The notes beneath the pieces are model-generated. The model was not told where the DNA came from. It made no database searches and saw nothing but the letters and a program-made list of their open reading frames with translations. Both the position numbers and the translations under genes were made by a program. Source: Acidobacteriota bacterium (GTDB taxonomy: Bacteria; Acidobacteriota; Terriglobia; 20CM-2-55-15). From it: 47,598 nt of DNA. The stretch covers positions 1 to 47,598 of the forward strand of contig JAJEEE010000008.1 of NCBI GenBank assembly GCA_022821145.1, written 5' to 3'. This document shows positions 1-47,598 of the stretch, one piece after another. Positions within the stretch are counted from its first letter, which is position 1. Each line of letters opens with the position of its first letter.

Positions 1-26
1 GAAAAAATGCTGGAAAATCTCTGCAT

Positions 27-94
27 GGTTGAGCCCTCCTCTTCGGTTCGGTCTTTCTTGTCGAAAAACCAATCCTACGAGGTCGGGCTCAACC
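27..94. repeat. Perfect 10-bp inverted repeat around a 48-nt centre
   Basis: GGTTGAGCCC at 27-36 is the exact reverse complement of GGGCTCAACC at 85-94. The centre is rich in pyrimidine and A runs and lies downstream of the reverse-strand operon ending at 144. It could be a long-range hairpin at a transcript end, or one end of an element whose remainder lies outside the window. No transposase fragment is visible nearby. Confidence 0.45.
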
Positions 95-143
95 TCTCAA
101 TCCTCTCTCCATTCCGCAGAATCTAATTTGGACAGGTATGACC

Positions 144-551
144 TCACATAACGCCGGTCATCACCGGCTGCAGGGCACGGCGAACGACTTGCCACACCAG
201 GTAATCGCCCTTCCCGTCGATCTGGATGATGCAACGGCCGTCGTCGCTCAGAGTTCGTGTCACATGGAAAACCTCAGTGCTGTCTGGATCAAGAGAAACG
301 GACACCTTTATCGATGCCCCGTCCAGCGCAAACGCGGCGCTCCTGCCAGTCCGTGAGACAGTGAAATACTTCGACGACTCAGGAGATGATCCATCGAGGA
401 AAGCGAAATGGTACCCAGGATAGGCGAAGTCCCATGCATCGCAGGCCTGCTTGGCGGCCGATCGCAGTTCGTTCTTGAAATTCATGTCGACTCGGCATTT
501 CTGCCGAGCGGTCACCCAGTCGAAATCGTGATCCTTCGGGTTGAGTTTCAT
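144..551 (-). CDS. Hypothetical protein, second gene of a small operon
   Basis: This is a soluble-looking protein of about 135 residues starting MKLNPKDHDFDW. I do not recognise the family. It has no signal peptide or membrane segment, and its mixed charged and aromatic composition looks like a small globular domain. The ATG at 551 is preferred because it overlaps the stop of the upstream 66-residue gene as ATGA, the usual sign of translational coupling. An in-frame start at 599 would run deep into that gene. The weak purine stretch GAGGAT lies just upstream of the ATG. The neighbours are a frameshifted gene and an ATPase, so this belongs to an accessory patch. Function is unknown. Confidence 0.55.
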   Translation of the reverse strand: MKLNPKDHDFDWVTARQKCRVDMNFKNELRSAAKQACDAWDFAYPGYHFAFLDGSSPESSKYFTVSRTGRSAAFALDGASIKVSVSLDPDSTEVFHVTRTLSDDGRCIIQIDGKGDYLVWQVVRRALQPVMTGVM

Positions 552-748
552 CGCGAAAATCCTCGAGCCTGCATGTCCAACTCGATCGCCCACAGCCACT
601 GGTATCGGTGCTTGGGGAGCATGTCCTCGTCCATGATCCGGTCCAGGGTGGCGCGGATCTCTTCGCAGATTCCCGCGGCCTGCGGGTAGCGTTCGGTGAT
701 CTCGTCAAGCTTGGCTCGCAGCTGGGCGACGCGATCTTCAAGGCTCAT
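548..748 (-). CDS. Small helical hypothetical protein, first gene of a two-gene operon
   Basis: This gene encodes a 66-residue, highly charged protein starting MSLEDRVAQLRAKLDEI. The sequence looks almost wholly alpha-helical, with heptad-like spacing in the first 40 residues and a Trp-rich end (YQWLWAIELDMQARGF). A strong GGAGG lies six bases before the ATG, and the stop overlaps the next gene as ATGA, so the two are probably translated together. It has no recognisable DNA-binding motif. A short helical protein followed by a globular partner resembles the layout of antitoxin-toxin or chaperone-cargo pairs, but nothing in the residues proves this. Confidence 0.55.
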   Translation of the reverse strand: MSLEDRVAQLRAKLDEITERYPQAAGICEEIRATLDRIMDEDMLPKHRYQWLWAIELDMQARGFSR

Positions 749-853
749 GTCGGCCTCCAGGGTCTAGGCGCAAGAGCAGCATTTGCTCTTGACCCAGTTG
801 TCCTGGACGCTCTAGGGTGGGATTGCACATCACACTTTAGAGCCTATGTTCTA

Positions 854-885
854 CGAAAGGCCAGCGTTCGACCGCTGGCCTTTCG
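854..885. terminator. Hairpin with 13-bp perfect stem
   Basis: CGAAAGGCCAGCG at 854-866 pairs perfectly with 873-885 around the six-base loop TTCGAC. It lies just beyond the stop of the reverse-strand gene ending at 908 and upstream of the operon starting at 748, where a terminator is expected. There is no long T run, so its strength is uncertain. Confidence 0.6.
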
Positions 886-907
886 TGCTTACAGGCGATT
901 ATACCAG

Positions 908-1459
908 CTACGGATCAATGGCGCAGTCGTAGGCGTCGCAGGTCGACTCGATGATGTCGTTCCAGAGCTCCTCGATGTTGACCTGGATGTGAACGCCAGC
1001 GATGCCGTTGGGCGCGATGTCGAGCGCGCCGACCGAAAGATCGCGACCGTAGTTATTCGGATGCGAACGGTTCCGGTGAACTGCTGGCCCGTCAGGTTGT
1101 ACTCGGAAAACCACGATTTCAGGTCGATCAGGTTCTGGCCCCTGGCAGGCACATGAACCTGCTGGGACCGCAGCTCTCGGCCGCCCACCGACATGAGGTA
1201 CATCGTGACGATGGCCGTGTTGTCGTTCGGGTTCTGGATGCTTGAGGTAGGTGTTGACCCGGCTGATGTTGGCCGGGACGAAGACTTCGTCGCGCGTTCC
1301 TCCCGCGATCGTTGCGATACCCTCGGCGCTCAACCATGCCCCGCTGTCGTAGGGCCTTGGCGAACCCGCTGATGAGGCCGCCGCAGATCGACGCTGACGC
1401 CGCGCCACGTCGGAGTGCGCGCCGGTAAGGTGAAGTGGACCAGTTTCGGGGGCGCTCAT
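908..1459 (-). pseudogene. Frameshifted beta-sandwich-like hypothetical protein
   Basis: An ATG at 1459 has a strong GGAGG six bases upstream, but coherent protein sequence changes frame at least twice. The first frame gives DEVFVPANISRVNTYL. Near 1241-1246 sense moves to a second frame that reads IQNPNDNTAIVTMYLMSVGG and continues to FTGTVRIRIT. Near 1048-1060 it returns to the first frame with NYGRDLSVGALDIAPNG and ends EELWNDIIESTCDAYDCAIDP. The repaired product would be about 180 residues with alternating hydrophobic strands, like secreted beta-sandwich repeat domains. The N-terminal 40 residues may hide a third shift. Either this is a decayed gene or the assembly has indel errors. No functional assignment is possible. 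Confidence 0.6.
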
Positions 1460-1546
1460 CGGCCACCTCCTCAGCGGACGCGGTCAGATACTACGCACGA
1501 GGCAACTCGGACGCGGCCGGATCGAAAGACAGGACCTTGACGTCTT

Positions 1547-2992
1547 CTAGTCGTCGGCCTCGATGAACGGCTGCGACGAAGGGTTATCGATCGCGAACCT
1601 TCCGACGGCGTGGCAATAGAGGCTCGTCGGAACGGCGTTCAGCGTTTTCGATCCGGGCCAGTCCGGGACGGAACGCTCCACGGTCCGCGTAGTAACCATC
1701 ACGCTAGAATCGGGATGGTGGCTCGAAAACTCGCTGAGGCCCTTCAGCTCCCCGGGACGCGTCACGGATCGATCCGACCACTTGACATCGACGCACCAAT
1801 CCGGTTGCTGCCTCCGGCCGAGGTTCACAATGTCCACTTCGCGATCCTTGCCGCCGGTCTTCCATCGCGCGTAGTGCAAGTCCACGTCGGCGTGAAACCA
1901 CTGGGCAAAGACCGCCGTCTCGGCCAGCGCGCCCATGGCGTCGTCCTTGGTCGTTACGGGTCCGAACAGGGCGCATCGCAGAGCCGGTGTTGTTACATAT
2001 ACCTTGAAGCGCGTGGCGCGCTGAAACCGGCGGGCGTTACGGTCGATGCGATGGACGACCTTGATCAGGAACGCGGCCTCCAGATACTCCAGGTACCGAT
2101 TCAGCGTCGGCTTGCTAACGCCCGAGCCCTGGGACAGGGCTTCCAGCGATACTTCATTCGCCGTGTTGTACGCCAGCGTCATGAACAGGGCGTTGAGCTC
2201 CTGGACGTTCTGGATCCCGTACAGGCTGGGGAGATCCCGCAACAGGACCTTGTCGACGATGTCGGCGCCGATGTAACGGCCGATGTCGGTTTGTATCGTG
2301 GTCGACAGGGCAGCTTCCGGATAGCCGCCGAAATTTACGTAGTCGACGAAGTGACTGTTCAGCTCCGCGATGTCGTTGGTAGCGATCTCGATCGGCATTC
2401 CCGAGGCGTACCGCACGAGACCACCCATTTCGCGCAAGTCCAGGTACTCGTGAAAGGTCAGCGGCGGCAGCAGGAAGTCGGTGAAACGGCCGGCACCGGA
2501 TTCGATGCTCTTGAGACGAAGGGCGGCGGCGGCCGAGCCGGACGCCACGCAGCGCACCCCGGGATGGGCGTCGACGAACGCCTTGAGATGGCGTTCCCAG
2601 TCGGCGAGATACTGGATCTCGTCCAGGAACAGCATCCGGGGAATTTCTGTGCCGCCGCTTGCTTCCCGGAGTTCCTGAGCAACCTGCTCGATCGACAGGC
2701 GCGTGTAGATCGGCTGGTCGAGCGAGACGTAGCCGATGTCTCGGGGCTCGAACTGACGGCCGTCGAGCAGATGGCCGATCACGTGGTGCAACATCACCGT
2801 CTTGCCGACACGGCGCGGGCCCATGAGGACGACGGCGCGGCGGACGTCGGTCTGCATCACCAGGGTCTTGAAGCGTTCGAAGTACGCGCGCCGCTTCATG
2901 GCCGCGTAATCGTCACGAATTCCGGAGCCGTCCCACCACGGGTTCTCAGCCTGCATGCGGCTGCGCACTTGCTCGTCAGAGATTCGGCGCAT
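1547..2992 (-). CDS. AAA+ ATPase of the AAA_14/DUF4143 type
   Basis: This is a 481-residue ATPase. Walker A is GPRRVGKT at 58-65, Walker B is MLFLDE at 120-125, and the sensor-like stretch CVASGSAAAALR follows near 148-159. The middle holds a winged-helix-like segment (SLEALSQGSGVSKPTLNRYLEYLEAAFLI), and the C-terminus matches the DUF4143 nuclease-fold-like region (GALAETAVFAQWF, later REVDIV and DVKWSDRS). Members are common as solitary accessory ATPases; most have no demonstrated role. The length is normal and no frame damage is seen. The 181-bp region before the start is strikingly AT-rich for this genome, and no Shine-Dalgarno motif precedes the ATG, consistent with horizontal acquisition. 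There is no obvious partner gene. Confidence 0.85.
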   Translation of the reverse strand: MRRISDEQVRSRMQAENPWWDGSGIRDDYAAMKRRAYFERFKTLVMQTDVRRAVVLMGPRRVGKTVMLHHVIGHLLDGRQFEPRDIGYVSLDQPIYTRLSIEQVAQELREASGGTEIPRMLFLDEIQYLADWERHLKAFVDAHPGVRCVASGSAAAALRLKSIESGAGRFTDFLLPPLTFHEYLDLREMGGLVRYASGMPIEIATNDIAELNSHFVDYVNFGGYPEAALSTTIQTDIGRYIGADIVDKVLLRDLPSLYGIQNVQELNALFMTLAYNTANEVSLEALSQGSGVSKPTLNRYLEYLEAAFLIKVVHRIDRNARRFQRATRFKVYVTTPALRCALFGPVTTKDDAMGALAETAVFAQWFHADVDLHYARWKTGGKDREVDIVNLGRRQQPDWCVDVKWSDRSVTRPGELKGLSEFSSHHPDSSVMVTTRTVERSVPDWPGSKTLNAVPTSLYCHAVGRFAIDNPSSQPFIEADD

Positions 2993-3173
2993 AAACCAAA
3001 ACTACCAGCACAGGCCGCGGACAGTCAACTAAAGAAAGCCATCTTATCTTAATCCATAATATCCGAAGAAAATCAATCAATTCAGATCTTTACAGGCACA
3101 CGTAAGCGCAGAAACGCCGATGATCGCAGGCCCGATTCAGGCTCCCGAGTTCCGCTCGATGGATATCGGAACG

Positions 3174-4658
3174 TCAGTCCGACCCCGCGCCCGCCGCCGG
3201 CATCGGTCCCGTGTACTCCAGGACGAACAGCCCGCCGCCGGTGCGGTCCGAGGCGTAGGCCAGGCCGCGGTGGTCGATGTCGACGTCGTCGATCTGGATG
3301 ACCGCCGGTTGGCCTTCGACGATGGGATGCACGTTCTCGTTTGGCTCCGGGATGTAATACCCGATCTCCCTGAGGTTGTAGGGATCGGACAGGTCGACGA
3401 CGCGGACGCCCGCATTGAAGTACGCGATCCACGCGACCCGGTCCTCGAACCGGTTGATGCGGCCGTTGACGGTCTCCGCCGACTGGTGCGGCCCGAAGCG
3501 TCCGCCCTTCTCGCAGAAGCCGCCGACGGGCACCTGCCAGGTCGAGACGGGGAACGGGCGGTCTTCGTGCGTGACGTCGAACATGTACGACTTCGGGCGG
3601 ACCCCGCTCGAGCACGGCGCGATGTCCCGGCCGCCGGCTTCGTCGACCACCAGGGCATAGGTCCGCGGCAGCGCGTCCCCCATGAAATTGGGCACGGCGT
3701 CGTAGACGATGGGCGACACCGTGTGCGGGCCTCTCCCCGGCGGGGACGTGTCGACCATCCAGACCAGCCTCGGATCGGCCGGATCCGAGATGTCCCATGA
3801 CGCGGTGTGCCCGGCTTCACGAAAGCCGGCGTAGATGCGGTCGTTCGCCTCGTCCACGATCGGGTGGTGCGCGTACTGGCCTTCGAAGCCCTCTTCCCCG
3901 TCCTTCTGGCCCGGCCCCCAGGCGCGGCCCACGAACACGGGCTCCTCGGGATCCCTCAGGTCCCAGATCTGCACGATGGCGCCGCCGAACCCCGGTTCGC
4001 CCGCGGCGGCGTAGAAATAGCCCGTGTCCTCCGACCACCAGCCCTTGTGCGCCCTCTGGATGAACGCGCCGCCGCAGCCGGGTCCGCAGGAATCCGGGGG
4101 CGTCCCGGTGATCTCCGACACCAGCGCGATCCCGGACGGGTCGGCATCGCGCGACGTGATGTCGAAGACCTGGAACTTCAGGTCGTCGCCGGCTTCCGAG
4201 TTGCGAATCAGGTAGTCGCGGCCGGAGCCGTCGAACGGATAGTCGTAGACGACGGATACGCCGCGCGAATTGGCGTCGACGTCGTTCGGGATGTGCCACA
4301 CCAGCCGCGGATCGGCCGGATCGGAGATATCAAGAATGGACGTCCCGTTCCATTCCATCCGTTCGGTGATCGGGTTGAAGCGTTGTTCGCCGTCGTAGTA
4401 GCTGTTGTGATGGCCGACGTAGACCCAGTTCCCGTTGGCCTCGTCCGACCGGGTCGTCACGACGAGCGCCTCCCGTCCCTGGAGATCGTGGTGTCCGACC
4501 AACCGGACGTTGGCGGCCTCGACGGCCTCTTCCAGGCCGGAAGCGGTTTCGTCTCCAACCGCCGGCGTGTCGCCCGAGCATCCCGCCAGCCCAAGGATTA
4601 CGGCTGCCATGGCGCTTGTGTTCGCGAACCGGCTCCGCGCACTGCTTCGCTCGGTCAT
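3174..4658 (-). CDS. LVIVD-repeat lipoprotein
   Basis: The 494-residue product starts MTERSSARSR. A lipobox LAGC at residues 24-27 predicts lipid attachment at Cys27, so it should sit in the periplasm or on the outer membrane. Repeats of the LVIVD type follow: SILDISDPADPRLVWHI, TASWDISDPADPRLVWMV and VRVVDLSDPYNLREIGYY. They suggest a beta-propeller of about six or seven blades. The ATG at 4658 is chosen because GGAGG lies just upstream and it places the signal peptide at the N-terminus; an earlier in-frame start at 4754 adds an unlikely basic extension. Such proteins are frequent in Acidobacteriota and marine bacteria, but substrate and role are unknown. It appears to be monocistronic. Confidence 0.8.
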   Translation of the reverse strand: MTERSSARSRFANTSAMAAVILGLAGCSGDTPAVGDETASGLEEAVEAANVRLVGHHDLQGREALVVTTRSDEANGNWVYVGHHNSYYDGEQRFNPITERMEWNGTSILDISDPADPRLVWHIPNDVDANSRGVSVVYDYPFDGSGRDYLIRNSEAGDDLKFQVFDITSRDADPSGIALVSEITGTPPDSCGPGCGGAFIQRAHKGWWSEDTGYFYAAAGEPGFGGAIVQIWDLRDPEEPVFVGRAWGPGQKDGEEGFEGQYAHHPIVDEANDRIYAGFREAGHTASWDISDPADPRLVWMVDTSPPGRGPHTVSPIVYDAVPNFMGDALPRTYALVVDEAGGRDIAPCSSGVRPKSYMFDVTHEDRPFPVSTWQVPVGGFCEKGGRFGPHQSAETVNGRINRFEDRVAWIAYFNAGVRVVDLSDPYNLREIGYYIPEPNENVHPIVEGQPAVIQIDDVDIDHRGLAYASDRTGGGLFVLEYTGPMPAAGAGSD

Positions 4659-4849
4659 GGGGCCTCCGTTGTCCGAACGCCGCCGGGAATCCCGGTGAGC
4701 GTGCGAGTCGAATCCGGCCTCGGCACGGCCGGACTCTCGATGCCGATCATACAACCGTTCGAGCCTGGCAGGCGGGACGTCCTCAATCGATCCGCGGTGG
4801 ACCTGATCTGGGACTCCGGGGCGCGAGTGTAGGAGATGGAGGGGTAGAC

Positions 4850-5164
4850 ATGCTTGGAAAAGCCATCATGGACCCCATGGCGCCGACGGTCGCGATGCCG
4901 CCACGGACAGTCTGGGACAAGGCCGGCGTCATCCCCGGCATCGACCCCAGGGTGCGGCGCAGGGATCGCTACGGTTTCTACATCGATTGGGCGGAGTACG
5001 GCAAACGGACCGTGCTCGGCTGGGTCATCGACCATATCGTTCCGATCGCGCGCGGCGGGTCCGACGATCTCCGGAACCTCCAGCCGCTCCACTGGGAGAA
5101 CAACCAGGCCAAGGACGAAGGACGCCTGCTGAGGGGCCTCCCCCGAATCCGACGCCGCTGGTGA
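4850..5164 (+). CDS. Small HNH endonuclease
   Basis: This 104-residue protein is mostly an HNH nuclease domain. The core reads DHIVPIARGGSDDLRNLQPL followed by HWENNQAKDE, giving the expected Asp-His pair, the central Asn and the final His/Asn/Lys of the beta-beta-alpha-metal fold. The ATG at 4850 follows a purine-rich stretch (GGAGATGGAGGGG at 4832-4844), which acts as the ribosome site and decides the start. There is no zinc-ribbon Cys pair and no extra DNA-binding domain. Free-standing HNH proteins of this size act as nicking or homing-type nucleases or as remnants of restriction systems. No methyltransferase or phage gene is adjacent, so its role here is open. Confidence 0.8.
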   Translation: MLGKAIMDPMAPTVAMPPRTVWDKAGVIPGIDPRVRRRDRYGFYIDWAEYGKRTVLGWVIDHIVPIARGGSDDLRNLQPLHWENNQAKDEGRLLRGLPRIRRRW

Positions 5165-5282
5165 CGACGGCCGTTTCGAGGCGGCGCGGCCGCGGGGATT
5201 GCGCCCGAGGAAAACGGCATCGACTACGAATCGGGTGGTCCTGATCTGACGCCGGCCGCAATATAGTGGCGGCCCAAGCGCC

Positions 5283-6953
5283 ATGGACGACCAAGGGTAC
5301 AGGCCCGATTTCGAACCTCAACGGTGGTCGGAGCGCGACCGGCGGTTCCTCGAACCGTTCGCGACGAACTGCGACGGGCTGATCTCGGTCCTCCGCAACC
5401 TCCCCCCCGAGATCGTCGGCGCGCTCTGCTCCCGCGCCAGCCGGGCGCGCGGGTCTCTGCTGGAGACGCTGCTTCGGGAGTACATCGACCCCATCGTCGA
5501 CGGCGAGGATCAGGCGTTGGCGGCCGACCTCGAGGACACCATCGCCTTCCTGCGCCAACACGGCTTCCGGCGCATTCTCGACAACCACCGGGCGCAGCGC
5601 TTCTATGCCAAGTGGTTGTCGCAGTACGGCGACGACTCGATCGCGCAGATGACCGGCACGCACGTCGTCGTCTGGGGCGTATCGCAGGTGGCCCTCAAGT
5701 TCATCGAGGACCAGCGCGTGGGCCTGGAACCGATCGAGAAGTCGACGCGATACGTGAACTTCGGCGACCGCGTCGGCGGCCGGCACCTCTACTACACGCC
5801 CCGGCCGGACCTGGAGCGCCTGGGCCTGCTGGACGACTACCGCGCGGTCATGGACCACCTGTTCGCGACTTACGCGGCGTTGCTGGGCCCGTTCCATGGG
5901 TGGCTGCGGCAGAACTACGACGAGTCGGACGGCGTCCTCGAGAAGAAGGCGTTCGACACGCTGCGCGGGTTGCTTCCCATGGCGACGCTCGGCCAGGTGG
6001 CGCTCCGCGGCAACGCACAAGCCTTCGAATATCTCCTCAACCGCACGGTGCGCCATCCGCTGGGCGAGTTGCGGTGGTTCTCGGGCGCGCTCAAGACCGA
6101 GCTCGACCGCGAAATCCCATCCTTGCTGCTGCGGCTGTCCGACGAGAAGGCGCCCGCGTACCAGGAGTACCTGTCCGGGCGGCAAGCGGGCGTCCGCGAC
6201 CTGGCGGCCCGGCTCGCCGGTCCCCCGGCCGCGCACGAGACCGCGTCCGGCGTGCGGCTGGTCGAAAGCGACGACGACGCGGAGACGAAGGTGCTGGCGG
6301 CCATCCTATTCGAGCATTCGCACCTGGGATGGGACGAAGCCGCCGCCGCCCTCGAGCGCATGACCGACACGGGGCGCGAGAGCCTGATGCGGCGTTACGT
6401 GGGCGAGCGGCCGGCCCGCTGGTACAAGGTCGGAAGAGCGCTGGAGAACGCCTACCTGCGTTTCGAGATCGTGACCGACATCGGTTCGTACCGCGATCTG
6501 CACCGGCACCGGATGATGACCCAGCACCGCCAGCCGTTCACGACACGGCACGGGTTCGAGATGCCCGACGAGCTGGCCGACGCCGGCGTGGCGGCGCCCT
6601 ACGTCGAAGCGATGGATCGCGCGGCGCGGCTCTTCGCCCGGTTGGAGGCCGACGACCCGGGCCTGGCCCAGTACGCCGTCCCGCTGGCCTACCGTGTCCG
6701 GTTCCAGCAGTGGCAGAACTTCCGCCAGCTCTTCTGGGAAACCGAGCTCCGGACCATCTCCCAGGGACACCCGGCGTATCGGCGGATCGAGCAGGAGAAG
6801 CACCGCCTCGTCCGGGAGCGCTACCCCTTGCTGGCGCGCTACATGCTCGTGGACATGAACGACTACGGAATCGCGCGGCGCGGCGCCGAGGAACGGATCG
6901 CCGGCAAGGAGGAACGCATCCTGGCGCGGCTTCGGGACCGGGACGCGGACTGA
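5283..6953 (+). CDS. Tandem ThyX-like protein (FAD-dependent thymidylate synthase family)
   Basis: This 556-residue protein has two ThyX-like halves. The first half (about 45-275) keeps the substrate-side motif EKSTRYVNF at 152-160 and a ThyX-like end (LLPMATLGQVALRGNAQAFEYLLNR, 230-254). The place where classical ThyX has RHR reads EDQR. The second half (about 330-550) has the flavin-type motif LHRHRMMTQHRQPF at 406-419. Classical ThyX is about 220-250 residues with all motifs in one domain, so this is the double-length branch, whose activity in dTMP synthesis is not certain. No thyA is in view. It is followed 13 bp later by the diguanylate cyclase gene, so the two may be co-transcribed. Confidence 0.75.
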   Translation: MDDQGYRPDFEPQRWSERDRRFLEPFATNCDGLISVLRNLPPEIVGALCSRASRARGSLLETLLREYIDPIVDGEDQALAADLEDTIAFLRQHGFRRILDNHRAQRFYAKWLSQYGDDSIAQMTGTHVVVWGVSQVALKFIEDQRVGLEPIEKSTRYVNFGDRVGGRHLYYTPRPDLERLGLLDDYRAVMDHLFATYAALLGPFHGWLRQNYDESDGVLEKKAFDTLRGLLPMATLGQVALRGNAQAFEYLLNRTVRHPLGELRWFSGALKTELDREIPSLLLRLSDEKAPAYQEYLSGRQAGVRDLAARLAGPPAAHETASGVRLVESDDDAETKVLAAILFEHSHLGWDEAAAALERMTDTGRESLMRRYVGERPARWYKVGRALENAYLRFEIVTDIGSYRDLHRHRMMTQHRQPFTTRHGFEMPDELADAGVAAPYVEAMDRAARLFARLEADDPGLAQYAVPLAYRVRFQQWQNFRQLFWETELRTISQGHPAYRRIEQEKHRLVRERYPLLARYMLVDMNDYGIARRGAEERIAGKEERILARLRDRDAD

Positions 6954-6966
6954 AGACGGAAGCGGA

Positions 6967-7632
6967 ATGGACTCCTCCTCGGCTGGAACGGAACCCGAAT
7001 CGCGGCGGCGAGGCGGTTGCCCGGCGTGCCGGCGACTGCGGCGGCGGATGGCCGAGCTGGAGGCTGCCAACGCGGCCATGCGCTCGCGCATCCACCGGGA
7101 CCCGCTCACGCATCTGTTCAACCGGGAGTTCACGAACCAGGAACTGGAGCGCGCCGTGTCGTTCGCCGGGAGGAGCCGGCTCCCACTGGCCGTGGTCATC
7201 TGCGACCTGGACCGGTTCAAGAGGATCAACGACCGTTTCGGCCACGCCGCGGGCGACGCGGTCCTTTCGGGGTTCGGCGGGTTGCTGGACGCCTCGTGCA
7301 GACGCGAGGACACCGCCGCACGCTACGGGGGCGACGAGTTCGTCGTCATCCTGCCGAACACGACCATCGGGGGCGCCGTCGACTTCGCCGAGCGGATCCG
7401 GACGCGAACCGATGCGCTTCCCATGCGCACCGCAGGCGCCTTCACCGCCAGCTTCGGCGTCGCCGCCCTGGAAGACGGCGACACGGCGGCGGCGCTCCGG
7501 GAGCGGGCCGACGCCGCGCTCTACCAGGCCAAGCGGAACGGGCGAAACCGCGTGGCCTTCTCGCCGCCTATGGATCGCCGGAAGGCGGACCCCACACCCA
7601 CGCCAGAAAGCGTTCGATCAGGTACAGGCTGA
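6967..7632 (+). CDS. Stand-alone GGDEF diguanylate cyclase
   Basis: The 221-residue protein has a short N-terminus with CPAC at 18-21, a likely coiled coil (about 22-42) and then one GGDEF domain starting at DPLTHLFNR. The active-site loop is GGDEF at 121-125. An inhibitory-site RxxD (RRED, 112-115) lies five residues before it, so cyclic-di-GMP feedback inhibition is expected. There is no membrane segment and no PAS, GAF or receiver domain; activity would depend on dimerisation through the coiled coil. The CxxC could bind metal or respond to redox, but no second pair is visible. Its last 65 bp overlap the end of the convergent hydrolase gene. Confidence 0.88.
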   Translation: MDSSSAGTEPESRRRGGCPACRRLRRRMAELEAANAAMRSRIHRDPLTHLFNREFTNQELERAVSFAGRSRLPLAVVICDLDRFKRINDRFGHAAGDAVLSGFGGLLDASCRREDTAARYGGDEFVVILPNTTIGGAVDFAERIRTRTDALPMRTAGAFTASFGVAALEDGDTAAALRERADAALYQAKRNGRNRVAFSPPMDRRKADPTPTPESVRSGTG

Positions 7633-8767
7633 TCTGTCCCGACGGGCCCGAGACGTTGGCCTCCATGCCGTGGCGGCCCCACGGCAGCTCGACGTGCAGG
7701 CGCCGCGCGCCGGCCCCCGCCAGGGCATCCGACAGCCGGCGGCTCTGGATGGGCGAGACCAACTCGTCCTGGCCCCCGTGAATCAACAGCGTGGGCGGCA
7801 GATCGGGCGCGGCCTGCAGGACCGGGGAGGCGGCCTCGAACGCGCCGGGAACCTCGTGCGGAGACCCTCCGAGAAAGTCCCGAATGGCCCGGTTCGAGTC
7901 CATCATGCGCGGGGGCGCCGGGTGGTCCCAGCTCCAGAGCAGGTCGGTGGGCGCGTACAACGCGACGACGCCGCCGACGCGCCGCGGCCGGCGACGGTCG
8001 TAGGCCGCCGAGAGCGCCAGATGCCCTCCGGAGGAGCGCCCCGCCAGGACCATCGCGTCCGGGTCGAAGCCGAAACCCTCGGCCCGCGACGCCAGGAAAT
8101 CCATCGCGGCGTGAATGTCGTCGACCGGCGCCGGGAAGCGGTGCTCCGGGGCCAGCCGGTAGTTGAGCGCCGCGACGACATGGCCGCGCGACGCGAGGTA
8201 GCGGTCGACGCCGGCGAGCTGCGAGCTGTCGCCGCTGTTCCACGATCCCCCGTGAACCAGGATGACGACCCGCCGCTGGCGTCCCGGACGACGCGGGTCG
8301 GCGCGATACAAGTCCAGGGTGAGATCGAGCGTTCCCCGGCGGCAGTAGACGAGCGTATCCCGCGCGACCCGGCCGACGGGCGCGCGCAGCAGTCGCGGAA
8401 CGGAAAACGGAACAAGTCTTTGGCCCCCTCCGTATCCCTCCTGTTCACCGGACGCCGGCGGGAACGCGCGGCCCACGCTCCGGGGCAGCGCGCCCGCAAG
8501 CCTGGAGGCGCGGACGATGGGCGAAACGAACAACGCGGCAGCCACGGCCGCGGCGGCGGCGCTCCCGCCGAGGCCGGCCAGCGCGGTCTGGGTTGCGGCG
8601 GCGGCGGCGGATGCGACGGCCAGCCAGTGGCCCCACTCCGTCGCCGCAACGGCCGGTTTCCAGAGCCTGTGCCACGGCGTCGGGACCACGATCAGCAGAG
8701 ACGCGCCCGCCAGCGACCAGCACACGACGGCCAGCGCCAGGGCCGGCGTTGCGGTCGGCGGGCTCAT
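7568..8767 (-). CDS. Membrane-anchored alpha/beta hydrolase (esterase/lipase-like)
   Basis: The 399-residue product starts with three or four hydrophobic segments (roughly 8-30 and 45-85), then an esterase domain. The oxyanion motif HGGSW is at 172-176, the nucleophile elbow GRSSG at 243-247 with Ser245, the acid at Asp334 (GGQDELV) and the base at His366 (WGRHGME). This is the pattern of the hormone-sensitive-lipase and carboxylesterase families. The ATG at 8767 is preferred over an upstream in-frame codon because that extension would run into the divergent RDD gene and is Arg-rich. A TATACT box ends ten bases before the ATG, so the transcript may have almost no leader. The natural ester substrate is unknown. 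Confidence 0.8.
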   Translation of the reverse strand: MSPPTATPALALAVVCWSLAGASLLIVVPTPWHRLWKPAVAATEWGHWLAVASAAAAATQTALAGLGGSAAAAAVAAALFVSPIVRASRLAGALPRSVGRAFPPASGEQEGYGGGQRLVPFSVPRLLRAPVGRVARDTLVYCRRGTLDLTLDLYRADPRRPGRQRRVVILVHGGSWNSGDSSQLAGVDRYLASRGHVVAALNYRLAPEHRFPAPVDDIHAAMDFLASRAEGFGFDPDAMVLAGRSSGGHLALSAAYDRRRPRRVGGVVALYAPTDLLWSWDHPAPPRMMDSNRAIRDFLGGSPHEVPGAFEAASPVLQAAPDLPPTLLIHGGQDELVSPIQSRRLSDALAGAGARRLHVELPWGRHGMEANVSGPSGQISLYLIERFLAWVWGPPSGDP

Positions 8768-8775
8768 GACCGGGC

Positions 8776-8784
8776 TAGTATAGT
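8776..8784. promoter_or_regulatory. Overlapping divergent -10 boxes
   Basis: TATAGT (8779-8784, forward) and TATACT (8782-8777, reverse) share four bases. The first would serve the RDD gene at 8827 and the second the hydrolase gene at 8767. RNA polymerase could occupy only one at a time. No convincing -35 boxes are visible. Confidence 0.45.
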
Positions 8785-8826
8785 GGGAAGAGCCGGGCCC
8801 CACGAGCGGGGCCGAAAGGAACAGAC

Positions 8827-9321
8827 ATGAGCCATTGCCCCTCCTGCGGCGCCGCCAACGCCGAGCACGCCCGGTTCTGCCAATCCTGCGGGTCATCCCT
8901 GCCGGCCGGCGCGTCCGAGAGCCCGCCGACCCCGGCCGCGACCGAACACGCGATCGAATACGGCGGCTTCTGGCTGCGCGTCGCCGCCGCCATCATCGAC
9001 GGGCTGATCGTCAGCGTCGGGTCCACCATCCTGATGTCGACGGGCTTGTTCCTGGCGCTCCTGGCGGCGCCTTGGCTCTACGAGGCGTTGATGACGTCCA
9101 GCGCCAGACAGGCCACGCTCGGCAAGATGGCGGTCGGGCTGGTCGTGACCGACATGGACGGAGAGCGGCTGACGTTCCCGCGCGCGACCGGACGCCACTT
9201 CGCCAAGTACCTGTCGGTGCTGACGGTGGGGATCGGCTTCATCATGGTCGCGTTCACCGACCGCCGGCAGGGCCTCCACGACATGGTCGCCGACACGCTG
9301 GTGATCAAGGGCTCGCGGTAG
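8827..9321 (+). CDS. RDD-family membrane protein with N-terminal zinc ribbon
   Basis: This 164-residue protein opens with CPSCGAANAEHARFCQSCG, a two-CxxC zinc ribbon, followed by a Pro/Ala linker. An RDD domain follows: FWLRVAAAIIDGLIV (first hydrophobic helix with the R and D), a second helix near 60-85 and a third near 133-150 ending FTDRRQGLHDMVADTLVI. RDD proteins are small inner-membrane proteins; some have been linked to ion exchange, but most are uncharacterised. AAAGGAAC before the ATG is a fair ribosome site. The gene diverges from the hydrolase gene and shares its promoter region. A perfect hairpin follows the stop codon. Confidence 0.88.
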   Translation: MSHCPSCGAANAEHARFCQSCGSSLPAGASESPPTPAATEHAIEYGGFWLRVAAAIIDGLIVSVGSTILMSTGLFLALLAAPWLYEALMTSSARQATLGKMAVGLVVTDMDGERLTFPRATGRHFAKYLSVLTVGIGFIMVAFTDRRQGLHDMVADTLVIKGSR

Positions 9322-9342
9322 AGACGCACGGCAAAAACGAAA

Positions 9343-9362
9343 GGGCGGCCGCTCGGCCGCCC
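9343..9362. terminator. Bidirectional hairpin between convergent genes
   Basis: GGGCGGCC (9343-9350) pairs with GGCCGCCC (9355-9362) around the loop GCTC. An A run (9333-9342) flanks it on one side, giving a T run for the reverse-strand transcript. It lies between the stops of two convergent genes, so it probably ends both. Confidence 0.65.
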
Positions 9363-9394
9363 CGTCCGTCGTCGATCGACCAACCTGGAAGCGC

Positions 9395-10336
9395 CTACCG
9401 CATGCGGATACGCGCGGGGGCCAGGACATTCTCGTCGAAGCCTTCCAGCGTGCCGCCCGTGTTGGTCGTGTAGATCTGCTCGACCAGCGCGCGCGCCGGT
9501 CCCGAATAGGTCGCGTTGTTCAGCACCGCGGCGTCCGCGCACCGCGCCATGGCCTGGTTGATCTGGTCCGGTCCGCCGATCTCCAGGTGGCTCCGGCACA
9601 TGAACAGGTTCGACATCGCGCGCTGCCCGCGGTCCATCCCGGCCAGGGTCCGGTACTCGTTGATGGCGTTCTGGAACCGTCCGGACTCGAATTCCCAGCT
9701 TGCGACCGTTCGCTGGAACTCGATCTGCATTCCGCGCCACTCCGCGGCGCTGACGCCCGAAGGCGCCGAGGGCAGCTCCTGCAGGCGGCGCGCCCACTCG
9801 GCGGCCTCCTCGCCCTCCGCCCGCTGGAACATGTTGTAGGCGTAGTCGAAGTTCTCGGCCAACCCCTGCGCCTCGATCGCAACGTGGGCGTATTCGTCGA
9901 ACTTCTCTTCGTTGCCCAGGGCGTTGTAGCTGGTGGCCAGGACCTTGGCGATATCGACGACGGGGTTCACCGCGTAGATGATCTCGCCGTACTTGACGAT
10001 GTTCTCGTCGTCGCCAGTGGCCGCGGCGCTCTGCAAGGCCATCGCGGCGCCGGTCAACTCGCCGGTCTGCGCGTCCCAGCGATCGGCCAGCGGGTACAAC
10101 GCGTCGGTCCCGGCCAAGGCCTCGAGACCAGCCTGGATGCTTTGGGCCACGCCGCCCAGCAGCCGTTCGTCGACCTCCTGGTCCCCGAAGTCCAGGAACG
10201 CCGTCGCCCGTTCGGCGGGGTCTTGGATCTCGAGCATCTCCTCGTACTGCGCGAACTGGCGGCGGTACTCTTGAGCCTCTTCCGATTCCTGAAAAACCAT
10301 GGGCGACAGCAAAACGATCAGCAACGCTCCATGCAT
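9395..10336 (-). CDS. Exported helical-repeat (TPR-like) hypothetical protein
   Basis: The 313-residue protein begins with a short hydrophobic stretch (MHGALLIVLLSPMVFQ) that could be a signal peptide. The rest is acidic and almost all helical. Several roughly 34-residue helical pairs resemble tetratricopeptide units, such as VAKVLATSYNALGNEEKFDEY-type and FESGRFQNAINEYRTLAGMD. No enzyme motif is visible. GGAGG precedes the ATG by six bases, supporting the start. TPR-like periplasmic proteins usually act as scaffolds, but no partner is encoded next door, since the gene is flanked by a terminator and a divergent ABC exporter. The family assignment rests on the periodicity only. Confidence 0.65.
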   Translation of the reverse strand: MHGALLIVLLSPMVFQESEEAQEYRRQFAQYEEMLEIQDPAERATAFLDFGDQEVDERLLGGVAQSIQAGLEALAGTDALYPLADRWDAQTGELTGAAMALQSAAATGDDENIVKYGEIIYAVNPVVDIAKVLATSYNALGNEEKFDEYAHVAIEAQGLAENFDYAYNMFQRAEGEEAAEWARRLQELPSAPSGVSAAEWRGMQIEFQRTVASWEFESGRFQNAINEYRTLAGMDRGQRAMSNLFMCRSHLEIGGPDQINQAMARCADAAVLNNATYSGPARALVEQIYTTNTGGTLEGFDENVLAPARIRMR

Positions 10337-10511
10337 GTCCTACCTCCGAAACGAACCCGTGGATAACCTGAAACTAAATTAGAACATGGCCCGCCAAGTC
10401 AAGCCAAGAATCGTACTTGGCCGCCGGCTCCGCGGCCGCGGGCAAAGCCAGAGATTTATATCACGGGAGCCGCCCCGCGAAAAATCCCCGGCCGACGACG
10501 GGCCGGGACGG

Positions 10512-10517
10512 TAGCAT
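10512..10517 (+). promoter_or_regulatory. Candidate -10 box giving a leaderless transcript
   Basis: TAGCAT ends seven bases before the GTG at 10524, so the expected transcription start coincides with the start codon. No clear -35 box is seen. GGGGG just before the GTG could also act as a weak ribosome site if transcription starts further upstream. Confidence 0.35.
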
Positions 10518-10523
10518 GGGGGC

Positions 10524-12440
10524 GTGAGCCGGCACTACGCGTATCGGTACCACGACGAGCCGGAGCCCAGGCGCACGGTTCCGCCGACGCGGGCCCTGCG
10601 CGAGTTCCGGGAGCTGGTCTGGCCGCGCCGCCGCCTGCTGGCGCTGGGCCTCGGGCTGGTCGTCGTCAACCGCTCGGCGGGACTGGTCCTCCCCGCGTCG
10701 ACCGAGTACCTGATCGACGACGTCATAGGCGCGGGCGACACGGGGCTTCTGGCGCCGCTGGTCGCCGTCGTCGGCGCGGCCGTCGCCGTCCAGGCCGTCA
10801 CCTCCTACACGCTGACCATCCTGCTGAGCACGTCGGCGCAGCGCCTCATCGCCGACATGCGGACGCGGATCCAGCGGCACATCGGCCGCCTGTCCATTCG
10901 ATACTTCGACGCCAACCGGGCCGGCGGGCTGGTCAGCCGGGTCATGTCCGACGTCGAGGGCGTGCGGAACCTGATCGGCACCGGCCTGGTGATGTTCGTC
11001 GGCGGGATCGTCACGGCCGTCATCGCGTTCGTCCTCCTGATGATGCAGAACGCCGCGCTCACGCTGATCGCCGTGGGCTTCATGGCGGTCTTCGGTTTGA
11101 TCCTCGGACGCGCCTTCCGCACGATCCGCCCGATCTTCCGCGAGCGCGGCCGGATCAACGCCGAGGTGACGGGCCGTCTGACCGAGTCCTTCGGCGGCAT
11201 CCGCGTCGTCAAGGGATTCCATCGCGAGGCCGACGAGGCGCGGGTTTTCGAGCGGGGCGCCCTGAGGATATTCGACAACGTCCGGCGGAGCCTGAAGGCG
11301 ACGGCCGTCGTCGGCATGGTCTCGACGCTGCTCGTGGGCGTCATCAGCGTCACGGTGATGGTCCTGGGGAGCCGGCTGATCCTGTCCGGGGCGATGACGA
11401 CGGGCGAGTTCTTCGCCTACACGCTGCTGATGGGTTTCATGATCGCGCCCGTCACCGGCGTGGTCCAGATCGGAACGCAGTTGACCGAGGCGATCGCCGG
11501 ACTGGACCGCGTCCGCGAGGTGCTGGCCGAAACGCGGGAGGACGCGGACCCCGAGCGCACGATCGCGATGCCCGCAATCGAGGGGCGCGTCGCGTTCCAG
11601 GGCGTCGCGTTCGAATACGAACCCGGCAAGCGGGTCCTGGACGGCATCGACCTGGACGCGAAACCCGGAACGGTCACGGCGCTGGCGGGCTCGTCGGGGT
11701 CCGGCAAGAGCACGCTCATCGGCCTGGTCGCCGCGTTCGCCAAGCCGGTTTCGGGAACCGTCACCGTCGACGGCGTCGACCTCTCGAACGTGCGCCTCGA
11801 CACCTACCGCTCGCAACTCGGCGTCGTGCTGCAGGACAACTTCCTGTTCGACGGCACGATCCGGGACAACATCCTGTTCGGGCGTCCGGACGCCGACGGC
11901 GCGGCGCTGGAGGAAGCGGCGCGGATCGCCCGCGTCGACGCGTTCGTCGAGGGGATGAACCAGCGGTACGACACCGTCATCGGCGAGCGCGGCGTGAAGC
12001 TCTCCGGCGGCCAGCGGCAGCGGGTGGCCATCGCGCGCGCGATCCTGGCCGACCCCCGGATCCTGATCCTCGACGAAGCCACCTCCAGCCTCGATACGGA
12101 GAGCGAGGCCTTCATACGGGACGGGCTCGCGGCGCTGATGCGCGGCCGGACCACCTTCGTCATCGCCCACCGGCTGAGCACGATCCGGAGCGCCGACCAG
12201 ATCCTGGTGCTCGAGGGCGGGCGCATCGTCGAACGCGGCGCCCATGCCGAGCTCATCGAGCGCCGCGGACGGTACTTCGACCTCTACACACGGCAGGCCG
12301 ACATGGAAGCCGACCGGTTCGTCAATCCGGGCGAGACCGATCCCGAACACGAGGCGGAACCCGTCGAGCCGCCCGCGGACCCACAACCCGGCGGCGGAGG
12401 GCCGCTGCCGGTGTTCGGCCCCCGCCGGTCGACTCTGTAG
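10524..12440 (+). CDS. MsbA-like ABC exporter, fused permease and ATPase
   Basis: This 638-residue half-transporter has six membrane helices (about 35-320) and a C-terminal ATPase. The Walker A lysine is K395 in GSSGSGKST, the Q-loop lies in GVVLQDNFLFDGT, the signature is LSGGQ at 493-497, Walker B is ILILDE at 513-518, and the switch histidine is in FVIAHRLST. It should act as a homodimer flipping or exporting a lipid, peptide or drug-like substrate. A roughly 40-residue acidic, Pro-rich tail follows the ATPase. The start is GTG; an earlier start would enter the promoter. A tRNA gene follows about 95 bp downstream. The substrate cannot be read from sequence. Confidence 0.9.
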   Translation: MSRHYAYRYHDEPEPRRTVPPTRALREFRELVWPRRRLLALGLGLVVVNRSAGLVLPASTEYLIDDVIGAGDTGLLAPLVAVVGAAVAVQAVTSYTLTILLSTSAQRLIADMRTRIQRHIGRLSIRYFDANRAGGLVSRVMSDVEGVRNLIGTGLVMFVGGIVTAVIAFVLLMMQNAALTLIAVGFMAVFGLILGRAFRTIRPIFRERGRINAEVTGRLTESFGGIRVVKGFHREADEARVFERGALRIFDNVRRSLKATAVVGMVSTLLVGVISVTVMVLGSRLILSGAMTTGEFFAYTLLMGFMIAPVTGVVQIGTQLTEAIAGLDRVREVLAETREDADPERTIAMPAIEGRVAFQGVAFEYEPGKRVLDGIDLDAKPGTVTALAGSSGSGKSTLIGLVAAFAKPVSGTVTVDGVDLSNVRLDTYRSQLGVVLQDNFLFDGTIRDNILFGRPDADGAALEEAARIARVDAFVEGMNQRYDTVIGERGVKLSGGQRQRVAIARAILADPRILILDEATSSLDTESEAFIRDGLAALMRGRTTFVIAHRLSTIRSADQILVLEGGRIVERGAHAELIERRGRYFDLYTRQADMEADRFVNPGETDPEHEAEPVEPPADPQPGGGGPLPVFGPRRSTL

Positions 12441-12534
12441 AACGCCGAGTTCGATGGCCCCGCCAGGGCGCAGGAACCGCCGGCCGGACTCCATGAACGG
12501 CGTTGCGATATACTCACCCATCGGACCCGAACGC

Positions 12535-12616
12535 GCGAAAGTGGCGGAACTGGCAGACGCGCTGGATTTAGGATCCAGTGGGGCAACCCTTGAGGGTTCG
12601 AGTCCCTCCTTTCGCA
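12535..12616 (+). tRNA. tRNA-Leu, anticodon TAG
   Basis: The acceptor stem GCGAAAG (12535-12541) pairs with CTTTCGC (12609-12615), followed by discriminator A. The anticodon stem CTGGA/TCCAG closes the loop TTTAGGA, giving anticodon TAG, which reads CUA and probably other CUN codons. The long variable arm and the T-loop GGTTCGAGTCC fit a class II leucine tRNA. CCA is not encoded. Confidence 0.95.
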
Positions 12617-12644
12617 CTCGAGCAGGACGCGACGGACAGCGGAC

Positions 12645-13991
12645 ATGAAAGCGGAGCTTACCGACATCACCCACGTCAAGAAGCGCCTCGACATCGAGAT
12701 CCCCGCGGAGGTCGTTTCGGCCGAGTCGACGGCCATCGCGCGCGAGCTGGCCAAGCGCGCGCGCGTGCCCGGGTTCCGGCCCGGAAAGGCGCCGCTCGCC
12801 GTCGTCCGCAACCGCTACCGGGCCGACATCCTCTCGGAGCTCTACGAGCAGTTGCTGCCCCGCCACTTCCTCGACGCGGTCCGGCACAAGGGTCTGGACG
12901 TGGTCGACGGCTCGATGTCCTTCGAGCCTCCGGAATACGATGGCGGCCCGCTCTCGTTCCAGGTCGGCTTCGAGGTGTTCCCGGCGTTCGAGTTGGGCGA
13001 CTATTCCGAGATCCCCGTCGAGGAAACCCCGACGGACGTGACCGAGGACGAGGTGAACGGCTACCTCGAGAAACTCGCCGACGACAAAGCCGAGATGGCG
13101 CCCGTCGAGGAGGACCGTCCGCTCCGCGCGGGGGACCACGCGGCCATCGCCCTCAACGCGACTTTCGTGGACGGCGACGCCGACGGCGCCCCGGCCTTCC
13201 CGGAGAAACAGGTCCTGTGCGAGATCGGCGGCGAGGACACGTTCGAGGAGTTCACCGACAACCTGACGGGCGCGTCCGTGGGCGAGGACCGGAGCTTCGA
13301 GGTCGCCTATCCCGAAGGCCATCCCGATCAGCGGCTGGCCGGCCGGAGGGTCCGCTGCGAAACCCGCGTCGATGGCATCCGCCGGAAGACGCGTCCCGCC
13401 GTCGACGACGAGTTCGCCCGGGAGCTGGGCGACTTCCGGACCGTCGACGACCTGCGCGCCGAGGTGCGCCGCAACATGGAGCAACGCCTCCGGGAACGCG
13501 CCGACGCCGCGACGCGCGAGGGCCTCGTCGGCTGGCTCGTGGACAACAACGATTTCGAAGTGCCCGACTCGCTCGTGGAACAGCAGGCGCAGGCCGGCCT
13601 CGAGCGCGCCGCGCGCAACCTGGCCGGGCGCGGAGTAGACCTGGAAAGCGCCCGCTTCGACTGGGGCGAGCTGCGCGCGAAGCTCTACCCTCAGGCCGTC
13701 CGCGACGTGCGCGGGCGCCTGATCCTGGCCCGTCTGGCCGAGAAGGAGCGCATCGCCGTCACGGACGGCGACGTCGACGACCAGATCCGGAAGATGGCCG
13801 AGGCGGTCGGGAGGCCCGCCGCCCAGCTTCGCGCCCAACTGGACACCGACGGCGGGCTCGACTCGCTGCGCGAGCGGTTGCGCGACGACAAGGTCGTCGC
13901 CTGGTTGCGGGACCGCGCCCGTTTCGTCCCGCCGGGCAGCCTCGCCGCCGAGGACGCGAACGCCGGTGCGGGACCGTCGGTGGAGCCGTGA
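12645..13991 (+). CDS. tig: Trigger factor
   Basis: This 448-residue protein is the ribosome-bound chaperone and prolyl isomerase. The N-terminal ribosome-docking signature GFRPGKAP is at 43-50. A peptidyl-prolyl isomerase region follows (about 130-220), and the helical C-terminal arms (about 250-430) form the substrate cradle. The length is normal for the family (about 430-450). The gene starts 28 bp after the tRNA and precedes clpP, clpX and lon, the common tig-clpP-clpX order that couples folding of new chains to their degradation. The last 20 residues are a poorly conserved acidic tail. No anomaly is seen. Confidence 0.95.
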   Translation: MKAELTDITHVKKRLDIEIPAEVVSAESTAIARELAKRARVPGFRPGKAPLAVVRNRYRADILSELYEQLLPRHFLDAVRHKGLDVVDGSMSFEPPEYDGGPLSFQVGFEVFPAFELGDYSEIPVEETPTDVTEDEVNGYLEKLADDKAEMAPVEEDRPLRAGDHAAIALNATFVDGDADGAPAFPEKQVLCEIGGEDTFEEFTDNLTGASVGEDRSFEVAYPEGHPDQRLAGRRVRCETRVDGIRRKTRPAVDDEFARELGDFRTVDDLRAEVRRNMEQRLRERADAATREGLVGWLVDNNDFEVPDSLVEQQAQAGLERAARNLAGRGVDLESARFDWGELRAKLYPQAVRDVRGRLILARLAEKERIAVTDGDVDDQIRKMAEAVGRPAAQLRAQLDTDGGLDSLRERLRDDKVVAWLRDRARFVPPGSLAAEDANAGAGPSVEP

Positions 13992-14083
13992 GCCGTGGAC
14001 CGGTTTCTGTTTGACGCGGCGTTTGTGACACAATTTTTCCGTAACGACGACAGTGGGGACCCGATTCCCCGGAAAGCAGGTTC

Positions 14084-14695
14084 ATGACGCGCGCCCCGGA
14101 CGCCCGAAACGCCCTGATCCCGATGGTGGTCGAACAGACCAACCGGGGCGAGCGGGCCTACGACATCTATTCCCGTCTTCTCCGCGACAGCATCATCTTC
14201 ATCGGTACGCCCATCGACGACACCATCGCCAACGTCGTGACGGCGCAACTGCTGTACCTGGAAGCGGAAGACCCCGAACGCGACATCTCGCTCTACATCA
14301 ACACGCCGGGAGGCTCCATTACGGGCGGCCTGGCCATCTACGACACGATCCAGTTCATCCGTCCCGACGTGACCACGATCTGCGTCGGACAGGCCGCCAG
14401 CATGGGCGCCGTGCTGCTCGCGGCCGGGGCGCCCAAGAAACGTTTCGCTCTGCCCCATTCCCGGATCATGATTCATCAGCCCTGGATGGGCGGCTTGCAG
14501 GGTCAGGCAACCGACATCGAGATCCATGCCAAGGAGATTCTGAGGATGCGCAGCGTGTTGAACGACATCCTGGTCAACCACACGCTCCAGCCGCTGGAAC
14601 GCATCGAGAAGGACGTGGAGCGCGACTACATGATGGGCGCGGAGCAGGCGAAGGAGTACGGAATCATCGACGAGGTCATTTCCCAGCGGAAGTAA
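14084..14695 (+). CDS. clpP: ATP-dependent Clp protease proteolytic subunit
   Basis: This 203-residue serine protease subunit forms the double heptameric barrel fed by ClpX. The catalytic triad is complete: Ser106 in GQAASMGA, His131 in MIHQP and Asp181 in EKDVERD. The N-terminal [25 protein letters not shown] matches the propeptide and axial-loop region of typical ClpP. A GGAAAGCAGG purine stretch precedes the ATG. The gene lies 92 bp after tig and about 90 bp before clpX. A 16-bp palindrome overlaps its stop codon. Confidence 0.97.
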
Positions 14696-14707
14696 CCCCC
14701 GGGTTAC
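14692..14707. repeat. 16-bp palindrome across the clpP stop
   Basis: GTAACCC CC GGGTTAC is a perfect palindrome including the TAA stop of clpP. As RNA it could fold into a small five-base-pair hairpin; as DNA it could be a protein site. It lies about 80 bp upstream of clpX. It has no U run, so termination there is unlikely to be strong. Confidence 0.4.
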
Positions 14708-14784
14708 AGTGTCTCGATGATTATCGCCGCACCGTGCGGGAGCGACCCCGGCGTCCTCGGCGCGCGGTCCGGGAGGAAACGGGT

Positions 14785-16017
14785 TTGAAGAAGAACAGCG
14801 GAGACGTGCTTCGGTGCTCGTTCTGCAACAAGGGTCAGAACGATGTCCGGAAGCTGATCGCCGGCCCGACGGTCTTCATCTGCGACGAATGCGTCGCGGT
14901 GTGCCAGGACATCATCGACCAGGACCAGGGAGCGGAGGCGCCCGCCCACAACGTGCGTCTGCCGAAACCGCCCGAGATCAAGTCGTTCCTCGACCAGTAC
15001 GTGATCGGACAGCATCGGACCAAGAAGAAGCTGGCCGTCGCGGTCTACAACCACTACAAGCGCATCGAGCTGGCCCGAAAGAAGTCGGACGTGGAGCTCC
15101 AGAAGTCCAACATCCTGTTGATCGGACCCACCGGCACGGGCAAGACGCTCCTGGCCCAGACGCTGGCCCGGCTGCTGAGCGTCCCGTTCGCGATCGTCGA
15201 CGCCACCACGCTCACCGAGGCCGGCTACGTGGGCGAGGATGTCGAGAACATCATCCTGCGCCTGGTCCAGAGCGCCGGCGGCGACGTCGACCGCGCCCAG
15301 ACCGGCATCATCTATATCGACGAGATCGACAAGGTGGGCCGCAAGGACGAGAACCCGTCGATTACGCGCGACGTCTCGGGCGAAGGCGTCCAACAGGCGT
15401 TGCTGAAGATGCTGGAGGGCACGGTTGCGAACGTGCCCCCGCAAGGCGGCCGCAAGCACCCGCACCAGGAGTTCACGCAGGTCGACACGGCGCACATTCT
15501 CTTCATCTGCGGCGGGGCGTTCGTCGGCCTCGAGGACATCGTCGCCAAACGGGTGGCCAAGCGCAGCACCATGGGGTTCAAGGGCGACCTCCGGATGAAG
15601 GTCGAAGGCGCGCCGTCGCCGCTGGCCGAAGGCGTGGAACCGGAAGACCTGATCAAGTACGGAATGATCCCGGAGTTCGTCGGACGCGTTCCGGTCGTGG
15701 CCACGCTCCACGAGCTGGACAAGCCCGCGCTGGTCGAAATCCTGACGCAGCCCAAGAACGCGCTGGTCAAGCAGTACCAGCGGCTCTTCGAGTACGAGAA
15801 CATCGCGCTCCGGTTCACCGACGGCGCGGTGGAGGCGATTGCCGAACAGTCCATCCGAAGGAACGTCGGCGCGCGGGGCTTGCGCATCGTGCTGGAAGAG
15901 TTGATGCTGGACGTCATGTACGCCCTTCCGGGACGGAAGATCGACGCCGAGCTCACGATCACCCGCCCGATGGTCGAGAAAAAGGAAGTGCGGTTGCCCT
16001 TCGAGAAGGCCGGATAG
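14785..16017 (+). CDS. clpX: Clp protease ATPase subunit ClpX
   Basis: This 410-residue AAA+ unfoldase delivers substrates to ClpP. The N-terminal zinc-binding domain has Cys11, Cys14, Cys33 and Cys36. Walker A is GPTGTGKT at 114-121 and Walker B IIYIDE at 175-180. The pore RKH loop is present in [10 protein letters not shown], and the ClpP-docking IGF loop appears as MGF. The start is the TTG at 14785: GGGAGG at 14771-14776 sits eight bases upstream, family alignments begin here, and no in-frame ATG exists between the clpP stop and this codon. The non-ATG start may lower translation relative to clpP. Confidence 0.95.
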
Positions 16018-16102
16018 GCCGCGGCGCCGGACGCGCCGGCCGGCGGCGGCCCGGCGCCCACGCTCCGGCGGGTTGTCCGGACCCGGCGGCCGGGAAGCGC
16101 GA

Positions 16103-18514
16103 ATGACCACCACCAAGGACAAGTACGAGCAGGCGAGGCTCCCGATGGTCCCCATCCGGGACGTGGTCATCTTCCCGTACATGCTGGTGCCGTTCGTCAT
16201 CGGCCGCGAATCGTCGATCCGCGCCCTGGAAGCGGCCCTGAACGGTGACAAGCGCATCTTCCTGGCCACGCAGCACGACGCCGCCGTCGACAACCCGCGG
16301 CCCAACCAGATCCACCCGATCGGGACGGTTTCCAACCTCGTCCAGGCGTTGAAGCTGCCGGACGGAAACACCAAGGTCCTCGTCGAGGGCATCGAGCGGG
16401 CGCGCATCCTGAAACTGGAAGACGACGACGGATGCCTCCAGGCCCAAATCCGCCTTTCGTCGTTCCGCAACCAGGCGTTCACCGGGCATGACAATCTGAC
16501 CGCGCGCATCAGCGAACTGTTCGAGCAATACGTCAAGCTGAGCCCGCAGGTGAGCCACGAACGGGCGCTGTCGTCGATCCGCATCGACGACATCGACCGG
16601 CTCGCCGACACCGTCTGCGCCCACCTGACGCTGCCCGTGGCCGAGAAACAGGAGCTGCTCGAAATTTTCAATCCCGTGGAGCGTTGCAAGCGGCTCGCCG
16701 GAGTGCTCGAAACGGAGATCGAGAAGCTGCGCGTCGACCGGACGATCCAGAGCCGGGTCAAGCGCCAGATCGAGCGCGCGCAGAAGGAGTACTACCTCAA
16801 CGAGAAGATCAAGGCGATCCAGCGCGAGCTCGGCCGGAAGGACGAGAAGTCCGACGTCGAGGAGTTGCGCGCGAAGATCCGGAACGCGGGCATGCCGAAG
16901 GAGGCGTTGGAGAAAGCCGAGCAGGAGCTCCGCCGTCTGGAGATGATGCCGGCGATGTCCGCCGAATCCACGGTGGCCCGCCACTACCTGGACTGGCTGA
17001 TCGCCGTTCCGTGGAAGAAGCGCAGCCGCGAAATCCGGGATATCGACGCGGCCGAGCGGATCCTGAACGAGGACCACTACGGTCTGGACAAGGTGAAGGA
17101 ACGCATCCTGGAGTTCCTGGCCGTGCGCCAACTGGTCAAGAAGCCCAAGGGCTCGATCCTCTGCTTCGTCGGCCCGCCGGGCGTCGGCAAGACGTCCCTC
17201 GGAAAATCCATCGCACGCGCGACCGGGCGCAAGTTCGTCCGGTTCGCGTTGGGCGGCGTGCGGGACGAGGCCGAGATCCGGGGCCACCGCCGGACCTACA
17301 TCGGCGCGCTCCCGGGCCAGATCATCCAGATGCTCAAGAAGGCCGGAACGATCAACCCCGTCTTCCTGCTCGACGAAGTCGACAAGACGAGCAACGACTT
17401 CAGGGGCGACCCGTCCGCGGCCCTGCTCGAAGTCCTGGATCCCGAGCAGAACGTCCATTTCAACGACCACTACCTGGACGTCGAATACGACCTGTCGCAG
17501 GTGATGTTCATCGCCACGGCGAACGTGCTGCATACGATTCCCGCTCCGCTGCAGGACCGGATGGAAATCCTCCGGCTCCCCGGCTACACCGAGGAAGAGA
17601 AGCAGCAGATCGCCAAACGGTTCCTCATACCCAAGCAGATCCAGGCCAGCGGCGTCTCGAAGAAGCAGGCCCGGTTCGCCGACGACGCGCTGCCGGTCAT
17701 GATTCGCCACTACACGCGGGAAGCCGGGGTTCGGAACCTGGAACGCGAGATCTCGTCGGTGTGCCGGAAGGTGTCCCGCGCCGTCGTCCGCGAGGGCAAG
17801 GCCCACCGGGCCGAGATCACGGCCGAGACCGTGCCCGAATACCTCGGCGTGGCCAAGTTCCGTTGGAACGCGCACGACCGGAAGGACGAGGTCGGCCTGG
17901 CCACGGGCCTGGCCTGGACCGACGTGGGCGGCGAGGTCCTCGCCACCGAGGCGACGCTGATGGACGGCAGCGGCACGCTGACGCTGACCGGCAAGCTCGG
18001 GGACGTCATGCAGGAGTCCGCGCAGGCCGCCATGAGCTACGTCCGCTCGCGGGCGCATGCGTTCGGGATTCCCAAGGACTTCTACAAGAAGCTGGACCTG
18101 CACATCCATGTGCCGGAAGGCGCGATTCCCAAGGACGGCCCGTCGGCCGGCATCACGATGGCGACGGCCATCGTCAGCGCACTGACCCGGATTCCCGTGT
18201 CGGGCGAGGTGGCCATGACGGGCGAGATCACGCTGCGCGGGAAAGTGCTGCCGGTCGGCGGGATCAAGGAGAAGCTCCTGGCGACCCATCGGGTCGGCGT
18301 TCGGACCATCGTCCTTCCGAAGGACAACGAGAAGGACCTGCCGGACATCCCGGCCGAGATCCGCGACGCGTTCTCGATCCATCTCGTCGAGAACATGGAC
18401 GACGTCCTTCGCATCGCGTTGACCGAGGCCCCCGCGCCGCTGGACGGCGCCGAGGGTTTCGACCCGGCGGCCATCGACGGCGACGCCGGCCCGCGCCCGC
18501 CGGTCGCGCACTAG
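16103..18514 (+). CDS. lon: ATP-dependent protease Lon
   Basis: This 803-residue protease has an N-terminal LAN substrate-binding domain (about 12-205), a coiled coil (about 225-285), an AAA+ module with Walker A GPPGVGKT at 357-364 and Walker [10 protein letters not shown], and a C-terminal protease domain. The catalytic dyad is Ser681 ([10 protein letters not shown]) and Lys722 (VGGIKEK), as in E. coli Lon. ATG 16103 is preferred over an upstream TTG because GGGAAG lies seven bases before it and the family starts here. It lies about 85 bp after clpX in a proteostasis cluster. The C-terminus carries a variable acidic tail of about 30 residues. Confidence 0.96.
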
Positions 18515-18622
18515 GCGCCTGTGATGAAGACCCGGTGGGAGGTTGCGCAGGCCCAGGTGATCGGCCGGGATGCCGCGATCTTTAAGTTACTGACAAGATT
18601 GGCGTATGCCAATTGGACACGA

Positions 18623-18670
18623 GGCGTTCCTCGCAGCTGGTGGACAAAGAGCGAAGCGAGGCGTCAGTCC
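18623..18670 (+). repeat. Intergenic element, copy A (related copy at 46206-46274)
   Basis: Two blocks, GGCGTTCCTCGC (18623-18634) and AGCGAGGCGTCAGTCC (18655-18670), recur exactly, in the same order and orientation, at 46206-46217 and 46259-46274. The stretch between them differs in length (20 and 41 nt). CCTCGC of the first block can pair with GCGAGG of the second. Just upstream, TTGGC-GTAT-GCCAA (18599-18612) forms another small hairpin. The copy lies in the lon-engB gap. Confidence 0.6.
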
Positions 18671-18802
18671 GAAATGGAGTGCACGCGATTGCGAGACACC
18701 ACAGCAGGATGAAACCCAGGCGGCACACGCGGCCGGAAACGCGCGTCGGCAGTTGTGGTACCATGGATGCGTCCGGAACGAGCCGACCGTGCTCAACCTC
18801 CC

Positions 18803-19462
18803 GTGAAAGTCAGATCCGCCCGATTCGTCAAGAGCGCAAGTCGAGCGTTGGACTTTCCCCGTGACGGACGCGGCGAGGTCGCCTTCATCGGGCGCTCGAA
18901 CGTCGGGAAGTCGCGGTTGCTGAACGCGCTGGCGGGGGTTCGGGGACTGGCCCGGATCAGCCGGTCGCCCGGCCGGACGCAGACGATCAACTTTTTCCTG
19001 GTCGACGAACGTTTTTACCTCGTCGACCTGCCGGGATACGGATACGCGCGCGTTCCCCGGAAAGTCCAGTCCGCATGGCATGGCATGGTCGAAAGCTACC
19101 TGCGAGGCCGGCCGCAGTTGAAGCTGGTCCTGTTGCTCGTGGATGCGCGAATCCCGCCCACTCCCGACGACGTGCGGACGCGGGAGTGGCTGGATTATCA
19201 CGGCGTGGAGAGCGCCGTGGTCCTGACGAAGGCCGACAAGCTCTCGCGCAACCAAATGGTCCAGTCCGTGAAACGAACGCGGGATACGCTCTGCATCCGA
19301 AACGCGAACCCGAGCTTCGAAGACGCGAAGCCCGGCATCGAAGAATCTACGGAGGAACCCGTTCCATTCTCGGCGGTCTCGGGTCTTGGAAAGGACGCCG
19401 TCTGGCGCAGGATCCGCGACGCCGTTTTCCAGGTGGAAGCCTCGCCGCCTTCGGGCCGGTAG
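18803..19462 (+). CDS. engB: Ribosome biogenesis GTPase EngB (YsxC/YihA)
   Basis: This 219-residue GTPase helps mature the large ribosomal subunit. G1 is GRSNVGKS at 30-37, followed by Arg where most homologues have Ser. The G2-region threonine is in [10 protein letters not shown]3 is DLPGYGYA and G4 is TKADK. The GTG at 18803 fits the usual N-terminus ([12 protein letters not shown]); an in-frame ATG at 18767 would add 12 residues not typical of the family. No good ribosome site precedes either. An acidic insertion (roughly [17 protein letters not shown]) lies before the C-terminal [16 protein letters not shown]. The gene sits 28 bp before rho. Confidence 0.93.
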
Positions 19463-19490
19463 GCCGACGCCGCATCACGAATACCCCACG

Positions 19491-20813
<1,323 letters not shown>

Positions 20814-20839
20814 GGCCCGGCCGGCCGGAGACCGGTCGG

Positions 20840-21784
20840 TTACGGACCGGCCGGTTCGGGAGCGCCGGCGTCGAACGATCGCGCGACGCGGTCGAGGAGC
20901 TCCCAGCTCGCCGCGAGGCTCACCTCGACGAAGCCGCCCTCCTGGACGACCTGCACGCCGCCCAGCAGCTCGGCCAGCTCCGGCACCTCGGCCGCGCCCA
21001 GGGCGCCCACCGCGATGAATCCCCGCAGCAGCTCCGCCGCGCGAAGCGCCGCTTCGGGCGAGGCGAACGCCGCGGTCCCCTCAGCGAGAAACGCGTCCCC
21101 GACGTCCACGTGGAAGCGGACGTCGCCCATGCCCTCGACCAGGTCGACGGCCATGGGCGGAATCATTTCCCGTGGGATCAGATCGCCCAGACGGCCCGCG
21201 CCCCACGCGGGGAACCCGGCCTCGACGGCTGCGACCGCCGCCATCAGGTCCGCGTTGTCCATGGCGCCGGGACCTCCGGCCATACGGTCCAGCGCGTCAC
21301 GGACCGCCGCGCGGGGACCGAAGATGGCCGTATCGTCGACAATGGCGAGTCCCATCCGTTCGTTCTCGGATCCCTGGATCGTATACGCACCATAGGTTTC
21401 CGAGCCCCGGCGCGAACCCTGGAGAAACTGCTGGAACAGCGCCGTGTCGAAACCGACACGAAGCACCAGGACGTCGCCGGGACGCCGCAGCCCGGCCACG
21501 GCCCTCTCGAGGCCGCCGACGGGGTCCACCCCGGCTTCGGCCACGTAGTCGTCGTAGCCGCCGGGTATGCGAAACCACGGCTGGTTCACGATCAGCTCGC
21601 GGACCTCTTCGACCTCCAGAAGCCGGGCGATGTCCACCTGGACGACGCCCCGGACGTCTTCGGAAAGCAGCCCCAGGAGCTCGGCGTCCGGCTCCACGGC
21701 CTGTCCCGCCGCCGCGCCGCGCGCCGTCCCGCATAGACTAGCCAGGACGGCCGCGCATGTCGTGAGTCGTCTCGATCGCGTCAT
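20840..21784 (-). CDS. Exported protein of unknown function, paralogue of the 22755-23702 gene
   Basis: This 314-residue protein has an N-terminal signal peptide (TTCAAVLASLCGTARGAAAGQA, cleaved near residue 27) and no further membrane segment. It is acidic and low in Cys. It aligns over its length with the product of 22755-23702. Shared stretches include ELLGLL near the N-terminus, GAYTI in the middle, WGAGR about two-thirds along, AAFASPEAALR, and ASWELLDRVARS followed by a terminal PAGP. The arrangement recalls periplasmic DUF3352-like proteins, but I cannot confirm that. It is convergent with rho (26 bp apart) and divergent from the HepT/MntA pair. No catalytic motif is evident. Confidence 0.7.
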   Translation of the reverse strand: MTRSRRLTTCAAVLASLCGTARGAAAGQAVEPDAELLGLLSEDVRGVVQVDIARLLEVEEVRELIVNQPWFRIPGGYDDYVAEAGVDPVGGLERAVAGLRRPGDVLVLRVGFDTALFQQFLQGSRRGSETYGAYTIQGSENERMGLAIVDDTAIFGPRAAVRDALDRMAGGPGAMDNADLMAAVAAVEAGFPAWGAGRLGDLIPREMIPPMAVDLVEGMGDVRFHVDVGDAFLAEGTAAFASPEAALRAAELLRGFIAVGALGAAEVPELAELLGGVQVVQEGGFVEVSLAASWELLDRVARSFDAGAPEPAGP

Positions 21785-21893
21785 GGCAACGTCATCCCCG
21801 TTCGAAACGTATCACACCCAAGGGGCCGGACCCACCGAAGCCGACGCGGCGGGGCGGCGTCCATCGACGGCACGTGGCGCGTCCCGGATCGAA

Positions 21894-21899
21894 TACAAT
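21894..21899 (+). promoter_or_regulatory. Candidate -10 box of the hepT-mntA pair
   Basis: TACAAT lies 14 bases before the GTG of the HEPN gene, predicting a leader of only about eight bases. There is no Shine-Dalgarno motif between them. A -35 box is not evident. Confidence 0.4.
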
Positions 21900-21913
21900 G
21901 ATCCGCGAACATC

Positions 21914-22336
21914 GTGATCATCGATACGATATTCCTGCGTCGCTGCCTGGTGAGTCTGGAGCGGGCTCAGAACGCGTTGGAGCGCAGTCAACCCGGCGAC
22001 GCCATGTACGACGTCTATCGCGCCGCCTGCGTCAAGGAGTTCGAGTTGGTGCTGGAGCAAAGCGGCAAGTTGCTGCGTAAACGCCTCTCCGCCTACTTCG
22101 CCGGTAATCGCCATGCGGACCGCCTGCCCTTCAAGGACCTCTTCCGTCATGCCGCCCGGCACGGACTGATCGACACCGACACGGTCGAACGCTGGCTGCA
22201 GTACCGCGACAACCGGAACGACACGGCCCACGACTACGGCGAAGGCTTCGCCGACGCCACGCTGACGCTGTTGCCGGCGTTCATCGCCGACGCCCTCGAT
22301 CTGGCCGACGTGATCGATGGATCGGGCGATGACTGA
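21914..22336 (+). CDS. HEPN toxin, HepT-like
   Basis: This 140-residue all-helical protein belongs to the HEPN/nucleotidyltransferase substrate-binding family. The active-site RX4HXY motif is complete: Arg101, His106 and Tyr108 in RNDTAHDY. In characterised HepT/MntA pairs this is an RNase toxin, and the Tyr is AMPylated by the partner to silence it. The start is GTG at 21914 behind a TACAAT -10 box with a very short leader. The next gene overlaps by 20 bp, as expected for a co-translated TA pair. The pair is lodged between two paralogous reverse-strand genes. Confidence 0.88.
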   Translation: MIIDTIFLRRCLVSLERAQNALERSQPGDAMYDVYRAACVKEFELVLEQSGKLLRKRLSAYFAGNRHADRLPFKDLFRHAARHGLIDTDTVERWLQYRDNRNDTAHDYGEGFADATLTLLPAFIADALDLADVIDGSGDD

Positions 22337-22649
22337 TCGGTTGCACTTGTCGCCGAGGCACCGCCGCCTGCTGGAGACGCTCGTCCGGACCCATCTGCCC
22401 GGCGTCGAGGTCTGGGCGTACGGCAGCCGCGTCAACGGCCGGAGCCACGACGGCAGCGATCTCGACCTGGTGCTGCGTGCGCCGCGGCTTGATGAGATCC
22501 CGGCCGCGAACCTGGCTGCGTTCGAGGACGCACTTCGCGAGTCGACCATCCCCTTCCTGGTCGAAGCACGCGACTGGGCGCGACTGCCGGAAAGGTTCCA
22601 CTCCGAAGTCGAACGCGATCACGTCGTTCTGGCGCCGCCCGACGCGTAG
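22317..22649 (+). CDS. MNT-type nucleotidyltransferase antitoxin, MntA-like
   Basis: This 110-residue minimal nucleotidyltransferase carries the GSX10DXD motif exactly: Gly36-Ser37, then Asp48 and Asp50 (SDLDL). In characterised relatives it transfers AMP groups from ATP to the HEPN toxin's Tyr and so neutralises it. The start could be ATG 22317 or ATG 22329; both overlap the toxin gene. The third metal-binding acidic residue is probably in the C-terminal strand (IPFLVEARDW). There is no separate promoter, so expression depends on the toxin gene. It ends about 105 bp before the convergent paralogue gene. Confidence 0.88.
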   Translation: MDRAMTDRLHLSPRHRRLLETLVRTHLPGVEVWAYGSRVNGRSHDGSDLDLVLRAPRLDEIPAANLAAFEDALRESTIPFLVEARDWARLPERFHSEVERDHVVLAPPDA

Positions 22650-22754
22650 CGCGCGTCGAAAGCCGGCGTTTCCCGATCGGCAAGGGGAAGAACGGAGTTC
22701 CCGCCGCCGTGTCCGGCGCCCGGCGGCAGGATCGCCCCGTCACGGACCGCTCGG

Positions 22755-23702
22755 TTACGGACCGGCCGGCTGGGAAGCGTCTGCGCCGATCGACCGGGCG
22801 GCGCGTTCGAGGAGTTCCCAACTCGCCGAGAAGCTCAACTCGACGGAGTCTTCCTGGGCGGCGACCTGCACGGCGCGCACCAGCTCGGCCACCTCCGGCG
22901 CCTCCGTGGCGGAACCGACGGCGGCAAAGGCAAGGAGACCGTTCAGGAGATCAACCGTGCGGAGCGCCGCCTCGGGAGTCGCGAACGCTGCGGTCGCCTG
23001 GACCGTGAACGCGTCGTCGACGCCGTCGTGAAAACGGATGTCGCCCGTCGCCTCGATCAGGTCGAGGGCCGTTGGCGGGGCCACGTCGCGGGGAACCAGG
23101 TCGGCGAAACGACCGGCGCCCCAGACCGGAAACCCGGGCTCGACCTCGGCGATGGCGGCCGTCAACTCTGCGTTGTCCAGGGCGCCGCGGCCCGCCGGAA
23201 ACCCTTCGATCGCAGCCTGCACCGCCGCGTGCTGACCCAGGATCACGGTGTCGTCGCCAACCAGGGTCACTCCGAACGGATCGTCCTCCGGTAACCGGTA
23301 GATCGTGTAGGCGCCAACGATTTCCGACGCCATTCCGCTGTCCCTGAGGCTCTCCTCGATCGCCTCGGTGTCGAAGCTGACGCGAATCACCGCCAGCATA
23401 TCGTCCGGAGACGCGGCTCCGACAACAGCCTGCTCGAGCCCGCCGCTGAGATCGTTGCCCCCGACAGTCGCGACATCCGCCAAAGGTTCCGGCAGCTCCG
23501 GCGCCGTCCCTTCGCCGAAAAACCGGACGTAGGCGTCGGAGTCCCGGAGTGCGGCGGCGTCGACAAAGACGACGGAGCGGGTCGTCTCGGGAAGCAGGCC
23601 CAAAAGCTCGCGCTCGGGATCCACCGTCTGTACGTCACACGCGCCGGAAATGGCCGACAGAAGACAGGCAAGCGCGACCGCGTCAATGGAACGTTTCTTC
23701 AT
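22755..23702 (-). CDS. Exported lipoprotein-like paralogue of the 20840-21784 gene
   Basis: This protein of about 315 residues starts MKKRSIDAVALACLLSAISGAC, a signal peptide whose SGAC could be a lipobox, unlike its neighbour, which has a plain signal peptide. The body aligns with the 20840-21784 product: RELLGLL, GAYTIY, LDNAELTAAIA, WGAGR, AAFATPEAALR, SASWELLERAARS and a terminal PAGP. Even the DNA across both stop codons matches (TTACGGACCGGCCGG), pointing to gene duplication. ATG 23702 is chosen over 23750 because it puts the signal peptide at the N-terminus. No enzymatic motif is seen. Function is unknown. Confidence 0.7.
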   Translation of the reverse strand: MKKRSIDAVALACLLSAISGACDVQTVDPERELLGLLPETTRSVVFVDAAALRDSDAYVRFFGEGTAPELPEPLADVATVGGNDLSGGLEQAVVGAASPDDMLAVIRVSFDTEAIEESLRDSGMASEIVGAYTIYRLPEDDPFGVTLVGDDTVILGQHAAVQAAIEGFPAGRGALDNAELTAAIAEVEPGFPVWGAGRFADLVPRDVAPPTALDLIEATGDIRFHDGVDDAFTVQATAAFATPEAALRTVDLLNGLLAFAAVGSATEAPEVAELVRAVQVAAQEDSVELSFSASWELLERAARSIGADASQPAGP

Positions 23703-23869
23703 GATGTCGGTAGCCCCCGTCGCAACGTACCATACCGTGCCCGTCCGCAAAACCGTGTCCGGCGCCGTGCACGGCCGCGGGCTCGATCGATTCCATCGAC
23801 TGTTTATCCGGAACGTCCGGCTGGCGTAGAATCCGCCTCTGACCGTTGGAAACGCGTCCGAGGACGACC

Positions 23870-24337
23870 ATGCGAGAAAAGGCCCGATTCGTCACGCTGC
23901 CCGCGCTGTTGCTGTTGATCTTCTTCCTGGGAAAGCTCGTCATGAGCTTCATGGGCGCGCCCTACGAGCTGGGGGTCCGCGTGTTCTCCATGGTCACGCT
24001 CCAGATGCACCTGGCGCTGATCTGGGGCGCGTTCGGACGGCGTTACGGCTACGGCGTCGTGGGATGCGCCATCGCCGGCGCGATGATCGCCACGGCGTCG
24101 CAGACCCTGATCGTCGTGGGCACGGCGCTGTCCTATCCACTCGGGAACACGCACTTCAACGACCCCGTCGCGCTGGGCGTGGATGCGCCCCTGGGCTTCG
24201 CCGAGGCGATGGCCAACCGCGCGAACACGTTCGTCGGCAACGTCGCCACCGCTGCCATCTTCGGAGGCGTCGGGTGGGTCCTGGGCGCGCTGATTCCCCC
24301 GCGGGCGACGGCCGTCGACGCCGATCCCGCAACATGA
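23870..24337 (+). CDS. Small integral membrane protein of unknown function
   Basis: This 155-residue protein has about four hydrophobic helices: LPALLLLIFFLGKLVMSF, FSMVTLQMHLALIWGAF, VVGCAIAGAMIATASQTLIVVG and ATAAIFGGVGWVLGALI. The loop with ALSYPLGNTHFNDP probably faces the periplasm. No transporter signature is visible. GAGGAC precedes ATG 23870, and TAGAAT at 23827-23832 looks like its -10 box; an upstream in-frame TTG is less likely. The stop overlaps an in-frame ATG of the next gene as ATGA, so the two are probably one operon. Confidence 0.7.
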   Translation: MREKARFVTLPALLLLIFFLGKLVMSFMGAPYELGVRVFSMVTLQMHLALIWGAFGRRYGYGVVGCAIAGAMIATASQTLIVVGTALSYPLGNTHFNDPVALGVDAPLGFAEAMANRANTFVGNVATAAIFGGVGWVLGALIPPRATAVDADPAT

Positions 24338-24351
24338 AACCGGAGGGCGAA

Positions 24352-24756
24352 ATGTTCGGAACGATGCAGTTCATACCGCTGGAGACCGCGCAGAAGGTCA
24401 TGGCCGCCGCCGAAGCCGAGGCGCGGTCCAACGGCTGGAACGTCGCCGTCGCCATCGTCGACGCCGGCACGAACCTCCTGATGTTCCAGAAGATGGACGG
24501 CGTTCAGACGGCGTCGATCGACGTCGCCATCGGAAAGGCCCGGACCGCCGCCGGTTTCAAGCGGCCCACCAAGGCGCTGGAAGACATGATCGGCGGCGGA
24601 CGGACGGCGTTCCTGGCCGTCGACGGCGTCGTGCCGGTTCAAGGCGGCCTCCCCATCAAGTCGGGCGACGCGGTCCTGGGCGCCATCGGCGTCAGCGGCC
24701 TGACCTCGGCCCAGGACGAGCAGGTCGCGGCCGCGGCGCTGCGGGTACTCGAGTAG
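24352..24756 (+). CDS. HbpS/GlcG-family heme-binding-like protein
   Basis: This 134-residue single-domain protein matches the HbpS/GlcG family: TAQKVMAAAEAEARSNGWNV, VAIVDAGTNLLMFQKMD, ASIDVAIGKARTA, GGLPIKSGDAVLGAIGVSG and a C-terminal DEQVAAAAL. Relatives bind heme or act as accessory proteins in glycolate or diol metabolism; no such genes are nearby, so the role here is undefined. The start at 24352 is chosen because GGAGGG (24342-24347) lies just upstream. ATG 24334, which overlaps the previous stop as ATGA, is an alternative that adds six residues. No signal peptide is present, so it is probably cytoplasmic. Confidence 0.85.
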   Translation: MFGTMQFIPLETAQKVMAAAEAEARSNGWNVAVAIVDAGTNLLMFQKMDGVQTASIDVAIGKARTAAGFKRPTKALEDMIGGGRTAFLAVDGVVPVQGGLPIKSGDAVLGAIGVSGLTSAQDEQVAAAALRVLE

Positions 24757-24812
24757 CGACCGCGGGGGCCACACTGTCCACGGCAACGCGGAGTGAACGA
24801 TCCTGCCGGCGA

Positions 24813-25169
24813 TTACCTGAACAGTTCCGCGTGAGTGCCAACGCGGACGAAGTTGATCGAACCGCTCGGACCAGTCGAATCGTCGACTTGGTAAATCAGC
24901 AGAAAGTCGCCACCCACGTGACACTCCCGATGGTTGGCCCAAGCGCCTTTCAGCGCGTGATCCTGCCGTTCGAGTCCGAGCGGCGCGTCGTTCGCAATGA
25001 GATGCAGAATGACCGCCTTGAGCCGCTTCATGTCATATCGGCCCGAGCGCGACAGCCGTTCCCAATCCTTGAGGAAATCCCGTGTATAGTCCGCCCGGCG
25101 CGGCGGGCGCGTCCTCTTACTTGCGGCCGGCCTTCTCAAGTTCCGCGAACATCTCTTCGGCGCTCGCAA
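24813..25169 (-). CDS. YafQ-family mRNA interferase toxin
   Basis: The conserved core reads YTRDFLKDWERLSRSGRYDMKRL, later HRECHVGGDFLLIY and GTHAELF. These are the YafQ/RelE-fold features, including the C-terminal His of GTH(A/S)(E/D)LF that cleaves mRNA on the ribosome. The start is uncertain: TTG 25169 overlaps the antitoxin gene by 53 bp, and TTG 25139 overlaps by 23 bp. No ATG or GTG lies between the antitoxin stop and the core, so one of these must be used. The extra N-terminal residues are Arg-rich and probably not conserved. It is encoded after its antitoxin, the usual dinJ-yafQ order. Confidence 0.82.
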   Translation of the reverse strand: MRAPKRCSRNLRRPAASKRTRPPRRADYTRDFLKDWERLSRSGRYDMKRLKAVILHLIANDAPLGLERQDHALKGAWANHRECHVGGDFLLIYQVDDSTGPSGSINFVRVGTHAELFR

Positions 25170-25398
25170 AACGCGCCTTGTCCCGACTCATCATTCGTTC
25201 CGACTCGGCCATCGCCCGTTGCGTCCTCGCATTGGGAACCTTGAGCTCGAGGGGGAAGGCCTGATCGACCGCAATACGGTGGAACAGCAGCCGCACGGCG
25301 TCCGACGCGGTGAGCCCCATCGCCGCCAACGCCACGTTGGCCTTCCGCTTCAACTCGGTGTCCATCCGAACATGGAGCATCGTGCTCTGCGTGCTCAT
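25117..25398 (-). CDS. RelB/DinJ-family antitoxin
   Basis: This 93-residue protein starts MSTQSTMLHVRMD, a ribbon-helix-helix beta strand, followed by TELKRKANVALAAMGLTASDAVRLLFHRIAVDQAFP, the standard RelB/DinJ DNA-binding and dimerisation region. The C-terminal half (RAMAESERMMSRDKARFASAEEMFAELEKAGRK) should wrap and block the YafQ-like toxin. ATG 25398 has GGAGG about five bases upstream, which decides the start over a codon at 25431. Autoregulation through an operator upstream of 25398 is expected for the family, but I see no clear palindrome there. Confidence 0.87.
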   Translation of the reverse strand: MSTQSTMLHVRMDTELKRKANVALAAMGLTASDAVRLLFHRIAVDQAFPLELKVPNARTQRAMAESERMMSRDKARFASAEEMFAELEKAGRK

Positions 25399-25461
25399 TC
25401 GAGCCTCCTGTATCTCAAATGAGTTATGCACCAGCGACGCGGACGAGTCAACCGCGCGCGC

Positions 25462-25689
25462 TTAAGCCATCGCGTTCATGGACACCCCGAACGCCTTCTC
25501 GATCCGCAACGCCATCTCCGGCGACAGTCGCGCGCGCTCGTTCAGAACGGCCGACAGCGCCGCTCGCGTGACGCTGAGCGCCTACGCCGCCTCCGTCACC
25601 GTGAGGCCGAGCGCTTGGATGACTTCGTGTCTGACGAACCCGCCGGGATGAGCGGGATTCTTCATGCGTATGCCGGGCGCCGATTTCAT
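25462..25689 (-). pseudogene. Decayed HigA-type antitoxin with an in-frame stop
   Basis: The frame starting at 25689 reads MKSAPGIRMKNPAHPGGFVR and continues into EVIQALGLTVTEAA, then TAG at codon 36 (25584-25582), then ALSVTRAALSAVLNERARLS and MALRIEKAFG. This is the HigA/VapI helix-turn-helix antitoxin pattern, with the amber codon where homologues usually have an ordinary residue such as Glu. The C-terminus also stops early, at 75 codons against roughly 95-100. A GAGAGGCGG ribosome-like site precedes the ATG. The remnant of its toxin lies nine bases upstream. Suppression of the stop is possible but unlikely. Confidence 0.75.
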
Positions 25690-25698
25690 GTCCGCCTC

Positions 25699-25851
25699 TC
25701 AGTGGTAATCCTCGTAGTCGAGATCGACAATCTCCATCTTGTCTCGGTCGTTACGGAACGTCAGCCGCCGGTTCGCGGTGACGACCAGACTCCACGTGCC
25801 CTTGCGATCGCCGTTCAGCCTGTGCGCTCTCCACGCCGGGACCGTCCGCAA
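25699..25851 (-). pseudogene. C-terminal remnant of a HigB-type toxin
   Basis: Fifty codons encode RLNGDRKGTWSLVVTANRRL followed by TFR and a final EDYH, matching the second half of HigB (LKGDRKG-W-aromatic core, ending DYH). The first 40 or so residues of a roughly 92-residue toxin are not readable upstream in any frame, which instead runs into the mazE promoter region. With the interrupted higA behind it, this is a dead higBA module. The MazEF operon may have been inserted over its 5' end. Confidence 0.65.
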
Positions 25852-25979
25852 CTCGTCTTCCCGCTCCATACCCGGGGACACAACTTCGGGACGTGGGTCT
25901 CCATCAACTCCGTCACGGGCAATCGCACCTTGACGCCGTCCGGTCTCCCTTGTCTCGTTCCGTTCGAAGCGATCCTGAT

Positions 25980-25997
25980 GTTATATTCCGATATAAC
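25980..25997. promoter_or_regulatory. 18-bp palindromic operator upstream of mazE
   Basis: GTTATAT-TCCG-ATATAAC is a perfect inverted repeat ending 12 bases before the mazE start. It is AT-rich and contains TATATT/TATAAC sequences that could form a -10 box. AbrB-fold antitoxins bind such palindromes, so it is probably the autoregulatory site of the MazEF operon. Confidence 0.7.
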
Positions 25998-26009
25998 GCC
26001 GGAGGGCGT

Positions 26010-26267
26010 ATGCATACGACGAATCTACGCAAGGTCGGCGGCTCCGTCATGCTCGCGGTGCCGCCTGCACTGCTCGATGTGCTGAAGCTTCAGGCCGGGG
26101 CCAAGGTGGATGTCGGGATCGAGCACGGCCGCTTGATCGTGGCGCCGAGAACGCGTCCCAGCTACACGCTCGATGAACTGCTGGCGCAGTGTGATCCGAC
26201 CGCTCCCGTCGACGACGGAGATCGCGCCTGGCTCGATGCCAAGCCGGTGGGCAACGAACTGCTGTAA
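26010..26267 (+). CDS. mazE: MazE/AbrB-fold antitoxin
   Basis: This 85-residue protein begins MHTTNLRKVGGSVMLAVPPA, the swapped-hairpin AbrB/MazE DNA-binding fold, followed by KVDVGIEHGRLIV and RPSYTLDELL. The C-terminal acidic tail (CDPTAPVDDGDRAWLDAKPVG) is the toxin-binding part. GGAGGG at 26001-26006 gives a good ribosome site for ATG 26010. The stop overlaps the toxin start as TAATG, so the pair is translationally coupled. The palindrome at 25980-25997 is the probable operator. Confidence 0.9.
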   Translation: MHTTNLRKVGGSVMLAVPPALLDVLKLQAGAKVDVGIEHGRLIVAPRTRPSYTLDELLAQCDPTAPVDDGDRAWLDAKPVGNELL

Positions 26268-26599
26268 TGCGGCGGGGCGAGATCTGGCGGGTCAACCTCG
26301 ATCCCACCACCGGTCACGAACAACGCGGGACCCGGCCGGTGGTCATCGTCTCCCCGGCGCCGTTCAACAAGCTCACCGGGACGCCGGTGGTCCTTCCCAT
26401 CACAACGGGCGGAGACTTCGCGCGGCGCCGCGGGTTCGCCGTATCGCTCCACGGCGCAGGCACGGACACGGTCGGCGTAATCCGCTGCGACCAGCCACGC
26501 ACCCTCGATCTGGCGGCCAGAAACGGCAGACGCCTCGAAACAGCGCCGGACTCCGTGATGGACGACGTGCTCGCCCGCCTCGCGGCGATCCTGGCCTGA
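26267..26599 (+). CDS. mazF: MazF/PemK-family endoribonuclease toxin
   Basis: This 110-residue protein starts RRGEIWRVNLDPTTGHEQRG and continues TRPVVIVSPAPFN, the MazF/PemK SH3-like fold. The Arg in EQRGTRP and the Thr in PITTGG are the usual RNA-cleavage residues. The segment GVIRCDQPRTLDL and the final DDVLARLAAIL match the dimer interface. It should cleave mRNA at a short specific sequence. No damage is visible. A hairpin (26645-26660) separates it from the convergent mutL. Confidence 0.9.
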   Translation: MRRGEIWRVNLDPTTGHEQRGTRPVVIVSPAPFNKLTGTPVVLPITTGGDFARRRGFAVSLHGAGTDTVGVIRCDQPRTLDLAARNGRRLETAPDSVMDDVLARLAAILA

Positions 26600-26644
26600 G
26601 TCGCGAGGCGGAGCGCGCGTTGCGTCTGGGTCACTTCCCGAAGA

Positions 26645-26660
26645 CGGCGGATTCCCGCCG
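26645..26660. terminator. Short hairpin between mazF and mutL
   Basis: CGGCGG-ATTC-CCGCCG is a perfect six-base-pair stem with a four-base loop in the 158-bp gap between convergent genes. A second small hairpin, CGGCG-GATAT-CGCCG, follows at 26691-26705. Neither has a T run, so termination is likely but unproven. Confidence 0.45.
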
Positions 26661-26757
26661 CCAGTGATATGGCGGCGTATTGGGATGATACGGCGGATAT
26701 CGCCGCTCGACTCCAATACACCGGATCGCGGGAGCGCCGACGGCCGCGGATCCGTTC

Positions 26758-28572
26758 CTACGCCCGCCGGAACGCCTTCTCGATCTCGCGGAGGTCGTAG
26801 CGGATGATGATCGGCCGGCCGTGCGGGCACACGGTCGGGACGTCGGTCTTCATCAGCTCGTCGACAAGCCACCGCATCTTGACGTCGTCCAGGGGGTGAT
26901 TGATCTTGATCGCGGCGTGGCAGGCGACGGTCGCCGTGAGCTTCTTGCGGAACGTGTCGATGTCCAGGCCCCGGTTCTCGCGGTCGCTCCCGTCCAGCAC
27001 TTCGCGAAGCAAGGTCTCGACCTGCCCGGCCTTGAGCATGGCCGGCGCCGTGGACACGGCGACGGTCCGCCCGCCGAACGGCGACACCTCGAACCCGTCG
27101 CGGGCCAGCTCGGGGACGAGGCTCTCGATGCGCGACGCCTGGGCGGGCGTCAACTCCACCAGGATCGGCGTCAGGAGTTTCTGCGCGTCGACGCGGCCGT
27201 CCGACTTCTGGCGCTCGTGCTGCTCGAACAGCACGCGCTCGTGGGCGACGTGCTGGTCGATCACCACCAGGCCCGACGCGTCGGCGGCCACGATGAAGCT
27301 GTTCCGCAACTGCCCGAGCGGCCGGATCTCGCGCCGCACCAGGTCGAAGTCGGGCGTCGCGGACGTCCCGGCAACGGCGCCCGAGCCCACGGTGTCCCGC
27401 GCTTCCCTGTATGGCAGATCCAGCACGCGGTTGTCGCCGAACGGCGCCGCGGCCGGCGCCTCCGCGGCCGGCTCGCGTGCGATCGTTCCCGCGTCCCACG
27501 ACTCCGGCACGCGGCTCCGGATGCGGGGTTCCGCGTAGAGGGACGCCGCCGTCCCGTCGGTCATCGGTATGACCGTCTTGTCGGAACGGAGCGCTTCGGC
27601 GACCGTGTCGCGCACGGCGTCGTGGACGACGGATGAGCGGCGGAAACGCACCTCGGTCTTCGCCGGGTGGACGTTGACGTCGATGTCCGACGGCCGCGCC
27701 TCGACGTACAGGATCGTCACCGGGAACGCCTTCGCCGGCAGTATGTTCCGGTAGGCGTCAGAATAGGCGTGAAACAGGGTTTTCTCGCGGATGGCGCGAC
27801 CGTTCACGAAGAAGTACATCGAGTTGCGGTTGTACTTCTGGACCTGGGGGCGCGACGTGAACACGTGCAGCTTGAGGCCCGCACCGCGCAACTCGCGCTC
27901 GTGCTCGACCATCTCGTCGAGCAGGTCCGAACCGAACACCTGGAAGATCCGCTCGCGGCGGTCCGCCGCCGGCGGCGCCGCGAGATGCTCGTAGCGGCCG
28001 CTCCTCAGGACGAACCGGATACCTGGATACGCCAGGGCGTAGTGCGTCGCGTGGGCCGTGATCCGGCCGAGCTCATAGGACTCCGAGCGGAGGAACTTGC
28101 GGCGGGCGGGAACGTTGTAGAACATGTCCTCCACCTCGATCCGGGTCCCCTCGGGGAACGCGCCCTCGCGGACGTCCACGACCTCGCCCGCCTCGATCCG
28201 GATCGTCGTACCGGTCTCGGCGCCCCGCGCCTGCGTCTCGAGGCGAACGCGGGCGACGGACGCGATCGAGGGGAGCGCCTCGCCGCGAAACCCCAACGTC
28301 CGGATCGAGAACAGGTCGTCCGGGTCCCGGAGCTTGCTGGTCGCGTGGCGCTGGAACGCCAGCCGGGCGTCGTCGGGCGCCATGCCCTCCCCGTCGTCGG
28401 TGACGCGGATCCGCGCCCGGCCCCCGCCTTCGACCTCGACGGCGATCGTACTGGCGCCAGCGTCGATCGCGTTCTCGATCAGCTCCTTGACGATCGACGA
28501 CGGGCGTTCCACGACCTCGCCGGCGGCGATGCGGTTGGCCAGGGATTCCGGCAGGACGGATATCTTGGGCAT
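26758..28572 (-). CDS. mutL: DNA mismatch repair protein MutL
   Basis: This 604-residue protein has the GHKL ATPase domain with ENAIDAGA at 33-40, DDGEGM at 59-64 and TLGFRGEAL at 92-100. The C-terminal dimerisation domain carries the nicking-endonuclease motif DQHVAHERVLFE (439-450), in which Val replaces the usual Ala after DQH. The supporting metal motifs ACHAAIK (550-556) and CPHGRP (582-587) are also present. It is therefore an endonuclease-type MutL that nicks the daughter strand, as in organisms without MutH. A Pro/Ala linker (about 365-405) joins the domains. It is the last gene of the gamma-CA-hisS-aspS-mutL operon, 64 bp after aspS. Confidence 0.96.
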   Translation of the reverse strand: MPKISVLPESLANRIAAGEVVERPSSIVKELIENAIDAGASTIAVEVEGGGRARIRVTDDGEGMAPDDARLAFQRHATSKLRDPDDLFSIRTLGFRGEALPSIASVARVRLETQARGAETGTTIRIEAGEVVDVREGAFPEGTRIEVEDMFYNVPARRKFLRSESYELGRITAHATHYALAYPGIRFVLRSGRYEHLAAPPAADRRERIFQVFGSDLLDEMVEHERELRGAGLKLHVFTSRPQVQKYNRNSMYFFVNGRAIREKTLFHAYSDAYRNILPAKAFPVTILYVEARPSDIDVNVHPAKTEVRFRRSSVVHDAVRDTVAEALRSDKTVIPMTDGTAASLYAEPRIRSRVPESWDAGTIAREPAAEAPAAAPFGDNRVLDLPYREARDTVGSGAVAGTSATPDFDLVRREIRPLGQLRNSFIVAADASGLVVIDQHVAHERVLFEQHERQKSDGRVDAQKLLTPILVELTPAQASRIESLVPELARDGFEVSPFGGRTVAVSTAPAMLKAGQVETLLREVLDGSDRENRGLDIDTFRKKLTATVACHAAIKINHPLDDVKMRWLVDELMKTDVPTVCPHGRPIIIRYDLREIEKAFRRA

Positions 28573-28636
28573 GACGACGTTGGCGAAGACAACGCGTTCG
28601 AGCGCCCGGTGCGCCTCGAATTCGCGCGGGATACTT

Positions 28637-30391
28637 CTACGGTTTCTCCCTCACCCGGATCCCCAGCTCCCGAAGCTGGGTTTCCTCCACCGCGGACGGC
28701 GACTCCGACATCATGTCCACCGCCCGCGCGGTCTTGGGGAACGCGATCACGTCGCGCAGGGACGTCCCGCCGGCCAGCAGCATGACGATGCGGTCCAACC
28801 CGAGCGCGATCCCGCCGTGCGGCGGCGTCCCGTACTCCAGCGCCTCCAGGAAGAACCCGAACTTCTCGCGGGCCTGGTCGTCGTCGAGGCCGAGCGCGCG
28901 GAAGACCCGCGCCTGGACGCCGCTGTCGTGGATCCGGATCGACCCGCCCCCGATCTCCACGCCGTTGAGGACCAGGTCGTAGGCCCGGGCCCGCACGTTG
29001 CCGGGGTCGGTCTCCAGCCGAGCGACGTCGTCGCCGGCGGGAGACGTGAACGGATGGTGGAGCGACACCCAACGCCCGTCGGTCTCGTCGTATTCGAAGA
29101 GCGGGAAGTCCACCACCCACAGGAACTGCCAACGGTCGTGGGGAATCCATCCCTCGCGGCGCGCCAGCTCCAGCCGCAGCGCGCCCGCGCGCTGGAGGGT
29201 GGGCGTCCGGTCCCCCGCCACCATGAAGACGGTCTCGCCCGTTCGCGCGCCGGTCTCGCGGATCAGGCGTTCGATCGTTTCCGGACCCGCCTTCCGGACG
29301 ATGGGCAGCGTTCGCGGCGCCTCGCCGGTCACCTGGACCCACGCCAGACCCGCTCCGCCCAGGTGCTTCATGAACGCGTCCAGCTCGTCGAGTGTCTTGC
29401 GGGAATAGGCGACCGGCGCGACCAGGCCGCGCACCGTCTGGCCGCTGCCGACCATCTCCTTGAACAGCGACTCGCCGCCCTCGGCGAAGATCGCCGAGAA
29501 GTCCTCCAATTCGACCCCGAAGCGCGTGTCCGGCTTGTCGCTTCCGTACCGGTCCATGGCCTCGCGGTAGCTCATGCGCGGGAACGGGGTCTCCACCTCG
29601 ACGCCCCGCAGCTTGAAGACGTCCCGCATCAAGCCTTCCATCAGCGAGAACAGCGCGTCGGTGTCGGGAAACGACATCTCGACGTCGAGCTGCGTAAACT
29701 CGGGTTGGCGGTCCGCGCGCAGGTCCTCGTCACGGAAGCAGCGGACGATCTGGAAGTACTTCTCGAACCCGGCCACCATCAGCAACTGCTTGAACAGTTG
29801 CGGCGACTGGGGCAGCGCGTAGAACTGCCCGTTGTGGAGCCGGCTGGGCACCAGGTAGTCCCGGGCGCCCTCGGGCGTGGACCGGGTCAGGAACGGGGTT
29901 TCGACCTCCTGGAAACCGTTGGCGTCCATGTAGTTGCGGATGGCAAGCATCACGCGGTGCCGAAGCTGCAGGTTCGCCTGCATGGGCCGGCGGCGCAGGT
30001 CCAGGTAGCGGTACTTGAGGCGCAGGTCCTCGGAGGTCGCCACCACGTCCTCGATCGGAAACGGCGGGGTCCGCGCCTCGCTGTGGACCACGAGCCGGTC
30101 GGCGGCCACCTCGATCTCGCCGGTCTCGAGGTTCGCGTTGATCATGTCCTCGGCGCGGCGCGTCACGGCGCCGTGAACGGTCACCACGAACTCGCTGCGC
30201 AGGTCCTTGGCGGCCTTGTGCGCCGCGGCGCTGCGCTCGGGGTTGAAGACGATCTGGGTGATGCCCGCCCGGTCGCGCAGGTCGACGAACACGAGCTGCC
30301 CGTGGTCCCGGCGGACGTCGACCCATCCCGACAGCGTGACCTCGGCGCCCTCGTCGTTGAGGGTCAACTCTCCGCAACTATGAATTCGCAT
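28637..30391 (-). CDS. aspS: Aspartyl-tRNA synthetase
   Basis: This 584-residue class II enzyme charges tRNA-Asp. It has an N-terminal OB-fold anticodon domain ([20 protein letters not shown]), class II motif 2 ([18 protein letters not shown]), a bacterial GAD insertion (about 290-420) and motif 3 ([11 protein letters not shown]). The length fits the bacterial type. ATG 30391 matches the usual MRIHSCGEL start; a codon three residues upstream is less likely. It overlaps the end of hisS by 14 bp, so the two synthetases are translationally linked. Whether it also charges tRNA-Asn cannot be decided without knowing if asnS is present elsewhere. Confidence 0.96.
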
Positions 30392-31643
30392 GGCTCCCAA
30401 CAGTCAGAACGAGATCGTCTCCGGTGACGGCGTTCTGCTCTCGCGTCGACATGTTCCGGACGGTCAACTTCCCGGATTTCACCTCGTCGTCGCCGATCAT
30501 CACGACCGTCCGCGCGCCGATCCGGTCGGCCAGGCGCATCTGGCTCTTCAGGCTCCGCCCATCGAAGTCCAGGTAGACCGACGCCCCCGCTTCGCGCAGC
30601 CGCCGCGCCAGCAGCGCGGCGTAGCGAAACGGCTCGTCGCCGATCGTCGCCAGGAAATAGTCGGGGCCGGATGCGTCCGCCGGCGTGTCCGGTTCGGGCA
30701 TGGAGAGGATCAGCCGCTCCAGGCCCATGGCGAAGCCGAAGCCCTTGGTCGGCGGCCCCCCCAACGCCTCGGCCAGCCCGTCGTAGCGGCCGCCGGCCGC
30801 GACCGCGTCCTGGGCCCCCAGCGCCCGGGACTTCATCTCGAACGCCGTCCGCATGTAGTAGTCCAGGCCGCGGACCATCCGCTCCTCCACCGTGTGCGCG
30901 ATCGCGCGGTCGTCGAGGTAGCCCCGGAACCGGACGAAGTGCGCGGCGCACGCCTCGCACAGGCTGGCGTGGAGCACCGGCAGCCCGGCGATCGTTTCCT
31001 GACACGCCGTCACCTTGCAATCGAAGACGCGCATGGGGTTCCGCTCGCCCCGTCGGCGGCAATCCCCGCACAGCTCCGAGGCGCGGGCCGCGATGGCCTC
31101 CCTCAGCCGCTCGACGAACGGCGGCCGGCACGCCGGGCATCCGACGGAGTTCACCTCGAGGGTGACGCCCTCGACGCCGAGCCGCGCGAACAGCAGCGTC
31201 AGCATCTCGATGACCTCGGCCTCGATCGCGGGCTCGTCCGTGGACGACAGCACCTCGGCGCCCACCTGGTGAAACTGCCGGTAACGGCCTTTCTGGGGGC
31301 GCTCCCTCCGGAACATCGGACCGATGTAGTACAGCTTCAACGTTCGCGACTCGGCCGACATCCGGTTCTGGATGTAGGACCGCACGACCGGCGCGGTGCC
31401 TTCCGGGCGCAGCGTCAACGACGTGGTCCCGTCCCGGTCCACGAACGTGTACATCTCCTTGGACACGATGTCGGTCTCCGCGCCGACGCCGCGCACGAAC
31501 AGCTCGGTCGGCTCGAAGGCCGGAGTGCGGATCTCGCTGAACGCGTACCGCTCGAAGACGGCGCGCAGTTCGCGCTCGACGCGCTGCCACCGCCCCACGT
31601 CGGAGGGCAGGATGTCGTAGGTGCCGCGCGCCGCCTGGATCAT
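30378..31643 (-). CDS. hisS: Histidyl-tRNA synthetase
   Basis: This 421-residue class II synthetase starts [15 protein letters not shown], the standard N-terminus. Motif 2 is in [20 protein letters not shown], the HisA region [14 protein letters not shown] is present, and [20 protein letters not shown] and a C-terminal anticodon domain ([21 protein letters not shown]) follow. A Cys-rich insertion ([24 protein letters not shown] and CEACAAH) may bind zinc, as in part of the bacterial HisRS family. It is 24 bp after the gamma carbonic anhydrase-like gene and overlaps aspS. Confidence 0.96.
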
Positions 31644-31667
31644 GTTCGAATCGGTGAACCGCCCGGC

Positions 31668-32189
31668 CTATTCGTTCCCGCCGGCGAGATAGACGTTCTT
31701 GTACTCGACGTAGCGCTGGGCGTACGCGTCGATGGCGGCCGCCTCGTCGTCCGTCAGCTCGCGCTTGACCCGGGCCGGCGTTCCCATCACCAGGCTGCGC
31801 TCGGGCACGACCATGCGCTCGGGAACGACCGACCCGGCGGCCACGATCGAGTACGACCCGATGCGGACGTCGTTGAGCAGCGCGGCCCGCATGCCGATCA
31901 GGCAATGCGACTCGATCTCGCACCCGTGGAGCACGGCGCCGTGGCCGACGGTCACCGCGTCGCCGACGATGACCGGACACGCGTTGCGCATCACGTGGCA
32001 CACGGTCCCGTCCTGGAGGTTGGAGCCACGGCCGATACGGATGTGGTGGATGTCGCCCCGGACGACGGCGTTGAACCAGACGCTGGAGTCGTCACCGATC
32101 TCCACGTCGCCGATGACGCGGGCGCCCTCGGCGACGAACACGCCTCGGCCCAGCTTCGGCTCCAGGCCGTTGAATGCGATCAACCCCAT
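31668..32189 (-). CDS. Gamma carbonic anhydrase-like hexapeptide-repeat protein
   Basis: This 173-residue left-handed beta-helix protein is built from hexapeptide turns (VIGDVEIGDDSSVWFNAVVR, then IRIGRGSNLQDGTVCH). Three candidate metal-binding histidines are present: His65, His83 and His88 (TVCHVM and VTVGHGAVLHGC). The conserved Arg-Gly-Asp of VVRGDIHHI is also there. It resembles YrdA/PaaY-type proteins, many of which lack the proton-shuttle loop and have uncertain carbonic anhydrase activity. ATG 32189 fits the family; the longer in-frame extension to 32306 is Arg/Pro-rich and unlikely. It is the first gene of the operon leading to mutL. Confidence 0.88.
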   Translation of the reverse strand: MGLIAFNGLEPKLGRGVFVAEGARVIGDVEIGDDSSVWFNAVVRGDIHHIRIGRGSNLQDGTVCHVMRNACPVIVGDAVTVGHGAVLHGCEIESHCLIGMRAALLNDVRIGSYSIVAAGSVVPERMVVPERSLVMGTPARVKRELTDDEAAAIDAYAQRYVEYKNVYLAGGNE

Positions 32190-32333
32190 TCGCGTCGGAT
32201 TCTCCGGACGGGCAAAGCCCACTATCTTAGCAGGTTGTATCGGGGGCCGGCACGACCGATCCGCTCCTGGGCGCTCTCCTCGACGGCCCGGCGGCGTGGC
32301 CCACAACGGATGCGGGGCGGACCGCTCGACCCT

Positions 32334-32729
32334 TCAAACCCAGTTTTCGGTCTTCAATCCCTTGACGCGCCCGAAGTGCTTTGCGTTGTTCGTCACGAAC
32401 GTCAGTCCGCGCGACACGGCGTGGGCTGCGATCAGCGTGTCGAACGAGCCGATCGGTTCGCCGCGCCTCGCCAAGGCATGGGCGATGCGTCCGAAGCGAT
32501 CGGCCGCAGGCGGGTCGAACGGGATCGCACTGACGGAAACGACGAACACGTCGATCAGCTTCTGCAGCTTGCGGGACCGGCGCGCCTCGGCGCCGAAACG
32601 CAACTCCGCGAGAGTGATGGAACTGATACAAATCTCCGAAGGGCGATGCTCCAGCAGACGCGTCGCGACATCACCGAACCCGCGCAAGGCGAAGCTCACC
32701 GTGTCGGTATCGAGCATGTATCGGGCCAT
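32334..32729 (-). CDS. vapC: VapC-family PIN-domain toxin
   Basis: This 131-residue PIN nuclease starts MARYMLDTDTVSFALRGFGD, with Asp7 as first metal ligand. ITLAELRFG supplies the conserved Glu (42), and GSFDTLIAAHA the central Asp (97). The end reads FVTNNAKHFGRVKGLKTENW, as in the MvpA/VapC branch. Members cut initiator tRNA or rRNA loops. It starts eight bases after the antitoxin stop in a vapB-vapC operon. The pair stands between the gamma-CA operon and acnA, transcribed away from the latter. Confidence 0.9.
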   Translation of the reverse strand: MARYMLDTDTVSFALRGFGDVATRLLEHRPSEICISSITLAELRFGAEARRSRKLQKLIDVFVVSVSAIPFDPPAADRFGRIAHALARRGEPIGSFDTLIAAHAVSRGLTFVTNNAKHFGRVKGLKTENWV

Positions 32730-32737
32730 CGGAGTGT

Positions 32738-32977
32738 TCAGGCCAAGGGATTCCGAAAACGGCCGATCGGTGGCTGCGGCGGACGGGGAATCTCCTCGGA
32801 CCATGCGCCGAGGCAGGCGCGGAACTCGTCCGGCCACTCGTCCGCGGGTTCGAGAATCACGCGCCGTCCCTCCCGTTCCACAAGGACTTCCCGCTGCTCG
32901 GGAAAGCGGCAGTCCTTCGGCAGACGCACGGCTTGGCTTCCCCCGTTCCGGAACAGCTTGGCGCGCTTTCGATCCAT
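32738..32977 (-). CDS. vapB: VapB-family AbrB-fold antitoxin
   Basis: This 79-residue protein starts MDRKRAKLFRNGGSQAVRLP, the typical VapB (MvpT-like) swapped-hairpin DNA-binding fold with the NG-SQAVRLPK signature. The rest (VLVEREGRRVILEPADEWPDEF to EEIPRPPQPPIGRFRNP) forms the second strand and the toxin-wrapping tail. It overlaps a very long but spurious open frame opposite acnA, so it is easily missed. A TATACT -10 box ends nine bases before the ATG, so the mRNA leader is about two bases or absent. Confidence 0.88.
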   Translation of the reverse strand: MDRKRAKLFRNGGSQAVRLPKDCRFPEQREVLVEREGRRVILEPADEWPDEFRACLGAWSEEIPRPPQPPIGRFRNPLA

Positions 32978-32985
32978 GGAACGCA

Positions 32986-33006
32986 AGTATAGACGTACAT
33001 ATATAC
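32986..33006 (-). promoter_or_regulatory. vapBC promoter and likely operator
   Basis: On the reverse strand TATACT (32991-32986) is placed for a transcript that starts almost at the vapB ATG. GTATA (32987-32991) and TATAC (33002-33006) form an AT-rich inverted repeat over the box, suitable for VapB autoregulation. Confidence 0.5.
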
Positions 33007-33149
33007 CTGCGGTCAAGCTTCGCCGCGTTCCGGAAGCGATCGCCGGGGACCGACGACTGCATCGCAACGAAATCGTCGTCAACGAACGTGTCGTATCGCA
33101 CGAGGCCGTCCTCCACCGAACGGCTGGCGACGGCGCCTCGCTCTTACCG

Positions 33150-33155
33150 TATAAT
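33150..33155 (+). promoter_or_regulatory. Consensus -10 box of acnA
   Basis: TATAAT is a perfect -10 hexamer 35 bases before the acnA ATG, giving a leader of about 29 bases. No clear -35 box is seen at the usual distance. Confidence 0.5.
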
Positions 33156-33190
33156 GTCCGCCTTTGACTTCCGGGAGACCGATCGCCGCG

Positions 33191-35863
<2,673 letters not shown>

Positions 35864-35871
35864 GGAACGCC

Positions 35872-36750
35872 ATGTCGGGATTCCGCGCCGCCACTCATTC
35901 TTGGGTACGAACGACCGCGTTTTCGCTGCTGGCGTCGCTGCCGGCCGCCGGACAGTTGCTGAACACGGAAGCGCCCGTCGTCGTCGGCCACTACCACCTC
36001 AACGTCACGAGCATCGAGGAACACAAGGCGTTCTGGGTCGATACGCTGGGAGGCGAGCCGATCACCGTCGGCTCGGCCGAGGTCATCCGGTTCCCCGACG
36101 TCTACCTGTTCCTCAGCGAGCGGCCGCCGACGGGGCCCACGCGCGGCACGCCGTTCGACCACATCGGCTTCGCCGTGCCCGACGTGCCGGCGCTGACGGC
36201 GAAGGCCGTCGAGAACGGCTACGCGTTGACCGTCGGCCGGGAACCCGGGCCGGGCCAGACAGCCGCGCCGCCAACGGCCGGCAACTACGGACGTTTTTCG
36301 TACATGCTGGGGCCCGACGGCGTGAAGGTGGAGCTGGTGACCGACAGCGAACCCGGCGCGCCGCCGATCGTCCACCACCACGTCCACTTCGTCAACCCGC
36401 GGTTCGTGGAGATGCAGCAGTGGTACATGCGCGCCTTCGACGCCACGCTGCGGCCGGGCCAGACGGACTTCTTCATCGGCGCCGACCTGCCGGGCGTGGG
36501 CTACATGCTCAACTTCTTCATCTGGGAACCGGACGAAGAGCTGGCGCCCACCGGGGGACGCGCCGTCGACCACGTGGGTTTCGAGGTCCGGGACCTCCGG
36601 GCGTTCGTGGACGGCCTCGGAACCAAGGGGATCGCGCTGACCGAACCGTACCGGCAGTCGACGGACCACGGCGGCATCGCCACCGCCGTCATCACGGACC
36701 CGTGGGGGACGCGGATCGAGCTGACCGAGGGCCTCCACGACCTGCCGTGA
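35872..36750 (+). CDS. Exported two-domain VOC (glyoxalase-fold) protein
   Basis: This 292-residue protein has a signal-peptide-like start (TTAFSLLASLPAAGQLLNT) followed by two VOC domains. The first runs from VVGHYHLNVTSIEEHKAFWV to MLGPDGVKVELVT, the second from VHHHVHFVNPRFVEMQQWYM to DPWGTRIELTE. Each shows the beta-alpha-beta-beta-beta repeat with candidate metal-binding His and Glu at the strand ends. VOC enzymes include glyoxalases, dioxygenases and epimerases; the substrate cannot be told. Export is unusual for glyoxalases and suggests action on an external compound. GAGGAA precedes the ATG. It is probably co-transcribed with acnA. Confidence 0.8.
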   Translation: MSGFRAATHSWVRTTAFSLLASLPAAGQLLNTEAPVVVGHYHLNVTSIEEHKAFWVDTLGGEPITVGSAEVIRFPDVYLFLSERPPTGPTRGTPFDHIGFAVPDVPALTAKAVENGYALTVGREPGPGQTAAPPTAGNYGRFSYMLGPDGVKVELVTDSEPGAPPIVHHHVHFVNPRFVEMQQWYMRAFDATLRPGQTDFFIGADLPGVGYMLNFFIWEPDEELAPTGGRAVDHVGFEVRDLRAFVDGLGTKGIALTEPYRQSTDHGGIATAVITDPWGTRIELTEGLHDLP

Positions 36751-36791
36751 CGCGCCGATGGCCGATTTGATGCGTCGGCGGAACGTCTTGC

Positions 36792-36799
36792 TATAGAAT
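36792..36799 (+). promoter_or_regulatory. -10 region of the secreted-protein pair
   Basis: TATAGAAT lies 21 bases before the ATG at 36821. TTGATG at 36767-36772 is a possible -35 box, at a rather long spacing of 19-21. The TAGAAT form recurs upstream of 23870 and, on the reverse strand, at 45424-45429. Confidence 0.45.
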
Positions 36800-36820
36800 C
36801 CGGCCCAGAGGGAGGAGTTC

Positions 36821-37564
36821 ATGTTCAAAACGCTAACGGCGTGCTTGCGGTACGCTTCGGTGACCGTGCTGTTGACCGGGACGGCATGGGCGCAGGCCGA
36901 AGCGCCTGATTTCACGGGTGTGTGGACCAATTATCGAGGACCGGGCGGCGGCGGCGGCCGCGGCGGCCCCGCGCTTCCGCTGACGGCGGAGGCCCAGGCA
37001 AAGGTCACCGACTACCAGTCGCTGGTGTCGCCCACGGGGGAAACGCCGGGCGGACACTGCCTGGGCACGGGCATGCCGGGCTCCATGCTGGGGTCGGGCG
37101 GATACCCGATGGAGATCATCCAGCGGCCGGACCAGATCACCATCATCTACGAGGCGCACAACGAGATCCGGCGCGTCTACTTCGGCGAACGGATCATTCC
37201 CGAATCGGACCGCTTTCCCGAACGGAACGGCTATTCGACCGGCCGTTGGGAAGGCGACACGCTCGTCGTCGAGACCACCCAGCTCCGAGAACAGGTCGAC
37301 CAGCGCTATGCCCACAGCGATCAGGCGCGCATCGTCGAGCGCTACACCATGACCGAGGAAGACGGCCGGAAGGTGCTCACCGCCGAGATGACGATGACGG
37401 ATCCGGTCTTCTTGACCGAGCCGTTCTCGGCCGTCAAGCGCTGGTCGATCGTGCCGAACGGCTTCCTGATGACCTACGAATGCAACGAGCCGAACTGGCA
37501 CCGGGTTCTCGATGAATTGCGTGCCGAGAGGGATTCGGCCGGACCGGAGGGAACGCAGCCATGA
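36821..37564 (+). CDS. Exported hypothetical protein of an Acidobacteria-type family
   Basis: This 247-residue protein has a signal peptide ending TAWAQA, then APDFTGVWTNYRGPGGGGGR, a Gly-rich segment, and a lipocalin-like beta-strand body (MEIIQRPDQITIIYEAHNEI, GRWEGDTLVVETT, KVLTAEMTMTDPVF). The DFTGVW opening and GRWEGDTLVV motif are common in exported proteins of uncertain function in Acidobacteriota and some Proteobacteria. GGAGGAG directly before the ATG gives a strong start. The stop overlaps the next gene as ATGA. The pair may act together in the periplasm, but no enzymatic residue set is obvious. Confidence 0.75.
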   Translation: MFKTLTACLRYASVTVLLTGTAWAQAEAPDFTGVWTNYRGPGGGGGRGGPALPLTAEAQAKVTDYQSLVSPTGETPGGHCLGTGMPGSMLGSGGYPMEIIQRPDQITIIYEAHNEIRRVYFGERIIPESDRFPERNGYSTGRWEGDTLVVETTQLREQVDQRYAHSDQARIVERYTMTEEDGRKVLTAEMTMTDPVFLTEPFSAVKRWSIVPNGFLMTYECNEPNWHRVLDELRAERDSAGPEGTQP

Positions 37565-37929
37565 AGTTGTCTCTGCTTGCCGTCACCGTCATCGCCCTCG
37601 GCGCCGCCGGGGCAGGGCCGGCCGCCGCCCATCATTCCGCGGCCGCGATGGACTTCCAGAACACGGTCGAGATCGAGGGCGTCGTGCAGGAAATCGAGGT
37701 GGTCAACCCGCACCTCACGCTGGTGCTCCGCGTCACCGACGAACGGGGCACGCGCGACATCGAGTTCGAGGGCCACAGCCGCAACAACGTGTACCGCGCG
37801 GGATGGCGGCCCGACATCGTCAAGGTCGGAGACACGATCACGATCCGCGTGGCGCCAATGCGGGACGGCAGCGACGGCGGTTACGTCACCGCGTTCGAGA
37901 CCGCGTCGGGAGAGCGCGTCGGCGTCTGA
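37561..37929 (+). CDS. DUF6152-like secreted protein
   Basis: This 122-residue protein has a signal peptide ending AAAHHSAAAM. The HHS after the cleavage site and the following EIEGVVQEIEVVNPHLTLVL are typical of the DUF6152 family. The domain is a small OB-like beta barrel (RDIEFEGHSRNNVYRAGW, VGDTITIRVAPMRDG). The NPH motif and paired His residues could bind metal. GGAGGG precedes the ATG and its start overlaps the previous stop, so the two secreted proteins are translationally coupled. Function is unknown for the family. Confidence 0.78.
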   Translation: MKLSLLAVTVIALGAAGAGPAAAHHSAAAMDFQNTVEIEGVVQEIEVVNPHLTLVLRVTDERGTRDIEFEGHSRNNVYRAGWRPDIVKVGDTITIRVAPMRDGSDGGYVTAFETASGERVGV

Positions 37930-37995
37930 CGGCCTCCGCATCCGGGCGGGCGCGGACCCACGGTAACGCCACGGGCCGTCGTTGCGGCCGGCGCG

Positions 37996-38292
37996 TCAGC
38001 CGGCGGCCGCCCGTCCGCTGATGGATTCGCGCAGACCTTCGAGCAACCCGTCCAGGTGCGCCATCCGTCCGTGCAGTTCGCCCACCTGTGCGCCCAACTT
38101 GTCGATGCGCCCGCCAAGCGTTTCCTCGACCTTGCCGATCCGGGCGCCGAGTGTCTCCTCCACCTTGCCGATCTGGACCTCCAACCTGGCCTCACCCTTC
38201 GCATTGTCCTGGCGCAACCAGGTGAACATGCCGACCAGCAGGGCAGCCAACCCAACCCCTACGGACACGATCGCAATGAATTCTCCGCTCAT
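37996..38292 (-). CDS. Small single-pass membrane protein with coiled coil
   Basis: This 98-residue protein has one N-terminal membrane helix (FIAIVSVGVGLAALLVGMFTW) and then a continuous coiled coil to the C-terminus with repeated units (QIGKVEETLGARIGKVEETL, RIDKLGAQVGELHGRM). The ten-residue repeat IGKVEETLG occurs twice in tandem. Such proteins are widespread, often near TA or accessory genes, and have no assigned function. GAGGACGG precedes ATG 38292. TATAAT at 38377-38372 (reverse) is a perfect -10 box. It converges on the DUF6152 gene. Confidence 0.7.
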   Translation of the reverse strand: MSGEFIAIVSVGVGLAALLVGMFTWLRQDNAKGEARLEVQIGKVEETLGARIGKVEETLGGRIDKLGAQVGELHGRMAHLDGLLEGLRESISGRAAAG

Positions 38293-38371
38293 TCCGTCCT
38301 CGACGCCACTCGGCGTCCAACGACGTCTACCGAGGGAAAGGGCGGTCACACGGGACGTCGACCATGGGTGC

Positions 38372-38377
38372 ATTATA
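38372..38377 (-). promoter_or_regulatory. Consensus -10 box for the coiled-coil gene
   Basis: TATAAT on the reverse strand lies 79 bases before the ATG at 38292. The remaining gap to 38581 holds a possible forward -10 (TATTCT, 38533-38538) for the ABC operon and nothing else recognisable. Confidence 0.5.
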
Positions 38378-38581
38378 GGCGCCGATGCGCGCCACGCGCG
38401 ACGAATCGGTCCAGGACACCTGCGAAACGGCGCAACGCGCCGCAAGCGCGACGCTCGCGGCCGCTGACTTCGGTCGCAGGTCCGCCGGCCGCGCCGGAGC
38501 GGCGCGCCTTGTCCCGACCCCATGCCGGCGGGTATTCTACAAGCACCGAACGCCGTGTGTTCCGCGCCCGTCGGCTGCGCC

Positions 38582-39337
38582 ATGACTCTCCCGTCGGAAA
38601 CGACCCGCGTCGAGCCGCAAGCTCCCTCAGACCGCGCGACGGTCTTCGAGGCCCGCCAGGTGACGAAGGTCTACCCGATGGGCGACGTCGACGTCCACGC
38701 CCTTCGCGGGGTCGACTTCGCCCTCCGAGAGTCCGAGTTCATCGTGCTGCTCGGTCCCTCGGGCAGCGGCAAGTCCACGCTCCTGAACATACTGGGCGGT
38801 CTGGACGTGCCGACTTCCGGCGACGTCTTCTACCGCGGCGACGCGTTGACGACGGCGGACGAATCGACGTTGACCCGATACCGGCGCAACCACGTCGGGT
38901 TCGTGTTCCAGTTCTACAACCTCATCCCGAGTCTGACGGCCCGGGAGAACGTCGCGCTGGTCACCGACATCGGCGAGGATCCGCTCACTCCGGAAGAGGC
39001 CCTCGAGCGGGTGGATCTCGGCGACCGCCTGGACCACTTCCCTTCCCAGCTCTCCGGCGGCCAGCAGCAGCGCGTGGCCATCGCGCGGGCCATCGCGAAG
39101 AACCCCGACGTGCTCCTGTGCGATGAACCCACGGGCGCACTCGACATCCAGACCGGAGTGGTCGTGCTCGAGGCGATCGCCAAGGTCAACCGCGAGTTGG
39201 GGACGACGACGGCCGTCATCACCCACAACGCCTCGATCGCCGAGATGGCCGACCGGGTCGTGGCGCTGGCCGACGGACGGATCGCATCGATACGAGAGAA
39301 CTCGACCCGGAAGACGCCCCGGGATCTGAGCTGGTGA
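38582..39337 (+). CDS. ABC transporter ATPase, LolD/MacB type
   Basis: This 251-residue ATPase has Walker [10 protein letters not shown] at 58-66, a Q-loop in [16 protein letters not shown], signature LSGGQ at 157-161, Walker B VLLCDEP at 177-183 and a His in AVITHNASI. The [10 protein letters not shown] pattern is characteristic of mechanotransmission-type (LolD/MacB/FtsE) transporters. It is the first gene of a three-component efflux operon, and its stop overlaps the permease start as TGATG. Sequences N-terminal to [11 protein letters not shown] are variable, so the start (ATG 38582) is likely but not certain. Confidence 0.92.
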
Positions 39338-41703
39338 TGCCGGCCATCCATCGCAAACTGCTCCGCGACCTCTGGCGCATCAAGGGGCAGGTGCTGGCGA
39401 TCGCGCTCGTGATCGCGGCGGCCGTAACCGTCTTCATCATGTACCTGGGAGCGTTCGACTCGCTCCAACTGACACGGGCAGCCTATTACGACCGCTACCG
39501 TTTCGCCGACGTGTTCGCGTCGTTGAAACGCGCGCCGCGACGTCTCGAAGACCGGATCCGCGAAATACCCGGAGTGGCGCAGGCGGAGCTGCGCGTCAGC
39601 GCGGACGTTTCCCTCGACATGCCCGACATGGCCGAACCGGCCGTGGCGCAGTTCGTATCGATTCCGGTTCAGCGGCGTACGATGCTGAACGACGTATTCA
39701 TCCGCCGCGGACGCTACATCGACCCCAACCGCCCGAACGAGGTGCTCGTCAACGAGGGTTTCGCCCTGGCGCACGGCCTGGAGCCCGGAGACTCGATCGC
39801 CGCCGTCGTCAACGGCACGCGGCGTGTTTTCGAGATTGCCGGCGTGGCGCTGTCGCCCGAGTTCGTCTACATCATCCGCCCCGGCAACGTCGTACCCGAC
39901 AACGAACACCACGGCGTCGTCTGGATGAACGAACGGGAGCTCGCCGCGGCGTTCGACATGGAGGGCGGTTTCAACGATGTCGCCCTGCGGCTCATGCCGG
40001 GCGTGGCGGGCGACGACGTGATCGCGGCGCTCGACCGGATGCTGGAACGCTACGGCGGCCGTGGAGCGATCACCCGGGACACGCAACTCTCCAACTGGTT
40101 CCTGACCAACGAATTGAGCCAACTGCAGAGTTTCGGGACCATGGTGCCGATCATCTTCCTCGCCGTCGCCGCGTTCCTGCTCAACGTCGTGCTCGGCCGC
40201 ATCGTGACGCTGCAGCGGGAACAGATCGCCGCGCTCAAGGCTCTCGGCTACTCCAACTTCGAAGTCGGACTCCACTACTACCTGTGGGCCCTCGCCGTGG
40301 CCGTCATCGGTATCGCGATCGGCATCGGCGGCGGGACGTGGCTGGCTTCGAGCATGATGAACCTCTACAACGACTTCTTCCGGTTCCCGATTCTCGAGTT
40401 CCGGATCTCGCCGAGCATCATCGCGGCGGCGGTCGCGGTGAGCCTGGCGTCGGCCCTTCTCGGCGCGCGCGGCGCGGTGCGGCGGGCCGTGCGGCTGCCG
40501 CCGGCCGAGGCCATGAGGCCACAGACTCCGGCTCAATACTCGGTCAGCCTGATCGAGCGCCTGGGACTGGGGTCATGGCTGTCGCCGCCCACCCGGATGA
40601 TCGTGCGGAACCTCACGCGCCGTCCCCTTCGAACGCTCCTGTCGATCGTGGGCATCGCTTTCGGCGGCGCCATGGTGGTCGAGGGTTCGTTCTTCATAGA
40701 CGCGATGAACTCGATCGTGGCCACGGAGTTCAGCGTCGCGCAGCGACAGGATCTCACCGTCACGTTCGTGGAGCCCCGCTCGGCCGGCGCCATGTACGAG
40801 ATCGCGGGTCTGGACGGCGTCATGAACGTCGAACCCATGCGCGCGGTCCCGGCGCGGCTTCGTTTCGGCCACCGTTCGCGGCAGACCTCGATCACGGGTC
40901 TCGTGGCCAATCCGGACTTGATGCGGGTGGTCCATGCCGGCCGGACGGCGATCTCGTTCCCCCCGGGCGGCCTGGTCCTTTCGCGGCAGATGTCCCGGAT
41001 CATCGGCGCCGCGGCGGGTGACACGGTGACGATCGAGGTGCTCGAGGGATCGCGGCCGACGCGCGACGTGACGGTGGCCCGCGTCGTCGACGACTACCTC
41101 GGCGCCTACGTCTACATGGAAATCGACACCGTCAACGACCTGATGCGGGAAAGCCGAGTGGTTTCGGGCGCGGTCCTGCAGGTGGACGGACTGCGGACGG
41201 ACGCGATCTACGACCGGCTGAAGAACACGCCGTCGGTGGCCGCCGTGACGCTCAAGGAAGCCGCCGTCGAAGGGTTCCGGGCGACGATCGAGCAGAACAT
41301 GGACGTCATCATCTTCTTCAATCAGGTCTTCTCGAGCGTGATCGCCTTCGGCGTCATCTACAACGCCGCCCGGATTTCGCTCTCGGAACGGGCCTGGGAA
41401 CTCGCCAGCCTGCGCGTGCTGGGCTTCACGAAGGGGGAGATCGCCTACGTTCTTCTCGGCGAGTTCGCGCTGCTGACGGCCGTCGCCATTCCCACCGGTC
41501 TGTTGCTGGGCTACGGACTGGCCTGGCTGACGGTGGAAACCATCGGAACCACCGAGCTGTATCGCATTCCACTCGTCGTGGGCGACAATACTTACGCGCG
41601 GGCGACGATCAGCGTTCTGGTGGCGACGTTCGTCTCGAGCGCCGTCGTCCGTCGCCGGCTCAACCGCCTGGACCTGGTCGGGGTGTTGAAGGCAAGAGAG
41701 TAG
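39337..41703 (+). CDS. FtsX-like ABC permease with two FtsX domains
   Basis: This 788-residue inner-membrane protein has an N-terminal helix (QVLAIALVIAAAVTVFIMY), a periplasmic domain (about 45-260), three helices (about 270-385), a second N-terminal-like helix (TLLSIVGIAFGGAMVVEG), a second periplasmic domain and a final three-helix FtsX domain (about 655-780). This duplicated layout is seen in exporters that work with a MacA-like adaptor. The ATG overlaps the ATPase stop by one base. Substrates could be lipids, peptides or antibiotics; the sequence does not tell. Confidence 0.9.
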   Translation: MPAIHRKLLRDLWRIKGQVLAIALVIAAAVTVFIMYLGAFDSLQLTRAAYYDRYRFADVFASLKRAPRRLEDRIREIPGVAQAELRVSADVSLDMPDMAEPAVAQFVSIPVQRRTMLNDVFIRRGRYIDPNRPNEVLVNEGFALAHGLEPGDSIAAVVNGTRRVFEIAGVALSPEFVYIIRPGNVVPDNEHHGVVWMNERELAAAFDMEGGFNDVALRLMPGVAGDDVIAALDRMLERYGGRGAITRDTQLSNWFLTNELSQLQSFGTMVPIIFLAVAAFLLNVVLGRIVTLQREQIAALKALGYSNFEVGLHYYLWALAVAVIGIAIGIGGGTWLASSMMNLYNDFFRFPILEFRISPSIIAAAVAVSLASALLGARGAVRRAVRLPPAEAMRPQTPAQYSVSLIERLGLGSWLSPPTRMIVRNLTRRPLRTLLSIVGIAFGGAMVVEGSFFIDAMNSIVATEFSVAQRQDLTVTFVEPRSAGAMYEIAGLDGVMNVEPMRAVPARLRFGHRSRQTSITGLVANPDLMRVVHAGRTAISFPPGGLVLSRQMSRIIGAAAGDTVTIEVLEGSRPTRDVTVARVVDDYLGAYVYMEIDTVNDLMRESRVVSGAVLQVDGLRTDAIYDRLKNTPSVAAVTLKEAAVEGFRATIEQNMDVIIFFNQVFSSVIAFGVIYNAARISLSERAWELASLRVLGFTKGEIAYVLLGEFALLTAVAIPTGLLLGYGLAWLTVETIGTTELYRIPLVVGDNTYARATISVLVATFVSSAVVRRRLNRLDLVGVLKARE

Positions 41704-41713
41704 ACACGCAGCC

Positions 41714-42925
41714 ATGAAACGTTGGATCAAACGACTGACGGGCCTCTTGTTCCTCGCTGCAGCGGCCGCGCTGCTCATGTACGCGTTGCGGCCGCAACCG
41801 GTCATCGCCGACTTCGAGACCGTGGCGCGCGGGCCGATGCAGGTCACCATCGACGAGGAGGGCGAGACGCGTCTGAGGGACCGGTACGTCGTGTCGGCCC
41901 CCGTCGCCGGCCGCGTCCTGAGGATCGACCTCGAGCCGGGCGATCCGGTCATTGCCGGGGAGACTCCGATCGCGACGTTCCTTCCCATCGAGCCGGCGTT
42001 CCTGGACGCCCGGACGCGTACCGAGGCCGAAAGCCGCGTACGCGCCGCCGAGGCGGCCATCGGGGGGACGCGGGCCGTACGCGACCGATTGAGGGAAGAG
42101 CTGGGTTTTGCCGAAACGCGTTTCGACCGCGACGAGGAACTGTTCGATCAGGGCCTGATTTCCCGGGAGCGGTTCGAATCCACCGGCTTCGAGGTGCGCG
42201 CCGCGCGGGAAGCGCTCAACGCGGCCGAGTTCGCGGTCGGCGACGCCGAGCAGGCCGTGGAGGTGGCCCGCTCCAGCCTGGTTCAGATCACCGAAGACAC
42301 GGCGGCCGCCGGTTCCGGCGACCCGATCACGATCCGTTCGCCCATAAGCGGCGTCGTCCTCCGGAGGATCCGCGAGAGCGAGGCGGTCGTACCGGCGGGA
42401 GAACGGCTCGTCGAGCTGGGCGACATGCGCCGGATCGAGATCGTGTCGGATCTCCTGTCGGAGGACGCCGTCCAGGTCCGGACCGGCGACACGGTGTTGA
42501 TCGAACAGTGGGGTGGAGGGATGACGCTCATGGGCCGGGTCCGGCTCGTGGAACCGTCCGGCTTCACCAAGCTGTCCGCCCTGGGCGTCGAGGAGCAGCG
42601 CGTCAACGTGATCGTCGATTTCGACGACATCACCCAGGCCGCCGAATACCTGGGCGACGGCTACCGCGTCGAGGTCCGTGTCGTTCTCTGGGAGACCGAC
42701 GACGCCCTCATCGTACCGACCAGCAGCCTGTTCCGCACCGGAGACGACTGGACCGTGTTCGCCGTCGTCGACGGCGTCGTCGAGCTTCGAACGGTGGAGG
42801 TCGGCCGGCGCACGGGAGTGGACGCCCAGGTCCTGTCCGGTCTTTCGGAAGGCGATACCGTCATCGTCCATCCCGCAGACGACATCGCCCCCGGTATCGA
42901 GGTCGTCGCGCGCGGGGCGAGTTGA
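41714..42925 (+). CDS. Periplasmic adaptor (HlyD/RND-MFP family)
   Basis: This 403-residue protein has an N-terminal membrane anchor (GLLFLAAAAALLMYAL), a lipoyl/barrel-sandwich hybrid split around a coiled-coil hairpin (about 95-210), then beta-barrel and membrane-proximal domains. VSAPVAGRVLRIDLEPGDPV and IRSPISGVVLRRI form the two halves of the lipoyl domain. It should link the ABC permease to an outer-membrane channel of TolC type, but no channel gene is in the operon. It starts 10 bp after the permease gene. Length and domain order are normal. Confidence 0.92.
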   Translation: MKRWIKRLTGLLFLAAAAALLMYALRPQPVIADFETVARGPMQVTIDEEGETRLRDRYVVSAPVAGRVLRIDLEPGDPVIAGETPIATFLPIEPAFLDARTRTEAESRVRAAEAAIGGTRAVRDRLREELGFAETRFDRDEELFDQGLISRERFESTGFEVRAAREALNAAEFAVGDAEQAVEVARSSLVQITEDTAAAGSGDPITIRSPISGVVLRRIRESEAVVPAGERLVELGDMRRIEIVSDLLSEDAVQVRTGDTVLIEQWGGGMTLMGRVRLVEPSGFTKLSALGVEEQRVNVIVDFDDITQAAEYLGDGYRVEVRVVLWETDDALIVPTSSLFRTGDDWTVFAVVDGVVELRTVEVGRRTGVDAQVLSGLSEGDTVIVHPADDIAPGIEVVARGAS

Positions 42926-42950
42926 AAGCCGGGTCTCTGGGGAACCGTTC

Positions 42951-43655
42951 ATGCGCGCCTTTGTCTTGATCCTGAAAACGCTCTGGAGTCCCGGATCCGC
43001 ATTCCGGGAAATCCGGGAGAGCCGGACCGGGCCCTGGATCCCCTTCCTGGTGTTCATCGCGTTAGGCGTATCAAGCACGTACCTGCTGACCAGCCGCATC
43101 GATTTCGGCGAGGCCCTGATGCGGGAAGTTCTCAGAGGCCCTCAGGCCGGCGACATGTCCCTGGACGACATGAACGCGCTGCGCGAAACGTTCAACAATC
43201 CGTATGTCACCGCCGGGCTGTATATGGCGTCGCTTTGGTGGGTGGGCGTGTCGTTGCCCGTGGCGACGCTGTACTACCTCATATTCCTGATGGTGGGAAG
43301 CCGGGCCGGTTTCATGCGTTTCTGGTCCGTGACGGCGTTCGCCTTCACGCCCATACTCGTCGCCGGCGTCGCCGGATTGGGCGTGATGTACACGATTCCC
43401 CCTTCCGCCTTCTCATTGGGACAGATGAACGTCCTGAGCGCGGCGGTGTTCATGGATCCGCAGGCCGAGTCGGGGGCGCTCTACGCGCTGGCGCAGGCCA
43501 CCAGCCTGACCACGATCTGGATCCTCGCCCTGTTGACCATCGGTTACGGCGTACTGACCCCGAAGCGAATCGGCGCGGCCACGCGCGCCGTCATCGTCGT
43601 GATCCCCTGGCTCTTCGTCGTGGCTACGCGCGTGTTGCCGGCCCTGATCTTCTAA
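42951..43655 (+). CDS. Yip1-domain membrane protein
   Basis: This 234-residue protein starts MRAFVLILKTLWSPGSAFREI, the typical start of bacterial Yip1-family proteins, and has about five membrane helices (near 27-45, 85-112, 120-145, 177-198 and 212-232). The function of bacterial Yip1 proteins is not known; many lie next to ABC efflux operons of exactly this type, which suggests an accessory role. It starts 25 bp after the adaptor gene with GGGGAA before the ATG, so it probably belongs to the operon. Only eight bases separate it from the convergent DinB-like gene. Confidence 0.82.
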   Translation: MRAFVLILKTLWSPGSAFREIRESRTGPWIPFLVFIALGVSSTYLLTSRIDFGEALMREVLRGPQAGDMSLDDMNALRETFNNPYVTAGLYMASLWWVGVSLPVATLYYLIFLMVGSRAGFMRFWSVTAFAFTPILVAGVAGLGVMYTIPPSAFSLGQMNVLSAAVFMDPQAESGALYALAQATSLTTIWILALLTIGYGVLTPKRIGAATRAVIVVIPWLFVVATRVLPALIF

Positions 43656-43663
43656 CCGCGGAA

Positions 43664-44134
43664 TCAGGCGTCGAGGATCCGCTTCAACGTCATCAACTGG
43701 CCGATGTGGTAGGAATTGTGCGTCGCCAGCGTGATGGCCTCCCGGAGCACGGTCTGCCCGTCGCCATGGGGAATGCGGGCGTGGAGATCGACCTTGGGAT
43801 CGAGAATCAGATCGATCATCAACTGCCGGTCCCCGGCATACCATTCGATGCTCTCGTCCCAGGCGTCCTCGCTGGGCGGCTCGATCGTTTCGGGCCAGTA
43901 ACCGTCGGGCCATTTCGGCGACACGTGGCGGGCGCTCCGAGAGAACTCGAGGATGTCCCACTGGGCGATGCGCATGTGTTCCAGGAGCTCCCACGGCGAG
44001 TGGTTCCCGCCCGCCGGGCGCACGCCCCGCATCTCCGGCTTCCAGTCCGACAGCGCCTTCTCGAACGGGTCGTGGGAATGGCCGCCTTCAAGCATCGCGA
44101 CCAGGTGGTTTCTCAAGGATCGATCCGGACTCAT
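43664..44134 (-). CDS. DinB-like four-helix-bundle protein
   Basis: This 156-residue protein belongs to the DinB/YfiT superfamily. The metal-type histidines appear in SPWELLEHMRIAQWDI and ATHNSYHIGQLMTL. DinB proteins are metal-dependent, and some are thiol transferases for mycothiol or bacillithiol; the latter would fit the nearby bacilliredoxin-like gene, though this is only a suggestion. ATG 44134 is preferred over 44155 because GGAGGGG lies six bases upstream. The neighbouring reverse-strand genes may form a loose operon with it. Confidence 0.8.
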   Translation of the reverse strand: MSPDRSLRNHLVAMLEGGHSHDPFEKALSDWKPEMRGVRPAGGNHSPWELLEHMRIAQWDILEFSRSARHVSPKWPDGYWPETIEPPSEDAWDESIEWYAGDRQLMIDLILDPKVDLHARIPHGDGQTVLREAITLATHNSYHIGQLMTLKRILDA

Positions 44135-44171
44135 CGTCACCCCTCCGTCGTTCATCCAGCGCCGGCAGTGA

Positions 44172-44765
44172 CTATCGACTCCGCTTCCAGCGCTCCAGCT
44201 CCGCCATCACCATCCGTCCCGCGTCCTCCCACGAGTCGGCGCGCGGCGCCGGAACGCCGCGGTTGGTCGAGTTCGAGAACACGATCGTCCGATGGCCGTC
44301 GGCGCGCAACAGCCGGACGTTGTCCGGCGAATCCTCGATGTACAGGTCGGCGCCGACCGCGGTCTTGTCCCGCATGCAACAGAGGTCCCAATACGGGATG
44401 TCATGGTGGTCCAGCCACTCGACCGTCTGCCGGATGGCCTGTTGGTGGAAGTACTTGATGCAAAGCCGGCTGGTAATGATCCGGATGCGGACGTCGTTGG
44501 CCGACAACACCCGCAGGATGGCCGGCGCGCCTTCCATGGGACGCAACGCCCGAAACAGGTTGCGCTGCGTCACCGCGAAACGGTGGAGCGCCTCGTAGCC
44601 GCCCGGCGCGTCATCGATCCCCCACTCCGACAGCCCGTGCGAGACGTCGGGCGAGAGGGCTTCCAGCCGTACTCCCAGCCACTCGGCCGCGAGAGGCCTC
44701 AAGCCACCGAAAAAATCGGCGCAGACCCCGTCCAGGTCGACGCCCAGAACGAATCGACGGGTCAT
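44172..44765 (-). CDS. HAD-family 5'-nucleotidase-like phosphatase
   Basis: This 197-residue protein starts RRFVLGVDLDGVCADFFGGL, the first HAD motif with catalytic Asp10 and Asp12. IITSR provides motif II and KTAVGADLYIEDSPDN motifs III and IV. This layout matches the 5'(3')-deoxyribonucleotidase (NT5C) group, which dephosphorylates nucleoside monophosphates, although related HAD proteins act on other phosphates. The cap is small. It starts 15 bp after the RRM gene stop, suggesting co-transcription. Confidence 0.82.
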   Translation of the reverse strand: MTRRFVLGVDLDGVCADFFGGLRPLAAEWLGVRLEALSPDVSHGLSEWGIDDAPGGYEALHRFAVTQRNLFRALRPMEGAPAILRVLSANDVRIRIITSRLCIKYFHQQAIRQTVEWLDHHDIPYWDLCCMRDKTAVGADLYIEDSPDNVRLLRADGHRTIVFSNSTNRGVPAPRADSWEDAGRMVMAELERWKRSR

Positions 44766-44780
44766 CGGCGGTACCGCGCG

Positions 44781-45350
44781 CTAGTCCTCGTGGTTCTCGT
44801 CGTCCGGAAGGCTGGTGGCGAAATCGTCGAACTCGACGTCCACGTCATCCTCTCCGCCATCGTCGAACCCTCCGAGCAACTGGCTTCTGCGCTTTTCGGG
44901 AATCGGCGCCTTCTTCGGACCGTCGTCCCAGAACGCGCGTTTCCCGCCGCGGCGCCGTGTCTTGGTTGGACCGGAAGGACGGCGCGGGACGGCGCCGCGC
45001 CCGCCCTCGCCGGGCGAGTCGAAGGAGCGCGACGCCGGCTGCGGCCGCGCCGACGCCGGCGCACGGACCGCGGGGCGCAATCCGGGCCCCTTGGCGCGCG
45101 CCTCGCTGGGACGCGCCTCGTTGACCACCAGTCGACGGTCCATGAACGGTTTCTGGTGGAATTGCTGGATCGCCGCCTCGGCATGTTTCGGATCGTCGAA
45201 CTCGATGAACGCGAACCCGCGCGGCTTGCCCGTGTCGCGATCGAGCGGAACGAAAACTCGCGAAACCGGGCCGATCTGCGAGAAGTGTTCCTGAAGCTGG
45301 GACTCGGTGGCCTCGTAGGAGAGGTTCCCGACGAACAGGCGGTTAGCCAT
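44781..45350 (-). CDS. RRM RNA-binding protein
   Basis: This 189-residue protein has one N-terminal RNA recognition motif with RNP2 LFVGNL (5-10) and RNP1 KPRGFAFIEF (42-51). A long, disordered, basic Arg/Pro/Gly-rich middle region follows (about 80-150), with an acidic C-terminal tail (GGEDDVDVEFDDFATSLPDD). Bacterial single-RRM proteins are often cold-induced RNA chaperones, but the charged tail is longer than usual (typical Rbp about 80-110 residues). GGAG lies eight bases before the ATG; TAGAAT on the reverse strand at 45429-45424 is the probable -10 box. Confidence 0.88.
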   Translation of the reverse strand: MANRLFVGNLSYEATESQLQEHFSQIGPVSRVFVPLDRDTGKPRGFAFIEFDDPKHAEAAIQQFHQKPFMDRRLVVNEARPSEARAKGPGLRPAVRAPASARPQPASRSFDSPGEGGRGAVPRRPSGPTKTRRRGGKRAFWDDGPKKAPIPEKRRSQLLGGFDDGGEDDVDVEFDDFATSLPDDENHED

Positions 45351-45468
45351 GGGCGGCGCTCCGGTGGTCGCCGCGCCCGTGACACGCTGATGTCTCGGCG
45401 GTGGGGATCACCATGCGGACGTCATTCTAGCAGCCCGTGGCGGAATTGTGCACGGCGGCGTTCGCCGA

Positions 45469-45906
45469 TCAACACAGGCGGTCGAACGCGTCGGTGAGGA
45501 CCGCCGCGATCTGCCCGGCCTCGCGGCCTTCGATGTCGCGCCGCTCCATCATGTGGACGACCTCGCCGTTTCGCATCAGGGCGATCGATGGCGACGACGG
45601 CGCGTATCCCGCGAAATACGACCGTGCGCGTTCGGTGGCCTCCAGGTCCGCGCCCGCGAAGACCGTGATCACGTTGTCGGGCCGGACGGCGTGATCCAGC
45701 GCCAGGGCCACGCCGGGACGCGCCTTGCCGGCCGCGCACCCGCAGACGGAGTTGACGATCACCATCGTCGTCCCGTCGCCGTCGCGGATGGCCGCGTCCA
45801 CGGCCTCGGGCGTCCGGGTCTCGGCGACGCCGAGACGGGTCAACTCGTCGCGCATCGGCTTGATCAACTCTTCGGGATACCGCATGGGTCTGAACTCGAA
45901 ATCCAC
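45469..45906 (-). CDS. Bacilliredoxin-like protein, BrxA/BrxB family
   Basis: This 145-residue protein starts MDFEFRPMRYPEELIKPMRD and has the CGC active site (Cys55-Gly-Cys57 in NSVCGCAAGKARP), the defining feature of BrxA/BrxB. It removes bacillithiol or similar thiols from oxidised proteins. The start is the GTG at 45906, with GGAG about nine bases upstream; it gives the standard length of about 145 residues, while the codon at 45972 adds an atypical Cys-containing extension. No bacillithiol biosynthesis gene is in the window. Confidence 0.9.
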   Translation of the reverse strand: MDFEFRPMRYPEELIKPMRDELTRLGVAETRTPEAVDAAIRDGDGTTMVIVNSVCGCAAGKARPGVALALDHAVRPDNVITVFAGADLEATERARSYFAGYAPSSPSIALMRNGEVVHMMERRDIEGREAGQIAAVLTDAFDRLC

Positions 45907-46200
45907 GTTGCGTGTCTCCTCTCCGACGGCAGTACAGCACCCAAGAATAGGCAGTTTCAGCACCAGAATCAACGGAAGACGGGGCGCCGCCCGGGCGTTC
46001 CCACGCGGATAGCGCGTTGATGATGGAGAGCTTATTCTCTTCGTTGACGGTGTCGGCCGTTTGCGAGATCTCGTCTTGCTGACGCGGCGGCCCGGAGGCC
46101 GCGGGTACCATGGGGAATGCGGCGACGTTGTGCGTGGCCTCGGTGGCTTGGTATGGCGCTCGGTGTTTCGCTGCGAGCGTGCGGGGCGCTCCTATAAGTC

Positions 46201-46274
46201 GTCGCGGCGTTCCTCGCCGCGACTGGACGCCTCCATGGCGTTGCCATGGAGGCGGCGTAGCGAGGCGTCAGTCC
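46201..46274 (+). repeat. Two-hairpin intergenic element, copy B (related copy at 18623-18670)
   Basis: GTCGCGGCG (46201-46209) pairs perfectly with CGCCGCGAC (46215-46223) around TTCCT. CGCCTCCATGGC (46228-46239) pairs perfectly with GCCATGGAGGCG (46243-46254) around GTT. The shared block GGCGTTCCTCGC (46206-46217) spans the first hairpin, and AGCGAGGCGTCAGTCC (46259-46274) follows the second. Both blocks are identical in copy A, which lacks the second hairpin. Confidence 0.7.
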
Positions 46275-46383
46275 AAGATAACGATCTCTTCAGTTCAGTC
46301 CGCACGACGGCCGCCGACATGGCGCCGTTCCATCTCACGGGCGCCGCGCGGCCCACGGCGCGCGGCCGCCGCGCGGACTGCTG

Positions 46384-46389
46384 TACACT
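46384..46389 (+). promoter_or_regulatory. pfkA -10 box giving a leaderless transcript
   Basis: TACACT ends seven bases before the GTG at 46396, so transcription is expected to begin at the start codon. There is no ribosome site upstream of the GTG. Confidence 0.45.
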
Positions 46390-46395
46390 GGGACC

Positions 46396-47358
46396 GTGCG
46401 GCGAGTGGCCATCCTGACCAGCGGCGGCGACGCCCCCGGCATGAACGCCGCGATCCGTGCGGCGGTCCGCGTAGGCGAGCAACAGGGCCTCGAGCTGTTC
46501 GGCGTCGCGCGCGGTTTCAACGGTCTCCTGAACGGATCGTTCCGCCCGCTGGACGCCGGCGACGTCAGCGGCGTCATCCAACAGGGCGGCACGTTCCTGG
46601 GAACCGCGCGTTGTACGGAGTTCAAGACCGACGCGGGTCAGGAAAGGGCGCTGCACGAATTGCATCTCCGCCGGATCGACGCCCTGGTCGTGATCGGCGG
46701 CAACGGCTCGCAGCAGGGATCGTTCGCGTTGGCGCGCAAGGGGTTCCCTGTCGTTGGCGTGGCCTCCACGATCGACAACGATCTGACCGGCTCGGACATC
46801 ACGGTCGGCGTCGACACGGCGCTGAACATCGCGCTGGAGGCGATCGACCGCCTCAAGGTCACGGCCTCCTCCCACGAACGCGGACTTGTCGTCGAAGTCA
46901 TGGGCCGGGACTGCGGGTATCTCGCCCTCATGGCCGGACTGACCGGCGGCGCCGAAGCCGTCGTCATACCGGAGCGCGAAACCGGGCCGGACGAGATCGC
47001 GCGCGTGTTCCACAAGGCCTACGCCGACGGGAAGAAGCATGCGCTCGCCGTCGTCGCCGAGGGGGCCCGGTGCAACGCGCAGACATTGATTCGGTACTTC
47101 GAGGAGCAACCCGGACCCTTCGAGGTCCGCGCCACCATCCTGGGCCACGTCCAGCGCGGCGGTGTGCCGACGGCGTACGACCGGCTGCTGGCCTCCCGGT
47201 TGGGCGCCGGCGCCATCGACGCGCTTCTCAAGGGTCAGACGGGCGTGCTGGTCGGGCTGCTCGACGACCGGGTCGGCACGACGCCGCTTGGGACCGTCGT
47301 GGACACGTGCAAGCCGCTCAATCTCGAGCTGCTGGACCTGGCGGCGGTTCTGTCCTGA
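46396..47358 (+). CDS. pfkA: 6-phosphofructokinase
   Basis: This 320-residue glycolytic kinase phosphorylates fructose 6-phosphate. It has GGDAPGMN at 10-17, the catalytic TIDND at 125-129 and the substrate-binding VEVMGRDCGYLAL. The phosphate-site loop is GGNGS at 101-105. Gly at position 104 and the absence of Lys before TIDND favour ATP over pyrophosphate as donor. Position 103 is Asn where E. coli has the Mg-binding Asp. The start is GTG at 46396, just behind a -10 box. The next gene starts 44 bp downstream with its own promoter-like sequence. Confidence 0.95.
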   Translation: MRRVAILTSGGDAPGMNAAIRAAVRVGEQQGLELFGVARGFNGLLNGSFRPLDAGDVSGVIQQGGTFLGTARCTEFKTDAGQERALHELHLRRIDALVVIGGNGSQQGSFALARKGFPVVGVASTIDNDLTGSDITVGVDTALNIALEAIDRLKVTASSHERGLVVEVMGRDCGYLALMAGLTGGAEAVVIPERETGPDEIARVFHKAYADGKKHALAVVAEGARCNAQTLIRYFEEQPGPFEVRATILGHVQRGGVPTAYDRLLASRLGAGAIDALLKGQTGVLVGLLDDRVGTTPLGTVVDTCKPLNLELLDLAAVLS

Positions 47359-47372
47359 CCGGCGTTTGCTGC

Positions 47373-47378
47373 TACAAT
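47373..47378 (+). promoter_or_regulatory. Candidate -10 box of the SDR gene
   Basis: TACAAT lies 15 bases after the pfkA stop and 25 bases before the SDR start, followed by the strong ribosome site AGGAGG at 47391-47396. No clear -35 box is visible within the end of pfkA. Confidence 0.4.
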
Positions 47379-47402
47379 CCCGGCCCGTCAAGGAGGATTC
47401 CC

Positions 47403-47598
47403 GTGTCCCTCGAAGGAAAGGTCGCCATCGTCACGGGCGGCACTCGCGGCATCGGCCGCGCCATCGTCGAAACGCTGGCCGCCGACGGCGCGAGCGTCGC
47501 GTTCACCTACGCGAGCAACCGGGCCGCCGCCGAGGCGCTCGACGACGGCAACAATGTCGTGGGCTTCCAGGGCGACGCCGCTGACGCCGCCCGCGCCG
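47403..47598 (+). CDS. SDR-family reductase, FabG-like (cut by window end)
   Basis: The first 65 codons are visible: VSLEGKVAIVTGGTRGIGRA onward, with the SDR nucleotide-binding motif TGGTRGIG at residues 11-18. SVAFTYASNRAAAEAL continues the Rossmann fold in the manner of 3-oxoacyl-ACP reductase FabG (NADPH type). The start is GTG at 47403 with AGGAGG six bases upstream. The active-site Ser-Tyr-Lys lies beyond the window, so a different SDR substrate is possible. Confidence 0.85.
   Translation, partial: MSLEGKVAIVTGGTRGIGRAIVETLAADGASVAFTYASNRAAAEALDDGNNVVGFQGDAADAARA

Follow-up and report, generated by a model that had tools for sequence, protein, structure and literature searches.

Two sites in a 47,598-nucleotide (nt) stretch of DNA from an Acidobacteriota bacterium (contig JAJEEE010000008.1, positions 1 to 47,598, hereafter referred to as the window) very probably belong to a genus-specific, non-autonomous palindromic repeat of the REP/BIME kind (REPIN-like), the units of which are larger than usual. 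A previous sequence-only reading of the window had proposed that the two sites represent a mobile, REP/MITE-like element or a small structured RNA. Of the two, our analysis favours the REP/MITE-like element. The inverted pairs, tandem arrays and truncated pieces in which the copies are found, and the lack of a fixed gene context, make a dedicated small RNA the less likely reading. The family is well supported as a repeat family. Mobile palindromic repeats between genes are an ordinary class of element, of which this one is an unusually large and modular form. The intergenic DNA of bacteria is shaped by REP-type repeats, and the present family bears on how these spread where no dedicated transposase is obvious. 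It is a well-populated example from the Acidobacteriota, with two unit types and with both filled and empty sites, and, as its second hairpin changes while pairing is kept, the rules of recognition can be separated from free sequence.

Two copies in the window

Direct inspection of the sequence located both of the shared blocks that had been claimed for the two sites. The 12-base block GGCGTTCCTCGC is present at positions 18623 to 18634 and 46206 to 46217, and the 16-base block AGCGAGGCGTCAGTCC follows at 18655 to 18670 and 46259 to 46274, in the same order and on the same strand. With up to three mismatches allowed, the window contains eight matches to GCGGCGTTCCTCGCCGC (2.19 expected) and two matches to the 3′ block (0.14 expected).

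The first site (copy A) is a partly decayed solo unit located between two codirectional genes. The covariance model described below matches it on the forward strand at 18604 to 18692, with a score of 63.0 bits, copy A being one of the model's own training rows. At the position of hairpin 1 (18617 to 18641, forward strand; tag GGAC), alignment A1 reveals an intact TTCCT loop within a decayed stem, and the single-strand folding of the copy is no better than that of shuffled sequence (z = 0.06). In both the sequence and the alignment, the second hairpin has the minimal form GCGAAGC (18651 to 18657, forward strand), and the conserved 3′ block on the same strand is the shared AGCGAGGCGTCAGTCC.

The second site (copy B) is a decayed inverted pair spanning approximately 46065 to 46291, with its reversed arm partly deleted. 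The sequence-only reading undersold this copy, as the long-unit alignment indicates that the element reaches left to about 46065. A remnant of an inverted type-B arm, from which its own hairpin 1 has been deleted, occupies 46065 to 46113 on the reverse strand, and the type-A arm yields a full covariance-model match on the forward strand at 46187 to 46296 (59.6 bits, a non-training row). The two perfect hairpins previously described here are present in this arm. The first block lies inside a perfect 9-bp hairpin (GTCGCGGCG-TTCCT-CGCCGCGAC, 46201 to 46223), which represents hairpin 1 and is also supported by covariation, and a perfect 12-bp hairpin (CGCCTCCATGGC-GTT-GCCATGGAGGCG, 46228 to 46254) is situated between the blocks and represents the second, exchangeable hairpin, for which a 10-bp stem covaries in 28 copies. 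The conserved 3′ block together with the terminal motif AGCGAGGCGTCAGTCCAAGATAACGATCTCTTC extends from 46259 to 46291, and is followed by a weakly conserved type-A tail (AGTTCAGTCCGCACGA...) from 46292 to approximately 46340, which is common to about ten other copies; all of these features lie on the forward strand. Copy B folds far more stably than shuffled sequence (z = −6.05). In the genome of the one genus-mate covered (G001), a search for the site homologous to copy B gave other repeat copies as its best matches and did not locate that site, and the corresponding search for copy A returned only a 71% partial match (C229) in addition to repeat copies.

A structured repeat with an exchangeable hairpin

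Searches of the window's own genome (4.18 Mb in 89 contigs) with copy B and copy A as queries returned 55 matches at E ≤ 0.001 and 44 matches, respectively, and a covariance model (R1), trained on 47 copies whose second hairpin is short, returned at least 149 among the 150 candidates scored. This number supports the earlier view that the similarity of the two sites is not due to chance, and a coincidental likeness of two GC-rich hairpins is refuted by it, even in a GC-rich genome with many hairpin-like stretches. The same count goes clearly against the case that the sequence-only reading had named as refuting its proposal, only two copies genome-wide, and R1 returned a further 62 matches in G001. 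Among nine other genomes of the family, R1 found one marginal match each in two and none in seven, and among 151 genomes of the class there were four other matches only (E values of 2e-4 to 7e-4); these weak matches in four class and two family genomes were taken as near chance level. A pattern scan of named genomes, which may not include the records of the window's own genome, detected the 3′ block solely in the metagenome-assembled genome 'Acidobacteria bacterium isolate p16x33bins.48', which appears to be G001. On these searches, the repeat family is genus-specific, with two genomes only, the window's own and G001, carrying it. An Rfam search of the window matched a tRNA alone and no repeat, and, judged by titles and abstracts, none of the open-licence papers returned by a full-text search on REP and Acidobacteria describes the family. 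About 16 of the 178 contig ends of the assembly lie within approximately 400 nt of a repeat copy, near the start of C45, C49, C30, C37, C80, C82, C84 and C11 and near the end of C65, C58, C74, C27, C34, C13, C78 and C63, and the repeat thus probably causes much of the assembly fragmentation.

One unit is 80–115 bp long and contains two stems: hairpin 1, which bears the tag G(T/G)A(G/C) and a TTCCT loop, is followed by TGGAC, the second hairpin and CGAGGCGTCAGTCCAAGAAAACGATCTCTTC, in this order. In 84 aligned copies, the 5′ consensus CCNATNG(T/G)A(G/C) precedes hairpin 1, which has the consensus CGCGGCG-TTCCT-CGCCGCG lengthened by two to three further pairs, which are not the same in the two unit types, and the consensus 3′ of the second hairpin is CGAGGCGTCAGTCC AAGAAAACGATCTCTTC. 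Type A units bear the tag GTAG, and type B units bear GGAC or GTAC; GTAG or GCAG is present in 41 of the 84 copies and GGAC or GTAC in 36, and two of the tag bases are paired in the structure model. The second hairpin is exchangeable in both size and sequence, ranging from the shortest form, GCGNAGC, through intermediate forms (GGCGGAGCC and GGCGGACGCC) to long stems, such as CCTCCATGGC/GCCATGGAGG, GTCCATGGC/GCCATGGAC, GTCCATTGC/GCAATGGAC and GGCAATTGC/GCAATTGCC. With A at the variable position, GCGNAGC is an exceptionally stable DNA mini-hairpin, and the CGA/GAG sequences flanking the minimal form (for example, around 18651 to 18657 in the window) could form tandem G–A pairs. A function as an intrinsic terminator was set aside, as hairpin 1 is not followed by a T-run.

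Units may be solitary, arranged head to tail in arrays, or joined as inverted pairs that combine the two unit types. The inverted pair is the long form of the repeat: about 100 bp of spacer separate the type-A arm from a preceding type-B arm, which is reversed and often diverged. With one complete pair as the query, conservation spans approximately 263 bp from GAAGA(A/G)ATC to GATCTCTTC, and weakly conserved tails lie beyond these ends. A complete pair folds into one giant hairpin (−86.9 kcal/mol, z = −8.9). The period of the arrays is 255 bp in C30, 227 bp in C31 and about 280–305 bp in C37, C74 and C70. Many of the solitary copies may be remnants of inverted pairs.

To assess the structure, the copies were split into alignments with short (A1) and long (A2) second hairpins; the RNAalifold consensus of a mixed alignment was almost structureless because copies with different second hairpins had been aligned together. 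In A1, 94.6% of the cells are standard pairs, as compared with 28–43% for slid partners, and 34 cells are doubly changed, as compared with 13.9 in shuffles, although such cell counts are inflated by the shared ancestry of hairpin classes and the independent events are fewer than the cells. Several pairs of hairpin 1 swap both bases. In A2 (28 copies), 94.4% of the cells are paired, as compared with at most 54.5% when slid, and the covariation score is 0.245, as compared with 0.077 in shuffles. Within this alignment, the 10-bp stem of the second hairpin is 94.2% paired with four of its ten pairs changed on both sides, and three pairs of hairpin 1 have changes on both sides. Compensatory changes, the lack of which the sequence-only reading had listed as counting against its proposal, are seen in both hairpins, and, judged from the aligned copies, the structure of both hairpins is under selection.

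Genomic context and comparison of sister species

All 84 mapped copies lie outside genes predicted by a simple codon-usage gene caller (our own script). The intergenic gaps of 52 copies could be classified as codirectional (30), convergent (9) or divergent (13), and 32 copies are unclassed, mostly where the analysed stretch is cut. Where a predicted gene begins or ends within 100 nt of the 3′ end of a unit, its stop codon faces the unit in 27 of 35 cases (two-sided p = 0.002, with members of one pair or array not fully independent).

Orthologous regions of the window's own genome and G001 are 81–99% identical. C87 (L154) of the own genome contains an inverted pair within a segment of about 402 bp that G001 lacks, the flanking sequences being directly joined there (L134, 886/891). 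Approximately 550 bp beyond this pair, G001 (L134) carries a solo unit and the own genome has short diverged DNA alone, a difference that is probably a polymorphism; at either of these polymorphic sites, deletion of an old copy is possible. At the L154/L134 filled/empty site, the flanks are about 10% diverged, too much for the exact ends of the element or any target duplication to be placed. In C74 (L002/L077), three tandem units in the own genome correspond to two in G001, as read from overlapping local alignments. At L022/L116, a unit occupies the same place in both species, with CCTCCATGACGCAGCCATGGAGG as the second hairpin in one and the short GGCGGTAGCC in the other, showing that a unit can acquire a different second hairpin without changing place; the orthologous copies at L110/L115 and L124/L088 are unchanged or nearly so. 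From this comparison we infer movement, as the differences in site and copy number between the sister species support a mobile repeat. Sequences that are adjacent around a repeat cluster in G001 (L094/L126, C233) are split in the own genome between L059 (C70) and L135 (C37), with repeats at each break, suggesting a rearrangement or an assembly break at the repeat.

Relationship to known repeats and candidate mobilisation

The family resembles REP, BIME and REPIN elements (PMC3733652, PMC3116915, PMC2817692) in its high copy number, intergenic location and GC-rich hairpins, in its solo units, inverted pairs and clusters, in its bias to gene 3′ ends and in its confinement to close relatives. RAYT-associated REPs bear an unpaired GTAG or GTGG tag at the 5′ foot of the hairpin, and a GTAG-like tag is found there in about half of the present units. 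It differs from them in its large unit (a REP has 20–40 bp and one stem), in its second hairpin of variable length and sequence together with a fixed 3′ block, and in the tag of about half of the units, which is GGAC or GTAC rather than GTAG. Furthermore, the family behaves like REP/BIME, yet no RAYT gene is flanked by a unit. CGTC-tagged REPs also lack a repeat-flanked transposase gene, and CGTC occurs within the 3′ block here; however, those REPs have one 8–9 bp stem with A–T pairs at its base and mostly form head–head pairs (PMC3733652), whereas in the present family CGTC is part of a longer block that follows two GC-rich stems, and the GTAG-like tags of the pairs point inward. TIRtrons (PMC3733652) and class 3 TnpA-Y1 structures (PMC6006769) are likewise acidobacterial, and comprise repeated structures linked to Y1 transposases, with about 600 copies in Solibacter, for example (PMC3733652, PMC6006769). 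Unlike in these systems, the Y1 protein here has the class 2 Y---NP motif, and its gene is not bordered by copies of the repeat.

A Pfam Y1_Tnp search identified one intact gene in the own genome (C51, encoding the 222-residue protein P0001) and one in G001. P0001 has intact HUH (NHVH) and YVERNP motifs, the latter conforming to the Y---NP pattern of class 2 (PMC6006769). It scores 56.9 bits on the NCBIfam model of REP-associated transposases, below the cut-off of 80, and its sole match in the PDB is TnpA-REP (4er8), a weak one (E = 0.3). No repeat unit was found within about 10 kb of the gene, and the 20 kb around it contained one match with three mismatches (0.66 expected). A classical RAYT–REP system, in which the units are REP sequences mobilised by this transposase, is possible although on balance doubtful, and P0001 is an equally tentative mobiliser. 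The intact motifs, the single copy of the gene in both repeat-bearing genomes, the weak structural match and, in about half of the units, a hairpin with the GTAG tag favour such a system, but the gene lacks a flanking repeat, Y1_Tnp genes are also present in repeat-free genomes of the family, the NCBIfam score is under the cut-off, and P0001 has LWH where the REP-associated subclasses carry WQ (PMC6006769).

Short elements with inverted-repeat ends and insertion polymorphism also include MITEs such as NEMIS, ERIC and RUP, and the inverted pair could be a miniature transposon with long terminal inverted repeats, moved by a DDE cut-and-paste mechanism, the parent insertion sequence of which is lost or unassembled. 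The inverted-repeat ends of the approximately 263-bp pair, the filled site about 400 bp longer than the empty one and a shared weak terminal motif (CAGCGTGGGAAA) are consistent with this explanation. We nevertheless regard it as rather unlikely, as many copies are solo or in head-to-tail arrays, internal hairpins under compensatory selection would not be expected, no clear target duplication is seen between the diverged flanks of the one filled/empty site examined, and no parent element was recognised at the 16 places with the weak terminal motif that were inspected, in a fragmented genome and with uncertain element ends. Less probable still is a structured RNA element of 3′ untranslated regions, which would protect or regulate mRNA ends and would have spread as a repeat while being kept for its RNA function. 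The compensatory changes and the stop codons facing the units agree with it, but ordinary REPs are known for the same bias (PMC3733652), a quarter of the classified copies (13 of 52) lie in divergent gaps, and the inverted and tandem arrangements argue against it.

If the family is a non-autonomous REP/BIME-like repeat, as we prefer, its spread would depend on the folding of one strand, for which the single-stranded template of lagging-strand synthesis is the most likely place. A trans-acting enzyme would recognise the tag with hairpin 1 and the fixed 3′ block, and would cut and re-insert the segment, while the second hairpin would be held as structure only, leaving its sequence free to vary or to be swapped. 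The first candidate for this enzyme would be the one REP-type tyrosine (Y1/HUH) transposase that the genome encodes, an assignment far less certain than that of the repeat family. Also conceivable, although fairly improbable, is a modular mobile repeat in which the mobilising enzyme recognises the fixed outer parts (the tag with hairpin 1 on one side, the 3′ block on the other) and the second hairpin acts as a swappable cassette. Copies would exchange this cassette through gene conversion or template switching, and its shape alone would be maintained; such a system would be REP-like but independent of a flanking RAYT. A 17-bp inverted repeat (AATTTTCCTTGAAAATC / GATTTTCAAGGATAATT; L009:1135–1183) lies a short way downstream of the gene for the tyrosine transposase; it is AT-rich within the GC-rich genome and is also present in the sister species.
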